A stretch of 64,000 bases of DNA from Geoglobus ahangari (GTDB lineage Archaea > Halobacteriota > Archaeoglobi > Archaeoglobales > Archaeoglobaceae). The position numbers were made by a program, and so were the translations under genes. Within the stretch, counting starts at the first letter, position 1; every line of letters begins with the position of its first letter. The notes beneath the pieces were generated by a model. That model worked only from the letters and a program-made list of their open reading frames with translations. It was not told the origin of the DNA and ran no database searches. Below are positions 1 through 64,000 of this stretch, piece by piece. The stretch is from assembly GCF_001006045.1 (NCBI RefSeq), contig NZ_CP011267.1:1054001-1118000 (forward strand), in the 5' to 3' direction.

Positions 1-185
1 ACATGGTCATAGGCGCGCAGCTGATAGACTACAGCCTGAGAGGCTTCGTCTCCTACACTCCACCGCTGTGGGGAAGGGAGGGACTGTTCGCAGCACTTGC
101 AGTACTGATGGCACCACTGGCCATGCTGCCAATCGTAGCATACTTATTCCCACCGTACGAAAAGAAGTTCAGGGCTGAGTTATGA
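1..185 (+). CDS. 3' end of a membrane protein gene, cut by the window edge
   Basis: The visible 60 codons open at the window boundary, so this is probably the C-terminus of a longer protein; the first in-frame ATG (position 3) has no room for a ribosome site to be seen. About one hydrophobic segment of some 22 residues (roughly residues 28-50) is followed by a short charged tail. The stop overlaps the ATG of the decaheme cytochrome gene (ATGA), which indicates one operon. By context it may be the membrane subunit of a respiratory complex that feeds the cytochrome, but I do not recognise the family from this fragment. Confidence 0.55.
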   Translation, partial: MVIGAQLIDYSLRGFVSYTPPLWGREGLFAALAVLMAPLAMLPIVAYLFPPYEKKFRAEL

Positions 186-1144
186 AATGGGTATGTCCGT
201 TCTGTCAGACGGAAAACGACACGAAGGAGTATAAGTGCGAGGTGTGTGGAAAGGAGTTCAAGAAGTCAGGAGACCGGCTGGTGGAGGTCAAGAAGAGACC
301 TCCGGAGTACCTGATCTCCCTTTTTTTGATAGGGGTCTTCATCCTCGGAAACGTGGTTTTGATAGCAATCGAATACGCCAGTGATCCTGAGCTGTGCACA
401 ACCTGTCACCAGATGGAGTACTACTTCCACAGCTGGGAGGAGTCGACCCACAGGGGGGTGAAGTGCTACCTCTGTCACTACGGCAGCAATCCTGTGGACT
501 TTTTGAAAGGGGCGTATCATTCTCTCTCGGTTCTGACGGCAAAGCAGCCGCCGTATGTGAACCTGCCCGCCAACATCTCTTCGGAGAACTGCCTTCACTG
601 CCACAAGGACATAACCGAGATCGGTGCGCTCAGGTACAAGAACCTGTCCTTCAGCCACAACAAGCACCTTGACGGCTACAAGAGAGGGTTCCTCAAGCTC
701 GAGTGCGTGAGCTGCCACAGGGAGATCGTCATCGGGAGCCACATAGCCGTGAAGGACACCACCTGCTTCGTCTGCCACTTCTACAAGACTCCCGAGGGCA
801 TACCCATCACGGGGTGCCCGTCGTGCCACAAGAATCCGGCGGACAAGGTGTACTTCAAGGACGTTGTCTTCTACCACTCGCTCCACCTCAAGAGGGACAT
901 CAAGTGCGAGTTCTGCCACAAGAACATCATAAGGTTCTACGGCAACATGAGCCTGAACTGCAAGAAATGCCATATAAGGGATGTGACCAACGTCTCGATA
1001 CCGGATCTGCAGATGCACTCAATCCATGTCAACGGCTTCAAGATAGACTGCGTCTCATGTCACGAAAAGCCGGAGCACAAGCCCGTGGTGGATGAGAAGA
1101 AGTGCAACCTATGTCACATCGGTCTCTTCCCCACCGGAAGCTGA
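182..1144 (+). CDS. Membrane-anchored decaheme c-type cytochrome with N-terminal zinc ribbon
   Basis: The 320-residue protein has ten CxxCH haem c motifs, beginning with CTTCHQM (haem Cys72/Cys75), a NapC/NrfH-like CxxCHxM first site. Ahead of them lie a C5-P-F-C8/C19-E-V-C22 zinc-ribbon pair and one transmembrane helix (about residues 43-65). The layout is therefore cytoplasmic zinc ribbon, membrane anchor, then a haem domain outside the cell. Such proteins usually pass electrons from the quinone pool or a membrane subunit to outside acceptors; the acceptor is not evident here. It follows the preceding membrane gene with a 4-bp overlap. Its 3' end overlaps the convergent ZPR1 gene by 36 bp. 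A zinc ribbon on a multihaem cytochrome is unusual. Confidence 0.9.
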   Translation: MKWVCPFCQTENDTKEYKCEVCGKEFKKSGDRLVEVKKRPPEYLISLFLIGVFILGNVVLIAIEYASDPELCTTCHQMEYYFHSWEESTHRGVKCYLCHYGSNPVDFLKGAYHSLSVLTAKQPPYVNLPANISSENCLHCHKDITEIGALRYKNLSFSHNKHLDGYKRGFLKLECVSCHREIVIGSHIAVKDTTCFVCHFYKTPEGIPITGCPSCHKNPADKVYFKDVVFYHSLHLKRDIKCEFCHKNIIRFYGNMSLNCKKCHIRDVTNVSIPDLQMHSIHVNGFKIDCVSCHEKPEHKPVVDEKKCNLCHIGLFPTGS

Positions 1145-1720
1145 GTCCACCACCCTCTTCAGGTAGTCCTCGCCGGTGATCTCCACCACCGTCAGGCCGG
1201 TCTTGAGCGATCTGGCCTCAACTTCACTCATTTTTTCCATAAACGCCTCGTCGCTGATTATCATGCTGTTCCCGTGCGGATCCTCGAGGACTATCGTGAG
1301 CCTCTCCTTTCCATCTCTGGCGAGTCTGAGCTTCTCGAGTATGAAGTTGCACCTCTCGACAGCATCCGCATCGTCGGAGTTCCACCTCTTGGCCATCTCA
1401 ACAACGTCCTCGAACCTCATCAGCACTCCCTCGACGTTGGTTATGAACCCCTGACTCGCCGGCCCGGGCTCCATCGCGAGTCCGAGCTCCGGGATTCTTA
1501 TTGTGCCGGAGGTTGACCTCACTACCTTGGAGAACAGCGTCTTCTTGTTGACCTCGATCGTAAACCTGACCGGATCCTTTATCTCGGCGACAAAAGAGTC
1601 TGAATGCTTAAATCCGCACCGGCAGCTTATTGAGGTTATCAGCAGCTTTCCAAAATATGGTGTGTCGTAGGTTGCGGTTACAACGTTAAGCTCCTCTCCG
1701 CAAACCGGGCAGGGTATCAT
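1109..1720 (-). CDS. ZPR1-type zinc-finger protein
   Basis: This 203-residue protein opens with a zinc ribbon (CPVC near the start, then a CRCG pair about 30 residues on) and continues into the beta-rich domain of archaeal ZPR1 homologues, with the conserved region around VRSTSGTIRIPELGLAMEPG. Eukaryotic ZPR1 binds translation factor eEF1A; the archaeal single-domain form is poorly characterised. It overlaps the 3' end of the upstream sepF-like gene by 4 bp (ATGA), so the two are probably co-transcribed and translationally coupled. Confidence 0.85.
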   Translation of the reverse strand: MIPCPVCGEELNVVTATYDTPYFGKLLITSISCRCGFKHSDSFVAEIKDPVRFTIEVNKKTLFSKVVRSTSGTIRIPELGLAMEPGPASQGFITNVEGVLMRFEDVVEMAKRWNSDDADAVERCNFILEKLRLARDGKERLTIVLEDPHGNSMIISDEAFMEKMSEVEARSLKTGLTVVEITGEDYLKRVVDSASGGEETDVT

Positions 1721-2094
1721 CTCCTAGTTCCTCTGATCTTGTTCCTGTCGATCTTTATCCCCATGGGGGTTATGATCACGTAGTCCTCACCAAGCCCCAC
1801 GATGTCGCCGTGAACATCCTCTGCGAGCTGCCTGAGATCCTTGAGAACTCTGTCGAGCGTGAGCTTGTCGTGCTTCAGAAACGCCACGTCGGCTATGACT
1901 ATGTTACCATCGTAAACCTGCCTCCTGACCTCGGGGATCTCGTTGAGGCTCGTGATCTCTGCCACCTTGATGTACGTTTCGCTGTCTCCCTCAAGCTCGG
2001 CTTCGAACTCGCTGAGATCGAGTTCCTCGTATTCGTCCACGTTAACTCTTTCCTGCTTGCCGAAGAGCTTCTCCATAATTCCCATGACACTCAC
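1717..2094 (-). CDS. sepF: SepF-family cell-division protein
   Basis: The 125-residue protein has the archaeal SepF plan: a short N-terminal amphipathic segment (MGIMEKLFGK, fit for membrane binding), an acidic linker, then a compact alpha/beta domain with the conserved run of hydrophobic strands, GDIVGLGEDYVIITP and a basic tail. Archaeal SepF anchors FtsZ to the membrane in FtsZ-based division. No ftsZ is in this window. Alternative starts lie at codons 4 and 7 (MGIMEK or MEKLF). An A/T-rich TATA-like sequence lies about 25-30 bp upstream. It heads a two-gene unit with the ZPR1 gene. Confidence 0.85.
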   Translation of the reverse strand: MSVMGIMEKLFGKQERVNVDEYEELDLSEFEAELEGDSETYIKVAEITSLNEIPEVRRQVYDGNIVIADVAFLKHDKLTLDRVLKDLRQLAEDVHGDIVGLGEDYVIITPMGIKIDRNKIRGTRR

Positions 2095-2155
2095 CTGAAT
2101 GAATTTGGGGAGAATTAGTATTTAAGCTTTCACATCGCACTCTGAGAAATTTTCA

Positions 2156-2228
2156 TGGGTCCGCCCGGATTCGAACCGGGGATCACTGCCTCGTAAGGGC
2201 AGCGTCATAACCACTAGACCACGGACCC
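2156..2228 (-). tRNA. tRNA-Val (anticodon UAC)
   Basis: On the minus strand the 73-nt sequence folds as a full cloverleaf: acceptor GGGTCCG/CGGACCC with discriminator A, anticodon stem CTGCC/GGCAG around loop CTTACGA (anticodon TAC), and T-arm CCCGG-TTCGAAT-CCGGG. CCA is not encoded and there is no intron. This tRNA reads GTA, the valine codon used three times running in the ilvB leader ORF at 12708. Confidence 0.97.
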
Positions 2229-2312
2229 GGCTTTGAAGGGCTATAACTATGGGGTGACCTGCAGAATAAGAATTTTATGATATGAAGTCCAAGTAGGTCA
2301 TGGTGATGAATT

Positions 2313-2492
2313 ATGCTGAGCTCACGAATAGAGAATCTCGGAATAGGCATAAAGAAGGTCTATCCCGAGGACTGTCAGCTCTGCATCTCAGGGTACACCG
2401 GAAAGAGGTGCAGGTACCTCAAGAAGATCGGCAGGGAGTTCTACTGCGTTAAGGACGCGGTAAAGGACTTTGACAACAGATTGATCTTTTAA
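2313..2492 (+). CDS. Small four-cysteine protein (59 aa), unknown function
   Basis: An ATG at 2313 preceded by GGTGAT (2302-2307) opens a 59-codon frame ending at TAA 2490-2492. It has a CQLC pair, a third Cys in GKRCRYLK and a fourth in EFYCVKD, in an otherwise basic, soluble sequence. Four cysteines in this arrangement suggest a metal site, perhaps zinc or Fe-S; this is inference. It stands alone between tRNA-Val (divergent) and purB (start 43 bp downstream). The ribosome site and the non-random composition argue that it is real. I do not recognise the family. Confidence 0.65.
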   Translation: MLSSRIENLGIGIKKVYPEDCQLCISGYTGKRCRYLKKIGREFYCVKDAVKDFDNRLIF

Positions 2493-2534
2493 TTTTTCCC
2501 GTAAACCTTTATATTCTCCCGTCCAACTCTTCTC

Positions 2535-3887
2535 ATGATCGTTCACCCCATTGACTACAGGTACGGCACCGACGAGATGAAGAGGATCTGGAGCGAGGAG
2601 AGCAGGATAAAGAGGATGATCTGGGTTGAGGTCGTTCTTCTCAGGGTTCTCTCGGAAATGGGTTACCTCAGCAGGGAGGAGTACGAGGCTGTGAGAAAGA
2701 ACGCAAGGAGCATATCCCCCGAGAGGGTCAGGGAGATTGAGGCAGAGATCAGGCACGACGTCATGAGCCTCGTCAAGGCTGTGGCAGAAGTGGCCGGAAG
2801 TGCTGGCAGGTGGGTGCACTTCGGCGCCACCTCGAACGACATAATCGACACTGCGGTGGCGACGCAGCTCAGGGACAGCGTCAAGATCCTCGAATCAAAG
2901 CTGCTCAGGCTGATCGAGGTTCTGGCCGACATGGCCGTGAGGCACAGGAGCACGATCTGCCTCGGCAGAACTCACGGTCAGGCCGCGCTCCCCATCACTT
3001 ACGGGTTCAGGTTTGCCGTGTGGCTGTCGGAGGTTATGAGGCACCTTGAGAGGCTTGAGGGGATGAAGAGGCGACTTCTGGTTGGGCAGATGAGCGGTGC
3101 TGTCGGGACTCAGGCGTCATTCGGAAAGGAGGGCCTCGAGATAGAGAGGAGGGTGATGAGGTACCTGAACCTGACACCCGCAGAGATCAGCGCCCAGATA
3201 ATTCCGAGGGACGTGTACTGCGAGTATGTAGAGTTCCTCGCCAACCTGTCCACCACGCTCGAGAAAATCGCCCTGAACGTGAGGCTGTGGCAGAGGAGCG
3301 AGACGCAGGAGGTCTTCGAGAGGTTTGACGTGAGCAAGCAGGTCGGAAGCTCGACCATGCCGCACAAGAGGAACCCCATAGACAGCGAGCAGATCTGCGG
3401 GCTCGCGAGGGTCATCAGGGGCTTTGTTGAGCCCCAGCACCAGTCGGCAATCCTGTGGGAGGAGAGGGATCTGACCAACTCATCTGCAGAGAGGATAATC
3501 CTCGTAGAGGCGACGGTTCTTGCTGACCACATACTGACCAAGACCATAAGGCTGATGAGAAACCTCGAAATTGACGCAGAAAAGGCGAGGGAGAATCTGG
3601 AGAGGCAGCTTGGGATAAACATGAGCGAGGCGCTGATGATCGCGCTGACGAAGAGGGGCGTGTCGAGGCAGGAGGCTCACGAGATGCTGAGGAGATGCGC
3701 CATGAAAGCTTATGAGCAGAGAAGACCTCTGAAGGACGTGGTTCTCGAAGACGAGCAGATCCTGAAGTATCTCAGGCCCGATGAGGTGGAGGAGCTTCTG
3801 AAGCCTGAGAACTACCTCGGAACCGCCCTCGAGAGGATTGATGCGGTGGTTGAGAGGGCGAGGAAGCTGCTGGAATCGAGGCGGTGA
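2535..3887 (+). CDS. purB: Adenylosuccinate lyase
   Basis: The 450-residue protein belongs to the fumarase/aspartase superfamily. It carries the signature SSTMPHKRNP (about residues 273-282), whose flexible loop holds the catalytic Ser, and GATSNDIIDT near residue 97 in the second conserved region. It splits fumarate from SAICAR and adenylosuccinate in purine and AMP synthesis. The length is normal for the archaeal enzyme. A TATA-like AACCTTTATATTC lies about 20-30 bp before the ATG, so the transcript is probably short-leadered. It converges directly with the next gene. Confidence 0.95.
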   Translation: MIVHPIDYRYGTDEMKRIWSEESRIKRMIWVEVVLLRVLSEMGYLSREEYEAVRKNARSISPERVREIEAEIRHDVMSLVKAVAEVAGSAGRWVHFGATSNDIIDTAVATQLRDSVKILESKLLRLIEVLADMAVRHRSTICLGRTHGQAALPITYGFRFAVWLSEVMRHLERLEGMKRRLLVGQMSGAVGTQASFGKEGLEIERRVMRYLNLTPAEISAQIIPRDVYCEYVEFLANLSTTLEKIALNVRLWQRSETQEVFERFDVSKQVGSSTMPHKRNPIDSEQICGLARVIRGFVEPQHQSAILWEERDLTNSSAERIILVEATVLADHILTKTIRLMRNLEIDAEKARENLERQLGINMSEALMIALTKRGVSRQEAHEMLRRCAMKAYEQRRPLKDVVLEDEQILKYLRPDEVEELLKPENYLGTALERIDAVVERARKLLESRR

Positions 3888-4712
3888 TCACAGCAGGTAA
3901 TCTGCAACAGCTCTCAGAGCATCTTCCCCAATTTTTCCCGGGCTTGTGGGAAAGCTCTTTTCAGGTCTTGCAAGCTCGAGCACCTCGAGGGCCGGGACTT
4001 TCCACGGGTCGCTGACGTATCCTGCAACCTCGACCGCCCTTGAGTACCTCTCTCCGTCAACCACGAACACCCTGCCGGGAGTAACTGCCACAACCACGTC
4101 AACGCTGAGCGATCTGCAGCTCGGGGCTGAGACGTTGCTCGACGACTCTACAACGCTCACCTCATGCCTCCTCGCCACCCTTCCAACCCAGAAGTCGCAG
4201 TGTGCTCTCGCTCTGGACATGATCTCCTCGAACTCCTCGTAGCCAACCTCCCTGACCTCGTCAACTCCACTGAAATCACCCCACTCCTTGCTGAGAAAAT
4301 CCGGGAACCTGTTCCAGCCCCTCTCAACCTCGTAGAGCACGATCTTCCCGCTTCTCTCGGTAACCCTAACCGCCACGATCTGGGTGTTGAGGGACACCAT
4401 CGCCATCCCACTCCAGCCAACCTTCTCCGGATCTACAGGCGACATTACGACGCATACCGGGTTAACCTCCTCGAGCCTCTCTGAAATTCCCACGCTCTCC
4501 GCAACCTTCAGAACGTCCCCGCTGACGGGAAATCCGACCCTCACGCTCTCCTTCAGGGCGTCGTAGTCACGCCACACGTTGAAGGCCGAGACGGGCTTCA
4601 GGTACTCCGCATCAACCCCCTCACCTGAGAGGTACCTGAGCAGTGCTGTGGCGAACGTGGTCTTTCCCGAGTCGTGCTGCTGGAGGCCCACTATGAGAAC
4701 AGATGCTCCCAT
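3888..4712 (-). CDS. P-loop NTPase, DTBS/CobB-like fold, unknown substrate
   Basis: Starting at the ATG at 4712, the protein begins MGASVLIVGLQQHDSGKTT, where DSGKTT is the Walker A loop directly after the first strand. This plan resembles dethiobiotin synthetase and CobB/CobQ-type ATPases (KPVSAF near residue 40 fits the switch region). Further in-frame GTG codons (up to 4727) precede this ATG, but a TATA-like AATAAAACC about 25 bp upstream favours a leaderless mRNA at 4712. The C-terminal half has no motif I know. Substrate and pathway are unassigned. Confidence 0.7.
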   Translation of the reverse strand: MGASVLIVGLQQHDSGKTTFATALLRYLSGEGVDAEYLKPVSAFNVWRDYDALKESVRVGFPVSGDVLKVAESVGISERLEEVNPVCVVMSPVDPEKVGWSGMAMVSLNTQIVAVRVTERSGKIVLYEVERGWNRFPDFLSKEWGDFSGVDEVREVGYEEFEEIMSRARAHCDFWVGRVARRHEVSVVESSSNVSAPSCRSLSVDVVVAVTPGRVFVVDGERYSRAVEVAGYVSDPWKVPALEVLELARPEKSFPTSPGKIGEDALRAVADYLL

Positions 4713-4786
4713 CACTTGGTCTGCCACCTCTCTGGTTTTATTCCTTTCTCGCCTCCGCGCTTTTATTCAGATCCGCCACCACAAAG

Positions 4787-4797
4787 TTCATAAATCC
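4787..4797 (+). promoter_or_regulatory. TATA box of tRNA-Arg
   Basis: TTCATAAATCC is centred about 26 bp before the first tRNA nucleotide, the standard archaeal spacing. Confidence 0.6.
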
Positions 4798-4817
4798 TGA
4801 TTGAGCTCCATCTCTGG

Positions 4818-4892
4818 GGGCCCGTGGCTCAGCCTGGATAGAGCGACGGCCTTCTAAGCCGTAGATCCCGGGTTCGAATCCCGGCGGGTCCG
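4818..4892 (+). tRNA. tRNA-Arg (anticodon UCU)
   Basis: The 75-nt cloverleaf has acceptor GGGCCCG/CGGGTCC with one G-U pair and discriminator G, anticodon stem ACGGC/GCCGT around loop CTTCTAA (anticodon TCT), and T-arm CCGGG-TTCGAAT-CCCGG. There is no intron and no encoded CCA. It reads AGA and, by wobble, AGG; AGG is the dominant Arg codon in this window. Confidence 0.97.
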
Positions 4893-4949
4893 CTTGATTA
4901 ATTTTTCATCCGGGCGAGCAAAAAATCGCTACTTTTTCTCCCCTGAATC

Positions 4950-4978
4950 GCGGAAACTTTTAGAAAGCTATTTATAGT
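4950..4978 (+). promoter_or_regulatory. Promoter of the Mrp operon
   Basis: CGGAAACTTTTAGAA (BRE-like purines followed by a TATA-like run) and then CTATTTATAG lie 10-35 bp before the first mrpF ATG. The first would put transcription start at or next to ATG 4987; the second would suit the in-frame ATGs at 5002 or 5008. Confidence 0.45.
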
Positions 4979-4986
4979 GATTATAG

Positions 4987-5283
4987 ATGTTAAAATCCAC
5001 TATGGAGATGCTCGACGTTTTCCTCGCTGTCGGCATTCTCATAACTGTCTCAATTCTCATGACGATGTACAGGGTTTTCAGGGGGCCCACAACCCTCGAC
5101 AGGCTGATGGCGACAAGTGTAATAGGCACAAAGGTTGTGGTGCTTCTTGTTGTCATCGGCTACCTGTTCGAAAGGCCGATCTTCATTGACATCCCTCTGA
5201 CCTACGCGATGCTGAACTTTGTTGGAACGCTGATTGTTGCGAAATACATAGAAAGGGGAGAGCTATGGAAGCCCTACACGTAG
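4987..5283 (+). CDS. mrpF: Mrp antiporter subunit F
   Basis: This 98-residue, three-helix protein carries the MrpF/MnhF core RVFRGPTTLDRLMATSVIGTK and a C-terminal YAMLNFVGTLIVAKYIERG. It is a small membrane subunit of the multisubunit Na+(or K+)/H+ antiporter. Starts at 4987, 5002 or 5008 are all possible because ATGs recur at codons 1, 6 and 8. It is the first gene of the operon and overlaps mrpG by 19 bp. Confidence 0.9.
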   Translation: MLKSTMEMLDVFLAVGILITVSILMTMYRVFRGPTTLDRLMATSVIGTKVVVLLVVIGYLFERPIFIDIPLTYAMLNFVGTLIVAKYIERGELWKPYT

Positions 5284-5576
5284 TCTCGGCTTTGCTGATG
5301 TTCTCCGGCGTGTTCTTCATGATAGCCGGAGCCCTCGGCATCATTCGATTCCCAGACTTCTACACAAGGCTGCATGCGGCAGGCAAGTGCGACACGCTCG
5401 GAGAGGTGCTCATAATTCTGGGCTTCATGGTGTACGAGGGGTTCTCCTTCCTCTCGGTCAAGCTGCTCTTCCTGTCCTTCTTCATACTGCTCGCCAATCC
5501 TGTGGGCACTCACGCGCTGATCAAGGCCGCGTATCTGACCGGGGTCAAGATGTGGAAGAAGGAGGAGTCCCGATGA
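5265..5576 (+). CDS. mrpG: Mrp antiporter subunit G
   Basis: The 103-residue protein has three hydrophobic helices and the MrpG signature GIIRFPDFYTRLHAAGKCDTLGE (about residues 25-47). It works with MrpE and MrpF in the ion-translocating complex in the cell membrane. It starts inside mrpF and ends in an ATGA overlap with mrpE, which indicates tight translational coupling. Confidence 0.93.
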   Translation: MEALHVVSALLMFSGVFFMIAGALGIIRFPDFYTRLHAAGKCDTLGEVLIILGFMVYEGFSFLSVKLLFLSFFILLANPVGTHALIKAAYLTGVKMWKKEESR

Positions 5577-6121
5577 GCGAGAACCTTGACAGGAGAATAT
5601 CGCTGGTGCTGACGTTCGTGGTGATGTTCGGGTTCTGGGTTCTGCTGTCAGCCTGGGCCATCTCTCCCGACGCTCCGGGACACTTCAACGCCATCCACAT
5701 CTCACAGGGTCTTGCTGCAGCTTTGCTCACCACCTACCTTTCAAGGAACGTGATATTTGACCTCAGCAGGAAGTGGCACGTGAAGTTCGCGAGAGCAATA
5801 CCCTACATAGCCTGGGAGCTCTGGCAGATAGTCCTCGCCAATCTGGACGTTGCGTGGAGGGCCATACACCCGAAAATGCCTCTCGATCCGGTTGTCGTGG
5901 AGTTTGAAACCCCGCTTAGGGGTGACCTTGCTCTGACGTTCATGGCTAACTCCATAACCCTGACTCCGGGAACGATAACCATCCTTGTTGAGCCGGAGAA
6001 GGGGAAGTTTGTGGTTCACGCCATAGACAGGAAACTAGCCGAGCCGCTTATTGTTGATCAGACGATGCAGAACAAGATAGCTCACGTCTTTATGGAGGGT
6101 CAGCATGATAGTTCCGCTTGA
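5573..6121 (+). CDS. mrpE: Mrp antiporter subunit E
   Basis: From the ATG at 5573 (overlapping the mrpG stop) the 182-residue protein shows N-terminal membrane helices and then the MrpE core: IAWELWQIVLANLDVAWRAI, and ANSITLTPGTITI leading to a soluble C-terminal domain. The reading frame is open further upstream inside mrpG, but that part is not MrpE-like, and the overlap supports this start. The function is assembly or stability of the Mrp complex. The 3' end overlaps the next gene by 17 bp. Confidence 0.92.
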   Translation: MSENLDRRISLVLTFVVMFGFWVLLSAWAISPDAPGHFNAIHISQGLAAALLTTYLSRNVIFDLSRKWHVKFARAIPYIAWELWQIVLANLDVAWRAIHPKMPLDPVVVEFETPLRGDLALTFMANSITLTPGTITILVEPEKGKFVVHAIDRKLAEPLIVDQTMQNKIAHVFMEGQHDSSA

Positions 6122-6911
6122 TATCGCCCTGATAATCTTCCTGATAGTGTCTGCGGTTTCAGCTTTAATAGTAAGGGATCTGCTCGCATCCATCGCCATC
6201 CTCGGCACGTACACGTTCGTCATGGCGTGCATCTACGTTCAGATGAACTCAGTGGATGTGGGATTCACGGAGGCTGCGATAGGTGCTGGAGCCTCAACTG
6301 CGCTGATGGTAGCGAGCCTCACAAGGCTCAGGAGGTTCGACACGAGCAGGATAAACGCCTCGAAGGCCGTTGTCGGGGCAATGGCGGTTTTCATGCTCGC
6401 AGGTTTATTCATTTACGTCGTCGAGGACATGCCCCCCTTTGGAGATCCGGAATCTCCTCCCAACAAGTGGATCGAGCTATTCAGCCTCGAGGACCGCGGG
6501 CTTTCAGCCAAACTCGAGAGCGGCGTTCTGCCGAAAGAGATCAAGAGCAGGATAGAGTCTCTGGGTTACACGACATCCAACAACTGGCCGCCCCTTGAGG
6601 ACGGCACCTACAGGGTGGTGTGGAACGAAGAGGAGCACGGCTGGGAGGTGCTGATTGAGAAGAACGAGAAGTTCTTCCCCAATCTGGAGAAGCTCTACTT
6701 CATTGAGCCGTCAAACGGTGAGCTGAAGGTCTACAGGTACTCAATACCGGTCAGGTGGGAGGAGAAGTGCGAGGAGGAGATGAACACGCCCAACATGGTC
6801 ACCGCCGGTCTTGCGGATTACAGAGGCTACGATACTCTCGGAGAGACGGTCGTCATCTTCACAGCTGCTGTTAGCGTTGCAGCACTACTGAGGAGGGGAT
6901 ACCTTGAGTGA
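6105..6911 (+). CDS. MbhD/MbhE-like (DUF4040) antiporter subunit with a soluble insert
   Basis: Residues 1-108 contain three helices with the DUF4040/MbhD motif TEAAIGAGASTALMVASLTRLRRFD, ending in DMPPFGDP. Residues 229-268 contain the MbhE or MrpA-C-terminal motif PNMVTAGLADYRGYDTLGETVV and a last helix. In relatives these two parts are joined by a short linker. Here about 105 mostly charged residues (about 121-225, including GTYRVVWNEEEHGWEV) lie between them and would form an extra soluble domain. In other Mrp systems these parts belong to the long C-terminus of MrpA. It overlaps mrpE and the next gene. Confidence 0.85.
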   Translation: MIVPLDIALIIFLIVSAVSALIVRDLLASIAILGTYTFVMACIYVQMNSVDVGFTEAAIGAGASTALMVASLTRLRRFDTSRINASKAVVGAMAVFMLAGLFIYVVEDMPPFGDPESPPNKWIELFSLEDRGLSAKLESGVLPKEIKSRIESLGYTTSNNWPPLEDGTYRVVWNEEEHGWEVLIEKNEKFFPNLEKLYFIEPSNGELKVYRYSIPVRWEEKCEEEMNTPNMVTAGLADYRGYDTLGETVVIFTAAVSVAALLRRGYLE

Positions 6912-7362
6912 TGACATAAACGTGGTTATCAAGACGACCATACGAACCATGCTCCCGTTCATCCAGCTTTACGGCTTTTACGTGATGACCGGCACGGAGG
7001 GTGCGGGAGGCGGATTTCAGGGCGGTGTTATTCTTGCCGCTTCCTTCATACTCTATGCCATAACCTTCGGGGCAGAGAAAGGCAGGGAGAAGGCTCCGGA
7101 GAGCTGGAACACGGCCTTTAAGAGCTTCGGCCTCTACATCTACGCTGGAGTCGGCATGCTGACCATAATTTACAGTCTCGGCTTTGCGGAGTTCCTGAAC
7201 TACTCGGCAACGTTCCTCAGTCTGTTCGTGCCCCACACTGTTGCGAGGGGAATCCTGATCGCGGACGTGATTGAGGTGGGTATAGGGATGACCGTGGCTG
7301 CGAGCTTCACCTCGCTGTTCTTCGACCTCGTGTGGAAGGGTGATGAGGATGGACGTGATTGA
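6904..7362 (+). CDS. mrpB: Mrp antiporter subunit B
   Basis: The 152-residue four-helix protein has the MnhB core TMLPFIQLYGFYVMTGTEG, then AGGGFQGGVILAASFILYAI, and a C-terminal ADVIEVGIGMTV. The most upstream usable start is TTG at 6904, 8 bp inside the previous gene and preceded by GAGGAGGGGAT, a strong ribosome site; no nearby ATG exists in frame. It is a membrane subunit of the antiporter complex. Confidence 0.9.
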   Translation: MSDDINVVIKTTIRTMLPFIQLYGFYVMTGTEGAGGGFQGGVILAASFILYAITFGAEKGREKAPESWNTAFKSFGLYIYAGVGMLTIIYSLGFAEFLNYSATFLSLFVPHTVARGILIADVIEVGIGMTVAASFTSLFFDLVWKGDEDGRD

Positions 7363-7750
7363 GCTGTTCCTCGAGCGCTACAACTACTGGAGCTTTGTCG
7401 TGCTCATGCTGATTGGCCTGTACGGGGCGATAGTCTACAACAACCTCGTCAAGAAGATAATTGGGCTGAGCATATTCCAGACAGCCATATTCCTGCTCTT
7501 TATATCAATGGCCGACGTTGGGAGAGATATAGAGAACACGCTCGGGCTTAAAAGCGGAACAGCGCCGATAGTGTGGGAGAAGGGAATAGAGCACGGCTAC
7601 ATGTACGTCAATCCAGTCCCCCACGTCCTCGTGCTGACGGGCATAGTCGTTTCAGCAGCAACGCTCGCTTTAGCCCTTGCCCTGATGATACGCATCTATA
7701 GGGAGTTCGGGACGCTTGACGAAGAAGAGCTGAGGGAGATGGTAGAATGA
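7349..7750 (+). CDS. mrpC: Mrp antiporter subunit C (NuoK-like)
   Basis: Three helices and the NuoK/MnhC pattern (YGAIVYNNLVKKIIGLSIFQTAIFLLF, then PVPHVLVLTGIVVSAATLALALAL) identify MrpC. The ATG at 7349 sits 4 nt after GGTGAT and is preferred over GTG 7340 or ATG 7343 in the same frame. The loop around residues 50-80 (AD VGRDIENTLG...EKGIEHGYMY) is longer than in short MnhC proteins. It overlaps mrpB and, by ATGA, the following antiporter gene. Confidence 0.9.
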   Translation: MDVIELFLERYNYWSFVVLMLIGLYGAIVYNNLVKKIIGLSIFQTAIFLLFISMADVGRDIENTLGLKSGTAPIVWEKGIEHGYMYVNPVPHVLVLTGIVVSAATLALALALMIRIYREFGTLDEEELREMVE

Positions 7751-9234
7751 TCGAGCACCTGCCGGTGGTAATTGTCGCGATATCGCTCCTCTCATCCTTC
7801 ACGATCCTGATATCAGGTATATTCAGCAGGAGGGCGGGATACTATATATCCCTCGCAACCATAATCGTCCAGCTCATCTTTTCCGCAATCCTGCTGGACT
7901 ACCTCCTCAAAAACGGGCTGATAAGGTACTGGCTGGGTGGCTGGAGACCTCCCTGGGGCATAGAGTATGTGATCGACGAGCTCGGGGCCTACATGCTGTC
8001 AGTGGTGCTCGTGTTCAGCCTCCTCGCGACCATCTACGCAAGGAGGGTTGTTGAGAGGGAGGTCGAGGAGAGCAAGTGGCCTTACTTCTACACCCTCTGG
8101 CAGCTTATGATCTCTGGAATGGTCGGCGTCTCCGTTACCGGAGACCTCTTCAACCTCTTCGTCTTCCTCGAGATTGCCTCGCTTGCGGGATATGCTCTGA
8201 TCGCCATGGCCGGTAGGAAGGCTTTCGTCGCATCGTACAACTACCTTATCCTCGGAACTGTGGGAATCTCTTTCTACCTGCTCGGCACGGCATTTCTCTA
8301 TGCTGAGACCGGCACCCTGAACATGCTCGATGCGAGAATCCTGCTATCCCTCGTTTACGAGAACAGGGTCGTGCAGGCCTCCTTTGTGTTCTACTTCATA
8401 GGCCTTGCTATAAAGATGGCCCTTTTCCCATTCCACACGTGGCAGCCCGACGCGTACGAGCACTCTCCGTCAGCGGTCACCGTGCTGATCTCGACCGCAA
8501 TGGCCAAGATAAACGCCTACGCCCTGATAAGGGTTGTCTTCTCCGTCTTCACGGTCAGCTTCCTCGAGAAGTTCGTTCAGGTGTGGACTCTCATAGCCTG
8601 GATTGCTGCCGTGGCGATAATTCTCGGTTCAGTTTTCGCCATAATGCAGAAGAGTCTGAAGAGGATGCTCGCCTACTCTTCCATCTCCCACGTCGGTTAC
8701 ATTGTTCTGGCCATAACGTTCCTCCACACGAAGTGGGGGCTGAGCGCTGCCGTCGTGCACCTCCTCAACCACTCCATAATGAAGGCGACGCTCTTCATGG
8801 TCGCTTGCGGTTTCATCTACAAGTTCGGGTTCAGGGAGATAGACGACCTCGCCGGAATTGGAAGGAAAATGCCCTTCTCGGCAGCAGCGTTTACCATAGC
8901 AGCCATATCGATGATCGGCATCCCTCCGACGGTTGGCTTCGTGACGAAGCTCTACATAATCCTCGCCTCCCTCGAAACCGGGCAGATCGCCTACATCTTT
9001 GTCATGGTGGCGAGCTCCCTCCTAAGCTTGGTTTACTTCTGGAGGGTCATCGAGACGATGTACATGAAGGGCGACCATCACCACGAGCAGGAGAGGGACG
9101 AGCTTCCGGCTGAGATGCTCTTACCTGCCCTGTTCCTCGCGTTCCTCACCATAGCTTTCGGACTGTTCTGGCTCAGCGGTGCAGGAATGCCGATGCTCGA
9201 CTCAATTGCGAAAACCTTAGGGGTGGTGCCATGA
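7747..9234 (+). CDS. mrpD: Mrp antiporter large subunit D (NuoN/M-like), copy 1
   Basis: The 495-residue protein with about 14 helices belongs to the proton-antiporter family PF00361. Conserved features are GDLFNLFVFLEIASLAGYAL (the membrane Glu of this family), KMALFPFHTWQPDAYEHSPSAVTVL, and the lysine-bearing KSLKRMLAYSSISHVGYIV. It would form one ion channel of the complex. The gene is coupled to its neighbours by 4-bp overlaps at both ends. It is one of three such subunits in the operon. Confidence 0.92.
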   Translation: MIEHLPVVIVAISLLSSFTILISGIFSRRAGYYISLATIIVQLIFSAILLDYLLKNGLIRYWLGGWRPPWGIEYVIDELGAYMLSVVLVFSLLATIYARRVVEREVEESKWPYFYTLWQLMISGMVGVSVTGDLFNLFVFLEIASLAGYALIAMAGRKAFVASYNYLILGTVGISFYLLGTAFLYAETGTLNMLDARILLSLVYENRVVQASFVFYFIGLAIKMALFPFHTWQPDAYEHSPSAVTVLISTAMAKINAYALIRVVFSVFTVSFLEKFVQVWTLIAWIAAVAIILGSVFAIMQKSLKRMLAYSSISHVGYIVLAITFLHTKWGLSAAVVHLLNHSIMKATLFMVACGFIYKFGFREIDDLAGIGRKMPFSAAAFTIAAISMIGIPPTVGFVTKLYIILASLETGQIAYIFVMVASSLLSLVYFWRVIETMYMKGDHHHEQERDELPAEMLLPALFLAFLTIAFGLFWLSGAGMPMLDSIAKTLGVVP

Positions 9235-10703
9235 ACGCCGAGACGCTCGTGCTGATTGCCCTGCTGTCTCCCGGCATTGCCTCGCTCCTGATACTGCTCA
9301 CCGGCAGGTACCCGAACCTGAGAGAGAGTGTCACAATCATCGCCTCCATTGTTAGCTTCTTCGCCATTGTTCCGCTGTCAAAGGAAGTAATGAAAGCTCC
9401 GGTCGAGGTTACGCTCTTCCACATAGCCCCCGGGCTTGACTTCGCCTTCAGGGTTGATGCGTTCGGAATGATATTCGCCATCACGTCATCTTCCTTGTGG
9501 ATTCTGGTCTCCATCTACTCCATAGGCTACATGCGCGCCTTAAACGAGCACGCACAGACGAGATTCTACTTCAGCTTCGCCGTCGCAATATTCTCCGCCT
9601 TCGGCATAGCATTCTCCAAGAACCTGCTCACGTTCTACGTCTTCTACGAGCTCCTCACAATCTGCACATACCCGCTTGTTGCCCATGAAGAGACGTCCGA
9701 GGCGATATCCGGCGGAAGGAGGTACCTCGCCTACCTCCTGCCGTCTGGAGCGGCCCTGCTTGTTGCGCTGGCAATAACCTACTGGCTCACAGGCACCACG
9801 GATTTCCAGGCGGGAGGCTTCCTCAACGGGCCAGCGGAGGTCTTGAGGATTCTCTTCATCATCTACCTGCTCGGTTTCGTGAAGGCCGCCTACATGCCCC
9901 TGCACTCCTGGCTTCCCACAGCCATGGTCGCTCCAACTCCTGTCTCCGCTTTACTGCATGCTGTCGCGGTTGTTAAGGCCGGAGTGTTCGGGGTGATAAG
10001 GGTCATCTACTACGTCTACGGCCCCGACCTCGCCTCATCTCTCAACCTCGGCGCAATCCTCGCGGTCGTAGCGGGATTCACCATGATCGTGGCGAACATC
10101 CTCGCAATAGGGGAGGACAACCTGAAGAGGAGGATAGCTTACTCCACAATAAACCAGCTCTCGTTCATTCTCGTCGGAGCGGCGATGCTGAACCCCTTGG
10201 CCTTTGCCGGAGCGATAATGCACATTCCGTTCCACGGCTACATGAAGATCACCCTCTTCCTCTGCGCCGGGGCGATAGCGGTGATCTCCGGAAAGGACAG
10301 GGTGAGTCAGCTTGACGGGCTTGGGAGAGCTATGCCGGTAACCTTTGCCGCATTCTCAATCGGAGCCTTCGGAATGAGCGGTTTGCCTCCAGTTGCGGGG
10401 TTCATAAGCAAGTGGTTCATAGCCCTCGGCACGATAGATGCAAACAACCTGATCGCCCTCGCTGCAATACTTGCCGCCTCGCTCCTCGACGTGGTTTATT
10501 TCTTCCCGATAATCAAGAACGCCTTCTTTAGGGAGCCCGATGGTCAGTACGACGAGAGGGGAAGACTCTACCACCTGTACATGGTGGTGCCCCTCGCCAT
10601 CACCGCATTGTTCTCGGTAATCCTGTTCCTGAACCCCGACATTCTGAACGTTTTCGAGCTGGCGAGGGTTGCGGTTAACAACGTCTGGGGTGGTGGAATA
10701 TGA
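9231..10703 (+). CDS. Mrp antiporter large subunit D-like, copy 2
   Basis: A second PF00361 protein of 490 residues. It has FYVFYELLTICTYPLVAHEE, KAAYMPLHSWLPTAMVAPTPVSALLHAVAVVKAGVFG and NLKRRIAYSTINQLSFIL, which match the channel helices of NuoM/MrpA-like antiporters. The HAVAVVKAG segment is closer to MrpA/NuoL types than to MrpD. It lies between copy 1 and a small membrane protein with ATGA overlaps. It probably supplies a second ion path; which subunit carries Na+ cannot be told from sequence. Confidence 0.9.
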   Translation: MNAETLVLIALLSPGIASLLILLTGRYPNLRESVTIIASIVSFFAIVPLSKEVMKAPVEVTLFHIAPGLDFAFRVDAFGMIFAITSSSLWILVSIYSIGYMRALNEHAQTRFYFSFAVAIFSAFGIAFSKNLLTFYVFYELLTICTYPLVAHEETSEAISGGRRYLAYLLPSGAALLVALAITYWLTGTTDFQAGGFLNGPAEVLRILFIIYLLGFVKAAYMPLHSWLPTAMVAPTPVSALLHAVAVVKAGVFGVIRVIYYVYGPDLASSLNLGAILAVVAGFTMIVANILAIGEDNLKRRIAYSTINQLSFILVGAAMLNPLAFAGAIMHIPFHGYMKITLFLCAGAIAVISGKDRVSQLDGLGRAMPVTFAAFSIGAFGMSGLPPVAGFISKWFIALGTIDANNLIALAAILAASLLDVVYFFPIIKNAFFREPDGQYDERGRLYHLYMVVPLAITALFSVILFLNPDILNVFELARVAVNNVWGGGI

Positions 10704-10945
10704 TCGAACTCAGCGCAGAGAGGTGGATGAAGTACCTCTACGCAGTTGCGGGAATACTGATACTGTCGGACATTGCCTACTACTTTATAGCACATCCTAA
10801 GCACCACTTTTCCTGGGAGGTTCCGGCTTTCAGCGCAGTCTATGGCTTTGTGATGTGCGTTCTGCTCGTCGTTGTGTCAAAGTCCATTGGCAAGCTCATA
10901 ATGAAGGACGAGGACTACTACGAGAGAATAGGGAAGGTGAGGTAA
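10700..10945 (+). CDS. Small two-helix membrane protein of the Mrp operon
   Basis: The 81-residue protein has two hydrophobic helices (about residues 12-30 and 42-62) with PKHHFSWEVPAFSAVYGFVMC between them and a charged tail. It overlaps the upstream antiporter gene by 4 bp and ends 1 bp before the next, so it is surely part of the operon. Similar short proteins occur in Mrp-like and hydrogenase-linked operons of archaea, but it is not one of the classic subunits A-G and I assign no role beyond complex structure. Confidence 0.8.
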   Translation: MIELSAERWMKYLYAVAGILILSDIAYYFIAHPKHHFSWEVPAFSAVYGFVMCVLLVVVSKSIGKLIMKDEDYYERIGKVR

Positions 10946-10946
10946 A

Positions 10947-12635
10947 ATGGCTTGGATTCACCCCGGCATCGTCATAATCCTCGGAGCCCTCCTGATTCCA
11001 TTCGTAAAGTCGAGGAGGGTCGAGCAGATACTATTCCTGCTGCTCCCTCTCACCTCCCTCGCGATACTCCTGCTGACATCCCTTGGCTACTTCGGTTCGA
11101 TCCCGTTCACAACTCTGAAGATCCACTTCCTCGACTACGAGCTCGTCCTCGCGAGGGTTGACAAGCTCGCAATGGTCTTTGCCTACGTCTTCTCCCTCGC
11201 GGCAATCGCTATGAACGTCTATGCTTTACATGCAGACAGGCTCGAGCACTTCTCGGCGATGATGTACGTTGGCAGCGCTCTCGGAGCGGTTTTTGCGGGT
11301 GATGTCTTCACCCTCTACGTCTTCTGGGAGATGATGGCCATCGCGTCCCTCTTCCTGATCTGGTTCAGGAGGACCAAGAAGGCCGAGAATGCGGGGTTCA
11401 GATATGCGCTCTGGCACCTGTTCGGCGGTCTGTGCCTGCTCGCAGGCATAGTGCTCTACGTCCTCCAGACTGGAAGTACGGAGTTCACGCTTTTCAGCCC
11501 ATCAACCGGCCTCGCCTACTACCTCATACTGCTCGGCTTCATAATAAACGCAGCAGTCCCGCCGCTGCACGCATGGCTGCCTGACGCTTACCCTGAAGCT
11601 ACTGTCACCGGGGCCGTTTACCTTACAGCATTCACCACGAAGACCGCCGTTTACACCCTCGCGAGGGGATTTGCTGGGGAAGAGATTCTGATGTGGCTCG
11701 GCGCGATAATGGCGATGTACGGAGTTATCTTCGCCGTTCTGGAGAACGATGGAAGGAGATTGCTGTCGTACCACATCATCTCTCAGGTAGGGTACATGGT
11801 TGCGGGGGTTGGAATAGGCACCGCCATGGCGATTAACGGAGCGACCTCGCACGCGTTCACCCACATCCTGTACAAGGCCCTGCTCTTCATGGGAATGGGT
11901 GCGGTCATCCACGTCACCGGCAGGAGCAAGTTCACAGAGCTCGGAGGGATTTACAGGTACATGCCGATAACCTTCTGGCTGTACATGGTCGGAGCCTTCT
12001 CCATTTCAGCCTTCCCGCTCTTCAGCGGGTTTGTGAGCAAGAACATGACCGTGTACGCCTCAGCTGAAGCTCATCTGCCCTTGGTGTGGCTGCTGCTCGA
12101 GGGTGCGAGCGTCGGAACGTTCCTGCACACGGGTTTGAAGCTGCCCTGGAACGTGTGGTTCTCAAAGGAGCCGGAGATCGAGGCGAGGGAGCCGCCGAAG
12201 AACATGCTCGCTGGGATGGCGATACTCGCATTGCTGAACATCTTCTTCGGAATCTACCCCGGATACGAGATCCTCTACTCCCTCCTGCCGTATCCTGTCG
12301 AGTACCACCCGTACGCTCCGGCCAAGGTAATCGCCATGAGCCAGCTGCTGCTCTTCACATTCTTTGCATTCTGGCTCATGAGGGACAAGCTCAGGGGAGA
12401 GGCGAAGATCGTCCTCGACACGGACTGGCTGCCCAGAATTCTGGGCAACTACTTCATCTACTACAGCATCAGGTTCACGGAGTTCTCAAAGGAGCTGGAC
12501 AGGAGGTTCCTTGAAGCAGCGTCGAGGTTCAAGGCCATCGCGGGCATGAGGCTCAAGGAGCTCAGCGCTGGCTATGGCGTGCTCATAGTCTGCCTGGTCT
12601 TCGCCGTCTACCTGCTCCTCTTCATAGCCACCTGA
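10947..12635 (+). CDS. Mrp antiporter large subunit, copy 3 (NuoL/MrpA-like)
   Basis: The 562-residue protein has the PF00361 features GDVFTLYVFWEMMAIASLFLIW, NAAVPPLHAWLPDAYPEATVTGAVYL (followed by TAFTTKTAVY) and DGRRLLSYHIISQVGYMV. After about residue 430 it continues into a C-terminal extension (lateral helix and final anchor), as in NuoL-type subunits, ending in a strongly hydrophobic helix. It closes the operon. The third antiporter-like subunit makes this a large complex compared with bacterial Mrp, which has two. Confidence 0.9.
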   Translation: MAWIHPGIVIILGALLIPFVKSRRVEQILFLLLPLTSLAILLLTSLGYFGSIPFTTLKIHFLDYELVLARVDKLAMVFAYVFSLAAIAMNVYALHADRLEHFSAMMYVGSALGAVFAGDVFTLYVFWEMMAIASLFLIWFRRTKKAENAGFRYALWHLFGGLCLLAGIVLYVLQTGSTEFTLFSPSTGLAYYLILLGFIINAAVPPLHAWLPDAYPEATVTGAVYLTAFTTKTAVYTLARGFAGEEILMWLGAIMAMYGVIFAVLENDGRRLLSYHIISQVGYMVAGVGIGTAMAINGATSHAFTHILYKALLFMGMGAVIHVTGRSKFTELGGIYRYMPITFWLYMVGAFSISAFPLFSGFVSKNMTVYASAEAHLPLVWLLLEGASVGTFLHTGLKLPWNVWFSKEPEIEAREPPKNMLAGMAILALLNIFFGIYPGYEILYSLLPYPVEYHPYAPAKVIAMSQLLLFTFFAFWLMRDKLRGEAKIVLDTDWLPRILGNYFIYYSIRFTEFSKELDRRFLEAASRFKAIAGMRLKELSAGYGVLIVCLVFAVYLLLFIAT

Positions 12636-12638
12636 CCT

Positions 12639-12664
12639 CCCAAATTTTTCGGGTATTTTTTGGG
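12639..12664 (+). terminator. Terminator of the Mrp operon
   Basis: Just after the last Mrp stop codon, CCCAAA (12639-12644) and TTTGGG (12659-12664) are inverted repeats, and two oligo-T runs (12645-12649, 12656-12661) lie between them. Archaeal RNA polymerase stops at such T-runs. Confidence 0.6.
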
Positions 12665-12670
12665 GCGCAT

Positions 12671-12690
12671 GAAAAACTATTTAAATTCAT
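12671..12690 (+). promoter_or_regulatory. Promoter of the ilv operon
   Basis: GAAAAA followed by CTATTTAAA (12677-12685) is a good BRE/TATA pair. The usual 25 bp to transcription start puts +1 at about 12705-12708, next to the ATG of the leader ORF. ACCC-GAATGAT-GGGT (12691-12705) is a small inverted repeat between TATA and start, a possible operator. Confidence 0.6.
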
Positions 12691-12707
12691 ACCCGAATGA
12701 TGGGTCA

Positions 12708-12770
12708 ATGCGAAAGTGCAGCAGAATAGCAGAACTCTGCAACCTCTTTTTGCTTGTAGTAGTACACTGA
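12708..12770 (+). CDS. Putative leader peptide of the ilv operon (20 aa)
   Basis: ATG 12708 to TGA 12768-12770 encodes MRKCSRIAELCNLFLLVVVH. Four Leu, one Ile and three consecutive Val codons (GTA GTA GTA) in 20 residues just before the acetolactate synthase genes is the pattern of a bacterial ilv attenuator peptide. In my reading GTA is a scarce Val codon in the neighbouring genes. The predicted mRNA 5' end is at or just before this ATG, so it would be read as a leaderless cistron. A hairpin (12765-12785) starts at its last sense codon. Expression and role are inference. Confidence 0.6.
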   Translation: MRKCSRIAELCNLFLLVVVH

Positions 12771-12785
12771 ATCTTCTGATTAGTG
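12765..12785 (+). promoter_or_regulatory. Hairpin between leader ORF and ilvB
   Basis: CACT(G)AAT and ATTAGTG pair to a 7-bp stem with one bulged G and loop CTTCTG. The stem begins at the last codon and stop of the leader ORF and ends where the GGTGG ribosome-site region of ilvB starts. Upstream, GCAGA occurs twice (12721-12725, 12729-12733) and either copy can pair with TCTGC (12736-12740), followed by TTTTT (12747-12751). Confidence 0.45.
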
Positions 12786-12797
12786 GTGGGTGGTTTT

Positions 12798-14462
12798 ATG
12801 AGAGGTGCTGATGCCATTGTCAAGGCTCTGGAGAAGGAAGGTGTGAAGCATATCTTCGGTATACCGGGAGGAGCAATAATCGAGGTTTACGACGCCCTCT
12901 TCGACTCTGAGATAAGGCACATACTCACGAGACACGAGCAGGCAGCCGTGCATGCTGCAGACGGCTACGCGAGAGCGACAGGAAGGACGGGTGTTGCGTT
13001 TGCCACGTCTGGCCCGGGAGCGACCAACACTGTCACCGGAATAGCCACAGCTTACATGGACTCCTCGCCCATAGTCGTTATGACCGGGCAGGTTGCGAGA
13101 AGCCTGATCGGAAACGATGCGTTTCAGGAGGCGGACATAACCGGCATAACCATGCCGATAACCAAGCACAACTACCTCGTCACTGACGAGAACGATCTCC
13201 TCAGGATAGTCAAGGAGGCATTCCACATCGCCTCCACGGGCAGGCCTGGGCCAGTGCTGATTGACCTTCCTAAGGACGTCACCGTTGCCGAGGTCGAGTT
13301 TGACTATCCCGACAAGATAGAGCTTCCCGGCTACAAGCCGAAGTACGCCGGGCATCCGAGGCAGATAAAGAAGGCCGCGGAATTGATAACGAAAGCTGAA
13401 AGGCCTGTGATTCTGGCCGGAGGAGGGGTTGTGCTCTCAAACGCCAGTGAAGAGCTGACAAAGCTGGCCGAGACGATTCCCGCTTACGTCGCCACAAGCC
13501 TGATGGGCAAGGGCGCCATACCGGAAACCCATCCCCTGAGCCTCGGCTTTGTCGGGATGCACGGCTCCAAGTACGCAAACTACGCGGTTCAGGAAGCGGA
13601 TGTGCTGATAGCGGTTGGAATCAGGTTCTCGGACAGGACGACCGGCAGGGTCTCCGACTTCGCCCCCAACGCGAAGATAATCCACATCGACATAGACCCT
13701 GCCGAGATTGGAAAGAATGTCGACGTCGATGTGCCGATTGTCGGTGACGCGAAGCTCGTTCTGAGGGAGCTGATAAAGCACATAACCTACAGAAAGAGGA
13801 AGGAATGGGAGGAAAAGGTGGAGGGCTGGAGGAAGGCCTACCCGCTGAGGTACAGGCAGGACGAGAAGATCAAGCCCCAGTACGTCATAGAGAAGATATG
13901 GGAGCTCGCTCCGGATGCCATAATAACCACGGAAGTTGGGCAGAACCAGATGTGGGCCGCCCAGTACTTCAAGGTCAATAGGCCTAGGCAGTTCATAACC
14001 TCCGGTGGTCTTGGAACGATGGGCTTTGGCTTCCCAGCTGCGATGGGTGCCAAGACGGCGTTCCCTGACAAGCAGGTCGTCGACATTGCCGGAGACGGTA
14101 GCTTCCTGATGAACATTCAGGAGCTTGCAACCTGCGTTGACTACGGCATAAACGTGAAGGTCGTGATCCTCAACAACATGTTCCTCGGAATGGTCAGACA
14201 GTGGCAGGAGCTGTTCTACGACGAGCGCTACTCAGCAACATGCCTCAGGTGCAAGGAGATGAGCTTCGAGAAGATCGCCGAGGGATTTGGAGCTGTTGGC
14301 ATGACGGTCGAAAAGCCGTCTGAGGTCGAGGATGCGCTGAAGGAGGCGTTCGAGATAGACGCGCCGGTGGTGATAGACTTCAGGGTTGACAGGCTCGAGA
14401 ACGTCTACCCGATGGTGCCAGCCGGAGCAGCGCTGCACGAGGTTATTGACGAGGAGGTGTGA
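12798..14462 (+). CDS. ilvB: Acetolactate synthase, large (catalytic) subunit
   Basis: The protein, 554 residues from ATG 12798, condenses two pyruvates, or pyruvate with 2-oxobutyrate, using ThDP, Mg2+ and FAD: the first common step of valine, leucine and isoleucine synthesis. Visible are the catalytic-Glu region ([17 protein letters not shown], near residue 45), GPGATN, the central FAD/Rossmann domain, and the ThDP motif [12 protein letters not shown]...VVILNN. GTG codons upstream in frame (12783) would add MVGGF; the ATG is preferred because the GGTGGGTGG ribosome site covers those codons. ilvN follows 3 bp later. Confidence 0.96.
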
Positions 14463-14465
14463 GTT

Positions 14466-14951
14466 ATGAGGCACACCATAGCCGCGCTTGTTGAGAACAG
14501 GCCCGGAGTGCTCGCGAGAGTTGCGGGTCTGTTCAGGAGGAGGGGCTTCAACATTGAGAGCCTCGCGGTTGGAGTCACCGAGAAGGAAGGGATCTCGAGG
14601 ATGACCATAGTTGTTGCGGGCGACGACAGGACAATAGAGCAGGTCACGAAGCAGCTGAACAAGCTCATAGAGGTCATAAAGGTCAGCGACGTCTCAAGCA
14701 ACGCAGTGGAGAGGGAGCTGGCCCTCATAAAGGTTGCGACGACCCCTCAGACGAGGGGGGAGATAATTGAGATCGCCAACATCTTCAGGGCGAGGATAGT
14801 TGACGTCTCGAGGGAGTCCTTCATAATCGAGATAACGGGAGACGAGGACAAGGTCAACGCGTTCATCGACCTCATGAGGCAGTACGGCATAAAGGAGGTC
14901 GCGAGGACAGGGAAGATCGCGATGCAGAGGGGCAGCAAGTCAATGGAATGA
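14466..14951 (+). CDS. ilvN: Acetolactate synthase, small (regulatory) subunit
   Basis: The 161-residue protein starts with an ACT domain (MRHTIAALVENRPGVLARVA, then GLFRRRGFNIESLAVG) and has the C-terminal ALS_ss_C domain (residues about 85-155, with FRARIVDVSRESFIIEITG). It binds the end product, usually valine, and controls the large subunit. It lies 3 bp after ilvB and overlaps the radical SAM gene by ATGA. Confidence 0.95.
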   Translation: MRHTIAALVENRPGVLARVAGLFRRRGFNIESLAVGVTEKEGISRMTIVVAGDDRTIEQVTKQLNKLIEVIKVSDVSSNAVERELALIKVATTPQTRGEIIEIANIFRARIVDVSRESFIIEITGDEDKVNAFIDLMRQYGIKEVARTGKIAMQRGSKSME

Positions 14952-16360
14952 CCGAGTTCAACCCTTTTTTTAAGCGCTACTCGAAGGGTCTTAGGAGGGT
15001 TGCGGTAGTATACCCGAACAGGTACGTTGGGGGAATCTCCAACCTCGGAATCCAGAGGCTCTACTTCGAGGTGAACCGCTCTGAGAAGTACCTCGCGGAG
15101 CGGTTCTACACAGACGTGTTCGACGGGCTGAGGAGTGTTGAGAACGCCACCCCCCTCAAGGACTTCGAGGTTGCCCTCTTTTCCATCCAGTATGAGGAGG
15201 ACGTTTTCAACGCGGTTCGGATTCTGAGAGAAAGCGGCTTCTCCGGAAGAAGCGTCGCTGGAGGGCCGTGCGTAATCCAGAACCCCCTCCCCTATGCTAA
15301 GATCTTCGACAGGCTGTTCGTTGGCGAGGCTGAAAACGCTGTGCTGGACGTGGTTGAGGATAGGGCTGTCGAGGGGCTGGTTCCCCACTCGTACAGGAGA
15401 AGGAGGGTGGAGCTCGACAGCGAGATGAGGAGCGAGATTATCGGCGAGGGAGCTTACGGGAGAGCGCTGATCGTGGAGATCGGCAGAGGGTGTCCGAGAG
15501 GATGCAGGTTCTGCGTGGTGAGGCAGATTTACTCACCTGCGAGGTGGAGGAGTGCGGAGAGCATTCTCGAGTTCGCGGAGGAGAACAGGAAGCTTGCTAA
15601 CAAGGTCGCCATAGTCGCCCCTTCCCCCACCGACCACCCGGAGTTCAAGGAGATTGTCTCGGGTCTGAGGGAGCTGGGTTTCGAGGTCTCCCCGTCCTCG
15701 ATAAGGGCCGACAGGTTTGACGAGGAGATGGCAGAGCTGATTTCGGGGACGAGAACCCTCACCCTCGCACCCGAGGCTGGCAGTGAGAGGCTGAGGGAGG
15801 CGCTGAACAAGGGAATCTCGGAAGATGACATCATCAGTGCGGTGGAGATCGCAGAAAGTGCTGAGAGGATCAAGCTGTACTTCATGTTCGGACTGCCGGG
15901 AGAGGAGCAGGAGGATCTGGAGGAGATAGTTAGGATGGTGGAGAGGATAAGGAGGATGGGCAAGAAGGTAAGCGTCTCCGCAAACCCACTCGTGCCAAAG
16001 CCCCACACCCCGTTTCAGTGGCTGCCCTACGGGGGAGACCCTGAAAGGGACGTCAGGGAGAACCTGAGGGAGCTGAAGAGGAAGAGGAAGTTCCTGCTCT
16101 CGAGGCTCAGGAGAGTCGCGGACGTTGACGTTGAGAGCGTGGAGAGGTTTGCCGTGCAGACCATAATCTCCCGGGGGGATGAGAGCGTTGGAGAGCTCAT
16201 CGCAGGGGGAGCGAGACCCTCGGAAATCCTCAAGCGCGCTTCTGAGTTCCTTGAGCCATTGCCTCCTGACGAGGAGCTGCCGTGGGACAGGATTGAGATG
16301 GGGTACAGGAAGAGCAGGCTGAGGAGGGAGTTTGAGCTCGTCATGGAGAGGTTTGGGTGA
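14948..16360 (+). CDS. Radical SAM protein with B12-binding-like N-terminus
   Basis: The 470-residue protein has the cluster motif C182-P-R-G-C186-R-F-C189, which binds the [4Fe-4S] cluster that cleaves S-adenosylmethionine. The N-terminal 150 residues (YPNRYVGGISNLGIQRLY, VAGGPCVIQNPLPYAKIFDR, FVGEAE) resemble the B12-binding-like region of the B12-binding radical SAM class, without the DxHxxG cobalamin motif. LAPEAGSERLREALNKG is the conserved SAM-binding strand. It overlaps ilvN by 4 bp, so it is expressed with branched-chain synthesis, but that link need not be functional. The substrate is unknown. Confidence 0.85.
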   Translation: MTEFNPFFKRYSKGLRRVAVVYPNRYVGGISNLGIQRLYFEVNRSEKYLAERFYTDVFDGLRSVENATPLKDFEVALFSIQYEEDVFNAVRILRESGFSGRSVAGGPCVIQNPLPYAKIFDRLFVGEAENAVLDVVEDRAVEGLVPHSYRRRRVELDSEMRSEIIGEGAYGRALIVEIGRGCPRGCRFCVVRQIYSPARWRSAESILEFAEENRKLANKVAIVAPSPTDHPEFKEIVSGLRELGFEVSPSSIRADRFDEEMAELISGTRTLTLAPEAGSERLREALNKGISEDDIISAVEIAESAERIKLYFMFGLPGEEQEDLEEIVRMVERIRRMGKKVSVSANPLVPKPHTPFQWLPYGGDPERDVRENLRELKRKRKFLLSRLRRVADVDVESVERFAVQTIISRGDESVGELIAGGARPSEILKRASEFLEPLPPDEELPWDRIEMGYRKSRLRREFELVMERFG

Positions 16361-16433
16361 GCATCTGATTTTCTCTTGTGCAACATTGTTTACAGAAAAA
16401 GATATATCCAGCATTAGACAACCCTTCACTCCC

Positions 16434-16580
16434 ATGATGTGCGAGAAATACAAGAGGAAGGTGCTGCCCATCGAGTGCGACTGGTATGCGTGCAGCTACT
16501 GGGTGGGCAGCGGAGGTGTGTGCTTTAACGGAAGAGTGTGCTTTCTGAACACGGCTTTGGACACTCAATCCACTTTGTAG
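16434..16580 (+). CDS. Small cysteine-rich protein (48 aa), unknown function
   Basis: A GATATATCC TATA box (16401-16409) sits about 28 bp before ATG 16434 (a second ATG follows at 16437), which suits a leaderless mRNA. The 48-residue product has five cysteines (residues 3, 15, 20, 30, 36), aromatic residues between them (CDWYACSYW) and the repeat-like pair GGVCFNG/GRVCFLN. This looks like a compact metal-binding or disulfide-bonded protein. The same frame is open further upstream, but that extension overlaps the promoter. Its 3' end overlaps the convergent DUF2298 gene by 16 bp. No family recognised. Confidence 0.55.
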   Translation: MMCEKYKRKVLPIECDWYACSYWVGSGGVCFNGRVCFLNTALDTQSTL

Positions 16581-18391
16581 ATTTCGGTTCCCCTGCTCTC
16601 AAACACCTTCTCCATGCATGAGAAGTTCTGCTCTCCGTAAAGGCTTTTCTCGTATTCTCCGTAAACGATGTAGGTGGTGTTGTACGATCTCGCTATCTCG
16701 AGGGCTATCTCGCAGGACGATGTGTAGATGGTCCTCACGTCCCCCATCCTCCTCGCTATCTCCTCACCGTTGTCCCTCCAGTGCACCTCGTGGTTCGGCC
16801 AGGCTATGATCGCCTGATCGCCGGTGAACGAGGCAATTCTGCCGCTGTACGTGTAGCTCCCCTCAACGCCCTCCACGATAACCGCATTCTTCCCGTACAG
16901 CCACCTTACCGCGTCGTAGTCCCCGGGGTGACTTTTCTCCATGAACCTGAGGCCGTCAAGCGTGAGCTCGGCCTTGTAGTGCCTCACGGGCGTTGCAACA
17001 GCTGGGTAGACAAGCATGAGGGCGATCAGGACGATGGCGACCCTCTTCCTCTCCCGGTAGAGATCCCTGATCGCCATGGAAATGGCCGGGATCAGCAGAA
17101 CCCATGAGAGCAGGTAGAACTTGAAGTACGTGTTCATCCTGAAGTCTATTGCCACAAACTCACATGCGAGGATGAAGATTGCCGCGAAAATCACGAGCAC
17201 GTCCTCGAACTCTCTTTTCTTGAGAGAGTATATCGCTGGAGGGGCGAAGAGGAAGGCCGGGATCAGAGGTGAGAGTATCGCAGAAAGGAGGATTGCTGGC
17301 CTCTCCCTTATCTCGTCCCTGTACCTGTAGTAGAGGGGAGGTAGCAGCAGCCCCCAGAACAGCAGAAATGAAGAGAGGGGGCTGAACTCCATGGTTATGA
17401 ACACGGGTGCGCTGACCCTCATCTCGAGCTTGAAGGCGAGCATCAGCAGGGCTGATGCGAGGACGTGTGGCCAGTAGTTCCTGTCCTTGAGGAGCATCAG
17501 CACTGCGGATAGTAGGAAGAATGCAGGAGCGTCCCACGAGTTTGTTGCAAATAGAGCGAAGTTCATAACTGGTATGGCCCATGAGTACTCGTTCTCCCTG
17601 TAGAACCTGTACAGGATGGCGATGAACAGTATCTTGAGCGGTATCGCCACCACGTGGGCGTGGAGGTCCCCGTGTATGAAACTGAAGTATGGGAACTCGG
17701 TTATCACGTTCCCGAACGTACTGTCTGGTATTATCCTCGTGGAGTTCCAGTAGAAGAGGTACCTCGGAAGACTTCCTGAGGAGAGGTGTTTGAGGAGCTC
17801 GTAAACCGCATACAGCGGGCCGGCTATGAGGGGAACGAGTCCAATGGCACCAGTCCCTCTCTCCCTCAGGAACCCGTGCAGGGTTGAGACCGATATCGCC
17901 CCAACGAACGCCATCGCTATGTTGTACGCGTACCACGGGGGAGTGAGGGTGAGCTTCGCTATTACGGCTGAAATGACGGAGCCGAAGTAGTAGTAAACGT
18001 CCAGCCTCTTTCCAGCGAAGTACGGGTCCGGGGGAGGAAAGCGGTCGGCATTTAACACAGCATTCAGGAAAGCGGAGTCCATGAACTTCTCAGCCCCGAT
18101 TATGTCCGGGACGAGGCTCCTGAGGAACAGGAAGAAAGCAAAGGAGATCAGGAACACCGCTTCGTTCTCTCTATCGAGTCTGAAAGACTCCCTCCCGATC
18201 CTGAACAGCGTGTAGAATACCACAAAGATCGTGGAAAGTGTGAATGCTGTGGTGAAGCTGGTGAAGTGGCCGAGAACGTAGGTCAGGAAGGAGATGACCA
18301 CTATGGATAGTAGCTTGGAGATGTGGTAGTCCTTAAACGTGTTGGAGAGGAGTACGAGCGCGAGGACGAGCAGGGCTATCCCTTCGATCAC
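16565..18391 (-). CDS. DUF2298 (Chlor_Arch_YYY) multi-pass membrane protein
   Basis: The 608-residue protein has roughly 12-14 hydrophobic helices and the family's hallmark stretch DSAFLNAVLNADRFPPPDPY then AGKRLDVYYYFG, plus FSFIHGDLHAHV. The C-terminal 120 residues form a soluble domain outside the membrane. Members are large membrane proteins with a glycosyltransferase-C-like topology and no proven activity. The start overlaps the end of the glycosyltransferase-flippase gene (4 bp), so the two probably act in one pathway, perhaps transfer of a lipid-linked sugar; that is inference. Confidence 0.85.
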   Translation of the reverse strand: MIEGIALLVLALVLLSNTFKDYHISKLLSIVVISFLTYVLGHFTSFTTAFTLSTIFVVFYTLFRIGRESFRLDRENEAVFLISFAFFLFLRSLVPDIIGAEKFMDSAFLNAVLNADRFPPPDPYFAGKRLDVYYYFGSVISAVIAKLTLTPPWYAYNIAMAFVGAISVSTLHGFLRERGTGAIGLVPLIAGPLYAVYELLKHLSSGSLPRYLFYWNSTRIIPDSTFGNVITEFPYFSFIHGDLHAHVVAIPLKILFIAILYRFYRENEYSWAIPVMNFALFATNSWDAPAFFLLSAVLMLLKDRNYWPHVLASALLMLAFKLEMRVSAPVFITMEFSPLSSFLLFWGLLLPPLYYRYRDEIRERPAILLSAILSPLIPAFLFAPPAIYSLKKREFEDVLVIFAAIFILACEFVAIDFRMNTYFKFYLLSWVLLIPAISMAIRDLYRERKRVAIVLIALMLVYPAVATPVRHYKAELTLDGLRFMEKSHPGDYDAVRWLYGKNAVIVEGVEGSYTYSGRIASFTGDQAIIAWPNHEVHWRDNGEEIARRMGDVRTIYTSSCEIALEIARSYNTTYIVYGEYEKSLYGEQNFSCMEKVFESRGTEIYKVD

Positions 18392-19950
18392 GATCTCATC
18401 TCCTTCAGGCTCACTCCAAGCTTCACCGACGAGGCGAGGCCGAGGACGAGGGTGGAGATGTTTTTCACCGCATGGTCGGCTATCGCAACCGCAAGCGCCT
18501 CGTTACTCGAGATGGCGGAGGAGAGTATGAGGGTGAGCGTGGCCTCGTACGTCCCCACGCCTCCCGGTGTGAGTGGCAAGATCTTAACAACATTCCCCAT
18601 CGCAACGGCGAATGCCGGGAGGTAGAGCTTTACCGGGCCGAAGGATGTGAGTATGATGTAGCAGACGAGGACGTCTATGAGCCAGATGGCTGTTGAGAGC
18701 GGAACGAACACCGCGGCCTTCCTCGAGAATATCAGGCTCTTAGCGTCCTCCATAACCCTTGCAACGTACCCCCTCGTTCTCGACAGGAAGACAACCCCCA
18801 GTATTATCAGGCCGAGGAACGCGAGGGCGTAAATTAGCATGTCGAAGTACTCGGCGCCAACAAAGACTATGCTGGCGAACGCTATTATCAGGATGGCTAT
18901 GACGTCGTATATCCTCTCCGCCGCGAGACCGCTGAAGCTCGTCTGGTACGGCACGTCTTTCTTCGCGTAAACGTAAGCTCTGCCGAGATCTCCTATCCTC
19001 ACTGGGGTTATCACGTTGAGGGTCTGGCTGATGGACGTGGCCATGACCGCGTACCAGACACTCACTCCCCCTTTAATGTCCTTCATGAGGAGTTCGAACC
19101 TCACGCCTCTCAGGATGAACGAAAGCGGGTAGATCATGAAGGCCAGCCCGATTTTTCGGACGTCCAGACTCCTGAGAGCGTACATCAGCTTCTCTGGGTT
19201 GGCCACGTAAATCAGGCTGGCAAATATGAGGACTGTGACGGCTATTGAGAAGTAGAGAAACCCCCTCTCCGAGTGCCTGAGGAGTCTGGAGAAGAGGTAG
19301 GCAGACGTCTTAAGGACACTCACGCTCCCGTCGTCGGAGTGCCTCCACCTGACCGGAATCTCCTTAACCCTCAGCCCCTCCCTCTGGGCGAGGACGAGAA
19401 GCTCGGTGTCCCAGAACCAGTGGTTGTCCCTCACCTTCTCTCCCAGCCTTAGAGCCACATCCCTCTTAAACGCCTTGAACCCGCACTGATGGTCTCTAAC
19501 CTTCGAGCCAAGCAGAATTCGCACGAGGAGGTTGTATATCCTCGACGGAAGCTCTCTGAAGAATGGCCTCTCTGTTTCGCTGCCCTTAACGAGCCTCGAA
19601 CCGATCGCGATGTCGTAGCCACTCTCGATAGCCCGGATCAGATCCTTGATGTGTGAGACGTCGGTGGAGAGGTCGGCGTCCATGTAGATGACGATCGGGT
19701 ATCTGGCCCTCTTTATTCCCTCAAAAACCGCCCTTCCCTTGCCCAGCCTCTCATCGCTGTGCAGATGGGTTACGAATTCATACTTCTCGGCAAGCCTTCT
19801 CGCTATCTCGTCTGTTCCGTCCGTGGAGCCATCCTCGGCTATTATTATCTCGAACTCGCTGAAATTATCCTGAAGGTACTTTGCGAGTGTCTCGACGCTC
19901 CTCTCGAGTCTTTTTGCCTCGTTGTGTGCTGGGATGATCACTGAAAGCAT
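18388..19950 (-). CDS. Family 2 glycosyltransferase fused to a flippase-like (UPF0104) membrane domain
   Basis: Residues 1-235 are a GT2 domain of the dolichyl-phosphate glucose/mannose synthase type: SVIIPAHNEAKRLERSVETL, EDGSTDGT, YMDADLSTD, KVRDHQCGFKAFKRDVA, and HSDDGSVS. Residues 245-520 form 8 or so helices of the lysylphosphatidylglycerol-synthase-TM/UPF0104 family (NVITPVRIGDLGRAYVYAK, LPLTPGGVGTYEA). The GT part would load a sugar onto a polyprenyl phosphate; the membrane part may move the product across the membrane. The two functions are often separate genes. It forms a two-gene operon with DUF2298. Confidence 0.9.
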   Translation of the reverse strand: MLSVIIPAHNEAKRLERSVETLAKYLQDNFSEFEIIIAEDGSTDGTDEIARRLAEKYEFVTHLHSDERLGKGRAVFEGIKRARYPIVIYMDADLSTDVSHIKDLIRAIESGYDIAIGSRLVKGSETERPFFRELPSRIYNLLVRILLGSKVRDHQCGFKAFKRDVALRLGEKVRDNHWFWDTELLVLAQREGLRVKEIPVRWRHSDDGSVSVLKTSAYLFSRLLRHSERGFLYFSIAVTVLIFASLIYVANPEKLMYALRSLDVRKIGLAFMIYPLSFILRGVRFELLMKDIKGGVSVWYAVMATSISQTLNVITPVRIGDLGRAYVYAKKDVPYQTSFSGLAAERIYDVIAILIIAFASIVFVGAEYFDMLIYALAFLGLIILGVVFLSRTRGYVARVMEDAKSLIFSRKAAVFVPLSTAIWLIDVLVCYIILTSFGPVKLYLPAFAVAMGNVVKILPLTPGGVGTYEATLTLILSSAISSNEALAVAIADHAVKNISTLVLGLASSVKLGVSLKEMRS

Positions 19951-19964
19951 TGTATGGGGATTGG

Positions 19965-20882
19965 TCAGATTGTTTTTAAAATTATGGAGTGGCCGTTGAA
20001 GGAAACGTATCCCTCTCCTCTTCCCTTCGTCAGCATAACTCTCCTCAGCGGGGTGATTCTCAGCCCTTCTCCCGCAGAAATTCTGTGGTGCATGTCGGCG
20101 TAGCTCATCCCGTAGGCGAGTTCGAAAGCGACACTTGGGGTGGTCAGCCTTGCGTTCACCTCGATGACGTATGGGACATCTGCCACCACGAGGTCAACGC
20201 CAACGTAGCCGTTAAGGCCCTTAATCTCCGAGGCTGCGTTCACAGCCTCCTCGATAACGTCATCTCTCCACTCCCCCGGGACAACTGCCCCCCTGTACTC
20301 GAAGCCGCTCAGAATCTGCTCGTTGACGCTCAGAACCTCTATGTCTTCCCCAAGATGGAGGCTGACGCTTACGCTCTTCCCCTCAATGAGCTCCTGAGCT
20401 ATGAACCCCTTCGGAACCTCCCCGCCTCTCCTTATCCCCTCTCCGCCGCACGAGACCCTTGGCTTCACGAGATAATCACAGGAGAGATCTTTCAGTGAAG
20501 TTTCGGGGACGCTGACCTTCCCTTTGAGCTTCCTGTAGGTCTTCCACTTGTCTGACGTTATCTCCACCGCTCTGCTCGACGAGCCGAGGTTCTCCACCCC
20601 AGCCCGCTCCACCTCCCTGACCAGCTTGAGGAGGGTGAGGTCGTTTTCCGGGGCGACTATCAGCGCGGCGTCTGCCGACTCAAGACACTCGCGAAAAGAG
20701 AACTCGGTGGGGAAGGGAAACATCCCGGAGAACTCCGGCCTGATGTATGAGACGAGGTCGTAGTATCTGGAAAAGCTGAGCATGCTCTTGAACATCGCAA
20801 GGCCTTCAACAGCGATGCTGTCGGGGATTTTTTCCTCGCAGACTCCGTGCTCGTAGATGAACAGCCTACTCCTCTTCCTCAT
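19965..20882 (-). CDS. mfnD: ATP-grasp ligase, probable tyramine-L-glutamate ligase (MfnD)
   Basis: The 305-residue ATP-grasp protein has the nucleotide-binding KPRVSCGGEGI (about residue 138) and the metal-binding GVDLVVADVPYVIEVNARLTT (about residues 224-244). Sequence and size match MfnD, which joins glutamate to tyramine in methanofuran synthesis; a methanofuran-using enzyme, Ftr, is encoded at 39.3 kb. Other archaeal ATP-grasp ligases of similar size are the alternative. It begins 17 bp inside the 3' end of the NYN-domain gene, in the same direction, and follows no other mfn gene here. Confidence 0.75.
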   Translation of the reverse strand: MRKRSRLFIYEHGVCEEKIPDSIAVEGLAMFKSMLSFSRYYDLVSYIRPEFSGMFPFPTEFSFRECLESADAALIVAPENDLTLLKLVREVERAGVENLGSSSRAVEITSDKWKTYRKLKGKVSVPETSLKDLSCDYLVKPRVSCGGEGIRRGGEVPKGFIAQELIEGKSVSVSLHLGEDIEVLSVNEQILSGFEYRGAVVPGEWRDDVIEEAVNAASEIKGLNGYVGVDLVVADVPYVIEVNARLTTPSVAFELAYGMSYADMHHRISAGEGLRITPLRRVMLTKGRGEGYVSFNGHSIILKTI

Positions 20883-21372
20883 ACTCCTCTTCGTTGAGAA
20901 CTATCGCTATGTCTGCCGAGTTCTTCAGGGCTGTGGAGAACCCGGGTTCGGCGCCTATGATTATCGTCTCCTTCCCAACCTCCATGGCCTTCTTCAGCAC
21001 CGCCTTGAAGTCCGCGTCCCTCGTAACGAGGGCGAGAACGTCAATGCTGTCGTTGTAAACTATCTCCATCGCCTCGACGGCCATCCTGACATCAACATCG
21101 CCCGAGGTGATTACGGGCTCGAACCCCTGATTTTCTATGGCCTCCACGAGCTTGTCCCCGGCGTACTGGTTGAGGAAGACCTTGGCTATCTTTATGTCTC
21201 CGTACTCGCACAGGATCTCCCTGATCTCCTTGAGGTTCAGGTTGAACTCCTTTCTGAGCATGTTCGGGCCGTCAACGAGCACGCCTATCTTCTTCTTGTT
21301 CTCCTTCCTCGAGGAGAGCACCTTCTTGAACTTCTGTATCTTTGACACGTTTATGGATGGTTTTATCGGCAT
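20866..21372 (-). CDS. NYN/PIN-like domain protein (TIGR00288 type)
   Basis: After a basic N-terminus the protein has the NYN pattern: GVLVDGPNMLRKEF (first catalytic Asp), GDVDVRMAVEAME and ALVTRDADFKAVLKKAMEVG (further acidic residues), and IIIGAEPGFSTALKNSADIAI, ending in a Glu-rich tail. NYN proteins are metal-dependent nucleases, often on RNA; the target here is unknown. The ATG at 21372 is chosen because GGTGGTGATC lies just before it; GTG codons further upstream are in frame. It lies 20 bp after tatD. Confidence 0.85.
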   Translation of the reverse strand: MPIKPSINVSKIQKFKKVLSSRKENKKKIGVLVDGPNMLRKEFNLNLKEIREILCEYGDIKIAKVFLNQYAGDKLVEAIENQGFEPVITSGDVDVRMAVEAMEIVYNDSIDVLALVTRDADFKAVLKKAMEVGKETIIIGAEPGFSTALKNSADIAIVLNEEEYEEEE

Positions 21373-21392
21373 GATCACCACCAAAGATGCAA

Positions 21393-22145
21393 TCAGATGT
21401 CTACATCAAAAACTTCCCTTGCATTTTTTATAAGCTTGATGGCGAGCTCATCCACACCAACACCCTGCAAACTGGCAACTGTCTCGTAGGCCATTCTTAC
21501 GTTGGCGGGCTCGTTCCTCCCCTTGACGGGGGAGAGGAACGGGCTGTCGGTCTCGAGGAGCAGGTGGTCGACATCTACAACCTCGGCTATCCTCTTCACG
21601 TTGTCCGAGAAGCAGACAAGGGTTGAGAGGGAGATGTAGTGCCCCGCATCTGTTATCCTGCCAACAAGAGATGTGCTTCCTGTGTAGCAGTGGAACACTG
21701 CCGTAACATCCCTGCTCTTTATCAGGTCGAATGCTCTCTCCTCAGCTTTTCTCGCGTGTATTATCAGGGGGAGCTCGAGCTCCTCCGCCAGCTCAACGAA
21801 CTGGAGGAAGATCTCCTTTTGCTGCTCGTAGCTGGTCTTCGCCTTCTTCAGGTCGAGCCCCACCTCTCCCACGCCGATTATCCTGTCCCTGTTCTCCTCT
21901 ATCTGGTTTGCAACGTACCTCGGGTCGGACTTGCCTATGCGGTTCGGCGAGAATCCGAGTGTGGAGAAAACGAAGCCCTCGTAGTTATCGGAAACGCGCA
22001 GGGATCTCTCGTTTGATGTGTAGTCGAAGCCGGAGTCTATCAGAAAGACAACTCCAGCGACCTTGGCCCTCCTGATAACCTCATCCCTGTCCCTGTTGAA
22101 GCTGTCGAAGTTCAGGTGGCAGTGCACGTCTGCGAGTTCCATCAT
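21393..22145 (-). CDS. TatD-family metal-dependent hydrolase
   Basis: The 250-residue TIM-barrel protein has the TatD metal ligands in order: DVHCHLNF (near the start), GEVGLDLK, LIIHARKAEE, VFHCYTGS and LLLETDSPFL. TatD proteins are Mg2+-dependent DNases with 3'-5' exonuclease activity or related hydrolases. It starts 4 bp inside the end of leuA (ATGA), and is followed by the NYN nuclease, so transcription from the leuA promoter probably covers leuA-tatD-NYN-mfnD. Confidence 0.9.
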   Translation of the reverse strand: MMELADVHCHLNFDSFNRDRDEVIRRAKVAGVVFLIDSGFDYTSNERSLRVSDNYEGFVFSTLGFSPNRIGKSDPRYVANQIEENRDRIIGVGEVGLDLKKAKTSYEQQKEIFLQFVELAEELELPLIIHARKAEERAFDLIKSRDVTAVFHCYTGSTSLVGRITDAGHYISLSTLVCFSDNVKRIAEVVDVDHLLLETDSPFLSPVKGRNEPANVRMAYETVASLQGVGVDELAIKLIKNAREVFDVDI

Positions 22146-23638
22146 CTGTTCTTCCTCATCTTCATCAGGTAGTTCACGGCATTTATCACCGCGTCGATGC
22201 TCGCCATGACGATGTCCGCCCCGGCTCCTCTTGCGGTGAAGCTCCTGCCGTCCTCGTCCTCGACCGTCACGTAAACCTCCGCGAGAGCGTCGCTCCCGCC
22301 AGTTATCGCATCCATCCTGAACTCCGTGATCCTGATGCTCTTACCCACGAGCTCAGCCACCGCCTTAAGCGCGGCATCAACAGGCCCAACTCCTATTGCG
22401 GAGGTCACCCTCTTCTTTCCGTCCACCTCCGCGTTAATAACTGCAGTTGGGGTTATTCTGTTGCCCGTGAGCACAGTTGCTTCGTCCAGAATTATTGCCC
22501 TCTCCTCCTTCCTGACCTCGCCCATCAGAACCTCTGCGAGCGTTATCACGTCCAAGTCGGTAACCTTCTTGCCCTTGTCTCCGAGCTCCTTGACCTTCTC
22601 GACGATCTTCGTCAGAATGTCCTCGCTCACCGCATACCCTGCATCCTCGAGCATCTTCTTTATCTGGTGCCTTCCGGCGTGCTTCCCTATGACTATTCTC
22701 CTCCTGTGGCCCACCATCTCTGGAGTTATGAGCCCGGGCTCGAACGTAGCAGCCTCGCTCAGCACACCGTGCGCGTGAATTCCGCTCTCGTGGCTGAACG
22801 CGTTCTCGCCAACTATCGGCGTATTGGGCGGGAGCTTTATTCCAGACAGCCTCTCAACGAGCCTCGCAGTCTCTACCAAGTACTCCGTTTTTATGTTCGT
22901 CTTTAGCCCCTCCACCGCCGTTATGAGCATAACGACCTCCGCAAGGCTCGCGTTTCCTGCCCTCTCGCCTATCCCGTTCACCGTCACCTGCACCTCGTCT
23001 GCTCCGGCTTTCACGGCCGCATAGGTGTTCGCCACCGCTAAACCAAAGTCGTTGTGACAGTGCACGTCTATTGGAACCTTCAGGTGCTCCCTGAGCTCCC
23101 TTATCAACTCGTACATTGTAAAGGGGGTTGCAACGCCAACTGTGTCTGGGACGTTAACTATGTCCACTCCGGCCTCCTCAACTGCCTTGTAGATCGTCTT
23201 GAGGTACTCGACCTCCGTCCTCGTCGCGTCCATGGCCGAGAACATGCACTCAACCCCGTGGGACTTGATGTACTCCACGCCCTCAACCGCCATCTCTACT
23301 ATCTCTTCCCTGCTCTTCTTTACCGTGTGCTCGATCTGGATTTTTGAGGTGGAGATGAAGATGTGAACCATATCAACATCAGCCTGAATCGCCCTGTCGA
23401 TATCATGCTTAACGAGCCTCGCGAGACCGCAAACCTTTGAGTCAAGCCCGAGGCTCGCAATCTCCTTAACTGCATCGAACTCCCCCTGCGTTGCAGCAGG
23501 AAAACCAGCCTCTATGATGTCAACTCCGAGCTTGTCAAGCTGCTTGGCGATCTGGATCTTGTAGCTCAGGGGAAAGGATATTCCGGGCGTCTGCTCCCCA
23601 TCTCTCAGCGTGGTGTCGAATACTTTGACGGTTCGCAT
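22142..23638 (-). CDS. leuA: 2-isopropylmalate synthase (or the related citramalate synthase)
   Basis: The 498-residue protein has the HMGL-like barrel (TTLRDGEQTPGISF; HCHNDFGLAVANTYAAVKAG; GIGERAGNASLAEVVM) and, from about residue 385, the LeuA allosteric/dimer domain. It condenses acetyl-CoA with 2-oxoisovalerate for leucine, or with pyruvate if it is CimA; sequence reading alone does not separate them, though length and C-terminal domain fit LeuA. A TATA-like TTTTTATTT lies about 25 bp before the ATG, so the mRNA looks leaderless. Unlike ilvB it has no leader ORF that I can find. Confidence 0.88.
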   Translation of the reverse strand: MRTVKVFDTTLRDGEQTPGISFPLSYKIQIAKQLDKLGVDIIEAGFPAATQGEFDAVKEIASLGLDSKVCGLARLVKHDIDRAIQADVDMVHIFISTSKIQIEHTVKKSREEIVEMAVEGVEYIKSHGVECMFSAMDATRTEVEYLKTIYKAVEEAGVDIVNVPDTVGVATPFTMYELIRELREHLKVPIDVHCHNDFGLAVANTYAAVKAGADEVQVTVNGIGERAGNASLAEVVMLITAVEGLKTNIKTEYLVETARLVERLSGIKLPPNTPIVGENAFSHESGIHAHGVLSEAATFEPGLITPEMVGHRRRIVIGKHAGRHQIKKMLEDAGYAVSEDILTKIVEKVKELGDKGKKVTDLDVITLAEVLMGEVRKEERAIILDEATVLTGNRITPTAVINAEVDGKKRVTSAIGVGPVDAALKAVAELVGKSIRITEFRMDAITGGSDALAEVYVTVEDEDGRSFTARGAGADIVMASIDAVINAVNYLMKMRKNR

Positions 23639-23704
23639 GCTTCCACAATTGAAGCTTCTAAATAAAAATTTATGGTCTCACAAAATCGAACCTTCGCGTT
23701 AATA

Positions 23705-24352
23705 TTACGGATAAATGACCTCGGGCGGGAGCTTCTTGCTTTCCTCCGCCGGGCGGGTTATGACGAGCACTCCCAGAAACTCGTCATCAGACGAGCGGAT
23801 GGCGCAGTAAAACTTCTCGTACTCCTTTCCCTCGTGCGTGACGGTTCTCCTGAACACGTCCTTCTTCCTGTTCCTCAGCTCCTCGAAAATCTGCCTGACA
23901 AACTTGGCGGTTACCTTTGAGTGGAGCTCCTCCACGCTCTTCCCAATAACTCCGCTATCGTTAATTATCTTACTGTTGCCGTACAAAAACGTGAGAATAC
24001 CTTTTTTGTCTATAAAAGCCACGGAATCATTTGAATGAATTACGTTTGCCGGAGTGAACACGTTTTTTATAACTTCGGCCAGCGGGTCGGAGGAATCGAG
24101 CGCCATTATATTTTCATTCAGATAATAGAGGTACTTCTTTCCATACCTTCCTCTCGACCTGACCTCTTTTCTTTCGAGTATTCCCTCGCTATACAGCTTT
24201 TCAAGAGCTGAAGAGACTGTAGTGTAAGGTACCTTTATACCATCACTTTCCAGCTCTCTTTTTACCTCTCTGGCGCTCATCTTTTTTCCGCTTTTCAGAA
24301 TTGAAATAATCTTCAGCTCTTTATCTGTCAGCGACCACGACACAGGATTCAA
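23705..24352 (-). CDS. Winged-helix transcription regulator with PAS-like sensor domain
   Basis: Residues 8-80 form a winged helix (LTDKELKIISILKSGKKMSA, then VPYTTVSSALEKLYSEGILE and RGRYGKKYLYYL). Residues 95-205 look like a PAS domain (NDSVAFIDKKGILTFLYGNS; GKSVEEL; CAIRSSDDEFLGVLVITRPAEE). One protein thus joins DNA binding and small-molecule or redox sensing. It is divergent from the molybdopterin oxidoreductase operon, 173 bp away, and is the obvious candidate regulator of it; this is inference from position. Its own promoter, AAAAAAATTTATATATC, is next to the ATG. Confidence 0.8.
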   Translation of the reverse strand: MNPVSWSLTDKELKIISILKSGKKMSAREVKRELESDGIKVPYTTVSSALEKLYSEGILERKEVRSRGRYGKKYLYYLNENIMALDSSDPLAEVIKNVFTPANVIHSNDSVAFIDKKGILTFLYGNSKIINDSGVIGKSVEELHSKVTAKFVRQIFEELRNRKKDVFRRTVTHEGKEYEKFYCAIRSSDDEFLGVLVITRPAEESKKLPPEVIYP

Positions 24353-24424
24353 GTGGGTTCACAGATATATAAATTTTTTTCGGGTTTTTACGTAATCTCA
24401 CATAAAATTAACTGAAACATCGGA

Positions 24425-24525
24425 AATTTTTTAAAGCCACGGTGTAAATATGGGTTCGGAGGTGAAACTCTGGGAACCTCTCGCATGAATTCGGAAATCC
24501 AGAGGCTTTTTAGAGGAGGTGAAAC
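24425..24525 (+). promoter_or_regulatory. Promoter and structured leader of the molybdopterin oxidoreductase operon
   Basis: GGAAATTTTTTAAAG (24422-24436) is the likely BRE/TATA, giving a leader of about 70 nt. The leader holds an exact 11-nt repeat, GGAGGTGAAAC, at 24458-24468 and 24515-24525; the second copy is the ribosome site of the ATG at 24526. Between them ACCTCT (24476-24481) is complementary to either copy. CTCTGG (24468-24473) can pair with CCAGAG (24499-24504), which is followed by GCTTTTT. The structures exclude one another. Confidence 0.45.
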
Positions 24526-27222
24526 ATGAACGTAACGAGAAGAGATTTTGTGAAATTGTGTGCCTTCGGAGCGATTTCTGCAGGGGTTGCAAGCAGGTAC
24601 TTCCAGCTCGCATCATCCCAGAGCGCTGGAAGCGACGAGATAAAGATGGTCAGATCCACCTGCTCTCCGAACTGCACGGGAGCGTGCGCGTATCATGCGA
24701 TGGTGTACAGGGGGAGAATAACCTCGCTGATTCAGGCTGCGGACTATCCTGAGTCCGACTACAACCCCAGAGGCTGTCTGAAGGGCCAGTCGATGGTCAA
24801 CCTGATCTATGGTCCAGACAGGCTGAAGAAGCCACTCATAAGGGTCGGTGAGAGAGGGGAGGGCAAGTTCAAGGCCGTCAGCTGGGATGAGGCTCTGGAC
24901 TACGCTGCGGAGAAGCTCGTTGAGGTGATGAAGAAGTACGGGCCTGACAGCATAGCGCTCTCGATTCAGGTTCCGGGAACAGGCTACGTGCACAAGGGAG
25001 CCGCGATAAGGCTCGCGAGCATGTTCGGCTGGAGCGTGCTGCACGGATACACGATGAACGGCGATCTGCCGGCGTTCTGGTCCCAGACGTTTGGAGTCCA
25101 GACCGAGGAGTTCGAGTCCCTCGAGTGGGTGAACTCGAGGTACATTGCCGTCTTCGGCTCGAACATCCTTGTTACGAGGCTGCCCGACGCCAAGTTCCTG
25201 AACATCGCCAAGGAGAGGGGCGCCAAGGTGATAATGATCGACATGAACTTCACCCCAACTGCGGCAAAGGCTGACGAGTGGATCCAGATCAACCCGTCTA
25301 CCGATGCGGCATTCGCTCTGGGAATTGCGAACGTCATAATCAACGAGAGGCTGTACGACGAGGACTTCATAAAGTCCTACACGGACATGCCGATTCTCGT
25401 CAGGCTGGATAACCACAAGAGGCTCAGGGCTTACGAGGTCAAGGAGCTCAAGGATGAGGCTGAGAAACTGAAAAAGGAGATCCCCGAGTACAGAGATCTG
25501 TTCGTGGTCTACGACGTCAACGAGGGCAGGCTCAAGATCGTCAACCCGGAGACCCTCGAGAGGGACTTTGAACCGGCGCTTGAGGGAGAGTTCGAGGTTG
25601 AGCTCGTTGACGGAACCACTGTCAAGGTCAAGCCGGTCTTCCAGATGATCAAGGAGCTCGTCACGAACGAGTACACCCCCGAGAGGGTTGCGGAGATCAT
25701 CACACCGCCTGGCAGGGACAAGGCCGAGTACGCCCAGCTGGTCAGGAGAATCGCCAGAGAGATGGCCACAACAAAGCCGCTCCACATAATCTACGGTGCG
25801 AGCAACTACCAGTGGTTCCATGGCGATCTGAAGGGAAGGGCTCTCGCCCTGATCGTCGCCCTGACCGGGAACATCGGCAAGCCGGGTGCCGGAATCTCGA
25901 CCTATGCGGGACAGTTCAAGATTCGCTGGCCGCTCGGCATGTGGTGGCTGTTCAAGGGCAGGAAGACCAACTGGGTTACATACCTGCTCTGGATGAACAA
26001 GGAGTACAGGCAGAGCGAAGAGTTCAAGAAGTACAACCGCGAGACCCCGTATCCGAAGAACGATGTCAAGGCCTTCGTGTTCGGGTGGAACAACCCGTTC
26101 GACCAGCACAACATGGCCAACAAACTCAAGGAGATGGCCAAGTCCGGAGAGCTGGAGTTCATCCTCGCGATAGACTTCCAGGCCACAACTTCAACCAAGT
26201 GGGCGGATGTTGTCCTTCCGGGTGTTGCCTGGTATGAGAAGTACGAGCTGACCGCCACGATCCTGCACCCGTACGTCCAGATGCAGCAGCCGGCCATAGA
26301 GCCACTGTTCGAGTGCATGCCCGAGATCTGGATATTCAAGGAGCTGGCGAAGAGGATGGTGGCGAAGTGGAATGACGAGGAGCTAAAGGCTCAGATCGCT
26401 GAGTTCTACCCAGACCCGGCCCTCTTCGAGAAGGAGGAGAACGCGAGGAAGAACGGAACTTGGAGCCTTAAGCTCGCGAGGGAGATAGCCCACGAAGCAT
26501 CCCTCAAGGCAACCGAGCTCATGCTCGGCAAGCACGAGCTCACAAAGGGCATAACCCTCGAGAGGCTGCTGAAGGAGGGAGCGATCAGGCTCAACTTGCC
26601 GACTCCAGACAAGAGGCAGATCCCGTTCTGGGAGCAGATTCACGAGAAGAAGCCGTTCCCGCCACCGTCATTCCCAGCACCGCTCGCCAAGACGGCGAGG
26701 TTTGTGAAGTCGGGTAGGATTGAGTTCTACAAGGAGGAGGACGTGTTCATAGACTTTGGAGAGACCCTGCCGGTGCACAAGGATCCGTTTGTCGATACGG
26801 AGTACAAGGTCAACCCACAGGCCAAGAACAAGTACAAGTACGCCTTCATAACGAGAAACGCCCTCTACAGGGTGCACTCAACGCACAGCAACAACATAAC
26901 GATGCTCGAGCTCCAGGACTTCAGGCCGAGGGTCTGGATGAACCCCGAAACTGCGAAGGAGAAGGGAATCAAGCCCGGAGATCTGGTGGAGGTCTACAAC
27001 GACAGGGGCAAGGTGAGGGGCTACGCGGTCATAGACCCCGGAATCCACCCGAGGGTCATCATCTTCGAGCAGGGCTGGTGGAGCAGGTATCTCAGGGGCG
27101 ACTCCTATAACACGTTGACTTTCCCGTGGATCAAGGCGGTGCACCTCGCCTACTTCGTGCCGGGAATCTGGGAGCCCACGACGGCATGGAATGAGTGCGC
27201 GTGTGATGTTAGAAAGGTGTGA
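24526..27222 (+). CDS. Tat-exported molybdopterin oxidoreductase, catalytic subunit (DMSO reductase family, type II-like)
   Basis: The 898-residue protein starts with a Tat signal (TRRDFVKLC, then a hydrophobic stretch), so it acts outside the cell. C46-x3-C50-x3-C54-x29-C84 binds a [4Fe-4S] cluster. GDLPAFWSQTFGVQTEE (Asp180) matches the region that gives the Asp ligand of molybdenum in type II enzymes such as NarG, perchlorate, selenate and ethylbenzene oxidoreductases. The C-terminal molydop-binding domain starts near residue 760. The substrate cannot be read from sequence: nitrate, (per)chlorate, sulfur oxyanions or an organic compound are possible. The ribosome site GGAGGTGA is strong. 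Confidence 0.9.
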   Translation: MNVTRRDFVKLCAFGAISAGVASRYFQLASSQSAGSDEIKMVRSTCSPNCTGACAYHAMVYRGRITSLIQAADYPESDYNPRGCLKGQSMVNLIYGPDRLKKPLIRVGERGEGKFKAVSWDEALDYAAEKLVEVMKKYGPDSIALSIQVPGTGYVHKGAAIRLASMFGWSVLHGYTMNGDLPAFWSQTFGVQTEEFESLEWVNSRYIAVFGSNILVTRLPDAKFLNIAKERGAKVIMIDMNFTPTAAKADEWIQINPSTDAAFALGIANVIINERLYDEDFIKSYTDMPILVRLDNHKRLRAYEVKELKDEAEKLKKEIPEYRDLFVVYDVNEGRLKIVNPETLERDFEPALEGEFEVELVDGTTVKVKPVFQMIKELVTNEYTPERVAEIITPPGRDKAEYAQLVRRIAREMATTKPLHIIYGASNYQWFHGDLKGRALALIVALTGNIGKPGAGISTYAGQFKIRWPLGMWWLFKGRKTNWVTYLLWMNKEYRQSEEFKKYNRETPYPKNDVKAFVFGWNNPFDQHNMANKLKEMAKSGELEFILAIDFQATTSTKWADVVLPGVAWYEKYELTATILHPYVQMQQPAIEPLFECMPEIWIFKELAKRMVAKWNDEELKAQIAEFYPDPALFEKEENARKNGTWSLKLAREIAHEASLKATELMLGKHELTKGITLERLLKEGAIRLNLPTPDKRQIPFWEQIHEKKPFPPPSFPAPLAKTARFVKSGRIEFYKEEDVFIDFGETLPVHKDPFVDTEYKVNPQAKNKYKYAFITRNALYRVHSTHSNNITMLELQDFRPRVWMNPETAKEKGIKPGDLVEVYNDRGKVRGYAVIDPGIHPRVIIFEQGWWSRYLRGDSYNTLTFPWIKAVHLAYFVPGIWEPTTAWNECACDVRKV

Positions 27223-27233
27223 GGTGAGTGCAG

Positions 27234-27983
27234 ATGGTGAGGTACGGCATGGTTATTGACCTCAACCGCTGCATAGGCTGCAGGAGCTGTGCCGTGATCT
27301 GCAAGATGGTCAACGCCCAGCCACCGGGCACATGGTGGCAGAGGGTCGAGACCGTTGGCTCGAAGGAGCACATGGTTCCAGTGGGAGAGTATCCTAACCT
27401 CTCTGAGGTCTTTCTGCCGGTTCCATGCCAGCACTGCGAGAACGCTCCGTGTGTGAAGGTGTGTCCTGTCGGAGCGACATGGCAGAGGGAGGACGGGCTC
27501 GTCCTCGTTGACTTCGAGAGGTGCATCGGTTGCAGGTACTGCATCACCGCCTGTCCATACGGAGTCAGGCAGTTCAACTGGCAGGACCCGGACGAGAACT
27601 TCAGGCAGGGGTTCGAGAGAGCAGGCTTCGACGAGAACTGGTTCGCGGACAAGGACTACAAGTACGGCTACCCGAAGGATCACAGAACTGAGGACGGAAG
27701 GCTGGTTTACACCAAGAAGAGGCCGAGGGGCGTTGTTGAGAAGTGCACGTTCTGCGTGCAGTTCGTTGATCAGGGCCTCGCTCCGGCATGCGTCAGGGGG
27801 TGCCCGGGGAACGCGAGAATATTCGGCGACCTTGATGACCCCAACAGCGAGATTTCGAAGGTTCTGAAGGACAGGTCTGCCTTCAGGCTGCTCGAGGACC
27901 TTGGCACCGAGCCCAAGGTGTTTTACATACCTCCTGCGAGGAAGGAGGGTAGAGGAGGTGTGAGGTATGAGAAGGAAATATGA
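27234..27983 (+). CDS. Four-cluster ferredoxin subunit of the molybdopterin oxidoreductase
   Basis: About 249 residues with four cysteine groups of the NrfC/DmsB/PhsB type: CIGCRSCAVIC, CQHCENAPCVKVC, CIGCRYCITACPYG and CTFC...ACVRGCP. It passes electrons between the membrane subunit and the catalytic subunit. The ATG at 27234, 6 nt after GAGGTGA, is preferred to GTG 27228. It has no signal peptide and is probably exported together with the Tat-bearing partner. The 3' end overlaps the NrfD gene by 17 bp. Confidence 0.93.
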   Translation: MVRYGMVIDLNRCIGCRSCAVICKMVNAQPPGTWWQRVETVGSKEHMVPVGEYPNLSEVFLPVPCQHCENAPCVKVCPVGATWQREDGLVLVDFERCIGCRYCITACPYGVRQFNWQDPDENFRQGFERAGFDENWFADKDYKYGYPKDHRTEDGRLVYTKKRPRGVVEKCTFCVQFVDQGLAPACVRGCPGNARIFGDLDDPNSEISKVLKDRSAFRLLEDLGTEPKVFYIPPARKEGRGGVRYEKEI

Positions 27984-29232
27984 TCTTGCGATGGGAGTAC
28001 TCGGAGTACTCGCGATAATCGGAATAGTGGCGTTCATCTACCAGCTCCAGAAGGGACTCATACTGACCAACATGAGGAACCCGTTCTCATGGGGACTCTA
28101 CATTGCCATGTGGGCATTCTACGTCGGTACAGCAGCCGGTGGTCTTGTTGTTTCATCGGCAATAAACATCTTCGGTGTCAAGCAGCTCAAGCCGATAGCT
28201 CCGGTTGCCTCGCTCTCAGCGTTCATCTTCGCTGTCGCGGCAATGATCATGGTTCTGCCCGACATCGGAAGGCCGGACAGGATATTCAACATGTTCCTCT
28301 ATCCGAACCCCAAGTCGCTGCTTCCCTGGGACTTCCTCGTCCTCTCGACCTACGCATTCCTCTCTGCAGTCTACACGTACGTGCAGCTCGAGCCGAGGAT
28401 CGCTGAGAGGGGAATCAGCCTTCCGCTCGTTGGCACGATCCTGAAGAAGCCCAACCTCACGTCAGAGCAGCTCGAGATGCTGAGGAGGAAGTCGGAGAGA
28501 AGGGCTAAGATGCTCGCGCCGATAGCGCTGCCGTTCGCCATCCTCATACACACAGTCACCGCATGGGTTCTCGCGACCCAGCTCTCGAGGCCATGGTGGT
28601 ACGGAGGTCTGCTTGCACCAACGTTCATCGCCGCAGCTCTCACAGCCGGACCTGCGGTCGTGATAATCGCGTCCCTGATAGTCTACGGGTTCAAGGACGA
28701 GTTGAAGCCGACCTACAGGCTTCTTGCGAAGATCTCTGCATTCTCTGCCGTGGCGCTGCTCTTCATGTACTACAACGACTTCTTCATCAGGCAGTGGTGG
28801 GACAACGGCAAGGAGTATGACGCGCTCATGCTCGTCTTCAGGGACTACCTGCACATACACGCCATCGAGGCGATATTCCTGCTTGCAGGCATCATCATCC
28901 TCGCGAAGAAGTACGACAGCGTTCAGGGGCTCGTTGCCGGAAGCCTCGCAGTCAACATAGGTATCCTCGCGCACAGGTACCTGCTTATCCCTCCAGCATA
29001 CAACCTGATCCCGTTCAGGGTGCCGGTTGTCATGGCCGGCGAGTCATTCGAGTGGCAGTATCCAATAGCCGTCGGAGAGGTCAGGGGAACCCTCTTCAAC
29101 CCGCAGCCGATCTTCGTCTCCTACTGGAACTACGTCCCATCGCCGGTTGAGATAGCAATAACCGTCGGAGTGTTCGCATTGATATCCTTCGTCTTCCTCG
29201 GACTGCTGAGGGCGCTGCCTGTGAGGGAATGA
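27967..29232 (+). CDS. NrfD-family membrane subunit
   Basis: The 421-residue protein has 9-10 hydrophobic helices and the NrfD/PsrC pattern: NPFSWGLYIAMWAFYVGTAA near residue 40, LPDIGRPDRIFNMFLYPNPK near residue 98, HTVTAWVLATQLSRPWWYGG in the middle, and AHRYLLIPPAYN near the end. It exchanges electrons with the menaquinone pool for the Fe-S subunit. A charged cytoplasmic loop (about residues 155-180) separates the two halves. It is followed 1 bp later by the chaperone gene. Confidence 0.93.
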   Translation: MRRKYDLAMGVLGVLAIIGIVAFIYQLQKGLILTNMRNPFSWGLYIAMWAFYVGTAAGGLVVSSAINIFGVKQLKPIAPVASLSAFIFAVAAMIMVLPDIGRPDRIFNMFLYPNPKSLLPWDFLVLSTYAFLSAVYTYVQLEPRIAERGISLPLVGTILKKPNLTSEQLEMLRRKSERRAKMLAPIALPFAILIHTVTAWVLATQLSRPWWYGGLLAPTFIAAALTAGPAVVIIASLIVYGFKDELKPTYRLLAKISAFSAVALLFMYYNDFFIRQWWDNGKEYDALMLVFRDYLHIHAIEAIFLLAGIIILAKKYDSVQGLVAGSLAVNIGILAHRYLLIPPAYNLIPFRVPVVMAGESFEWQYPIAVGEVRGTLFNPQPIFVSYWNYVPSPVEIAITVGVFALISFVFLGLLRALPVRE

Positions 29233-29233
29233 G

Positions 29234-29707
29234 ATGAACGAGAAGTTCAGATTTTTTTCCCTTGTTTTTTCCTACCCTTCCGAAAAGACGCTCGGGGAGA
29301 TTGAGGCTCTCGCGTCTCACCTTCCGGAGTATGCCCACCTCGTTGAAAGTCTGAGGTCTCACACGCTTGAGGAGCTTCAGACTGAGTACACGAGGCTATT
29401 CGTGACCGATTTTCCCACGCTGACCTGCCCTCCCTACGAATCCTACTACCGCGAGGGCTCTCTATACGGGAACGCGAGCATAGAGGTGGAGGACATCTAC
29501 AGGAACCACGGGCTCGAGTACAGCTTCGAGGGTGAGCCGCCAGACCACATAAGCGTCGAGCTGGAGTTCCTCGCCCTCACGGGGGACGAGGAGTTCGCGA
29601 GAAGGATGAAGGAGTGGGTCTTCGAGTTCACGGAGAGGGTCAGGAAGAACTCGGGGATTTACGGGCCTTTCGCCGAGGAGCTGGAGAAGCTGCTGAAGGA
29701 GTTCTGA
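29234..29707 (+). CDS. TorD/DmsD-family assembly chaperone
   Basis: The 157-residue, helix-rich protein has the family's features YTRLFVTDFPTLTCPPYESY and DHISVELEFLALT (ExxF/L region). Such chaperones bind the Tat signal of a molybdoenzyme and keep it unexported until the cofactor is inserted. As the last gene of the operon it is expected to serve the catalytic subunit encoded at 24526. The oligo-T stretch after the stop (29732-29736) may end the operon. Confidence 0.88.
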   Translation: MNEKFRFFSLVFSYPSEKTLGEIEALASHLPEYAHLVESLRSHTLEELQTEYTRLFVTDFPTLTCPPYESYYREGSLYGNASIEVEDIYRNHGLEYSFEGEPPDHISVELEFLALTGDEEFARRMKEWVFEFTERVRKNSGIYGPFAEELEKLLKEF

Positions 29708-29750
29708 GCGGAACTTCCTGCTCAAAACCTTTAATTTTTCTCACTCGTTT

Positions 29751-31124
29751 TCAGGAGTTTTCGAACCTGCTCAAGGCGATTCTGAGGACATCGGTTATGA
29801 GCCCTTCCTCCATCCACTCCTCCCTGTATCTGCTGCCGTGAATCACTGCAAAGCCTGTCGAGTCTTCAGCGTTCAGCCCGCCATGCGCACCCTTGTAGCT
29901 CGACACCTGAAACTCGTACCCCTTCCTTGCGGTGACCACGAAGTCCCCGCTCCTCTCGCTCTCCAGAAGCCCCCTCACCCTCTCAGCGGCCCTCGGATAG
30001 TCTTTGCCAAACTCATACTCCTCGAGTCTTGAAACCTCCCTGCCATCATCCACGAATATCTCCCTGCCCTCCCTCCAGAACACGAACTCCACGGCCCTGC
30101 AGTCCCTCAGGAAGTCTTGAACGTCCACGGAAATTCCCCGGTCGAGCAGGTATATGTGGGCCATCCTCGGGCCACTCGGTGCAACGACGACCTGTGCCTT
30201 CCTGCCAACCCTCGTCTCGTATTCATGGGGATCTATCCTCGTGAACGCGTTTATTCCCTGCTCCTCCATCTCTGCAGAAAGGCTGACGTGGCAGTCCTCG
30301 CTTTCACAGAGCCTGCTCTGGCCGTGGTCGGTGGTTATGTTTATGTAGAGCTCGTAGTCCCTGAGCGCCCTCTTAAGCTTCGCTATCTCCTCGTCCGCGT
30401 CCCTCATGGCGTCCTCGAAGGAGTCGTACATGTAGGGCTTCCCCTCAATCCCCTCCATGCTCTCCGGCCCGTATATGTGGCTTGACGCATCTGTTTCCAT
30501 GAACCACACTATGCCAAAGTTGTACCCTGCCTTAACGGCCTTGATTGCGTTTCTCGTAACTACCTCGTGCTGCAGGACGTGGAATGGGAAAGCCTTGAGG
30601 AGCAGCTTTTTTGCCACGCTGGCTCTCTTGACCGAGGTGTGCTTCGCGAACCTCCTCAGGAAGAAGAGCTTTTTCGGGATCGCTATGTCTCTATCCTCCC
30701 CCGGGAGTATGAAGCTCATCTTCAGGTCGGCACCCTTTCTGACGAGGTCTGCGCTGAACGTCCTGAAGCCCATCCTCTTCGCCCTGTGAAACCACGTCTC
30801 TCCGAGGATGTGTCTGTCGTTCAGGTTGGCCTTGGCGTCAATCCAGTTGTCAGGCATCGTTATCTCGAAATCGTAGCCTATGTACTCTCTCCTTTCTCTA
30901 TCGAACCATGCCTGCCCCACTATTCCGTGGGTTGATGGCAGGGAGGAGGTGGCTATGGACGTGTGCCCGGTGACGGTGGCGGATGGAAAAGAGGAGTAGC
31001 AGTTCCTGATGTTCACCGCGCTCTTCGTGAGCTCCTCTATAGCCGGAAGCTTCCCCGACTTGAGGAGCTTCTCGTAAACCTCCCTGTTCACGCCGTCAAT
31101 GATGACGGTGAGCATCACCTTCAC
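29751..31124 (-). CDS. Type I phosphodiesterase/nucleotide pyrophosphatase-family protein
   Basis: The 457-residue protein has the alkaline-phosphatase-superfamily metal site: VIIDGVNR (Asp), SATVTGHTS (Thr nucleophile), ETDASSHIYGP (Asp and His), NITTDHGQS (Asp-His) and GAHGGLN (His). This is the order of nucleotide pyrophosphatase/phosphodiesterases. There is no clear signal peptide, so it is probably cytoplasmic. The substrate is unknown. It overlaps the end of the DUF554 gene by 4 bp and shares its operon. Confidence 0.87.
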   Translation of the reverse strand: MKVMLTVIIDGVNREVYEKLLKSGKLPAIEELTKSAVNIRNCYSSFPSATVTGHTSIATSSLPSTHGIVGQAWFDRERREYIGYDFEITMPDNWIDAKANLNDRHILGETWFHRAKRMGFRTFSADLVRKGADLKMSFILPGEDRDIAIPKKLFFLRRFAKHTSVKRASVAKKLLLKAFPFHVLQHEVVTRNAIKAVKAGYNFGIVWFMETDASSHIYGPESMEGIEGKPYMYDSFEDAMRDADEEIAKLKRALRDYELYINITTDHGQSRLCESEDCHVSLSAEMEEQGINAFTRIDPHEYETRVGRKAQVVVAPSGPRMAHIYLLDRGISVDVQDFLRDCRAVEFVFWREGREIFVDDGREVSRLEEYEFGKDYPRAAERVRGLLESERSGDFVVTARKGYEFQVSSYKGAHGGLNAEDSTGFAVIHGSRYREEWMEEGLITDVLRIALSRFENS

Positions 31125-31813
31125 GGCATCACCTGCGTTGCGAGTGAGAACAGCTTGAGCACAACTGGCAGGATGACGAGTGCTGGAAGCATGTTTCCGG
31201 GTTTCATGTTCGTCAGCCTCATCAGGTTTATTCCTATGGCGGCAATCATCACTCCTCCGACCGCGGTTAGCTCGGAGATCAGGAAGTCCGTGGCGTACTC
31301 CCTCACGCCCAAGGCTGCGAAGAAGAAGAACGACTGGTAGAGCAGAACTGGAACTGCAGAGAACGCAACACCAATTCCGAGGGCGGAGGAGAGGGCGAGG
31401 GAGGCTATGCCGTCGAGCATTGCCTTCGTTATGAGCAGGGAGAAGTCCCCGGTTAGCGCCTCCTGTATTGGCCCTATCACTGCCATCGAGCCAACGCAGA
31501 ACAGTATCGTGGAGGCGACAAACCCCTCTGCGAACCTCGACCCCTCGAACCTCCTCTCTATCCTCATGCCGAAGTCCTCGAGCCTCTCCTCTATCCTCAT
31601 CGCACTGCCAATAGCTGAACCAACGAGTATCGTGACCGTTAGAAGGGCGAAGTTTGAGGTTTTGAAGGCCATTTCAATGCCGATGATCAGGACAACCACG
31701 CCGAGAACCTTCATCAGGTACTCCTTCATCTCCTCTCCAATCCTCGACCCTATGGCTATCCCGATGAGGCTGAAGACGACAATGGAGGCGACGTTTATCA
31801 GCGTGCCGATCAT
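31121..31813 (-). CDS. DUF554 membrane protein
   Basis: The 230-residue protein has six or seven helices and DUF554 features: IGTLINVASIVVFSLIGIAI at the N-terminus, LVGSAIGSAMRIEERLEDFG, STILFCVGSMAVIGPIQEAL and ITKAMLDGIASLALSSALGIGVAFSA. The bacterial homologue is YdfK. Function is unproven, possibly transport. It heads a two-gene unit with the phosphodiesterase. Confidence 0.88.
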   Translation of the reverse strand: MIGTLINVASIVVFSLIGIAIGSRIGEEMKEYLMKVLGVVVLIIGIEMAFKTSNFALLTVTILVGSAIGSAMRIEERLEDFGMRIERRFEGSRFAEGFVASTILFCVGSMAVIGPIQEALTGDFSLLITKAMLDGIASLALSSALGIGVAFSAVPVLLYQSFFFFAALGVREYATDFLISELTAVGGVMIAAIGINLMRLTNMKPGNMLPALVILPVVLKLFSLATQVMP

Positions 31814-31838
31814 TGCAACCCCTTGTCCGTCAGGCTAT

Positions 31839-32537
31839 TTATTTCCTTTCGAAACCCTCAAGAATTCTGGAGAATCTTGTCGCATCGTCGAGCATGTGAA
31901 CATTGTTGAACATCACGTAGCACCCCCTCTCTCCCCTCACCCTCTCTGCAAGCCATTCCAGCTCCTCGTCGCTGTATTTGTGCTTGTAGTTGAACCCGTG
32001 CAGCCTGTAGTATCTCAGCTCACCGTAAACGCTCCTCTCGACAAATGGATCGACAACATGCACGAGGTCGAGCCTCTCGCAAACCTCCCTCACCCTCTCG
32101 CTCCTCCACCCCCTCGGCTCCCAGCAGAACACGAACTCCCTTTCAATTGAGCTGAAGAACTCCTTCATGTTTCTTATGTTCTCCTCGCTTTCCCTGAACG
32201 ACTTTGGGGTCTGAAACACTACGATCCTCGACTCCAGCACCTTGGCGATCTCCCTCGTTCTCTCCCATGCGTCAAAGACGGCCTTTACCGGCCTGAAGAA
32301 TCCGCCATCATCCACCTTCAGCCTCGCCTTCCTGTACGTTGGGGAGGACGGGGGATGGGTTATGACCTGAAACGCCTTCACCGTAAACTCGAATCCCTCT
32401 CCTGCAGTTTCTCTCCACCTCGCGGCAGTTTCTGGCCTTGGAGGCTTGTAAAACGTCTTCTGGACCTCAACGACATCGAACATCTGGAAGTACTTTTCCA
32501 TAGAGGTTGGAAAACCGCAGCAGCCAACCCTTATCAT
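31839..32537 (-). CDS. DUF72 (YecE-like) TIM-barrel protein
   Basis: The 232-residue protein shows the DUF72 pattern: RVGCCGFP at the start, FDVVEVQKTFYKPP, FEFTVKAFQVITHP, FCWEPRG (acidic active-site candidate), YYRLHGFNYKHKYSDEEL and YVMFNNVHM near the end. The family has a TIM barrel and unknown activity. It lies 25 bp downstream (on the plus-strand scale) of the DUF554 start and probably has its own promoter, since spacing to the frameshifted katG end is 57 bp. Confidence 0.88.
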   Translation of the reverse strand: MIRVGCCGFPTSMEKYFQMFDVVEVQKTFYKPPRPETAARWRETAGEGFEFTVKAFQVITHPPSSPTYRKARLKVDDGGFFRPVKAVFDAWERTREIAKVLESRIVVFQTPKSFRESEENIRNMKEFFSSIEREFVFCWEPRGWRSERVREVCERLDLVHVVDPFVERSVYGELRYYRLHGFNYKHKYSDEELEWLAERVRGERGCYVMFNNVHMLDDATRFSRILEGFERK

Positions 32538-32594
32538 TGCAGATTTGAATCTGTCAAAAAAGAGAAAAAGGTTGCTCTTCGGGGCTCAGAACTG

Positions 32595-34842
<2,248 letters not shown>

Positions 34843-34903
34843 TTTCTGATTCCAAAGTCTCGGTGAAAGCCCTGCCTGTCAGAATGGCCGGAAGGGTTTC
34901 ATT

Positions 34904-34925
34904 AAAAAATCTGGTTAAAAAATTG
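34904..34925 (-). terminator. Terminator of the octaheme cytochrome-NrfD operon
   Basis: Read on the minus strand, just after the NrfD stop, two T6 runs (34917-34922 and 34904-34909) occur 13 bp apart, as expected for archaeal termination. Beyond it, GAAA(G)CCCT and AGGGTTTC (34864-34872, 34893-34900) form a further stem-loop of unknown purpose. Confidence 0.5.
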
Positions 34926-34934
34926 GGGGAAAGT

Positions 34935-36122
34935 TTATGCCGTCTCAGCCCTCTCTTCCCACGGCGGCAGTATCTTCACGAGCACGTAGAGTATCACCAG
35001 CGGAACCACCATTATCGCCGCGGCTATCGAGGCACTCTCTGGGCCGAGCAGCGGCATGACGTAGTAGCTGAAGCCCCTGAAGGTCTTTGACAGTATCTGC
35101 CCGCCTATGACCACGTTCCACCTCATCGCGAACACGCCTACCAGCGTGAGAATCGCGGACACTGTGTACACAGCGACCCTCGCCCTGTCCGGCATCCTGA
35201 ACACCTTTGCCACGGCTATCATCGCGACGGGCACAATGGCTCCGACAATCACCTGCACGACTATCATGCTGAAGAACAGCTTCTCGTTTATCAGCGCCAG
35301 TATTGCCTCGAAACCCTCCTCCCTCGTGTAGAAGACGTGGCTGAACTCCACGAACTCGAGGCCGAGGTCGAGGATGTAGGAGTAGAGCAGGTAGCTGGCG
35401 AGCTTGTCAACGCACCTCACGTCCGGAGAGACACCCCTGATGACTGAGCTTATGACGTAAATCGCGAGCACCAGCGCAATTCCAGAAACCATCGCCGAGA
35501 ACAGGAAGATTATGGGCATCAGCGGGGAGCTCCACCACGGGTTCGCCTTCACGCTGCCGAATATGAACCCGACGTATCCGTGCAGGAATGCCGCTGAAGG
35601 CAGACCGATCACAGTTATGACATTCACTATCTTCTCGTCCCTCCTCGTTGCGCTGTCGCTTATGTCGTAGTCTCCGAGGGTGAGGATCCTGTAAATCGCG
35701 CCCCTGATTCCTCTCCTCTCCCTCGCCCACGTCACTATGTCCTTCCTGTAGTCGAAGTATATCTCGATGAGAAGCACGACGAGCAGGTACCATGCGTAGA
35801 CGAACCCGAACATTGCCATCGCTGAGGATGTGTTTGGCGTGAACATTATCTCCAGAGCTCTCTCTGGGTGTCCGAGGTGGGCGATGAGCGGCATCGGTGC
35901 GGTTATCAGAAACGCGAGTGCTGTGAGCAGGGCGAGCCTGTAGGTGGGTTTGACCTCCTCGACCCTGAATATCCTCTCAAGCGAGGCGACTATGAACGCT
36001 CCGGCGACGAGCCCTGTTATGTACGGGTACACGGCGATCAGCACGCTCCAGTATATCTCGACCTCGTTGGGGTAGATGAACCCCTGCACGTGCCTGAGCG
36101 CTATTTCGAGGATGTCGCTCAT
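34935..36122 (-). CDS. NrfD-family membrane subunit of the octaheme cytochrome module
   Basis: The 395-residue protein has about ten helices: NEVEIYWSVLIAVYPYITGLVAGAF, then TAPMPLIAHLGHPERALEI (the conserved quinone-site region of NrfD/PsrC), NPWWSSPLMPIIFLFSAMVSG, and GGQILSKTFRGFSYYVMPLLG. It resembles the HmeB/DsrP branch and would exchange electrons with menaquinone. It is the last gene of a four-gene operon and starts one codon after the Fe-S gene ends. Confidence 0.92.
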   Translation of the reverse strand: MSDILEIALRHVQGFIYPNEVEIYWSVLIAVYPYITGLVAGAFIVASLERIFRVEEVKPTYRLALLTALAFLITAPMPLIAHLGHPERALEIMFTPNTSSAMAMFGFVYAWYLLVVLLIEIYFDYRKDIVTWARERRGIRGAIYRILTLGDYDISDSATRRDEKIVNVITVIGLPSAAFLHGYVGFIFGSVKANPWWSSPLMPIIFLFSAMVSGIALVLAIYVISSVIRGVSPDVRCVDKLASYLLYSYILDLGLEFVEFSHVFYTREEGFEAILALINEKLFFSMIVVQVIVGAIVPVAMIAVAKVFRMPDRARVAVYTVSAILTLVGVFAMRWNVVIGGQILSKTFRGFSYYVMPLLGPESASIAAAIMVVPLVILYVLVKILPPWEERAETA

Positions 36123-36123
36123 G

Positions 36124-36864
36124 TCAGCGCACCTCCGAGTCTATGCCTATGTAGAAAACCCTCGGCTTTGTTCCCTGCTCCGGCTTCAGCACGGAGACGC
36201 TGTTCTCCTCGAGAACCCTAAGGATCCGCTCATCGTCCTCCCTGCCGAACATCCTCGCTCCCGTTGGGCATGCCATCACACACGCAGGCTTGTACCCCTT
36301 CGTTATCCTGTGGTAGCACCACGTGCACTTGTCTGCCGTGTTCCTCCTGCTCTCCCTCGGCCCGTCCCTCGGGTAGAGGTATCTCGCGCCATACGGACAG
36401 GCCTGAATGCAGTACCTGCACCCTATGCAGTACTTCTCGTCCACCAGCACAACTCCATCCGGGGTTCTGTAAGTTGCGCCAACGGGGCACACCTGAACGC
36501 AGGGAGGGTCTTCGCAGTGGTTGCAGAGCTTCGGAACGAAGTAGCTTTTCGCGACCTCGTCCTCGCTGTAGATGTTCGGAAAGCCGTCGAACCCTCCGTT
36601 GGGGGAGTCAACCTTCAGATCCTTCTCTCCCTTGAGCCATACGTACCTCTCGACCCATGTCCTGAAGTAGTACGGCTTCAGGGGAACCTCGTTCTCTATC
36701 TTGCAGGCCCTCACGCACCTGCCGCAGCCTATGCACTTCCTGACGTCGACCACGAAAATGTAGCCTGTTGCTCTGCCCTCAGCCTCCTCCCCCCTCGCAA
36801 GCCTGAACCCGATGATTCCCGATGCGATGGCTGACGAGGCAATCAGGAACTTTCTCCTATTCAT
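36124..36864 (-). CDS. Four-cluster Fe-S subunit of the octaheme cytochrome module
   Basis: The 246-residue protein starts with a signal-like stretch (NRRKFLIASSAIASGIIGF), a twin-arginine-type export signal that suggests a location outside the membrane. Four cysteine groups follow: CIGCGRCVRAC, CNHCEDPPCVQVCPVG, CIGCRYCIQACPYG and CTWC...ACVMACPTG. It is of the DsrO/HmcB/NrfC type and would carry electrons between NrfD and the cytochromes. It lies 1 bp from each of its neighbours. Confidence 0.92.
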   Translation of the reverse strand: MNRRKFLIASSAIASGIIGFRLARGEEAEGRATGYIFVVDVRKCIGCGRCVRACKIENEVPLKPYYFRTWVERYVWLKGEKDLKVDSPNGGFDGFPNIYSEDEVAKSYFVPKLCNHCEDPPCVQVCPVGATYRTPDGVVLVDEKYCIGCRYCIQACPYGARYLYPRDGPRESRRNTADKCTWCYHRITKGYKPACVMACPTGARMFGREDDERILRVLEENSVSVLKPEQGTKPRVFYIGIDSEVR

Positions 36865-36865
36865 A

Positions 36866-37330
36866 TTACACCACCGGGTTGTGGGGATTGTGACACCTCG
36901 TGCAGTTCCACATCTCCTCTCTACCGTGCTCTACTGAGATCTGCGGGAATGACTCTGGCTTGCTCGGGCTGGTGGCGTGGCAGCTCAGGCAGAAGTCCGT
37001 CATGGTGGGGTACGCGTACGGGCTCAGAAACTCATCCTTGGCCGAGTGGTTTTTCGGATCGGCAACGTGGGCTTTCAGGAGTCCGTGACAGCTTGTGCAC
37101 GCTATCCTCCTGTGCTCCCCCACGCTCCAGTCCACGTACTCATTCACGTGACAGTTGAAGCACTCGTAGTTCTCTCCAACCTTGGTCTTCAGGCTCTCTA
37201 TCTCCCCGATAGACGCGGCCCTGTAGTGGCCGAGCTCGCCGAAGGTATCCGGGACAAAGACGCTTCTGGCTATGAAGAACACTGCAAGCCCCAGTATGTA
37301 CAGAAGCACGACTCTGGTGGTGACTTTCAT
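36866..37330 (-). CDS. Tetraheme c-type cytochrome, membrane-anchored
   Basis: The 154-residue protein has one N-terminal helix (about residues 6-24, an uncleaved anchor or signal) and four haem sites: CFNCH, CTSCH, CLSCH, CTRCH. Extra His residues near each can give the second haem ligand. It is NrfH/HaoC-like in role, handing electrons to or from the octaheme partner, but its sequence is not clearly in the NapC/NirT family. It is encoded between the octaheme cytochrome and the Fe-S protein. Confidence 0.88.
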   Translation of the reverse strand: MKVTTRVVLLYILGLAVFFIARSVFVPDTFGELGHYRAASIGEIESLKTKVGENYECFNCHVNEYVDWSVGEHRRIACTSCHGLLKAHVADPKNHSAKDEFLSPYAYPTMTDFCLSCHATSPSKPESFPQISVEHGREEMWNCTRCHNPHNPVV

Positions 37331-37371
37331 GGCCCTGCCCTCTCTCTAAAAAATTTGGGGGAAGGTGTGGC

Positions 37372-38937
37372 TCAGGCTGAACCCCGCAACCTTCCTGCGA
37401 GGGCCAGTGCTGCGAGCACTGCGAAGGATCCGGCCGTCAGCTCCACGAACCTCACGTTCTTCGGAAGGCTGATTGTCTGGGACGTGGTGGCATCTGCGAC
37501 TCCCTGCGCGACCACAGCATTGTTGGCAGGTGGTGTGAGCGGTGCGGTGCTCGAGTCAGGTGCGGTGGACAGTGCCGGGACCTCTCCCCTGATCCTCTTC
37601 TGCGTCTCGTACCAGTCTATCATCCTTCCGAGCTTGTCCATCACGGTGTCAACGGCTCCCATCCAGTGCGTGTAGTCCGGTCCCATCATCGAGGCGCCCA
37701 TTCTCCACCTTCTTCCCTCGTGGTGCCAGATGTAGTACCACATCATCTCCGGGAACTCGTCTATCGGATTGCTCGGGTCGGCAAGCCCCTCGTCGTATAT
37801 CCTCTGCAGCAGGTCTTTCGCGTACTTTGCAGTCTTGTCGTAGTCGGCGAGCACCTTCTCGTAGCTCTCGAAGTACCCGTCAACCCAGTTGGGGCTGTGA
37901 CACGCCTGACAGATCTTCTTCATCCTCTCCCTGTTCTCGTTGGCGAGCTTCTCGTCTGGGGTGTACCCAACAGCCTTGTTGGGGTTGCTGCTCTGGTAGG
38001 TGTTGAACGGCCCCTGAATCTCCCACTTGAGCATGGCTCCAACGTCGTGCGTGCTCTGGACTATCACCTTGCCAGATGAGTCGGCGATTCCACCCATGTG
38101 GCAGACGCTGCACGTCGGTGAGGAGAAGTCAACACCGACCTTCCACGGCTTTGCCTCCCAGTTCCAGTTCTCCTCGTCGGCCATGTACCTCGCTCCGTGG
38201 TGGCTGCTCTCGTATATCTCGATCTGCGGGTGGTCGTATCCAAGGTGGCACTTTCCGCAGGTCTCAGGCATTCTCGCCTCCTTTATGCTGAACTGGTGCT
38301 GCGTGTGGCAGGAGGCACAGCTTCCGAGGCTACCGTCGGGGTTTATTCTGCCTATGCCGATGTTCGGCCACCCCTGCAGCTTCTCCCCGTCGTAGTAAAC
38401 GTAGCTTCCGTGGCACTCCATGCATCCGAGCACCTGATTCTCGTGGTTTATCTCGTCGAGAAGCCCTGTCTTTGCAAATATTCCGCTTGCCGGGTAGAGG
38501 GGCGTTACCTTGTCCCTTATGTAGTCTCTCGGCGGGTTCTGCCTTGCGGTGTTCGGGTCGAGCGGGTTCAGACCCTGCGATGTCATGGCCTTGTACCACG
38601 GCATGAGGGGTCCGTTGATGGCGGCAAAGGCGTGCTTGCTCTTTGAGAAGGTCTCGTACTCGTACTCGTGGCACTGTGCACACTTCTTCGGAGAAACGAC
38701 CGGGGTTATCCTGTATCCGTGGTGGTCCTCGCCATACTCGTCATCTCCAGCCTTGTGGCAGACGTAGCACGTCACTCCGTAGTCCCCGTGCTTGCTCTTT
38801 TCCCAGTCCTTGACGATGTTCGGTGTTTGCTTGTAGTGGCAGGCAATGCACAGTTCCTCTGCACTCGCTGGAATGGCGAGCAGGGCTGCGATTGCCACTA
38901 TTATTCCCACTAACAGCCCGGGACGTTTCATGTTCAT
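37372..38937 (-). CDS. Octaheme cytochrome c of the hydroxylamine oxidoreductase (HAO) family
   Basis: The 521-residue exported protein (signal peptide ending ASA-EE near residue 26) has eight CxxCH motifs. Near residues 400-425 it has WHHEGRRWRMGASMMGPDYT-HWMG, the HAO-family signature, in which some members carry a Tyr cross-linked to the catalytic haem. A hydrophobic helix near the C-terminus (FVELTAGSFAVLAALALAGR) would anchor it. HAO-like proteins either oxidise hydroxylamine or hydrazine or reduce nitrite. The NrfD/Fe-S/tetraheme partners suggest a quinone-coupled system, with nitrite or hydroxylamine reduction as my preferred guess. It is the first gene of the operon. Confidence 0.88.
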   Translation of the reverse strand: MNMKRPGLLVGIIVAIAALLAIPASAEELCIACHYKQTPNIVKDWEKSKHGDYGVTCYVCHKAGDDEYGEDHHGYRITPVVSPKKCAQCHEYEYETFSKSKHAFAAINGPLMPWYKAMTSQGLNPLDPNTARQNPPRDYIRDKVTPLYPASGIFAKTGLLDEINHENQVLGCMECHGSYVYYDGEKLQGWPNIGIGRINPDGSLGSCASCHTQHQFSIKEARMPETCGKCHLGYDHPQIEIYESSHHGARYMADEENWNWEAKPWKVGVDFSSPTCSVCHMGGIADSSGKVIVQSTHDVGAMLKWEIQGPFNTYQSSNPNKAVGYTPDEKLANENRERMKKICQACHSPNWVDGYFESYEKVLADYDKTAKYAKDLLQRIYDEGLADPSNPIDEFPEMMWYYIWHHEGRRWRMGASMMGPDYTHWMGAVDTVMDKLGRMIDWYETQKRIRGEVPALSTAPDSSTAPLTPPANNAVVAQGVADATTSQTISLPKNVRFVELTAGSFAVLAALALAGRLRGSA

Positions 38938-39312
38938 AATCTCATGTGAAGAGGATTTAAAATTTACGAATATATCCTAAATTATCGCCGTTAAATTACG
39001 TCAATGACGAAAAAATTTTGGTGTCATCATTAAACAACGTTAAATAATTTTGAGCTGGCAACCGACAGGGAGCTGGAAATGATAAACTCTATTCACCCTA
39101 TTTTCTGAGCCATATCTGAGGTCTGCAGGGTCGTTTTGTGCCAGAATATATGCTGACAGAGAAATCATTAACGTTAACAACGTTAAAAAGTTTCCGCCCA
39201 CGTCGGTAATGAATTCTATTTGCTCTGCCATCATCATGATAAATCGTTCGCAATTGCCATGATGATTTAACGTTATCCAGCAAACTATATATCCTCCCTG
39301 CCAACTTAAATC
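38938..39312. promoter_or_regulatory. Divergent control region between the octaheme cytochrome operon and ftr
   Basis: This 375-bp A/T-rich gap holds two promoters: GGATATATTC on the minus strand (38967-38976), about 30 bp before the cytochrome ATG, and AACTATATATCC (39282-39293), 20-30 bp before ftr ATG 39313, which suits a leaderless ftr mRNA. The palindromic word AACGTTA occurs four times: 39036-39042, 39170-39176, 39179-39185 and 39269-39275; at 39168-39177 it is the 10-bp palindrome TTAACGTTAA. A 65-codon minus-strand frame (39040-39237) crosses the middle but has no ribosome site or well-placed TATA box. I see no RNA gene. Confidence 0.45.
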
Positions 39313-40224
39313 ATGGAGCTGGAGCTGAATGGTGTGCCTGTAGAGGATACGTACTGCGAGGCGTTTGATGGAATCTATTCGAGGATTTTGATAACTGCGA
39401 AGCAGAAGTGGCTGCTCAAGAAGGCCGCTTACAACTCCACAGCCCTTCCATCAACCGTTTTCGGCGAGTCCGAGGGTGGAGTTGAGAAGTTTGTCTCACC
39501 TCAGGAGACCCCCGACGGCAGGCTGGGTGCGATCGCCCAGATATGGGTTGCTAAGAGCAAGAACTTCGAGAGCGTTCTGATGAGAGAGATGAGCAAGAGG
39601 ATCAGGCAGGGCATTCTTGTTGTTCCCACGACAAGGGTGTTCAACGCAACCGAGAGCGACAAGTTCTTCGATGCCGAGCTGAATGTGGGAAGGTGCGGTG
39701 ATGGATACGAGTGGGAGGAAGAGATGTGGGGCAGGAAGGTAATCAGAGTGCCCATCATGTTCGGCGAGTTCATAATCGAGAGGTACATCGGTTATGCTGA
39801 GGGTGTCGCTGGAGGCAACGTCTGGTTCTTCTGCGACAGCGAGGAATCAGCCCTTGAGGCTGGAGAAGCTGCCGTAGAGGTGCTCAGGAACATGGACAAC
39901 GTCATAACTTCCTTCGACATATGTTCTGCTGGCTCGAAGCCCGAGACGAAGTATCCTGAAATCGGGCCAACAACCAACCACTACTACTGCCCCACGCTTA
40001 AGGGCAAGATCCCAGATTCAAAGGTTCCTGAGGGTGTAAAGAGCATTCCGGAGATAGTCATCAACGGCACAACCCTTGAGGACGTCAAGAAAGCCATGTA
40101 CGTCTGCATGGAGGTAGTTAGCAGGATAGATGGCGTTCTCAAGATCTCGGCTGGAAACTACGGCGGAAAGCTGGGTCAGCACAAGATCTACCTGAGAGAC
40201 ATCCTGCAGGAATACGGTGAATGA
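39313..40224 (+). CDS. ftr: Formylmethanofuran-tetrahydromethanopterin formyltransferase
   Basis: The 303-residue protein matches Ftr throughout: [20 protein letters not shown] at the start, [56 protein letters not shown] and [19 protein letters not shown]. It moves the formyl group between methanofuran and tetrahydromethanopterin, a step of the C1 (reductive acetyl-CoA related) pathway that Archaeoglobales share with methanogens. The length is normal. It overlaps the DUF2070 gene by 4 bp. Confidence 0.97.
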
Positions 40225-41843
40225 TCGATCAGAACATCCTCGAAAAGTTTTACTCCAAAATTTTTTCCGTCCCGAAGAAGAGAGTCAGCGTAGCCATAGG
40301 CATAACGAGCATAGTCCTTGCATCCTATTTGAACGGGATTTCCGGAAAGTCCTTTTTTGCGATGAGGTACTTCTTCATAGGCCTCGCCCTGCTCGCTTTA
40401 CTGCTCTTCTTCGGCAGGCTGCTTGGATCCGGGTTCAACAGCAGGAGGATATTCTTCTTCGCGCTGTTCATGCTCGTGCTGATAGAGATAGCTGACGTGA
40501 TAGCAATACACCTGCTGAGCCCCGAGCTGATCGTCGTCTCTCCCTCGGCTATAGCATTCATCCTCTCGGTGGCTTTGTACTTCACGTCCGAGCGGTTCAG
40601 CTACCTCGCGCCACTGCTCATCCTCGCCCTGCTCTATCCTGTGGACTACCTCTTCTCCTTCAGCGCCCCTCACAGGGGGCTGGCGTACGCCCTCTCGTCC
40701 CTTGCCGGAGTTTCTCTCTCATACCTCTTCGTCTCGTTCATGAGCGGGAAGGCTGGGAGAATTGTCGTATCGGACATACTGAGGGACTTTGTCCTGTACT
40801 GGCTGAAGGGAGAGCCCGGGATCTTCGAGAGGAGGATAAAGATGTATTCAGAGGTCAGAGAGGGCAAGGTCTTCGTGATAAGGGTTGGGGACGCGACCCT
40901 CATAGCTCCCGAATTTCACCCCGGCCCCTTCAGGGACATCGGTGGCGCAAAGCTCGTGGAGAGAGCCTTGGGGAGGTTCTCGATGTTCCTGCATGCCGCG
41001 TCAACTCATGCGACGAACCCGTCCACAGGCGAGGACGTTGAAGCCATAATCCGCGTCACTCCAGAGTTTGAAGGCGCCAGAGCGAGGAAGCCGTACTCGG
41101 TGGAGGGGAAGAGGTTCAGGCTGAAGATCTACCCGTTCACAACCTTCACGCTCATAATCATCCACGGAAAGGAGAGCATAGACGACATACCTTCGGAGGT
41201 GAGGGACATAGCGGAGAGGTTCTTCGCCAACCCAATTGTGGTTGACGGGCACAACGCTTACGCTGAGAGGTACGAGCTAACCCCCGAGGACATGACCGAG
41301 ATATACATGCTGATGGAGAAGGCTTCCCAGATCAGTCCAGATGAGTGCGGGAGGTTCGAGGCTTACTTCACCTCCGCCGACTACGAGAGCCAGTCTATCT
41401 GCGGAAAGCTCGCGCTTCTGCTGATGTCGTTTGAAGGGGAGAGGCATGGAATCCTGATGGTGGATGCCAACAACATGGACATCGAGCTCAGGGAGTATTT
41501 GGAGAGGGTGGGTAAGAAGTATGGAGTTGAGTTGGACGTCATCACCACTGACAACCACTCCAAGACGGGAGTGTCACCAAAAATCGGGTACAAGCCGGCT
41601 GGCATGGTTGATGCAGAGGCGATTGAGAGCTTCCTTGAGAGGGCCATGGCAAATGCCAAGCTCTCCGAGGTGGAGGTGGAGTTCGGTGTGGCGAGCGTGA
41701 GGGTCACGGTGATGGGGGAGAGGTTCTTCAAGGATGTTGACGCTGCATTCAAAAATTACGGAGAGAGGGCGATGTACCTCTTCATCCTCTTCTCCGCCCT
41801 TAACTACGCCCTGACCTTCGCCCTCTCATCGGTCATCATCTAA
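40221..41843 (+). CDS. DUF2070 membrane protein
   Basis: The 540-residue archaeal protein has six or seven helices in the first 180 residues, a large soluble part with conserved [32 protein letters not shown] and [17 protein letters not shown], and a last helix at the C-terminus. His and Asp residues in these motifs ([18 protein letters not shown]) suggest a metal-dependent hydrolase-like site facing one side of the membrane; this is inference. It is coupled to ftr by overlap, but I know no functional tie. Confidence 0.87.
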
Positions 41844-41876
41844 AAGCTTAACTACACGTAAGCCATCTGGTGGAGC

Positions 41877-43022
41877 ATGGACGTTGTCGTAACCCTCCTG
41901 ATCTCGGTTCTCATAATCCTCCTGCTCATCCGCTTCGAGATAACCCTCGCGGTCTTTGCCGGGGCTCTGTTCCTCGCGATCACCAGCGCCCCTGAGAGCA
42001 TACTTGCCACCTTCTCAAGCATATCGACGTGGAGGATAGTTGCCATAGTCGTATTCGCGTTCTCCATTGGCTACTCCATGGAAGTCGTCGGAATGCTGAA
42101 GCGCATAACCGAGTCAGTTCACTCCATCTCTGGAAGAATGAGCGTCGCTCTGATACCGATGCTGATAGGCCTGCTCCCCATGCCCGGCGGCGCGCTCGTC
42201 TCGGCTGTCATGATAAAAGATCTGGTGGAGCGCTTCGAGATAAGGCCCGAGAAGGCCGTGTTCATCAACTACTGGTTCAGGCACGTCTGGGTGACTTTCT
42301 GGCCCCTTTACCCCAACATAGTCATCGCGATGGGGATACTCTCGACTGACTACTCGGAGATAGCGAGGTCGACGTATCCAATCCTCGTGGCCTCGCTCGT
42401 CTCGGGTGTGCTTCTGATGGGAGTCAGATCCTCGAGGATTGAGGGCAGGAGGGACTCCAGGGGGCTGGCGTACATGTACCCAGTTCTCCTGATCGTCCTC
42501 TTCACGGCCCTGACAGGCGACCTGCTTGCAGCGCTTATAGCGTCCTTCCTCAGCATAATCCTTTTCAACAGGGCGTTCTCGAAGGTTCCGGAGATATTCA
42601 GGAAGACTGTGGACTTCAAGATCATAGTCCTCGTCATCGGAGTTATGCTTTACAAGAACGCAATAGAGATGAGCAACGCCTCCTCGGCCTTCTACTCTGA
42701 TGTGCTCTCACTCTCAAACCCCTACGTTGCCGCCTTCTCTCTGTCCTTCCTGATAGCGTTCGCAACTGGCATAGAGCTGAGCTACACGTCCGTGGCGTTG
42801 CCCCTCCTCACGTCCTTCACGGGTACGGGGGATGTCATCAACAGCCACCTCTTCATAATCTTCCTCGGTGGCATAACCGGGGTGATGCTGTCTCCAATGC
42901 ACCTCTGCCTCGTCCTCACGGCCCAGTACTTCAAGGCGAGGCTCTACGGGGTTTACAGGTACCTCATACCAGCAGCCTTAATGACAGTGCTAATATCACT
43001 GCCATTCCTGAGAGTGCTGTGA
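41877..43022 (+). CDS. DUF401 membrane protein
   Basis: The 381-residue protein has about ten helices, with LIPMLIGLLPMPGGALVSAVMI (conserved MPGGAL), NYWFRHVWVTFWPLYPN and MLSPMHLCLVLTAQYF. DUF401 resembles the ion-transporter/GntP-like permeases in topology, and members are probably transporters of an unknown substrate. It follows DUF2070 by 33 bp. The 3' end overlaps the convergent cbiB by 59 bp. Confidence 0.87.
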   Translation: MDVVVTLLISVLIILLLIRFEITLAVFAGALFLAITSAPESILATFSSISTWRIVAIVVFAFSIGYSMEVVGMLKRITESVHSISGRMSVALIPMLIGLLPMPGGALVSAVMIKDLVERFEIRPEKAVFINYWFRHVWVTFWPLYPNIVIAMGILSTDYSEIARSTYPILVASLVSGVLLMGVRSSRIEGRRDSRGLAYMYPVLLIVLFTALTGDLLAALIASFLSIILFNRAFSKVPEIFRKTVDFKIIVLVIGVMLYKNAIEMSNASSAFYSDVLSLSNPYVAAFSLSFLIAFATGIELSYTSVALPLLTSFTGTGDVINSHLFIIFLGGITGVMLSPMHLCLVLTAQYFKARLYGVYRYLIPAALMTVLISLPFLRVL

Positions 43023-43809
43023 AGTACCTGACGCACCTCTCTATGTCTTTCACTTCAGGCTCTCTCCCGCACTCTATCCTGTAGCTCCCCGGCTTCTCCA
43101 GCCTGACCCCAAGCAACCCGGCCATCGCGGAGATCGAGTGGCCGTTCAGCTTTGGGCTTCTGAGCCCGCAGGAGAACGCTCTCCTGCTGAGAATCGCGTA
43201 AAGCAGGAGTGAGAGCCTCGAGGGTATGAGGTTCAGCAGGTCGTCGAGTCTGGCAGAAACTCTGCCGAACTCCCTGTACCTCTCATTCCTGTAGCCGAGC
43301 ATGGCGTCGCAGGTGTTTATCGCCCTGTAAACGAGCGCCCCCGGAAGGCCGAAGATGGCGTAGTAGAGGAGGGGTGCCAGAACACCGTCCACGAAGTTCT
43401 CGGACACGCTCTCTATGACGGCAGACACGACCTGCCAGTCCTCGAGACCATTCAGATCCCTGCTGACTATAAGCCTCACCCTCTCTCTAACAACACCCTC
43501 TCCATCCACGCAGGCGAGGGCGTGTTCGACCATGCTCCTTATCGAGATGCTGCAGTAGAGCAGGTACCCCGAGAGCAGCAGGTCAAATGGCCATGGCAGG
43601 GCTGATGGGATGAGCGAAAGTGCTATGGCGAGGGAGGCTGTGAGCAGCGGCGGGAGAATGCCGGCGTAAGCGTTCCTTGGCAGCCTTTTGTCGAGGAAGG
43701 AGATGAGCCTCCCGAACCACACGGTGGGATGGGCTCGCGGTGGAGGCTCTGACCTGATCAGCTCGAAGGCGATTGCGACGGGAAGCTCGAGCACACCCAA
43801 ACTAACCAT
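42964..43809 (-). CDS. cbiB: Adenosylcobinamide-phosphate synthase
   Basis: The 281-residue membrane protein has the CbiB/CobD signature regions: ESVSENFVDGVLAPLLYYAIFG, then ALVYRAINTCDAMLGYRNERYREFG, VSARLDDLLNLIPSRLS and PKLNGHSISAMAGLLGVRLEKPG. It attaches the aminopropanol arm to adenosylcobyric acid in cobalamin assembly. No other cob gene is nearby. A TATA-like AAATATAACG lies about 30 bp upstream on the minus strand and overlaps the promoter of the divergent lipoprotein gene. Confidence 0.93.
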   Translation of the reverse strand: MVSLGVLELPVAIAFELIRSEPPPRAHPTVWFGRLISFLDKRLPRNAYAGILPPLLTASLAIALSLIPSALPWPFDLLLSGYLLYCSISIRSMVEHALACVDGEGVVRERVRLIVSRDLNGLEDWQVVSAVIESVSENFVDGVLAPLLYYAIFGLPGALVYRAINTCDAMLGYRNERYREFGRVSARLDDLLNLIPSRLSLLLYAILSRRAFSCGLRSPKLNGHSISAMAGLLGVRLEKPGSYRIECGREPEVKDIERCVRYFTALSGMAVILALSLRLLV

Positions 43810-43864
43810 GTAAGTTAAAAATGTTGCCGGGAAACGTTATATTTGGCCGTGCAGAATCAGGAGC

Positions 43865-44311
43865 ATGAGGTGGATACTCCTGCTCATCCTGTCTCTGCTG
43901 ACACTCTCGCTGCTCGGGTGCTCGGGCAAGGAGGAGAATCAGGTCAAGTTCGATGTCATCGGAAAGGGCTACTTCTCCAACGTGGCGGAGAAGAGGTACA
44001 TGGTCATAAGGAGCACTGACGAGTTCAGGGACTTCATCAACGAGACCGGCGTGATATTCCAGCCGCCTGACTTCAACACGACGATGGTCATCGCCGTGTT
44101 CATGGGGGAAAGGAAGACTGGCGGATATGAGATCAACATAGGCAAGATTCTCGAGGAGGATGGAAAACTGGTTGTCTTTGTGGATCTATACGAGCCATCC
44201 GACACGTGCCTCGTCACCTCGGTGATAACGAGCCCGTTTCAGGTGGTCAAGCTGAAAAAATTTGACGGAAAGGTTGAGTTCGTCGAGACCGTCAGGGAGA
44301 TAAAGTGCTGA
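43865..44311 (+). CDS. Lipoprotein with PrcB-like domain
   Basis: The 148-residue protein begins with a lipoprotein signal (MRWILLLILSLLTLSLLGC; LLGC lipobox), then a domain with VIAVFMGERKTGGYEINIGK and a terminal SPFQVVKLKKFDGKVEF, as in the PrcB C-terminal domain found in proteins associated with exported proteases. It would sit on the outer face of the membrane. No protease gene is adjacent. The 3' end overlaps the convergent malic enzyme gene by 20 bp. Confidence 0.8.
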   Translation: MRWILLLILSLLTLSLLGCSGKEENQVKFDVIGKGYFSNVAEKRYMVIRSTDEFRDFINETGVIFQPPDFNTTMVIAVFMGERKTGGYEINIGKILEEDGKLVVFVDLYEPSDTCLVTSVITSPFQVVKLKKFDGKVEFVETVREIKC

Positions 44312-45593
44312 GAACCTCCGAGAGGACCCTCACCTTCTCGTGCGTTGAGTCGAGCACCCTGTCTATCTCCTTTTTGAGCTCCTCCCTGCTCATCTCCCTC
44401 CTCGCAACCCCGAGCTCAATGGCCTTCTCAGCAACTCTCACAGCCACCCTCTCGTGCACATCAAATTCATCCATTCTGGGGATTATGTAGTCCTCGCTGA
44501 GTCTGGGCTTCGCGTACTCGTATAACGCCCTCGCAGCCTCGATCGCCATTGAGTCCGTGATCTCCCTCGCCCTCACGGTCAGAACCCCCCGGAATATTCC
44601 GGGGAAGACGAGGCTGTTGTTTATCTGGTTGGGGTAGTCGCTCCTTCCGGTTCCCACGACCCTCGCACCTGCCTCTTTCGCCTCTTCTGGCAGAATCTCC
44701 GGCACCGGATTGGCCTCTGCGAAAATCACCGGGTCGTCGTTCATCTCCCTTATCCACTCCTTTCTTATCACTCCCGGGCCGGGCTTGCTGGCAGCGATGA
44801 CGACGTCAGCACCTCTCATGGCCTCCCTGATTCCTCCCTTGATTTTGCTCCTGTTCGTCCTCTCCGCTATCCACATCTTGTATTTGTTTTTCTCAAGCCC
44901 CTCTCTCCCCTCGTACAGCGTTCCCTTGGAGTCCACTGCGACTATGTTGTCTCCCGGCACTCCTGCTTCGAGCATCAGCCTTATTGCGGCGGTATTTGCG
45001 GCTCCAACGCCTATGACCGCGATCCTAACTTCATCCAGCTTCTTCCCCACAACATCCAGTGCGCCAAAGAGGGCTGCGAGCGTAGCCGTGGCAGTTCCCT
45101 GCTGGTCGTCGTGCCAGACGGGTATGTCGAGCCTCTCCTTCAGCTTCTCGAGTATGTAGAAGCACTTGGGGCTCTCAATGTCCTCGAGGTTTATCCCTCC
45201 GAACGATGGGGAGATCTTCTCCACTATCTCAATGAATCTGTCAGCGTCATGCTCGTTGATGGGCAGGGGTATGGCGTCAACCCCGCCGAACAGCTTGAAA
45301 ATGAGGGCCTTCCCCTCCATGACGGGCAGAGAGGCGAGGCTTCCTATGTCCCCGAGGCCGAGTGTTCGCGATCCGTCGGTGACTATTGCGATGCTGTTGG
45401 ACTTCCACGTGAGCTCGTAGGCTTTGTCAGAGTTCTTTTCTATCTCCTCGCACGCCCTCGCAACTCCGGGGGTGTACAGGTACGTGAAGTCCTCCAGCCC
45501 TCGATAGGGTATCTTGGGCAGAACCTCGACCTTTCCCTCGTACTTCCTGTGTATCTCCAGCGCCTTCTCGTAAACCTCTCTGCTCTCGGTCAT
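44292..45593 (-). CDS. Malic enzyme (oxaloacetate-decarboxylating malate dehydrogenase)
   Basis: The 433-residue protein has the malic enzyme motifs YTPGVARACEEI, TDGSRTLGLGDIGSLASLPV (nucleotide and metal region), INLEDIESPKCF, VWHDDQQGTATATLAALFGA, and a Rossmann fold with GVGAANTAAIRL. It converts malate to pyruvate and CO2 with NAD(P)+; cofactor choice is not certain from sequence. Together with the DASS transporter at 46.4 kb it suggests uptake and use of C4 dicarboxylates. The length is that of short bacterial and archaeal forms without the phosphotransacetylase extension. Confidence 0.94.
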   Translation of the reverse strand: MTESREVYEKALEIHRKYEGKVEVLPKIPYRGLEDFTYLYTPGVARACEEIEKNSDKAYELTWKSNSIAIVTDGSRTLGLGDIGSLASLPVMEGKALIFKLFGGVDAIPLPINEHDADRFIEIVEKISPSFGGINLEDIESPKCFYILEKLKERLDIPVWHDDQQGTATATLAALFGALDVVGKKLDEVRIAVIGVGAANTAAIRLMLEAGVPGDNIVAVDSKGTLYEGREGLEKNKYKMWIAERTNRSKIKGGIREAMRGADVVIAASKPGPGVIRKEWIREMNDDPVIFAEANPVPEILPEEAKEAGARVVGTGRSDYPNQINNSLVFPGIFRGVLTVRAREITDSMAIEAARALYEYAKPRLSEDYIIPRMDEFDVHERVAVRVAEKAIELGVARREMSREELKKEIDRVLDSTHEKVRVLSEVLSTLSP

Positions 45594-45734
45594 GTCCGAA
45601 TTTATTGTTAATAAAGATTATAAATATAGTTAACGGGGTTTGACAAGAACTTCATCCGGTTTATGCTGCCGTGTGAACTTTTGGCTAAATTTATCACCGT
45701 AAATTACTAATACATACAAAATCAGGAAACTGGC

Positions 45735-46268
45735 ATGGTTTACAGGACGTCAATAAGCCTTGACGCAAAGACGTCCAGAATACTGGAGGAGCTCATGAGG
45801 AGAACAGGAAAGAGCGCGAGCGAGATCATCAGGGACGCGCTGAACTCCTACTACGAGTTCGAGTACTCGCAGAACGTCTCCAAGAGGGAGATAATGATCT
45901 ACATAGACTTCCTCTCCGAGGGTGAGCACGTCATTGTCGATCTGGAGCACTGGTGCGCGATGTGGGATGAGCTCAACGAGAAGGCTGACGAGCAGTTCTG
46001 GGAGATGGTCGCCAAGTCAGGGCAGGAGCACGGGATTCAGTACTACAACAAGGGTCTGAGAGATGTGAAGAGCATTCTCGAGTACATGGAGCCGGGAAAC
46101 TTCTTCAGGGTGAAGGAGGACGGTGATGGAAGCTACACGCTCATCCTCTCATGCCCGTCTGAGATGAGGTTCATCAAAACGTTTCTTGAGAACATATTCA
46201 GGGCTCAGAACATTGACGTGGAGCTGAGGGAAAGCATAGGGAAGCTGAGGGTTGTGGTCAGAAAATAA
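45735..46268 (+). CDS. Ribbon-helix-helix regulator with extra C-terminal domain
   Basis: Residues 1-45 are a ribbon-helix-helix DNA-binding domain (MVYRTSISLDAKTSRILEEL, RRTGKSASEIIRDAL). The following 130 residues are unlike the metal-sensing domain of NikR and include LEHWCAMWDELNEKADEQFW and a beta-rich end (YTLILSCPSEMRFIKTFLEN). It lies between the divergent malic enzyme and the DASS transporter, so it is a likely local regulator. CCGTAAATT occurs both in its own upstream region (near 45698) and upstream of the transporter (near 46333), and may be a shared element. Effector unknown. Confidence 0.78.
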   Translation: MVYRTSISLDAKTSRILEELMRRTGKSASEIIRDALNSYYEFEYSQNVSKREIMIYIDFLSEGEHVIVDLEHWCAMWDELNEKADEQFWEMVAKSGQEHGIQYYNKGLRDVKSILEYMEPGNFFRVKEDGDGSYTLILSCPSEMRFIKTFLENIFRAQNIDVELRESIGKLRVVVRK

Positions 46269-46373
46269 CGATTTTTTGTGAATAATATTTGAAATTATTA
46301 ATCCACAATAATTGAATTTTAATTATCTTTTCCGTAAATTTAATTAAAAGCCCCCTTTTCCCCGAATGCTGAG

Positions 46374-48197
46374 GTGGTGGTGTTGGGCAGTGATGACGTT
46401 ATCAGGGAGATTGAGGAGAGGGTCGAGGAGGACTTCGAGGAGGGCGGGATTGCAGACGTGCTTGTGGCTGGAGAGGACAGGCACGAGTACACCAAGAGGC
46501 AGAAGTACTCCCTTTTCCTTGGGATCATCCTCTTTGCGGCGATACTCCTGATCCCCGTTCCGTCCACGTTCCTTGAGAGTGCGGTCAAGTCTGCGAAGCT
46601 CAGCGATGAGGTGCTCGCAGTTGCTGAGGGCAAGGGGCTCGTGACCCTCAAGGACGGGAAGATCTCCGAGATCCACGACCTTCAGGGCCTGCTGTCCCTG
46701 ATAGAGGAGAAGGACTCCAAGGCTCATGGAGCGATACTGAAGAAGGCCAAGGACATGAAGAGCGTTCTGGCCCTCACAGTGCTGATGGCGGTGTGGTGGA
46801 TTGGCGAGGCCATTCCCCTGCCGGCAACGGCTCTGCTGCCCCTCGTCGTCCTGCCGATGCTTGAGGTTAGCAAGCTCAAGGAGGTCGCTCCGAGCTACGC
46901 GAGCAAGGTGATTTTCCTCTTCATGGGTGGATTCCTCATAGCCGCTGCGATGATGAAGTGGGGCCTCCACAGGAGGCTCGCCCTGATGATCATCAACGCC
47001 ATAGGGACGAGCCCGAGGAAGGTAATTCTGGGGTTCATGGTCTCTACAGCTTTCCTGAGCATGTGGATCTCAAACACGGCGACGACCATGATGATGATGC
47101 CGATCGGCCTCTCCATAATACTGCACGTCGCAATGGCAGGGGAGGAGATGAAGAGGAGGGGTGAGCTCAAGAACGTGGACTTCAGAGCGGGGCACTTCAG
47201 GTTTGGGACTGCCCTGATGCTGGGAATCGCATACGCGGCATCGATTGGAGGTGTCGCGACGATAATCGGCACCCCTCCAAACGCGGTCTTCGTTGGCACC
47301 TTCTCAAAGCTCTTCCCGAACGCCCCTGACATCACATTCACCGACTGGCTGGCCATAGGCGTTCCGATCTCATGGACCTTCCTGTTTATAGCGTGGTTCG
47401 TGCTCGTCTACCTCCTCAGCCCGCCGGAAATAAGCGAAATTCCGGGAGGCAAGGAGCTCGTCAGGAGGGAGCTGGAGAAGCTCGGGCCATGGAGCAGGGG
47501 GGAGAAGATCGTCCTTGCTGTCTTCCTGCTTACCGCTCTGGCGTGGATAAACAGCAAGCCCAAGGTCATCGGAGGCGTGACCATTCCCGGTATAAGCAGC
47601 TACCTGCCGTTCGTGAATGACTACGTTATCGCCATGCTCGCGGCCATACTGCTCTTCGTGATTCCTGTCGACTTCAGGAGGGGCGAGTTCGCCCTCGACT
47701 GGGATCACGCCAAGGACATTCCGTGGGGCATACTGTTGCTGTTTGGAGGTGGCATAGCTCTCAGCTCGGCCTTCACGAAGAGTGGGCTTGCCAACTGGAT
47801 CGCAGAGCAGCTGCTGTTCCTCAAGGGCGTTCACCCGCTCGTGGTGATGTTCGCGATAGTCACCCTCGTAATCTTCCTGACCGAGATGACCTCCAACACG
47901 GCCATAGCGACGCTCATGATGCCGATCATGGCTGGATTCGCGCTGGCAATGGGCGAGGATCCCAGGTTCTTCATGATCCCGGCAGCGATAGCGGCGAGCT
48001 TCGCCTTCATGCTCCCAGTGGCCACGCCGCCAAACGCCATCGTCTTCGGAACCGGCTATGTGACAATACCGCAGATGTCGAGGACGGGTCTGGTGCTGAA
48101 CCTGATCGGCATAGTCTTCGTGTCGCTGCTCAGCTACTTCCTAGTGCAGGCAGTGTTTGGCGTTGTACCGGGTGTGGCTCCCAAGTGGGTGCCTTGA
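46374..48197 (+). CDS. DASS (SLC13)-family sodium:dicarboxylate transporter
   Basis: The protein of about 605 residues has two repeat halves, each with the DASS motif: SNTATTMMMMPIGLSI and TSNTAIATLMMPIMAGFALA, plus WWIGEAIPLPATALLPLVVLPML and IGGVATIIGTPPNAVFVG. It would import malate, succinate or related acids with Na+. An acidic cytoplasmic N-terminus (about 40 residues) and a long outside loop (about 65-125) precede the core. GTG codons at 46374-46382 and TTG 46383 are all possible starts; TTG 46383 sits best after GAGGTG. The spacing to the RHH gene is 105 bp. Confidence 0.9.
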   Translation: MVVLGSDDVIREIEERVEEDFEEGGIADVLVAGEDRHEYTKRQKYSLFLGIILFAAILLIPVPSTFLESAVKSAKLSDEVLAVAEGKGLVTLKDGKISEIHDLQGLLSLIEEKDSKAHGAILKKAKDMKSVLALTVLMAVWWIGEAIPLPATALLPLVVLPMLEVSKLKEVAPSYASKVIFLFMGGFLIAAAMMKWGLHRRLALMIINAIGTSPRKVILGFMVSTAFLSMWISNTATTMMMMPIGLSIILHVAMAGEEMKRRGELKNVDFRAGHFRFGTALMLGIAYAASIGGVATIIGTPPNAVFVGTFSKLFPNAPDITFTDWLAIGVPISWTFLFIAWFVLVYLLSPPEISEIPGGKELVRRELEKLGPWSRGEKIVLAVFLLTALAWINSKPKVIGGVTIPGISSYLPFVNDYVIAMLAAILLFVIPVDFRRGEFALDWDHAKDIPWGILLLFGGGIALSSAFTKSGLANWIAEQLLFLKGVHPLVVMFAIVTLVIFLTEMTSNTAIATLMMPIMAGFALAMGEDPRFFMIPAAIAASFAFMLPVATPPNAIVFGTGYVTIPQMSRTGLVLNLIGIVFVSLLSYFLVQAVFGVVPGVAPKWVP

Positions 48198-48218
48198 TTT
48201 TTTCTTTAAACCTTTTTT
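48198..48218 (+). terminator. Terminator after the DASS transporter
   Basis: Two T6 runs (48198-48203, 48213-48218) follow directly on the TGA stop codon, the usual archaeal intrinsic stop signal. Confidence 0.55.
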
Positions 48219-48290
48219 CAGTATTTTAATTTAACATCGTTAATAATAACTTTTTTATTTCGGTATGTTATACTTATGCTGGTGGTAATT

Positions 48291-49463
48291 ATGAGATGGG
48301 GCCTGATTCTGGCGTTGGTTCTGGCCATTTTGGTACTCGGATGCAGCCAAGAGGAGGCCGAAAAAGCGCCAACTCCAACACCTACTCCAGAAAAAACGGC
48401 CACTCCAACGCCAACCATGGTTGAGACACCAAGTAAGGAGCAAGTGATCGCTGAAAAGTTTCAGACAAGTCTACACTACACGAGAAATGGCAAGGCATAC
48501 TTTTATAGCAAAGATAATGGAGGTTTTGAGGCACTTACGGGGGTTCCTATCGAAAAAATTGGTTGCATGAAATGTCATGCAAAGACAAAAGCAGATGGTT
48601 CTCCAATTGAGGCTGAGGAATACACTCCTGACTGTAACGATTGTCATGTGGAGATCGGTGACAAGCCGAGCAGTAAGGTATGTCTTGGATGCCATTCAAG
48701 GCAGGGTGTGGAGATAAAGCTCGAATCTGCAAAACCAGAGCTATTCTCAGACGTGCATAGGTCGAAGGGCATGGAGTGCATTGACTGCCATACAGAAGAG
48801 GAAATGCATGGGGATGGGAACCAGTACAACTCAATGTTGGAGGGTGCAATAAAGGTTGATTGTGAGAACTGTCACACAAGTGTTCCGGAGAACACAGCAC
48901 ACTCGATCCACATGTCGAAAGTTGATTGTTCTGCATGTCATGTCAAGACCGTCATCTCTTGCTACAATTGCCATCTCGAAAGTGCAATCAAGTCCCATGT
49001 AAAGCGACCATACGGGCCAATCAGCGGGTTCAAGTTCCTGATAAACTTCAACGGAAAGGTTACAACCGCCACTTTAATGGCAGTACAGTATGAGAATAGC
49101 ACGTTCTACGTGATAGCACCGTTCTATTCACACACAGTGACTAAAGATATTGAGTGCTCTGACTGCCACGGAAATGAGGCGCTCAAAGAGTATGATGAAA
49201 ATGGAAAAATTGTGATAACTGCATGGAATTCTACCGCTGGAAAGCTTGAGTGGAGGAAAGGAGTCATTCCAGTTGTGCCAGACTGGTCTACTGCCTTCCA
49301 GTTTGACTTCCTGACGTACACAGGAAACACAAGCGATCCATTTAAGCCCTTTGACACAGGAAACTGGACGTTCTTGAAACATGGTGCAGATAAAACGCAG
49401 ATGTTGTTTGGAGAGCCTTTGACTGAGGAGCAGCTTGATAAGCTGAGGATGAACATAGGTTAA
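48291..49463 (+). CDS. Octaheme c-type cytochrome lipoprotein
   Basis: From ATG 48291, 4 nt after GGTGGT, the 390-residue protein has a lipoprotein signal (LALVLAILVLGC), a Thr/Pro-rich linker (PTPTPTPEKTATPTPT) and eight CxxCH sites: CMKCH, CNDCH, CLGCH, CIDCH, CENCH, CSACH, CYNCH, CSDCH. The last 110 residues lack haem sites and may bind a partner or substrate. It would sit outside the membrane as an electron carrier or terminal reductase, for example to metals. Codon use is clearly more A/T-rich than that of its neighbours. It is unlike the HAO-type octaheme protein at 37.4 kb. Confidence 0.88.
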   Translation: MRWGLILALVLAILVLGCSQEEAEKAPTPTPTPEKTATPTPTMVETPSKEQVIAEKFQTSLHYTRNGKAYFYSKDNGGFEALTGVPIEKIGCMKCHAKTKADGSPIEAEEYTPDCNDCHVEIGDKPSSKVCLGCHSRQGVEIKLESAKPELFSDVHRSKGMECIDCHTEEEMHGDGNQYNSMLEGAIKVDCENCHTSVPENTAHSIHMSKVDCSACHVKTVISCYNCHLESAIKSHVKRPYGPISGFKFLINFNGKVTTATLMAVQYENSTFYVIAPFYSHTVTKDIECSDCHGNEALKEYDENGKIVITAWNSTAGKLEWRKGVIPVVPDWSTAFQFDFLTYTGNTSDPFKPFDTGNWTFLKHGADKTQMLFGEPLTEEQLDKLRMNIG

Positions 49464-49531
49464 TCTCTCATTTTCCATTTTTTCTCGGGGAAAGTGGATT
49501 TTTAGAAATGGGGATGTTTTGGAATCGGTTG

Positions 49532-50137
49532 TTAGAAATGAGATGGGCTCAGAAGCGTAACTACTACCAGCGTGGCAACGCCCGCAAGCACCATCCTCGC
49601 CCCGGACTTCAGGATGTTGCTTCTCGACACCCTTCCCATCGAAACCCCAACGATGAACAGCAGGGCGAATCCGGTTATCAGGGCGGCAATAAACGCGATG
49701 TCCTCTGGCAGGAACAGGTACGGCAGCAGAGGGATGATTCCCGCCGGTATCGGGGCTATTGCGTGGACTAAAGAGCTTATCCTCATGGCGAACTCGTGGG
49801 CCTCGTCTATCAGGCACTGCTCCCCATCCGACTTCAGCAGCGCCCTCCTCTTCTCCATCGCAACGAGCATCTGCTCAACTCTCTCAGCCTCAAACGCACC
49901 CCATCCGCTTGAGATTCCGAGGGCAAGGGAGGTGGCTATGCCCGCGGAGAATATTATCTCCCTGCTCGCCTCCCCGCTCAGGTGTGCGCCGAGAACCATT
50001 CCCATGATGGTCAGAACACCGTCAAAGAACCCTATGACGAAGTACCTTCTCGAGATGGACGAGATGTCCGTCATCCTTGCGTATATCCTCCACTTTCTGA
50101 GCCTCTCCCTGCCGAGAAGCTTCGAGGCTATTTGCAC
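49532..50137 (-). CDS. VIT1/CCC1-family transporter
   Basis: The 201-residue protein has the VIT1 pattern: SRRYFVIGFFDGVLTIMGMV near residue 29, SAGIATSLALGISSGWGAFEAERVE, a cytoplasmic helix pair, and two C-terminal helix regions. The family moves Fe2+ or Mn2+ out of the cytoplasm. The chosen start is GTG 50137; an ATG 21 codons further in (MTDISSISRRY) is possible. It is divergent from cysS. Confidence 0.8.
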   Translation of the reverse strand: MQIASKLLGRERLRKWRIYARMTDISSISRRYFVIGFFDGVLTIMGMVLGAHLSGEASREIIFSAGIATSLALGISSGWGAFEAERVEQMLVAMEKRRALLKSDGEQCLIDEAHEFAMRISSLVHAIAPIPAGIIPLLPYLFLPEDIAFIAALITGFALLFIVGVSMGRVSRSNILKSGARMVLAGVATLVVVTLLSPSHF

Positions 50138-50188
50138 TCCTTACCAACCCCAGCAAGTAATTTAAATGAGTGTTGCCAGTGTGGATTT

Positions 50189-51586
50189 ATGAAGCTTTTC
50201 GATACCATGCAGAAGCGCCTTGTGGATCTCGAGCTCGGCGATGAGGTCAGGATATACGTCTGCGGGATAACTGCTTACGATTACTCGCACATAGGTCATG
50301 CGAGGAATGTGGTGCTGTTCGACACGCTCAGGCGCTTTCTCGAGTTCAGGGAGCATCGCGTGATCATGGTGCAGAACTTCACGGACATCGACGACAAGAT
50401 CATCAACAGGGCCGTTAGTGAGGGGAGGAAAGCCCTCGAGATTTCCTCACTCTTCATCGAGGAGTTCATGAGGGATGTTGAGGAGCTCAACGTGAAGGAG
50501 TGCATAAGGCCCAAGGTCTCCGACTACATACTCCAGATAATTCAGGCCGTGCAGAGGCTGATCGAGAAGGGTTACGCCTACACGGTTGAGAAGGAGAACG
50601 GGGAGGACGTTTACTTTCACGTTCCTGCCTTCGATGGTTACGGAAAGCTGTCGGGTCTGTCAACCGAGGAGCTGAAGAAGCACAGAATCGAGCCAGATCC
50701 GATGAAGAAAGACCCGAGGGACTTCGCTCTGTGGAAGGCTGCCAAGAAGGAGGACTTCGAGGCGGAGTCATACTTCGACTCACCGTGGGGGCCGGGAAGA
50801 CCGGGCTGGCACATAGAGTGCAGCATCATGTCCTCAGAGATCCTCGGAACGCCGTTCGACATACACGGCGGGGGGATGGATCTGATTTTCCCCCACCACG
50901 AGAACGAGAGGGCCCAGAGCTACGCGCTCCACGGCGTTGAGCCCGTGAGGTACTGGGTTCACAACAACTTTGTGACGGTGAACGGAGAGAAGATGAGCAA
51001 GAGTCTGGGCAACATAATCAGGATCAGGGATGTGGTGGAGAGGCACGGTGGCATGGCCCTCAGGTACCTGCTGCTCTCGGCCCACTACAGGCACCCGCTC
51101 GATTACTCGGAGGAGAGGGTGGTCGAGGCAAAGAGGTCGTACGAGTACCTGCTCAACTCTCTCAGAAATGCAGACATGGAGATAGCCTATCTGAAAACCT
51201 TCGGCGGGGAAAGGGATGGAGACGAGATTCCGTCGTTCATGGACGCTTTTGTTGAGGCACTCGAGAACGACTTCAACACGCCCAAAGCCCTGGCGGTGAT
51301 GCATGAGCTCGCGTCGAACATAAACAGCAGGCAGTTCTCGGCAGGCCTCAACAGCCTCGAAAGGGCATTTGAGGAGCTGCACACGATGATGGACGTCATG
51401 GGCCTCGTCAGGGACTACAGAAGGTCTCCGGTTCTCGGGGAGGAGGATCGCTCAAGGGTGCTTGAGAGGGAGGTGGCGAGGAGGAAGAGGGAGTTCGATG
51501 TCGCGGACAGGATAAGGGACGAGTTCAAAAATAGGGGAATTGTTCTGGTTGACACCAAGCACGGAACGAGGTGGTATCTGGCCTGA
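50189..51586 (+). CDS. cysS: Cysteinyl-tRNA synthetase
   Basis: The 465-residue class I synthetase has YVCGITAYDYSHIGHARNVV (HIGH-type motif), the zinc ligands around PGWHIECSIMSS and HENERAQSYA, and KMSKSLGN (KMSKS loop). It charges tRNA-Cys, so the organism does not rely only on the SepRS/SepCysS route known from some Archaeoglobales and methanogens. A TATA box (TAATTTAAATG, 50157-50167) about 25 bp before ATG 50189 suggests a leaderless mRNA; the open frame further upstream is therefore not counted. Confidence 0.96.
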   Translation: MKLFDTMQKRLVDLELGDEVRIYVCGITAYDYSHIGHARNVVLFDTLRRFLEFREHRVIMVQNFTDIDDKIINRAVSEGRKALEISSLFIEEFMRDVEELNVKECIRPKVSDYILQIIQAVQRLIEKGYAYTVEKENGEDVYFHVPAFDGYGKLSGLSTEELKKHRIEPDPMKKDPRDFALWKAAKKEDFEAESYFDSPWGPGRPGWHIECSIMSSEILGTPFDIHGGGMDLIFPHHENERAQSYALHGVEPVRYWVHNNFVTVNGEKMSKSLGNIIRIRDVVERHGGMALRYLLLSAHYRHPLDYSEERVVEAKRSYEYLLNSLRNADMEIAYLKTFGGERDGDEIPSFMDAFVEALENDFNTPKALAVMHELASNINSRQFSAGLNSLERAFEELHTMMDVMGLVRDYRRSPVLGEEDRSRVLEREVARRKREFDVADRIRDEFKNRGIVLVDTKHGTRWYLA

Positions 51587-52039
51587 TCAGCCTCTCACAA
51601 CTTTTTCTCCATCTGGCAGAGTGTACTCGGTGATCGGCTTGCTCTTCAGCCTGAACTTCACCGTGGACAGTGAATCCTGAATTTTTTCGAGCTTTTCAAT
51701 GTCTGTGGACACCACGACGTCCCCTTCTTCAACACCCTCAACCGCGAACCTCAGCTCCACCTCTATCTCAGACACGTCAAAGGTTGTGAGGGGCAGGGAG
51801 CGCAGAACCTCATCCTTCTCGTAAATCTCCTTCCTCGCCCTCACCGCCTCAGCATCGATGATCACCTTCGCATTCAAAGCTGCGAGCGCTATTCCGGAGG
51901 CGAGGTTCTTCAGCGTCAGCCTCTCAGACACCCTGTCCGGGGTGAAAACACCAGCATCAAACCTCCCGGGCATCGCTTTCTTCAGCTCATCCTCGCTCTT
52001 CTCGACCTTTCTAACCTTCCTCTTTCTCTCCGGCATCAC
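51587..52039 (-). CDS. Unknown protein of the DUF2589 locus
   Basis: The 150-residue protein starts with a very basic stretch (MMPERKRKVRKVEK), has one alpha-helical middle part (LKNLASGIALAALNAKVIIDAEAVRARKE) and then beta-like sequence (VSEIEVELRFAVEGVEEGDV and VKFRLKSKPI). The middle follows the plan of DUF2589 proteins (helix, then paired strands), so it may be a distant member. It overlaps the next gene by 4 bp (ATGA) and is the last of three co-directional genes. Function unknown. Confidence 0.7.
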   Translation of the reverse strand: MMPERKRKVRKVEKSEDELKKAMPGRFDAGVFTPDRVSERLTLKNLASGIALAALNAKVIIDAEAVRARKEIYEKDEVLRSLPLTTFDVSEIEVELRFAVEGVEEGDVVVSTDIEKLEKIQDSLSTVKFRLKSKPITEYTLPDGEKVVRG

Positions 52040-52524
52040 TCCTCACCCTTCACGCCCAGAGAGTTTGCGAGGGCGGTGAGCATCCTCGCGACTCCTTCAG
52101 GAACGTCGGCCCTTCTGGCCCTTATCTTGACGTGCATCTCGCCGCTCAGGTCAACTCTTGACGATGACCTTGGCGCGTATATTGCGTAGAGCTGCACCAC
52201 CTTCTTCTCCGGCCTCACCGCCACAATCTTCGCGTCGAACTCAATCTCCACCTCATCAACGCTGATGTAGGGTATGGGCACCATTGTTACGAGAGGGACT
52301 GAGAGCGTGAGGTCTTCCGTTTTCAGCTCCCCCGTGTCTGGGTCGATGTACGCCTGCGTGTATCCGACATTCACCGCCTTGGGAACGAGCTTCCCGGCTT
52401 TTTTCTCCATCGTGCTGGCTATGAAGTCGAGGGTGGCTTTGGCCGACTCCTCCTGTGCATCAATCACGGCTCTGAGTGGAGAGGAGATTATCTGCTGCAG
52501 CAGGACGGCCAGGTTGGACGACAA
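52036..52524 (-). CDS. DUF2589 protein
   Basis: The 162-residue protein has an N-terminal helix (VLLQQIISSPLRAVIDAQEE), then the DUF2589 hallmark VPLVTMVPIPYISVDEVEIEFDAKI, and a C-terminal helix (PEGVARMLTALANSLGV). No signal or membrane segment is present, so it is cytoplasmic. DUF2589 proteins are usually encoded as adjacent pairs; here the partner is the gene directly upstream. Function is unknown. Confidence 0.82.
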   Translation of the reverse strand: MSSNLAVLLQQIISSPLRAVIDAQEESAKATLDFIASTMEKKAGKLVPKAVNVGYTQAYIDPDTGELKTEDLTLSVPLVTMVPIPYISVDEVEIEFDAKIVAVRPEKKVVQLYAIYAPRSSSRVDLSGEMHVKIRARRADVPEGVARMLTALANSLGVKGEE

Positions 52525-52541
52525 CTCGGTGCACCTCTTGC

Positions 52542-53123
52542 TTACCCTCCTCCGCCACCGCCGGATGCACCACCCGATGCCGGGGCTATGCTCTCCTTGA
52601 GAAGGCTCAGAACCATCCTCAGCCCCTCGGGCATCTCGTCCTGCACGGCGTTCACGACTATGTCGAGCTCCGAGCTCCTGTCAACCTGCGACCTGCTCTC
52701 CTTCTTGAATCCGTATGAGGCCGTGAACTTGACACTCCCCCATCCCCATCCTGCCTTTGCCGTGAGCTTGCTCGAGAAGTCGTGCTGGCTCTTGTCGTAG
52801 GCGGACGTCTTTATGGTGAAGTTGAACCGGATTGTCATGTCCTTTATCCTTATGTAGGGCACCGGCAGAATCGAGAGCAGCGGAGCCTCGACGGTCGTGT
52901 CAACGTCCTTGACGTCACCGCTCTCCGGGTCAACCTCCTTTCTCTTGAACTTGAAAACAACGCTCTTCACATTCCCATCATCGTCCATTCCGACCTCCTG
53001 AATGAATCTGGCGGTCGTCATGGCCGCGTATGCCTGAGCTCTTATCGCAGCCTCGAGAGGCTTGCCGATAAGGCTCTCCATCGGCAGAGCAGCAAGCTCT
53101 GCAGGTATGTTGGCACCAACCAT
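52542..53123 (-). CDS. DUF2589 protein with glycine-rich tail
   Basis: From ATG 53123 (6 nt after GGAGGTG) the protein has about 193 residues. Parts are an N-terminal helix (LEAAIRAQAYAAMTTARFIQEVG), the DUF2589 core APLLSILPVPYIRIKDMTIRF, a strand-rich segment (WGWGSVKFTASYGFKKES), a helix with VNAVQDEMPEGLRMVLSLL, and a tail PASGGASGGGGGG. It is the first gene of the three-gene locus and shares the pattern LxxxPxPYIxxxxxxI with its neighbour. Another in-frame start 6 codons upstream is less well placed. Confidence 0.82.
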   Translation of the reverse strand: MVGANIPAELAALPMESLIGKPLEAAIRAQAYAAMTTARFIQEVGMDDDGNVKSVVFKFKRKEVDPESGDVKDVDTTVEAPLLSILPVPYIRIKDMTIRFNFTIKTSAYDKSQHDFSSKLTAKAGWGWGSVKFTASYGFKKESRSQVDRSSELDIVVNAVQDEMPEGLRMVLSLLKESIAPASGGASGGGGGG

Positions 53124-53136
53124 CCGAAACACCTCC

Positions 53137-53185
53137 AGCACGAAAATCGTGCTTCTTCTTCATTATGATGAGGTAATATAAATAG
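53137..53185 (-). promoter_or_regulatory. Promoter and leader hairpin of the DUF2589 operon
   Basis: On the minus strand CTATTTATATTA (53174-53185) is a strong TATA box. AGCACGA-AAA-TCGTGCT (plus-strand 53137-53153) is a perfect 7-bp inverted repeat with a 3-nt spacer. It would form a stem-loop at the 5' end of the mRNA, directly next to the GGAGGTG ribosome site, or serve as an operator. Confidence 0.5.
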
Positions 53186-53286
53186 TTTTTTGATCAGATA
53201 ATTTCAGGCTTAAATTTTGCACAAGATAATTTGATTGGAAAATCGGTTTAAATAATATTGAGCATTCTGTGGATATGTCCACCGCA

Positions 53287-53763
53287 CTATCTTTTCTTCT
53301 TTTTTATGACCACAACGTCTCCAAGGGTCGGGACGAGCTTTCTCTGGCTCTCAACCTTCACCTCCTGAACCTTCTCCCTGAGCTTGATGTCGAACAGCCT
53401 TTCCAGCTTCTCCACGACCTCTGGCTCGGGGGTTATCTCGGCGTTCTCGATCTTCCTGATGAGGGACTCCTTCTCCTGAATCCTTCTGGCCAGCTCCTCC
53501 TGGCTCCATCCTCTCTTCTGCCTCTCCCTCCTTATAATCTCGTTGAAGTTCTCGACAAGCTCCTCGGTGAAGACTATTGGCTTCGAAGGTCTTGGCTGTC
53601 TCCTGTCCCTTCTAACAACCCTTGACACCCCGTGCTGTGAAGAGGTGGATATGTCCTCGACCCCGTGTTCCTTGCACCTCGCGCAGACGTTCAGCTCCGT
53701 CCCTTCAACGACAACCTTAAAGCCCCTACCCTTAATCTCCTTCCCGCAGATCTCACACTCCAT
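53287..53763 (-). CDS. Multiprotein-bridging factor MBF1 homologue
   Basis: The 158-residue protein has an N-terminal zinc ribbon (MECEICGKEIKG, then CARC about 25 residues on), a basic linker, and a Cro/C1-type HTH (RRERQKRGWSQEELARRIQ, KESLIRKIENAEITPEPEVV), ending with VVVIKKKKR. This is the archaeal MBF1 plan; the protein is known from archaea to bind the ribosome and basal transcription machinery. The ATG at 53763 is chosen because the zinc ribbon starts there. Confidence 0.93.
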   Translation of the reverse strand: MECEICGKEIKGRGFKVVVEGTELNVCARCKEHGVEDISTSSQHGVSRVVRRDRRQPRPSKPIVFTEELVENFNEIIRRERQKRGWSQEELARRIQEKESLIRKIENAEITPEPEVVEKLERLFDIKLREKVQEVKVESQRKLVPTLGDVVVIKKKKR

Positions 53764-53805
53764 TGCTATCCCCTGCCAATTTTCCAATAATTTCAAATAC
53801 TTGTA

Positions 53806-53842
53806 GCTATATATTTCTAATTGGAGACTCCCGGAAGGGAGT
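53806..53842 (+). promoter_or_regulatory. PAN promoter and stem-loop ACTCCC-GGAA-GGGAGT
   Basis: GCTATATATT (53806-53815) is a TATA box, giving a transcription start near 53835. ACTCCC (53827-53832) and GGGAGT (53837-53842) form a 6-bp inverted repeat around GGAA, right at that start. It can act as an operator or, if transcription starts upstream, as a GNRA-capped hairpin. The same A/T-rich stretch read backwards supplies a TATA for MBF1. Confidence 0.45.
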
Positions 53843-53864
53843 TGATGCCAAAAAATAAAAAGGT

Positions 53865-55094
53865 ATGGGAAGTATGACGGAGGACATGATTGAGAGTCCG
53901 GCTGGAAATGAGGACATCATTCTGAAGCTCAGGATACTCGAGAGAGAGTATGAAAGGCTCAAGGAGCTTTATAAACGGCTGGAAGATGAGAAGAGGTTTG
54001 TTGAGTCCGAGAGGATCAGGTTTGAACGTGAGGTTAGGAGACTCAGAAGCGAGATTGAGAGGTTACGCTCACCACCCTTAATCGTAGGAACAGTTTCAGA
54101 CGTCCTTGAGGACGGTAGAGTTGTGGTTAAGAGCTCTACCGGGCCGAAATTCCTCGTTAACGTCTCCCAGTACGTTGACATGTCCGAGCTCAAGCCCGGT
54201 GCGAGGGTGGCAATGAACCAGCAGACGCTTGCAGTCGTTAGCGTGCTTCCGAGCCCGAAGGATCCGACTGTCTACGGATTCGAGATCGAGGAGAAGCCGA
54301 ACGTCACGTACTCCGACATCGGTGGTCTTGACAAGCAGATCGAGGAAGTGAGGGAGGCTGTGGAGCTTCCACTGCTCAAACCAGAGCTGTTCGCCGAGGT
54401 TGGCATTGAGCCACCCAAGGGCGTGCTGCTCTATGGGCCCCCGGGCACAGGAAAGACCCTGATCGCTAAAGCTGTGGCTACAGAGACAAACGCGACATTC
54501 ATTAGAGTCGTGGGAAGCGAGTTCGTCCAGAAGTACATAGGCGAGGGTGCGAGGCTCGTGAGGGAGGTCTTTGACCTTGCGAGGGAGAAGGCACCGACAA
54601 TACTGTTCATTGACGAAATTGATGCAATAGCTGCGAGGAGGACGAACAGCGACACAAGCGGTGACAGGGAGGTTCAGAGGACGCTGATGCAGCTGCTTGC
54701 GGAAATGGACGGCTTCGATCCGAGGGGAGACGTGAAGATCATAGGCGCGACCAACAGGATAGATATCCTCGACCCGGCGATACTCAGGCCCGGTAGATTT
54801 GACAGGATAATTGAGATTCCGATGCCCAACCTTGAGGGCAGGATGCAGATATTCAGGATCCACACGAGGAAGATGAAGATCGCGGAGGATGTGGACTTCA
54901 GAAGGCTGGCCGAGATGACTGAGGGTGCGAGCGGTGCTGACATAAAGGCCATAGTCACCGAGGCAGGAATGTTCGCGATAAAGCAGGAGAAGGCGAGGGT
55001 GACCATGGAGGACTTCGAGAGGGCGATTGCAAAGGTGCTGAAGAAGGACAGCAAGCCCGTGAAGTTCGAGGCAAAGGGCGTGATGTTCGTCTGA
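53865..55094 (+). CDS. pan: Proteasome-activating nucleotidase PAN
   Basis: The 409-residue AAA ATPase has an N-terminal coiled coil (about residues 18-68, heptads of Leu, Glu and Arg), an OB domain (70-125), Walker A GPPGTGKT, Walker [11 protein letters not shown], and the second region of homology [20 protein letters not shown]. It unfolds proteins for the 20S proteasome. ATG 53874 (MTEDM) is an equally possible start. Unusually, the C-terminal three residues are Met-Phe-Val, where proteasome-opening ATPases normally end in hydrophobic-Tyr-X. Confidence 0.95.
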
Positions 55095-55096
55095 TG

Positions 55097-55117
55097 CCCC
55101 TTCCGGGGGTCTCCCCC
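55097..55117 (+). terminator. Possible stem-loop after PAN
   Basis: GGGGG-TCT-CCCCC (55105-55117) is a perfect hairpin next to the PAN stop; CCCC-TTCC-GGGG (55097-55108) competes with it. No T-run follows; instead the TATA-like ATTTATAAAG of the next gene begins at 55121. It may stabilise the PAN mRNA end or separate the units. Confidence 0.35.
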
Positions 55118-55159
55118 AAAATTTATAAAGATTAATCGTTACCCTTTTCTGGTGAGGCA

Positions 55160-56908
55160 ATGATTCCGCCTAAGGAATTACTCAGGAAGATCGTTCCATT
55201 TTCATACCTCACCGGAGATGAGCTCGACAGGCTCATTGGCGGTATGGAGGTCGAGATTTTCGAAGAGGGAGAGACGATAATCAAGAAGGGCAAGAAGACG
55301 AAGTACGTCTACTTCATCTATTCCGGAAGGGTTCTCCTGAAAAATGACGTGGAGGAGAGGCTGACCAAGGGCGAGCTCTTCGCGGTCACGTCTGCCGTTG
55401 AGGGTACGCCCTTCAACGCAACCGCCGTTGCCGAGGAGGACACGATATGCTACCTCTTCGACGGCAGGGTCTTCAGGGAGGTCATGGAGAGCAACTCCAA
55501 GTTCAGGATATTCTTTGAGACCTTCGCTGAGAGGAGGTTCAGGGAGCTCAGGTTCGACACTCAGGTCGAGGAGCTGCTACTCAAGCCGGTAATCGAACTC
55601 GTCCATCGAAGGCCCATTACCTGCACCCCTGACTGCGTCGTCAAGGAAGCTTCACGGACGATGCTCGAGAAGTCAGTGGGGAGCCTTGTGGTCGTGAACG
55701 CGGGAAGGCCAGTGGGGATTTTCACGGACACCGACCTGAAGAAGGCGGTTGCGAGCGAGAGGATAGACGGGGAAGTGAGGGAGTTCATGACCCCGAACCT
55801 CATAACCTCCGAGAGCAGAGAGCCGGTTTTTGAGGCGTACATAAAGATGATAGAGGCGGGAGTCAACCACCTCGTGATAGTGAACGGTGATGCGCTGGAG
55901 GGAGTCATCTCCATAAAGGACGTTCTCTCGGTCTTCGAGCCATTTGCCAAGGTCATAAGGATCTACAGGAGGCTCAGGAGGACGGACGACTTCACCGAGA
56001 TGCGGGACATGATGGCCACCGTCAGGGATGAGGTTAGGGTTCTCGTGAGCAAGGGTGTGGGCTTCCACGACCTCTCGAGGATGATAAACGCGATTTACGA
56101 TCAGACCTACGTGAGGGTGATAGAGCTTCTCTCCAAGGAGTACGGGGTTCACAGGGACTTCTCGTGGGTCAACATGGGGAGCAGTGGGAGGAAGGAGCAG
56201 GTAATAGCCACGGATCAGGACAATGCCGTGATATTTGAAACCGAAGTCCCGCAAGAATTCCTCGCTGAGGTGAACGAGACGATGGACTACGTGGGCATAC
56301 CAAAATGCGTCGCCGGCTACATGGCCTCGAACTGGCACCACAGCATAGACGAGTGGAAGAGGATGTTCGAGGAGTGGTTCAACGAGCCGGTGCCGAAGAA
56401 CCTGAGACTCCTGACAGTATTCCTCGACATGAGGCACATCTACGGCGACAAGCGACTTTACGACGAGCTCATCGACCACATCTTCGAGGTGAAGAACATG
56501 CAGGCACTGAGGTTTCTGGCGTACGACGCCACGTCCCTTGAGCCACCCATAGGAATCTTCGGCATCAAGGACATTGACAAGGGGATAGACGTGAAGAAGC
56601 ACGGGATCTACCCAATTGTCAACGCCGTCAGGGTTTTTGCCGTGGATGAGGGGATCAGGGAGACGAACACCCTGTCAAGGATCTCGGAGCTCGAGCACGT
56701 GTTTGGGGAGAGGAGGGTTGAGGAGCTGAAAGAGAGCTTTGAGTTCCTTCAGGATCTCAGGCTGAAGCATCAGGCACACAAGAGCGACAACCTGATAAAC
56801 CAGAATGAGCTCGAGAAGCTCGATCTGGTGATACTGAGGGAGGCTTTCAAGATTATAAAGAACTTTCAGGGCTTTGTTAGAAGGTATTACGGGGTGGACA
56901 GGCTTTGA
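55160..56908 (+). CDS. Cyclic-nucleotide-binding/CBS/DUF294 signalling protein
   Basis: The 582-residue protein has a cNMP-binding-like beta barrel (about 5-125), a CBS pair (about 140-265, with MTPNLITSESREPVFEAYIK), a DUF294 nucleotidyltransferase-like domain (GSSGRKEQVIATDQDNAVI, about 350-370) and a C-terminal DUF294_C helical domain. The GSSGR-x9-DQD pattern is that of GlnD-type nucleotidyltransferases. This architecture plus a DnaQ-like exonuclease next to an SSS symporter is a recurring bacterial and archaeal set and suggests control of the symporter. The activity is unproven. Confidence 0.9.
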   Translation: MIPPKELLRKIVPFSYLTGDELDRLIGGMEVEIFEEGETIIKKGKKTKYVYFIYSGRVLLKNDVEERLTKGELFAVTSAVEGTPFNATAVAEEDTICYLFDGRVFREVMESNSKFRIFFETFAERRFRELRFDTQVEELLLKPVIELVHRRPITCTPDCVVKEASRTMLEKSVGSLVVVNAGRPVGIFTDTDLKKAVASERIDGEVREFMTPNLITSESREPVFEAYIKMIEAGVNHLVIVNGDALEGVISIKDVLSVFEPFAKVIRIYRRLRRTDDFTEMRDMMATVRDEVRVLVSKGVGFHDLSRMINAIYDQTYVRVIELLSKEYGVHRDFSWVNMGSSGRKEQVIATDQDNAVIFETEVPQEFLAEVNETMDYVGIPKCVAGYMASNWHHSIDEWKRMFEEWFNEPVPKNLRLLTVFLDMRHIYGDKRLYDELIDHIFEVKNMQALRFLAYDATSLEPPIGIFGIKDIDKGIDVKKHGIYPIVNAVRVFAVDEGIRETNTLSRISELEHVFGERRVEELKESFEFLQDLRLKHQAHKSDNLINQNELEKLDLVILREAFKIIKNFQGFVRRYYGVDRL

Positions 56909-57516
56909 GGGACGTGAGGTTTGCGGTGGTGGATGTAGAGACGACAGGACTCGACCTCAGGAAGGATGAGGTGATCAGCGTCGCCATTCTGCCGATGGAC
57001 GGGCTCAAGATACTTGTTGGCAGCGCATACCACACGTTTGTCAGGCCCAAGTCCTTCAGGGTGTCCTCCATAAAGTACCACGGGATAACTCCTGAAATCC
57101 TTGAAAACGCTCCATCATTCTGCGAGGTCTCTGAGGAGATCATGGAGAAGATTGATGACAGAGTGCTCGTCGGTCACGGGGTGAGCATAGACGTGGAGTT
57201 CCTGCAGAAGGAGTTTGGTAAGTGCGGGAAGAAGGTGAGGTTTGAGAAGTCCCTGGATATTGCTCTGGTCGAGAGGGTCATCGGGGAGATCTTCGGTGAG
57301 AGGCCGAGCAGGGAGGAGCTCACCCTCGAGTCACTCGCGAGGAAGTACAACGTCCCCCTCGTCTACAGGCACAGCGCTATGGCTGATGCGTACATTGAGG
57401 CTCAGATCTTCCAGATACAGATGATGCGGCTGATGAAGTACGGCATAAATTCCCTCAGTGCTCTCGAGTCCTTCATCTCCCGCCTCGGCATCTCTGACTC
57501 CCATTTTATTTTCTGA
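56905..57516 (+). CDS. DEDDh 3'-5' exonuclease-family protein (DnaQ-like)
   Basis: The 203-residue protein has the exonuclease motifs: VVDVETTGLD (Exo I, DxE), VGHGVSIDVEFL (Exo II) and HSAMADAYIEA (Exo III, H-x4-D). The best start is TTG 56905, 4 bp inside the DUF294 gene; no ATG is close. Its pairing with the DUF294/CBS protein and a symporter suggests a specialised role such as nucleotide or RNA signalling turnover rather than replication proofreading; this is inference. Confidence 0.88.
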   Translation: MRDVRFAVVDVETTGLDLRKDEVISVAILPMDGLKILVGSAYHTFVRPKSFRVSSIKYHGITPEILENAPSFCEVSEEIMEKIDDRVLVGHGVSIDVEFLQKEFGKCGKKVRFEKSLDIALVERVIGEIFGERPSREELTLESLARKYNVPLVYRHSAMADAYIEAQIFQIQMMRLMKYGINSLSALESFISRLGISDSHFIF

Positions 57517-57615
57517 TTGATTCGTCATTATTATTAAAGAACTAAGAAAATTTATAACAGCCAATTGCGAAAAGTTTAAATTAATCATGAATTTTACTTA
57601 ACGTAAGGTGAGACT

Positions 57616-57846
57616 ATGCCTTGGCCGCCGAAGGTGTTTTGGCTGGGAGTTTTAGTGATGTATGGGTACACATTCCTGATGTGGGCCCTAGAAGCGACAG
57701 CGCACATCAACCACATCTGGATAGGACCAGTGCTTGCGCCGACGATCTACGCGAGTCTAATAGGGACGTTCATCATACCAGTGGTGGTAGCGTTCCTGTA
57801 CTTCTACATACCCGAAAAGGCTGAAGAAGCGAGAGGTGGTAGCTGA
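57616..57846 (+). CDS. Small two-helix subunit of the sodium:solute symporter
   Basis: The 76-residue protein has two hydrophobic helices (about 8-27 and 42-65) and a charged tail. It sits where the DUF4212 small subunit usually precedes an SSS symporter, and overlaps the symporter start by 1 bp (TGATG). The sequence is not typical DUF4212 in its first half, so the name rests on position and topology. The ribosome site AAGGTGAG is 5-6 nt before ATG 57616. Confidence 0.75.
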   Translation: MPWPPKVFWLGVLVMYGYTFLMWALEATAHINHIWIGPVLAPTIYASLIGTFIIPVVVAFLYFYIPEKAEEARGGS

Positions 57847-59450
57847 TGGCCGTGGATCCGATTGTTGTGGGTGTTACGGTTTTGTACTTTTTGGTAACGA
57901 TATACATCGGTTGGTGGAGCAAGCAGAAGCTTAAGAGCGCCACCGACTACTACGTTGCCGGAAGGCAGATTGGCAGCTTTGTCAACGGACTTGCGCTCGA
58001 GTCAACGTACCTGAGCCCCGCATCGATGCTCGGTTTGCCGGCGTACATATTCATACTGGGATATCCGTTCTGGTGGGCTATGGCCGCCATCATCCTCGGA
58101 ATGCCGCTGGCAACGCTGCTTACAGCTTCAGCCCTCAGAAAGTACGCACCGACCAGCTTCGCGGACTACTATGCTGACAGGTACAAGGACGAGAAGCTCA
58201 GGTGGCTCATCGGTGTCATCGTTGCGTTCGGTTCGATACTGTACATAACGCTGTCCATCGTCGGTATGGCTCTGTTCCTGCTCGCCATACTGAAGATCAA
58301 CTACATCTATGGAGTTATAATCGGTACAGTGATCGTTCTGCTGTACGTTGTCTGGGGAGGAATGATCGCCACCTCGTGGAACGCAGCGTTCCAGGCAGCG
58401 CTGATGACCGTCGCAGCAGTTATTGCAGCGATAGTCATGATTGGAAAGCTCGGAGGTCTTCAGGGCTTCCATGAGGCTGTGCTTGCCAACAACCCGAAGT
58501 TCTTCAACACCGCCAGTGACCCGCAGCCACCGCACGCGTTCGTTGGGACGTGGCTGGCCATAGTTGGATGGTACTTCACGTGGCACTTTGGATTTGCAGT
58601 CATGCCATACACGGTCGTCAGGTTCTTCACGACCATGGACATCAAGACCGCAAGGAGGAGCATCTTCTGGACGGCTCTCTTCGCAGGTATCTTCTACATG
58701 GCGCTACAGATCATCGGTGCCGGAGCCAAGGTCATGATCGAGAACTACCACCCGCTCGCTGCTGAGGCAGGAGGCAAGGCTGTTGGCGTTCTGAAGATAA
58801 TCCAGCAGACGTACCAGGTCGGTTCAGTCCTCGACTACTCGATGATCGCCGCTGTTGAGGCCTTGTCCAACCCGCTCGTCCTCGGTATCCTCGCAGCCGG
58901 TGGACTGGCCATAGCCATGTCAACCGCTGCCGGATGGGTCATGGTCGTCAACACCCTCGTCACAAGAGACCTGCTCGGCATGCAGCTCAAAAGCAAGTAC
59001 GCTCAGGAGAACCCGGTTACGACCGCAAGGATCGTCTCGATCGTCTTCCTGATCGTCGGTATGATCATCTCATTCAACCCGCCAGCGCTCGTCCTTGACC
59101 TCTCAGGATGGGCATTCGTTGCCCTCATTGCCTCCATAGGCCCAGGACTTGTCCTCGGACTGTGGTGGAAGAGGGCCACAAGGACTGCAATGTGGACGAC
59201 TGCGATAATAATGTTCTTCCTGCACCTCTACGCATGGATGTACGCGAAGTTCAACCTCGGCCACCACGCGTGGTTCTTCCTGAACCAGATGCTCTTCGGA
59301 GACAACAAGGCCGCATGGATCGTCACACCACACCAGTTCTGGGCGATCCCGGTGGGCTTCATCCTGTTCGTCATAATCTCGCTGCTCACCAGCCCGCCGG
59401 ATGAGGAGACCGTGCAGAAGTACTGCGTTGAGCTGACCGAGAACGTTTGA
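57846..59450 (+). CDS. Sodium:solute symporter (SSS family, acetate/organic-acid type)
   Basis: The 534-residue protein has about 13 helices and the SSS core: SKQKLKSATDYYVAGRQIGSF, ALESTYLSPASMLGLPAYIF, YADRYKDEKLRWLIG, and AAGGLAIAMSTAAGWVMVVNTLVTRD (the Na+-site helix region of ActP/VC_2705-type transporters). It imports a monocarboxylate such as acetate, or another acid, with Na+. The CoA-transferase genes 60 bp downstream suggest that the acid is activated by CoA transfer. Confidence 0.92.
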   Translation: MAVDPIVVGVTVLYFLVTIYIGWWSKQKLKSATDYYVAGRQIGSFVNGLALESTYLSPASMLGLPAYIFILGYPFWWAMAAIILGMPLATLLTASALRKYAPTSFADYYADRYKDEKLRWLIGVIVAFGSILYITLSIVGMALFLLAILKINYIYGVIIGTVIVLLYVVWGGMIATSWNAAFQAALMTVAAVIAAIVMIGKLGGLQGFHEAVLANNPKFFNTASDPQPPHAFVGTWLAIVGWYFTWHFGFAVMPYTVVRFFTTMDIKTARRSIFWTALFAGIFYMALQIIGAGAKVMIENYHPLAAEAGGKAVGVLKIIQQTYQVGSVLDYSMIAAVEALSNPLVLGILAAGGLAIAMSTAAGWVMVVNTLVTRDLLGMQLKSKYAQENPVTTARIVSIVFLIVGMIISFNPPALVLDLSGWAFVALIASIGPGLVLGLWWKRATRTAMWTTAIIMFFLHLYAWMYAKFNLGHHAWFFLNQMLFGDNKAAWIVTPHQFWAIPVGFILFVIISLLTSPPDEETVQKYCVELTENV

Positions 59451-59510
59451 AAACGTTTAAATTTCTTTTTTCCAATTTTTGTTCTGCTGAATTCTCAGGA
59501 GGTTTTGAGT

Positions 59511-60479
59511 ATGGAGGTTCTGGATAGAGGTGACGCAGAATTTCATTTTGTCGATCCCGACGATTTCAGGGAGTACGTCAGAGACAGGAAGAACAGGAAC
59601 TGGGAAGACAAGCTGATGGATGAGAGCGAGGCGGTGAAGAAGTTCGTGAGCGATGGGGACTATCTGGCCTACGACTTCTCGAGCCTTACGAGGGGACCGC
59701 AGAGCCTGATAAGGGAGATAATCAGGCAGAGGAAAAAGTACCTTTGGATATGCGCGAAGTTCACACTGCTCGAGAGCGTGCTGCTCGCGGGTGCTGGCTG
59801 CATAGACAAGATAGATGTGGGCTTTCTCGGATTTGGCCCGTACATAGCCAGAAAGGTGCAGAACGGGGAAGTGAAGGTCTACGACTGGAGCAACGGCAGC
59901 ATAACCTACAGGCTCATCGCCGGGGCTATGGGAGTGCCGTTCATACCCGCAAGGGATCTGCTCGGAACCGACACGTTCAAGAAATCCGGAGCAATGGCGG
60001 TCAAAGACCCCTTCACAGGAAAGCCCGTTGCATTACTTCCAGCCCTGAATCCGGATGTGGCGATAATTCACGTGCAGGAGGCCGACATCTACGGGAACGC
60101 GAGGGTGTACGGCCCTACTGTAGCGACCCTCGAAACTGCAATGGCGTCAAAGAAGGTCATAATCTCTGCTGAAAGAATTGTGGAGACCATCGAGTTCAGG
60201 AAGGAGCCGAACATGACCATAATCCCGTACTACCTTGTCGATGCAGTTGTACACGCTCCCTTTGGCGCATACCCCGGTGGAACTCAGGGCTACTACGAGA
60301 TGGACTCCGAGCACTACCTGATGCTCTCCTCGATAAGGGAGGAGGAGGACATGCAAAGGTACCTCGAGGAGTACATATACAGCGTGGACAGCCACGAGGA
60401 GTTTCTGGAGAAGAGGGTTGGGATGAAGAAGCTCAAGGAATTGATTAAGAAGGCGCAGATTCTGGAGGGATACAGATGA
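59511..60479 (+). CDS. CoA-transferase subunit A (glutaconate CoA-transferase-like)
   Basis: About 322 residues with the GctA pattern: SRL-like SSLTRGPQSLIREIIRQRKK, LLAGAGCIDKIDVGFLGFGP, NGSITYRLIAGAMGVPFIPA then RDLLGTD, and VAIIHVQEADIYGNARVYGP. It forms a heteromer with subunit B and moves CoA from acyl- or acetyl-CoA to a carboxylic acid. ATG 59511, 8 nt after AGGAGGT, is favoured over TTG 59505. It overlaps subunit B by 4 bp. T-runs at 59466-59471 and 59476-59480 may end the upstream transcript. Confidence 0.9.
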   Translation: MEVLDRGDAEFHFVDPDDFREYVRDRKNRNWEDKLMDESEAVKKFVSDGDYLAYDFSSLTRGPQSLIREIIRQRKKYLWICAKFTLLESVLLAGAGCIDKIDVGFLGFGPYIARKVQNGEVKVYDWSNGSITYRLIAGAMGVPFIPARDLLGTDTFKKSGAMAVKDPFTGKPVALLPALNPDVAIIHVQEADIYGNARVYGPTVATLETAMASKKVIISAERIVETIEFRKEPNMTIIPYYLVDAVVHAPFGAYPGGTQGYYEMDSEHYLMLSSIREEEDMQRYLEEYIYSVDSHEEFLEKRVGMKKLKELIKKAQILEGYR

Positions 60480-61252
60480 AGGAGTTTACTGATGTCGAGT
60501 TCATGATATGTCAGGCCGCGAGACTTCTGGAGGACAACAAGACGGTTTTCGTGGGCTGGGGGATGCCGCAGGTCGTTGCGCTCCTCGCTGAGAGGCTCTA
60601 CACTCCGAACATAACTCAGGTGTTCGAGTTTGGTGCTATCGGCCCTCAGAGCAGAACCCCGTTCCTGAGGGGCACGATGGGGGGGCCGCAGAACACGTAC
60701 AGGAGTCTGCAGTGGTGCAGCATGGGGCTGGCGTTCAGCTACGCTCAGGTTGGGTACATAGACTACGGAATGCTCGGAGCGGCGCAGATAGACAAGTACG
60801 GCAACATAAACTCCACAATGATTGGCGACGATTACGAGAGGCCCAAGGTGAGGTTCCCGGGAAGCGGTGGAGGTAACGAGGTCGCGAGCTACTGCTGGAA
60901 GACGATAATCGTGATGAACCACGAGAAGCGCAGGTTTGTTGAGAGGTGCGACTTCATCACCTCTCCCGGCCACGTGATTGACGGCAAGACGAGGGAGGAG
61001 TATGGATTGCCGAAGGGCACGGGCCCGTGGAGGGTTGTGACATCGAAGGCCATGTTCGACTTCGATGAGGATACCAAGGTGATGAGGCTCATAGCCGTGA
61101 GGGAGGGACTGAGCGTAGATGATGTGGTCAGCGACATGGGCTTCGAGCCTGTAATTGCTGACGACATTCAGGTTCTCGAGCCGCCGACGGACGAGGAGCT
61201 CAGGATACTCAGGGAGGAGATCGACCCGTACGGGCTCGTGATAAAGAAGTGA
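60476..61252 (+). CDS. CoA-transferase subunit B (glutaconate CoA-transferase-like)
   Basis: The 258-residue protein matches GctB-type subunits, with VFVGWGMPQVVALLAERLYT, VFEFGAIGPQ (holding the catalytic Glu region), DYGMLGAAQIDKYGNINSTM and GSGGGNEVASYC. Together with subunit A it activates an organic acid, probably one imported by the preceding symporter. The exact acid is not readable; glutaconate, 3-oxoacids or other dicarboxylates are options. Confidence 0.9.
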   Translation: MKEFTDVEFMICQAARLLEDNKTVFVGWGMPQVVALLAERLYTPNITQVFEFGAIGPQSRTPFLRGTMGGPQNTYRSLQWCSMGLAFSYAQVGYIDYGMLGAAQIDKYGNINSTMIGDDYERPKVRFPGSGGGNEVASYCWKTIIVMNHEKRRFVERCDFITSPGHVIDGKTREEYGLPKGTGPWRVVTSKAMFDFDEDTKVMRLIAVREGLSVDDVVSDMGFEPVIADDIQVLEPPTDEELRILREEIDPYGLVIKK

Positions 61253-61254
61253 TA

Positions 61255-61269
61255 TATCGGAATCCGATA
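61255..61269. promoter_or_regulatory. Palindromic operator TATCGG-AAT-CCGATA before the padR gene
   Basis: Two perfect 6-bp half sites with a 3-bp spacer lie directly before the TATA-like TTTTTATATTTTT (61271-61283) of the PadR gene. The position is ideal for a repressor that blocks TBP/TFB binding, most simply PadR itself. Confidence 0.55.
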
Positions 61270-61300
61270 CATTTTTATATTTTTCAGTTAAACCCTTTTT

Positions 61301-61795
61301 GTGACACACCTGAAGGGCATACTGAAGATACTCATTCTGAAGGAGCTTGAGAAGGAGAGCCTGAGCGGCCTCGAGCTCATAGACAGGATCGAGAAAAAGA
61401 CTGCCAAACGCCCTTCTCCAGGCTCGGTCTACCCGCTTTTGAAGGAGCTGCAGAGTGCCGGGTTTCTGGAGGTCAGGGCTGTCGGAAAGAGCAAGGTGTA
61501 CTCTCTGTCCGAACTCGGGAGGAGGGCGCTAACTGAGTATGCTGAAAAGGAGATGCAGGCGCTGCTCACGAAGCTCGGAGTCCTGAAGGAGTGGGGGATT
61601 CTGAGCGAAGATGAGTACGACAACCTGACCGAGTTCATGAAGATGAAGCGCGAGAACTTCCTCAGGCTGTTCGAGCTCAGGAACTGGGTCAAGTTCGTGG
61701 TCATGCTCTCAAGAGCTGCAGCCGAGTCAAGGGAGAGGGCTGAGAAAATGCTCGAGAAGGCGATTGAGTGCATTTCGGAAGAGGTGGGAGAATGA
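61301..61795 (+). CDS. PadR-family transcription regulator
   Basis: The 164-residue protein has a PadR winged helix (LKGILKILILKELEKESLSG, PSPGSVYPLLKELQSAGFLE, KVYSLSELGRRAL) and a helical C-terminal dimer domain. It starts with GTG 61301, about 25 bp after the TATA box, so the mRNA is probably leaderless. It overlaps the exported-protein gene by ATGA, and the following MFS exporter fits a drug- or metabolite-induced efflux operon. Confidence 0.88.
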   Translation: MTHLKGILKILILKELEKESLSGLELIDRIEKKTAKRPSPGSVYPLLKELQSAGFLEVRAVGKSKVYSLSELGRRALTEYAEKEMQALLTKLGVLKEWGILSEDEYDNLTEFMKMKRENFLRLFELRNWVKFVVMLSRAAAESRERAEKMLEKAIECISEEVGE

Positions 61796-63771
61796 GGAAG
61801 GTAATGTTAGCTGCACTCCTGCTGACATTTGTGCTAATCCACACTTCTTCAGCATCCACGGACTTCACGTTCCACGTAGCCTTGCAGAACAGCGCGATAC
61901 ACCCGGGCGAGGAAACAGTCCTAACCCTGCTCATCGAAAACGACGCAAAGCTCTCCGGATTTGTTGTTAACGAGAACACGTCCAGCCTGATACCTCTGCT
62001 GACCACCGCCAAGAACCTGAGGGTGGAGCTGGACGATAGCAACGCTCCATTTGAGGTGAAATCTGCAAACCCGTACATGGTCGGAGACCTGCCATCCGGA
62101 ATCGTTGCGAGGGTCGCGTTCTCAATAAGGGTTGATGAGAACGCCTCATCTGGAGATTACACTGTGCCGGTGAGGCTGAAGTTCTCGAAGGTTACGTACT
62201 CGCTGGTGAACGGGGCTCCGGCGATAAGTTACGAGGACGACTCCGACGTTGAGTATGTGCACGTGTCTGTGGAGAGGAAGGATTACGACTTCTCCATTTC
62301 AGTCAAAAACAGCGAACTCATTTCCGGCAGGGAGGGGTACGTTAAGATCGAGATCACGAACACGGGCTCGAATTCAGTCGAGAACTGCGTTGTGATGCTC
62401 AACACTACCCCGCCATTCAAACCGAACCCTTCTGGGCTCTCTGCATACCTCGGCCACCTCTCGCCAACGGAGAGGAAGAACGCGACGTTCAAGCTGTTCG
62501 TCATGGACGGGGCGATGAACCAGAGCTACCCTGTAACCCTCGTCATCCGATTTGAAACCTCATCGGGAATCCCACGGCTCATCACCAAGACCGTTGGCCT
62601 GAAAGTTGAGAGAGTCGATCACTTCCGAGTTGTTGATGTTAAGAGCTTCCTGCCCGCGTACGTACCCGTTCCGTCAGGAATGGAGATTCCGGGCGTGAGG
62701 GGCTACGTTTCTGTGAGGGTGGAGAATCGCGGAGAGAACGTGAGCGACGCCGTGGCTTATTTGAAGTTCGAAAACAGGCTGATGAGGGCCGAGAACTCTC
62801 CATACATCGGCCAATTTTCGAGTGGAGAGGTGAAGGAGCTGCTGTTCTACGTCTCATCCTCAGCCCCGTCAGGGAGGTACAGGGGAACTCTGGAGATAAG
62901 GTACAAGAACGAGCTCGGGGATGTGGAGGTTTCAGAGCCGCTGACAGTCGAGGTCATTGCCGGCAGCCAGCAGCCACTGCTTACAGAGCCTGTGGTGAGG
63001 AGCATCGACGTCGGATCCGTCGATTCCCTCAAGCTGAACATCAGGAACGAAATGGGGGTAAGAGTAGAGAACCTCAGGCTCGTGCTGGTGTCCCCCGAGC
63101 GCACAATCACGCCGCTGAGCTCCACAGCCTACATAGGCTCACTGAGGAGCGGAGAGTCGAGGGAGGTGGCTTTCAGGCTGTCAGTGTCGGATCAGGCCGC
63201 CGCTGGCAATCGCAGCCTCTACCTGCTCGAGAGGTACAGCGTAGATGGCGTCGAGAACCTCATCAGCATATCCGAGATTCCGGTCGAGATCAGGAGCGGA
63301 GAGAGGGCGATTCAGCTCGTATCCATCAAAAGTGACCTCGTGCCGGACGAAACCGGTAGCGTGGAACTCGTCATAGTGAACTCCGGAAACAGGACGATGC
63401 ATGATGCTGTGCTTGAGCTCGATCTGAGCCCACCCCTGCATCCGGCCGGCTCGAGCTCCCTGATGGGCCTTTCCGGGAAGCCGCAGCCGTCGTACTACTA
63501 CCTCGGCACGCTGAAGCCGGGGATGAAGGCGGTTGCGAGGTTCAGGGTTGACGTTGACAAGGATGCCGGGATGGGGGAGTACCCTGTGAGCCTCAGAGTG
63601 AGGTACAGCGACGAGGAGGGGTACACACACCTGACGTCCCCAATCACAGCATCGCTCAGGGTTGTGGAGAGACCCCTCCTGACACCTCTAACCATTGCCA
63701 TTCTCGCGGCAATTGTTCCCGCGTTGGCCCTCTCCGCTGTCTTTCTCAGGAGACGGATGAGGGGCGGCTGA
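61792..63771 (+). CDS. COG1361-like exported protein with repeated beta domains
   Basis: The 659-residue protein has a signal peptide (VMLAALLLTFVLIHTSSAS), a long outside part of about five similar Ig-like/NEW3-type repeats (recurring S-x-Y-x-G-x-L-x(1,2)-G-E-x(2,3)-x-A-x-F or V-R-V-E-N-x-G patterns, for example AYIGSLRSGESREVAFRL and YYLGTLKPGMKAVARFRV), and a C-terminal helix with a basic RRRMRGG end. It is thus anchored outside the membrane. COG1361 proteins often sit beside archaeal exporters, where they may act like adaptor proteins. ATG 61792 overlaps padR; ribosome site GAGGTGGGAGA. Confidence 0.85.
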   Translation: MRKVMLAALLLTFVLIHTSSASTDFTFHVALQNSAIHPGEETVLTLLIENDAKLSGFVVNENTSSLIPLLTTAKNLRVELDDSNAPFEVKSANPYMVGDLPSGIVARVAFSIRVDENASSGDYTVPVRLKFSKVTYSLVNGAPAISYEDDSDVEYVHVSVERKDYDFSISVKNSELISGREGYVKIEITNTGSNSVENCVVMLNTTPPFKPNPSGLSAYLGHLSPTERKNATFKLFVMDGAMNQSYPVTLVIRFETSSGIPRLITKTVGLKVERVDHFRVVDVKSFLPAYVPVPSGMEIPGVRGYVSVRVENRGENVSDAVAYLKFENRLMRAENSPYIGQFSSGEVKELLFYVSSSAPSGRYRGTLEIRYKNELGDVEVSEPLTVEVIAGSQQPLLTEPVVRSIDVGSVDSLKLNIRNEMGVRVENLRLVLVSPERTITPLSSTAYIGSLRSGESREVAFRLSVSDQAAAGNRSLYLLERYSVDGVENLISISEIPVEIRSGERAIQLVSIKSDLVPDETGSVELVIVNSGNRTMHDAVLELDLSPPLHPAGSSSLMGLSGKPQPSYYYLGTLKPGMKAVARFRVDVDKDAGMGEYPVSLRVRYSDEEGYTHLTSPITASLRVVERPLLTPLTIAILAAIVPALALSAVFLRRRMRGG

Positions 63772-64000
63772 TGTCGAGATCCGGGTGGCTGGGCCTCATT
63801 CCTGTCGGGATGGGGCTCTTCATGGTGCTGCTCGACGTCAGCGTGCTGAACGTAGCTCTGCCCAGCATAGCGAGGGACTTCAACGCGAGGATGTCTGACA
63901 TACAGTGGATACTCAACAGCTACACCCTCACGATGGTCGTTTTGCTGGTTCTCGCTGGCAGAATCGGGGACATGGTCAGGAGGGACAGGTACTTCATGGG
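63771..64000 (+). CDS. MFS exporter, 5' part (EmrB/QacA-like), cut by window end
   Basis: The visible 76 codons encode a basic N-terminus, a first helix with MGLFMVLLDVSVLNVALPSI (motif D1 of 14-helix drug:H+ antiporters), IQWILNSYTLTMVVLL (second helix) and LAGRIGDMVRRDRYF (motif A). The start overlaps the previous stop (TGATG). It is the transporter of the padR operon; the substrate is unknown. Confidence 0.88.
   Translation, partial: MSRSGWLGLIPVGMGLFMVLLDVSVLNVALPSIARDFNARMSDIQWILNSYTLTMVVLLVLAGRIGDMVRRDRYFM

Follow-up and report, generated by a model that had tools for sequence, protein, structure and literature searches.

A putative leaderless leader-peptide attenuator upstream of ilvBN in the archaeal family Archaeoglobaceae

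Introduction

Leader-peptide attenuation is a textbook bacterial mechanism. In the his, phe, leu, and ilv attenuators of enterobacteria, a short leader rich in the amino acids produced by the pathway lies beside the biosynthetic operon, where the leaders are Shine-Dalgarno-led and accompanied by intrinsic terminator hairpins. For the ilvBNC attenuator of Corynebacterium glutamicum, the leader MTIIRLVVVTARRLP is described as having its start codon one nucleotide from the transcription start (Morbach et al., 2000, as cited in PMC11857589); according to the same account, its control codons are CUU and GUA, and replacing three Val abolishes the valine response (PMC11857589). This leader heads a region of 292 nt, which also contains hairpins acting as terminator and antiterminator. 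The mycobacterial poly-Cys ORFs, as summarized in PMC9031893, are leaderless and carry contiguous codons for the amino acid that is sensed; they lie immediately ahead of an operon, which is attenuated via ribosome speed (Canestrari et al., 2020).

Here, a comparable ORF is described in front of ilvBN in Geoglobus ahangari and its relatives in the family Archaeoglobaceae. The strain 234T of G. ahangari reduces Fe(III), is capable of autotrophic growth, and has an optimum of 88 °C (PMC4600277), and the genome analyzed consists of one contig of 1,770,093 bp. Coordinates are those of a stretch of 64,000 nt from this genome (NZ_CP011267.1, positions 1,054,001 to 1,118,000), hereafter the window.

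The C. glutamicum ilvBNC attenuator appears to be the closest parallel, as it shares with the archaeal locus the same gene, a leaderless start (predicted in the archaeon), an LVVV-type tract, and the control codons CUU/GUA. In contrast to this bacterial system, the Archaeoglobaceae leader is separated from ilvB by only 12-40 nt, has no conserved hairpins, carries its tract directly before the stop, and is preceded by an archaeal TATA promoter. The mycobacterial ORFs are alike in architecture, but they concern cysteine and are likewise bacterial. The enterobacterial attenuators are alike in the product-rich leader next to the operon and in having control codons close to the stop, as hisL and pheL do, whereas neither Shine-Dalgarno-led leaders nor intrinsic terminator hairpins were seen at ilvB of the Archaeoglobaceae.

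Results

A 20-codon ORF encoding MRKCSRIAELCNLFLLVVVH (12708-12770, forward strand, as are all features of the locus) was located between a TATA box and ilvBN. It contains four Leu codons, one Ile codon, and three consecutive GTA Val codons, and its Leu and Val codons adjoin the stop in a control tract of CTC TTT TTG CTT GTA GTA GTA (12744-12764). The TATA box of the promoter, CTATTTAAA, lies at 12677-12685, with a gap of 22 nt from the TTTAAA hexamer to the leader ATG (12708-12710). Downstream, a 27-nt spacer (12771-12797), which includes the Shine-Dalgarno sequence GGTGGGTGG (12785-12793), separates the leader stop from the ilvB ATG at 12798. The presumed controlled genes encode the large subunit of acetolactate synthase (ilvB, 12798-14462; NF004710 above cut-off, TIGR00118 E=1e-273) and its small subunit (ilvN, 14466-14951; TIGR00119 E=9e-69). 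The whole leader element spans about 120 bp. An earlier sequence-only reading of this DNA had described the same ORF, codon counts, 27-nt spacing, and TATA box, all of which were found to be correct when re-read from the window sequence.

To place the ORF in a broader context, IlvB was located in 60 relatives and in 55 genomes of Archaeoglobaceae, where 50 ilvB starts were readable. An equivalent short ORF preceded ilvB at 48 of these 50 starts, in 12 genera, which is far beyond chance. The leaders are 13-28 codons long with a Val/Leu/Ile-rich end, their stops lie 12-40 nt before ilvB, and a Shine-Dalgarno-like motif was present in all 48 spacers. Examples include MQKNPISSASLELFLIVVVC, MLANCGIRNLELFSVIIVVVQ, MQTMLNLPVVVVC, MSATLELNNFGVVLGVVLIVVVVLLL, and MPKFIPIPAILVSLLVLVE, as well as MKKFSGKEFIVVQLLLLF in genome G060, each followed by its stop. 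The peptide sequences drift between genomes, while the branched-chain codons beside the stop are retained. The exceptions were G072, whose ATG and control tract are in different frames, and the fragmented MAG G007, which has no intact leader. This poor-quality genome has two ilvB N-termini, on contigs C254 and C53 (L190 and L191); upstream of one is a leader-like end, FLVVH and a stop, without a usable start codon, and the other has no leader. The comparison of relatives proposed in the earlier reading, for a Leu/Val/Ile-rich ORF amid drifting flanks, was thus positive.

The codon content of the leaders differed markedly from that of the gene they precede. Val, Leu, and Ile codons made up 50% of the leaders versus 23% of ilvB, and they occupied the codons -2, -3, and -4 before the stop in 98, 94, and 98% of leaders, respectively. 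Val was encoded by GTA in 152 of 193 cases, compared with 125 of 1461 (9%) in ilvB, giving an odds ratio of 40, and GTA accounted for 7% of the Val codons in 36 long ORFs of the window. Similarly, Ile was encoded by ATT in 61 of 81 cases in leaders versus 400 of 1408 in ilvB. The P value of the GTA bias (1e-97) is overstated, as genomes within a genus are related, yet the pattern recurs in all 12 genera. Third-position GC was lower in leaders overall (0.47 among non-branched-chain leader codons of the family versus 0.76 in the ilvB of the window). However, Val favours a third-base A and Ile a third-base T; base composition therefore does not explain the codon bias. The G. ahangari genome has one tRNA-Val gene per anticodon (GAC, CAC, and UAC), along with tRNAs matching ATT, CTT, and TTG. 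The single gene with the anticodon for GTA, tRNA-Val(UAC), which would be the trans component of the system, is on the minus strand of the window at 2156-2228 (G000:C1:1056156-1056228).

The phase of these codons bears on the possibility that a transcription factor binds GTAGTAGTA as its DNA operator and that the ORF is incidental. Archaeal amino-acid genes are commonly regulated by DNA-binding proteins, and the GTA repeats do lie near the promoter. However, 152 of the 155 GTA triplets in leaders are in frame, with three in the second phase and none in the third. A GTA was found 2 to 7 codons before the stop in every leader, while its distance from the ATG varies from 30 to 75 nt, and the GTA codons are interleaved with ATT, CTT, and TTG codons. 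An operator is hence very improbable. A functional small membrane peptide, for which the hydrophobic C-terminus and its conservation throughout the family could speak, is given an equally slight chance: the sequence drifts at lengths of 13-28 codons, the hydrophobic part is in many cases too short to span a membrane, particular synonymous codons are selected, and the position before ilvB is fixed. Judged by codon usage and phase, selection acts on the codons, and neither a DNA site nor a protein sequence is its target.

The promoter geometry was similarly constrained. The gap between the TATA hexamer and the leader ATG was 22 nt in 34 genomes, 21 nt in seven, 23 nt in six, and 25 nt in one (21-23 nt in 47 of 48). 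Across the G. ahangari genome, TTTAAA followed by ATG after 21 to 23 nt occurred at 94 sites versus 30 in a reversed control; therefore, the spacing at the leader is the ordinary geometry for leaderless starts, and leaderless translation of the short ORF is to be expected. The TATA spacing thus predicts a transcription start at the leader start codon or within about 2 nt of it, such that the mRNA would begin at this codon. The leaderless branched-chain leader peptide of the sequence-only reading is strongly supported, as a prediction, by the conservation of its location, its distance from the promoter, its codons and their phase, and by its restriction to ilvB.

Other sites with this promoter motif were also noted. 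A second short ORF with a leaderless start, MSKNIND and a stop, ends 24 nt before a Shine-Dalgarno-led gene starting with MRLSRREFNKALAALGATGF (L234; minus strand of G000:C1, near 770287); it has no amino-acid bias and represents a different kind of upstream ORF. In addition, three near-identical TATA-containing stretches, TTTAAATACTGCAGCGAAAGTT.AGT.ATGCATGG, were found at L223, L228, and L237 (G000:C1 near 586938, 682163, and 795199). L223 is associated with a CRISPR-like array of 35-nt repeats at a spacing of 67-68 nt, and the three stretches may be CRISPR leaders.

The arrangement was specific to ilvB. Among the 94 exact-TTTAAA sites of G. ahangari, only the ilvB site leads into a short, amino-acid-rich ORF that is followed immediately by a gene with a Shine-Dalgarno sequence, and a family-wide search for TTTAAA, ATG, and GTAGTA in succession returned mostly background besides the ilvB leaders. 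No equivalent ORF was found before leuA-type (PF00682) or ilvD (PF00920) genes in 10 family genomes each plus two outside, before ilvC (PF07991) in 10 family genomes, or before leuC homologues (PF00330) at 20 loci. Weak upstream matches at these homologues were rejected, as they look like the ends of upstream genes or are without the TATA geometry. The trpE gene, examined for Trp-rich ORFs only, gave two unconvincing matches. The genome-wide search used the exact TTTAAA, such that leaders with other TATA variants or for other amino acids may have been missed, and the archaea sampled were nearly all from this phylum.

Outside the family, three of 45 ilvB loci, which are mostly archaeal and bacterial operon members, passed even a loose Val/Leu/Ile criterion. 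In the genomes of the same order outside the family (G036 and G037), ilvB is located behind a leuA/cimA-like gene, and no leader was found before that gene. The leader thus coincides with the family whose ilvBN genes are under a promoter of their own. A different element (L192 in G037, L193 in G036), of the form GGGTGTGCCA ... GCGACGACGGGACC ... GGCACACCC, is shared by these two same-order genomes ahead of the leuA/cimA-like gene, with a divergent gene for a MinD-like ATPase on one side and the leuA/cimA-ilv operon on the other. It contains an inverted repeat that is conserved and has 14 invariant nt at its core; the repeat is possibly an operator or a structured RNA and has no Rfam match.

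The earlier reading had also proposed an RNA switch, in which the foot of a hairpin at 12765-12785 reaches the ilvB ribosome site and mutually exclusive GCAGA/TCTGC stems are followed by TTTTT. The possible hairpin, which covers the last codon, the stop, and the beginning of the spacer, can be drawn as CACTGAATC-TTCT-GATTAGTG, and its support is confined to the genus: the six lower pairs were standard pairs in 97% of cells, with one doubly compensated pair. However, this pairing did not go beyond column shuffles (71 of 500 did as well), the hairpin was not supported across the family, and it is weak given growth at 88 °C. The GCAGA/TCTGC stems and the TTTTT are indeed present in the G. ahangari genome, but the stems were rejected as a switch, being private to this genome, with TCTGC gone in its nearest relatives (92% IlvB identity).

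More generally, the leader region of G. ahangari folded no better than shuffled sequence (z=+0.24), and the region from the last codons to ilvB was not more structured than shuffles across 48 genomes (mean z -0.32, p 0.28). Clear hairpins were restricted to some genera (for example, G008/G019, G068, and G014), and strong hairpins with U-rich loops or tails were present in some. No match to Rfam covariance models, such as the ilv leaders and T-box, was found at E up to 1 in 12200-13200. The ilvB Shine-Dalgarno was not more sequestered than in shuffles over the 48 genomes (0.356 versus 0.366 unpaired), and the RNA switch was not supported in the form proposed. RNA sequestering the ribosome-binding site, as is reportedly the case at mycobacterial poly-Cys leaders, is not a family rule in Archaeoglobaceae. 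Alternative hairpins or a terminator tied to ribosome position were hence not found by family-wide hairpin, Shine-Dalgarno sequestration, or genus-level shuffle analyses.

The spacers were also compared for runs of at least five T, which were found in 33% of genomes versus 10% (sd 4%) in shuffles, with the enrichment in genera other than Geoglobus. Such runs would suit termination by the archaeal RNA polymerase and raise the possibility of transcription attenuation, where the same leader controls ribosome-dependent termination, intrinsic or FttA-dependent, at U-runs between the leader and ilvB. This would also agree with the U-rich hairpins of some genera and with FttA as the likely cause of polarity in archaea (PMC12548453). 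However, seven of the 12 genera are without a run of five T in the spacer, no terminator is conserved family-wide, the spacers are short, and Val is encoded by GTA rather than GTT, which indicates that the tract was not selected for T-richness. We regard termination as a somewhat unlikely second choice for the last step.

Discussion

The leader before ilvBN is probably a leaderless attenuator that senses tRNA charging. Transcription would start at the leader ATG or beside it, and this 5' AUG would be where ribosomes begin. When the Val, Leu, and Ile tRNAs are charged, ribosomes would run fast to the leader stop, 12-40 nt before ilvB, and ilvB expression would be low. When charged tRNA-Val(UAC) is in short supply, and less strongly so for Leu or Ile tRNA, ribosomes would stall on the GTA/ATT/CTT/TTG tract before the stop, and ilvBN expression would rise. 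In the last step, a ribosome stalled at the last GTA may leave room for another ribosome to bind at the ilvB Shine-Dalgarno, or may unfold the RNA for it; conversely, a ribosome at the leader stop, or the RNA after its release, may hinder access to this site. Translational access to the ilvB start is the version of the last step that we rank first, with about an even chance of being correct.

Of two weaker signals relevant to the last step, one is the T runs described above and the other is the geometry of the spacer, which would be consistent with translational access. The number of nucleotides after the last GTA was anticorrelated with spacer length (rho -0.48, p 5e-4; -0.43 at the genus level, where it is not significant at p 0.17), so that the last GTA ends 29-37 nt before the ilvB ATG in most genera, with about 12 nt more in g8, g9, and G018. 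An initiating small subunit reaches to about -20. On its downstream side, a ribosome covers about 12 nt of mRNA beyond the codon being decoded (PMC4833913). By these dimensions, a ribosome stalled on the last GTA and one initiating on ilvB would just fit, and one at the stop would crowd the site.

The short distance from the leader stop to ilvB (12-40 nt) could also be read as a sign that the leader merely feeds ribosomes to ilvB by termination-reinitiation, with its amino-acid content having no sensing role. However, translational coupling in H. volcanii fades with spacing, with little or none above 30 nt, which makes coupling unlikely at the spacings observed here (PMC12548453). Reinitiation also leaves the Val/Leu/Ile codons and the GTA bias unexplained, and it works in the wrong direction, as stalling would lower ilvB expression when it is needed. 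We consider it improbable.

The tRNA-charging-sensitive leader is thus predicted to work like the bacterial attenuators. With these it has in common a short ORF directly upstream that is enriched in codons for the pathway products (48 of 50 starts; 50% Val/Leu/Ile), and codons, rather than a peptide, that appear selected (GTA and ATT bias, in-frame phase, and drifting peptides). We do not class it as a bacterial-type attenuator, because the defining competing hairpins were looked for and not found, and because its translation and response are predicted. No archaeal leader-peptide attenuator was found in the open-access literature, and within this scope the present one would be the first.

The wider proposition, which we hold to be evenly balanced, is that Archaea use ribosome-mediated attenuation that senses tRNA charging, and that in this family no conserved RNA hairpin is involved. 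Where the ribosome is on the leaderless ORF, either stalled at a GTA about 32 nt before ilvB or at the stop, would itself decide between access to ilvB and its denial, or whether RNA polymerase passes, at temperatures of 80-90 °C, which melt weak hairpins. Because no hairpin is conserved, the locus would offer a natural case for asking how attenuation could operate at 88 °C. GTA, which is among the control codons named in C. glutamicum, is also the preferred Val codon of the leaders, a preference relevant to the hypothesis that attenuators use the isoacceptor whose charging reacts most sensitively. As the element is seen in one family only, convergence with bacterial attenuation is probable. 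If the proposed mechanism is true, Archaea too would sense amino-acid supply by the progress of the ribosome.

Follow-up and report, generated by a model that had tools for sequence, protein, structure and literature searches.

The locus lies in a 64,000-nucleotide stretch of Geoglobus ahangari DNA (the window) and consists of four consecutive ORFs on the minus strand. The first in the transcription order (38937-37372) encodes an octaheme cytochrome c of 521 amino acids with eight CXXCH sites and a PF13447 domain (OCC, GAH_01297). It is followed by the genes for a 154-residue tetraheme cytochrome c with an N-terminal transmembrane segment, four CXXCH sites and a PF14537 domain (GAH_01296, 37330-36866), a 246-residue Fe-S protein resembling NrfC, TtrB and DsrO (GAH_01295, PF13247, 36864-36124), and a 395-residue membrane quinol dehydrogenase of the NrfD family (GAH_01294, PF03916, 36122-34935). 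The ORFs are separated by 41, 1 and 1 bp, respectively, and the same arrangement is intact in the genomes of relatives, which indicates that the four genes form an operon and are not adjacent by chance. The ORFs, the profile matches and the gaps of 1-41 bp thus bear out the original prediction that octaheme, tetraheme, four-cluster Fe-S and NrfD proteins are encoded together. The two cytochromes correspond to entries of Table 6 in the study of Geoglobus (PMC4600277) by heme count and annotation only, and the tag GAH_01297 was assigned from the heme count and mass in that table; the tags GAH_01295 and GAH_01294 are inferred from the gene order. Upstream of the operon, a 375-bp intergenic region contains four AACGTT palindromes (39036-39275), a count attained in none of 5000 dinucleotide shuffles. 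The extended motif TAACGTT occurs nine times in the 64-kb window, as compared to 2.3 expected, and six of the nine copies are in the upstream region of the operon. This cluster is a candidate operator.

The CXXCH sites of GAH_01297 are located at residues 30, 57, 86, 172, 207, 227, 276 and 343, and the match to PF13447 (Multi-haem_cyto) is well above the cut-off (E=3.6e-24; 85.9 bits versus 21.9). With a signal peptide at its start and a hydrophobic segment at its C-terminus, the protein is predicted to be exported and C-terminally anchored. Its top sequence match among the solved structures is 4qo5 (E=5e-56), the IhOCC of Ignicoccus hospitalis (Igni_0955; identity verified via its genome), followed by 6h5l, 4n4j, 6hif and 1fgj, which represent reductive HAO, HAO and HDH (E from 1e-15 to 1e-22). 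The 3Di comparison likewise places GAH_01297 nearest to 4qo5. In a Foldseek search with a heme-free AlphaFold model (pLDDT 73), all 11 matches with E<=0.001 were HAO, IhOCC or HDH, with a maximum TM-score of 0.37, the value for 4qo5 itself, while NrfA and the octaheme nitrite reductases gave E>1 with the same model. The low TM-scores probably reflect the missing hemes; the model therefore supports the family assignment and not the geometry, and its quality is too poor for the active site. Judged from these comparisons, GAH_01297 belongs to the HAO-type OCC family. An affiliation with the tetrathionate reductases, which had been named as the outcome that would speak against this family, did not emerge: the octaheme tetrathionate reductase is absent among the sequence and fold matches listed, and we rejected this candidate.

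In a tree of 57 rows, the four operon-encoded OCCs form a single clade (100/100), nested within a larger, 92/92-supported clade that also contains the Igni_1359-type OCCs of Thermoproteota and those of Pyrohabitans, Bathyarchaeota and bacterial MAGs. MAGs of Planctomycetes, Nitrospirae and Spirochaetes are among those that encode relatives. To our knowledge, no member of the clade of GAH_01297 has been assayed. GAH_01297 retains the distal Asp-His pair (D235/H236) that is present in HAO, HDH and HAOr. The WHHxGRR motif is conserved at 92% across the OCC set collected for this analysis, while the corresponding position is CY in kustc1061, GY in HDH and LF in IhOCC, and the motif is absent from HAOr-like proteins. 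The WHHxGRR...DYTHW combination had been taken for an HAO signature; on the aligned sequences it instead marks a separate OCC clade and does not occur in HAO, HDH or reductive HAO. The Igni_1359-type OCCs share the WHH, Asp-His and DYxHW elements with GAH_01297, are longer, and in some cases adjoin a tetraheme/Fe-S/NrfD set. IhOCC resembles GAH_01297 in that it is archaeal, octaheme and membrane-associated and lacks the cross-link Tyr, but it falls in a different clade of seven rows (100/100), has Asp-Val in place of Asp-His, and is encoded by a lone gene. In work by Parey from 2016, purified IhOCC is said to reduce both nitrite and hydroxylamine and to have no cross-link.

Does the Tyr of the DYTHW motif correspond to the cross-linking Tyr? 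We take the latter to be Y451 in kustc1061, Y462 in HDH and Y467 in the N. europaea enzyme, where it is the Tyr of the Thr-Tyr pair in QTYGNG, DATYSDG and GGWTYTEG, respectively. The Tyr column was located by the chain numbering of 4n4j, to which the Kuenenia protein L205 is identical, together with the 6hif and 4fas chains, and was read in alignments of 115 OCCs made with L-INS-i and E-INS-i. The column contains Trp in 102 rows and Phe in seven, and Tyr occurs only in the four Tyr-type Kuenenia proteins; the G. ahangari residue is Trp425 in both alignments. The third alignment, FFT-NS, has a gap at this column, and the conclusion rests on the other two. Anchoring on the preceding Ala-x-Met stretch shifts the register by one residue and places His424 at the site, in agreement with the His reported there in reductive enzymes (PMC12758564). 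Tyr422 of DYTHW is never in this position, and in its own column almost every row has Tyr, Trp or Phe. Contrary to the original prediction that the Tyr is present, the aligned sequence of the G. ahangari OCC lacks the mark of the oxidative cross-link under either alignment, as in the reductive enzymes, and a DYTHW-type Tyr should not be taken as a sign of an oxidative HAO. An oxidative hydroxylamine or hydrazine dehydrogenase delivering electrons into menaquinone, which the HAO superfamily membership and the conserved Asp-His pair would allow, is accordingly highly improbable. We rejected it, because the cross-link position has no Tyr in both accurate alignments and the score against the HDH model NF052343 is far below the cut-off (72.7 versus 900 bits); a low-potential menaquinone and a reductase-type cassette also suit reduction better. 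The missing cross-link and the cassette type favour reduction over oxidation, short of proof, so the direction is not equally open as first supposed.

The tetraheme protein matches PF14537 (E=2e-7), is 47-68% identical to its counterparts in the related operons, and is proposed to serve as the adaptor between the Fe-S protein and the OCC, in a place like that of NrfB. The Fe-S protein (PF13247, E=1e-25) has 16 invariant Cys residues, corresponding to four [4Fe-4S] clusters, and is probably exported by the Tat pathway, as suggested by the RRKFL motif at its N-terminus. The NrfD protein matches PF03916 (E=8e-40), with about eight transmembrane segments from hydropathy. Against the NCBIfam models, the Fe-S protein scores 194 bits for TtrB (cut-off 416), 176 for DsrO (200) and 134 for NrfC (378), and the NrfD protein scores 78 for TIGR03148 (NrfD; 348) and 39 for DsrP (350). 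The ranking of TtrB and DsrO above NrfC raises the question of whether the OCC is the multiheme catalytic subunit of a reductase for an oxidised sulfur compound, such as tetrathionate, sulfite or polysulfide. Octaheme enzymes are promiscuous, and tetrathionate and polysulfide have been put forward as alternative substrates for a similar locus (Slobodkina et al., PMC5276818). We nevertheless consider such a sulfur reductase quite unlikely: Geoglobus species use neither sulfate nor sulfite nor thiosulfate (PMC4600277), and neither an octaheme tetrathionate reductase nor an MccA chain is among the significant fold and sequence matches. Since the TtrB, DsrO, NrfC and NrfD scores are all below the curated cut-offs, they carry no information on the substrate.

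The operon is intact in genome G023, which we take to be Ferroglobus placidus, and in Archaeoglobus sp. UBA234, JdFR-27 and G013, and in a Ferroglobus MAG it is cut short by the end of the contig; the absence of the four genes together from relatives, named at the outset as evidence against a module, was thus not what we found. Five of the 55 Archaeoglobaceae genomes (G025, G026, G029, G031 and G033) encode an OCC of about 50% identity with no adjoining cassette. The G. acetivorans OCC was rejected as a direct ortholog, as it falls in another clade and has no adjoining cassette; its neighbourhood is similar, with katG, DUF72 and DUF554 genes adjoining. The regulators beside the OCC genes differ: Ferroglobus and G. 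acetivorans have a winged helix plus PAS, and Archaeoglobus has HTH_10. They thus point to no single signal. In Thermoproteota, the OCC gene adjoins a tetraheme/Fe-S/NrfD cassette in L223, L224 and L227, is 5 kb from it in L230, where the tetraheme gene is off the contig, and is 10-13 kb from it in G578, G579, G582 and G586. These cassettes have a DsrP-like NrfD that shares only 20-21% identity with the NrfD of the G. ahangari operon; therefore, the OCC-cassette pairing probably arose twice, in Archaeoglobaceae and in Thermoproteota. Such a cassette was not seen near the OCC genes of Ignicoccus, Pyrolobus, G591, G452 and G631 in the stretches examined. The neighbours of the Pyrohabitans OCC gene encode a quinol module of another kind, the NapG/NapH pair.

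Using the tetraheme protein as the query, we identified another tetraheme/Fe-S/NrfD set in the G. ahangari genome. It is located at about 240.4-242.9 kb and precedes a gene for a 12-heme cytochrome; these genes match GAH_00283 to GAH_00286. The second cassette is also present in F. placidus, G. acetivorans (where ORF picking did not resolve the Fe-S gene) and G031, and the 12-heme gene was seen beside it in both Geoglobus. The two G. ahangari cassettes are 76% identical in the Fe-S protein and 70% in NrfD and only 35% in the tetraheme protein, and in the tetraheme tree the OCC-linked copies form one group, split from the other copies (100/100). We infer from this pattern that the quinol half is shared and that the tetraheme protein is a partner-specific adaptor. 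Manzella et al. proposed on the basis of mass that the 12-heme GAH_00286 is an outer-surface Fe(III) cytochrome (PMC4600277), and the OCC might by analogy be an electron-transfer conduit for Fe(III) or mineral respiration, carrying quinol electrons outward with no N-oxide catalysis. Several carriers of the operon are iron reducers, and the octaheme Pyrde_0496 of Pyrodictium delaneyi is present in both nitrate- and ferrihydrite-grown cells (PMC8105010). A conduit role is unlikely, however, as the OCC retains the HAO active-site residues and a C-terminal anchor, its relatives extend to the bacterial MAGs described above, and GAH_01297 is not one of the four cytochromes that were assigned to outer-surface bands (PMC4600277). 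The second cassette beside the 12-heme cytochrome is new here, and with a paralogous set in the same genome, the module does not appear to be "self-contained", as it had been called.

The roles of the Nrf proteins are well established, and the gammaproteobacterial NrfABCD system has the same order and kinds of components as the G. ahangari operon: a catalytic multiheme protein, a small multiheme donor, a four-cluster Fe-S protein and NrfD. In G. ahangari, the OCC takes the place of the pentaheme NrfA, and the membrane tetraheme protein that of NrfB. The four-gene idea is already known and the module is not unique, as had been thought: Slobodkina et al. (2017) described the locus in Thermosulfurimonas and Dissulfuribacter and considered either nitrite or tetrathionate/polysulfide as the substrate (PMC5276818). 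In Thermosulfurimonas dismutans, one locus (TDIS_0606-0609) encodes a HaoA homologue, NrfD, a 4Fe-4S protein and a transmembrane cytochrome c (PMC5276818); unlike the G. ahangari operon, it is bacterial and lies inside a Nap cluster. A comparable cluster, Pyrde_0485-0496, occurs in P. delaneyi (PMC8105010), in agreement with the OCC-cassette pairing in Thermoproteota. Quinol-linked nitrite reduction has also been proposed for the reverse-HURM pathway of Nautilia profundicola, in which the epsilon-HAO, like GAH_01297, is an OCC without the critical Tyr; unlike in G. ahangari, the quinol oxidase there is the NapC/NrfH-type CycB, with no Fe-S/NrfD pair (PMC3701875). Taken together, the evidence supports the original prediction that an archaeal HAO-superfamily octaheme protein is coupled to a quinol module of NrfD and an Fe-S protein.

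Considering the cofactors, topology and gene order, we propose an NrfABCD-like menaquinol:cytochrome reductase with the following electron path. NrfD would oxidise menaquinol and hand the electrons to the exported Fe-S protein; after crossing its four [4Fe-4S] clusters, they would reach the membrane-anchored tetraheme protein and, last, the OCC. At the heme-4 site of the OCC, nitrite, hydroxylamine or NO would be reduced towards ammonium, as suggested by the superfamily and the missing cross-link Tyr. The quinol half may be interchangeable, as a near-identical Fe-S/NrfD pair serves the 12-heme cytochrome elsewhere in the genome. We regard the reading of an OCC in the NrfA slot that reduces an N-oxide as evenly balanced between right and wrong. 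Counted against it are the position of IhOCC in another clade and its lack of the Asp-His pair, TtrB as the top score of the Fe-S protein, the presumed Fe(III) cytochrome of the sister cassette, and the moderate quality of the heme-free structure model. A profile search of the G. ahangari genome found no match to NrfA (PF02335), and no hybrid-cluster protein (Hcp) scored above the cut-off. Neither nitrate nor nitrite serves Geoglobus as an acceptor, and nrf genes are lacking (PMC4600277); according to the annotators, these genes are missing from both F. placidus and G. ahangari. An ammonifying role is therefore not obvious, given that G. ahangari does not respire nitrate or nitrite and F. placidus produces N2O, and the reduction of N-oxides may serve either detoxification or respiration.

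More broadly, Archaeoglobaceae might use one Fe-S/NrfD quinol module whose adaptor selects the terminal multiheme protein, the OCC for N-oxides or the 12-heme cytochrome for extracellular Fe(III). With the OCC, the module would then be an energy-conserving archaeal counterpart of Nrf ammonification that arose without NrfA and was assembled a second time, independently, in Thermoproteota; this model is tentative and, in our estimation, rather doubtful as a whole. The paralogous cassette, in which the same quinol half is combined with another adaptor and another terminal cytochrome, makes partner selection in iron-reducing archaea testable. Few enzymes of hyperthermophilic archaea have been assigned to nitrite or hydroxylamine reduction, and this operon provides a concrete candidate together with its putative electron input.

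The G. ahangari genome encodes a second, paralogous tetraheme/Fe-S/NrfD cassette, which is followed by a 12-heme cytochrome (GAH_00283-00286; genome 240.4-244.1 kb, positions 8436-12108 of the stretch L234). The Fe-S and NrfD proteins of this locus share 70-76% identity with the window copies. The genome also encodes a second, divergent octaheme protein, GAH_00817 (26% identity; genome about 692 kb, L040:6626-7963), which forms a long branch of its own in the OCC tree.

Downstream of the operon lies the catalase-peroxidase gene katG (window 32595-34816, minus strand). A frameshift near 34056 splits its reading frame, while the gene is unbroken in two relatives (L033 and L034; 729-745 aa). The split katG may be a pseudogene or reflect a sequencing error. 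Manzella et al. (PMC4600277) gave the annotation NarGHIJ to the plus-strand type II DMSO-reductase-family operon at window 24526-29707. Its membrane subunit is of the NrfD type (152 bits with the DsrP model), and its alpha subunit reaches no curated model cut-off. Judged from these sequence features, the nitrate reductase name is doubtful.

In Candidatus Pyrohabitans (L046:4973-10879), the OCC is flanked by a NapG/NapH pair, a protein resembling FrhB, and a partial membrane protein of the COX1 family (PF00115).

The kind of regulator next to the OCC genes varies among the relatives (regulators at L029:9339-9986, L034:8338-8976, L075:7170-7820, L030:8320-8865, L031:8119-8673, and L032:7863-8408). 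The divergent regulator is a winged-helix and PAS protein in Ferroglobus, G. acetivorans, and JdFR-42, and an HTH_10 protein in Archaeoglobus; neither kind is adjacent to the G. ahangari OCC gene. The AT-rich intergenic region upstream of the operon (window 38938-39312; 37% GC) contains four AACGTT palindromes, a count greatly exceeding the chance expectation, and we propose this cluster as a candidate operator.
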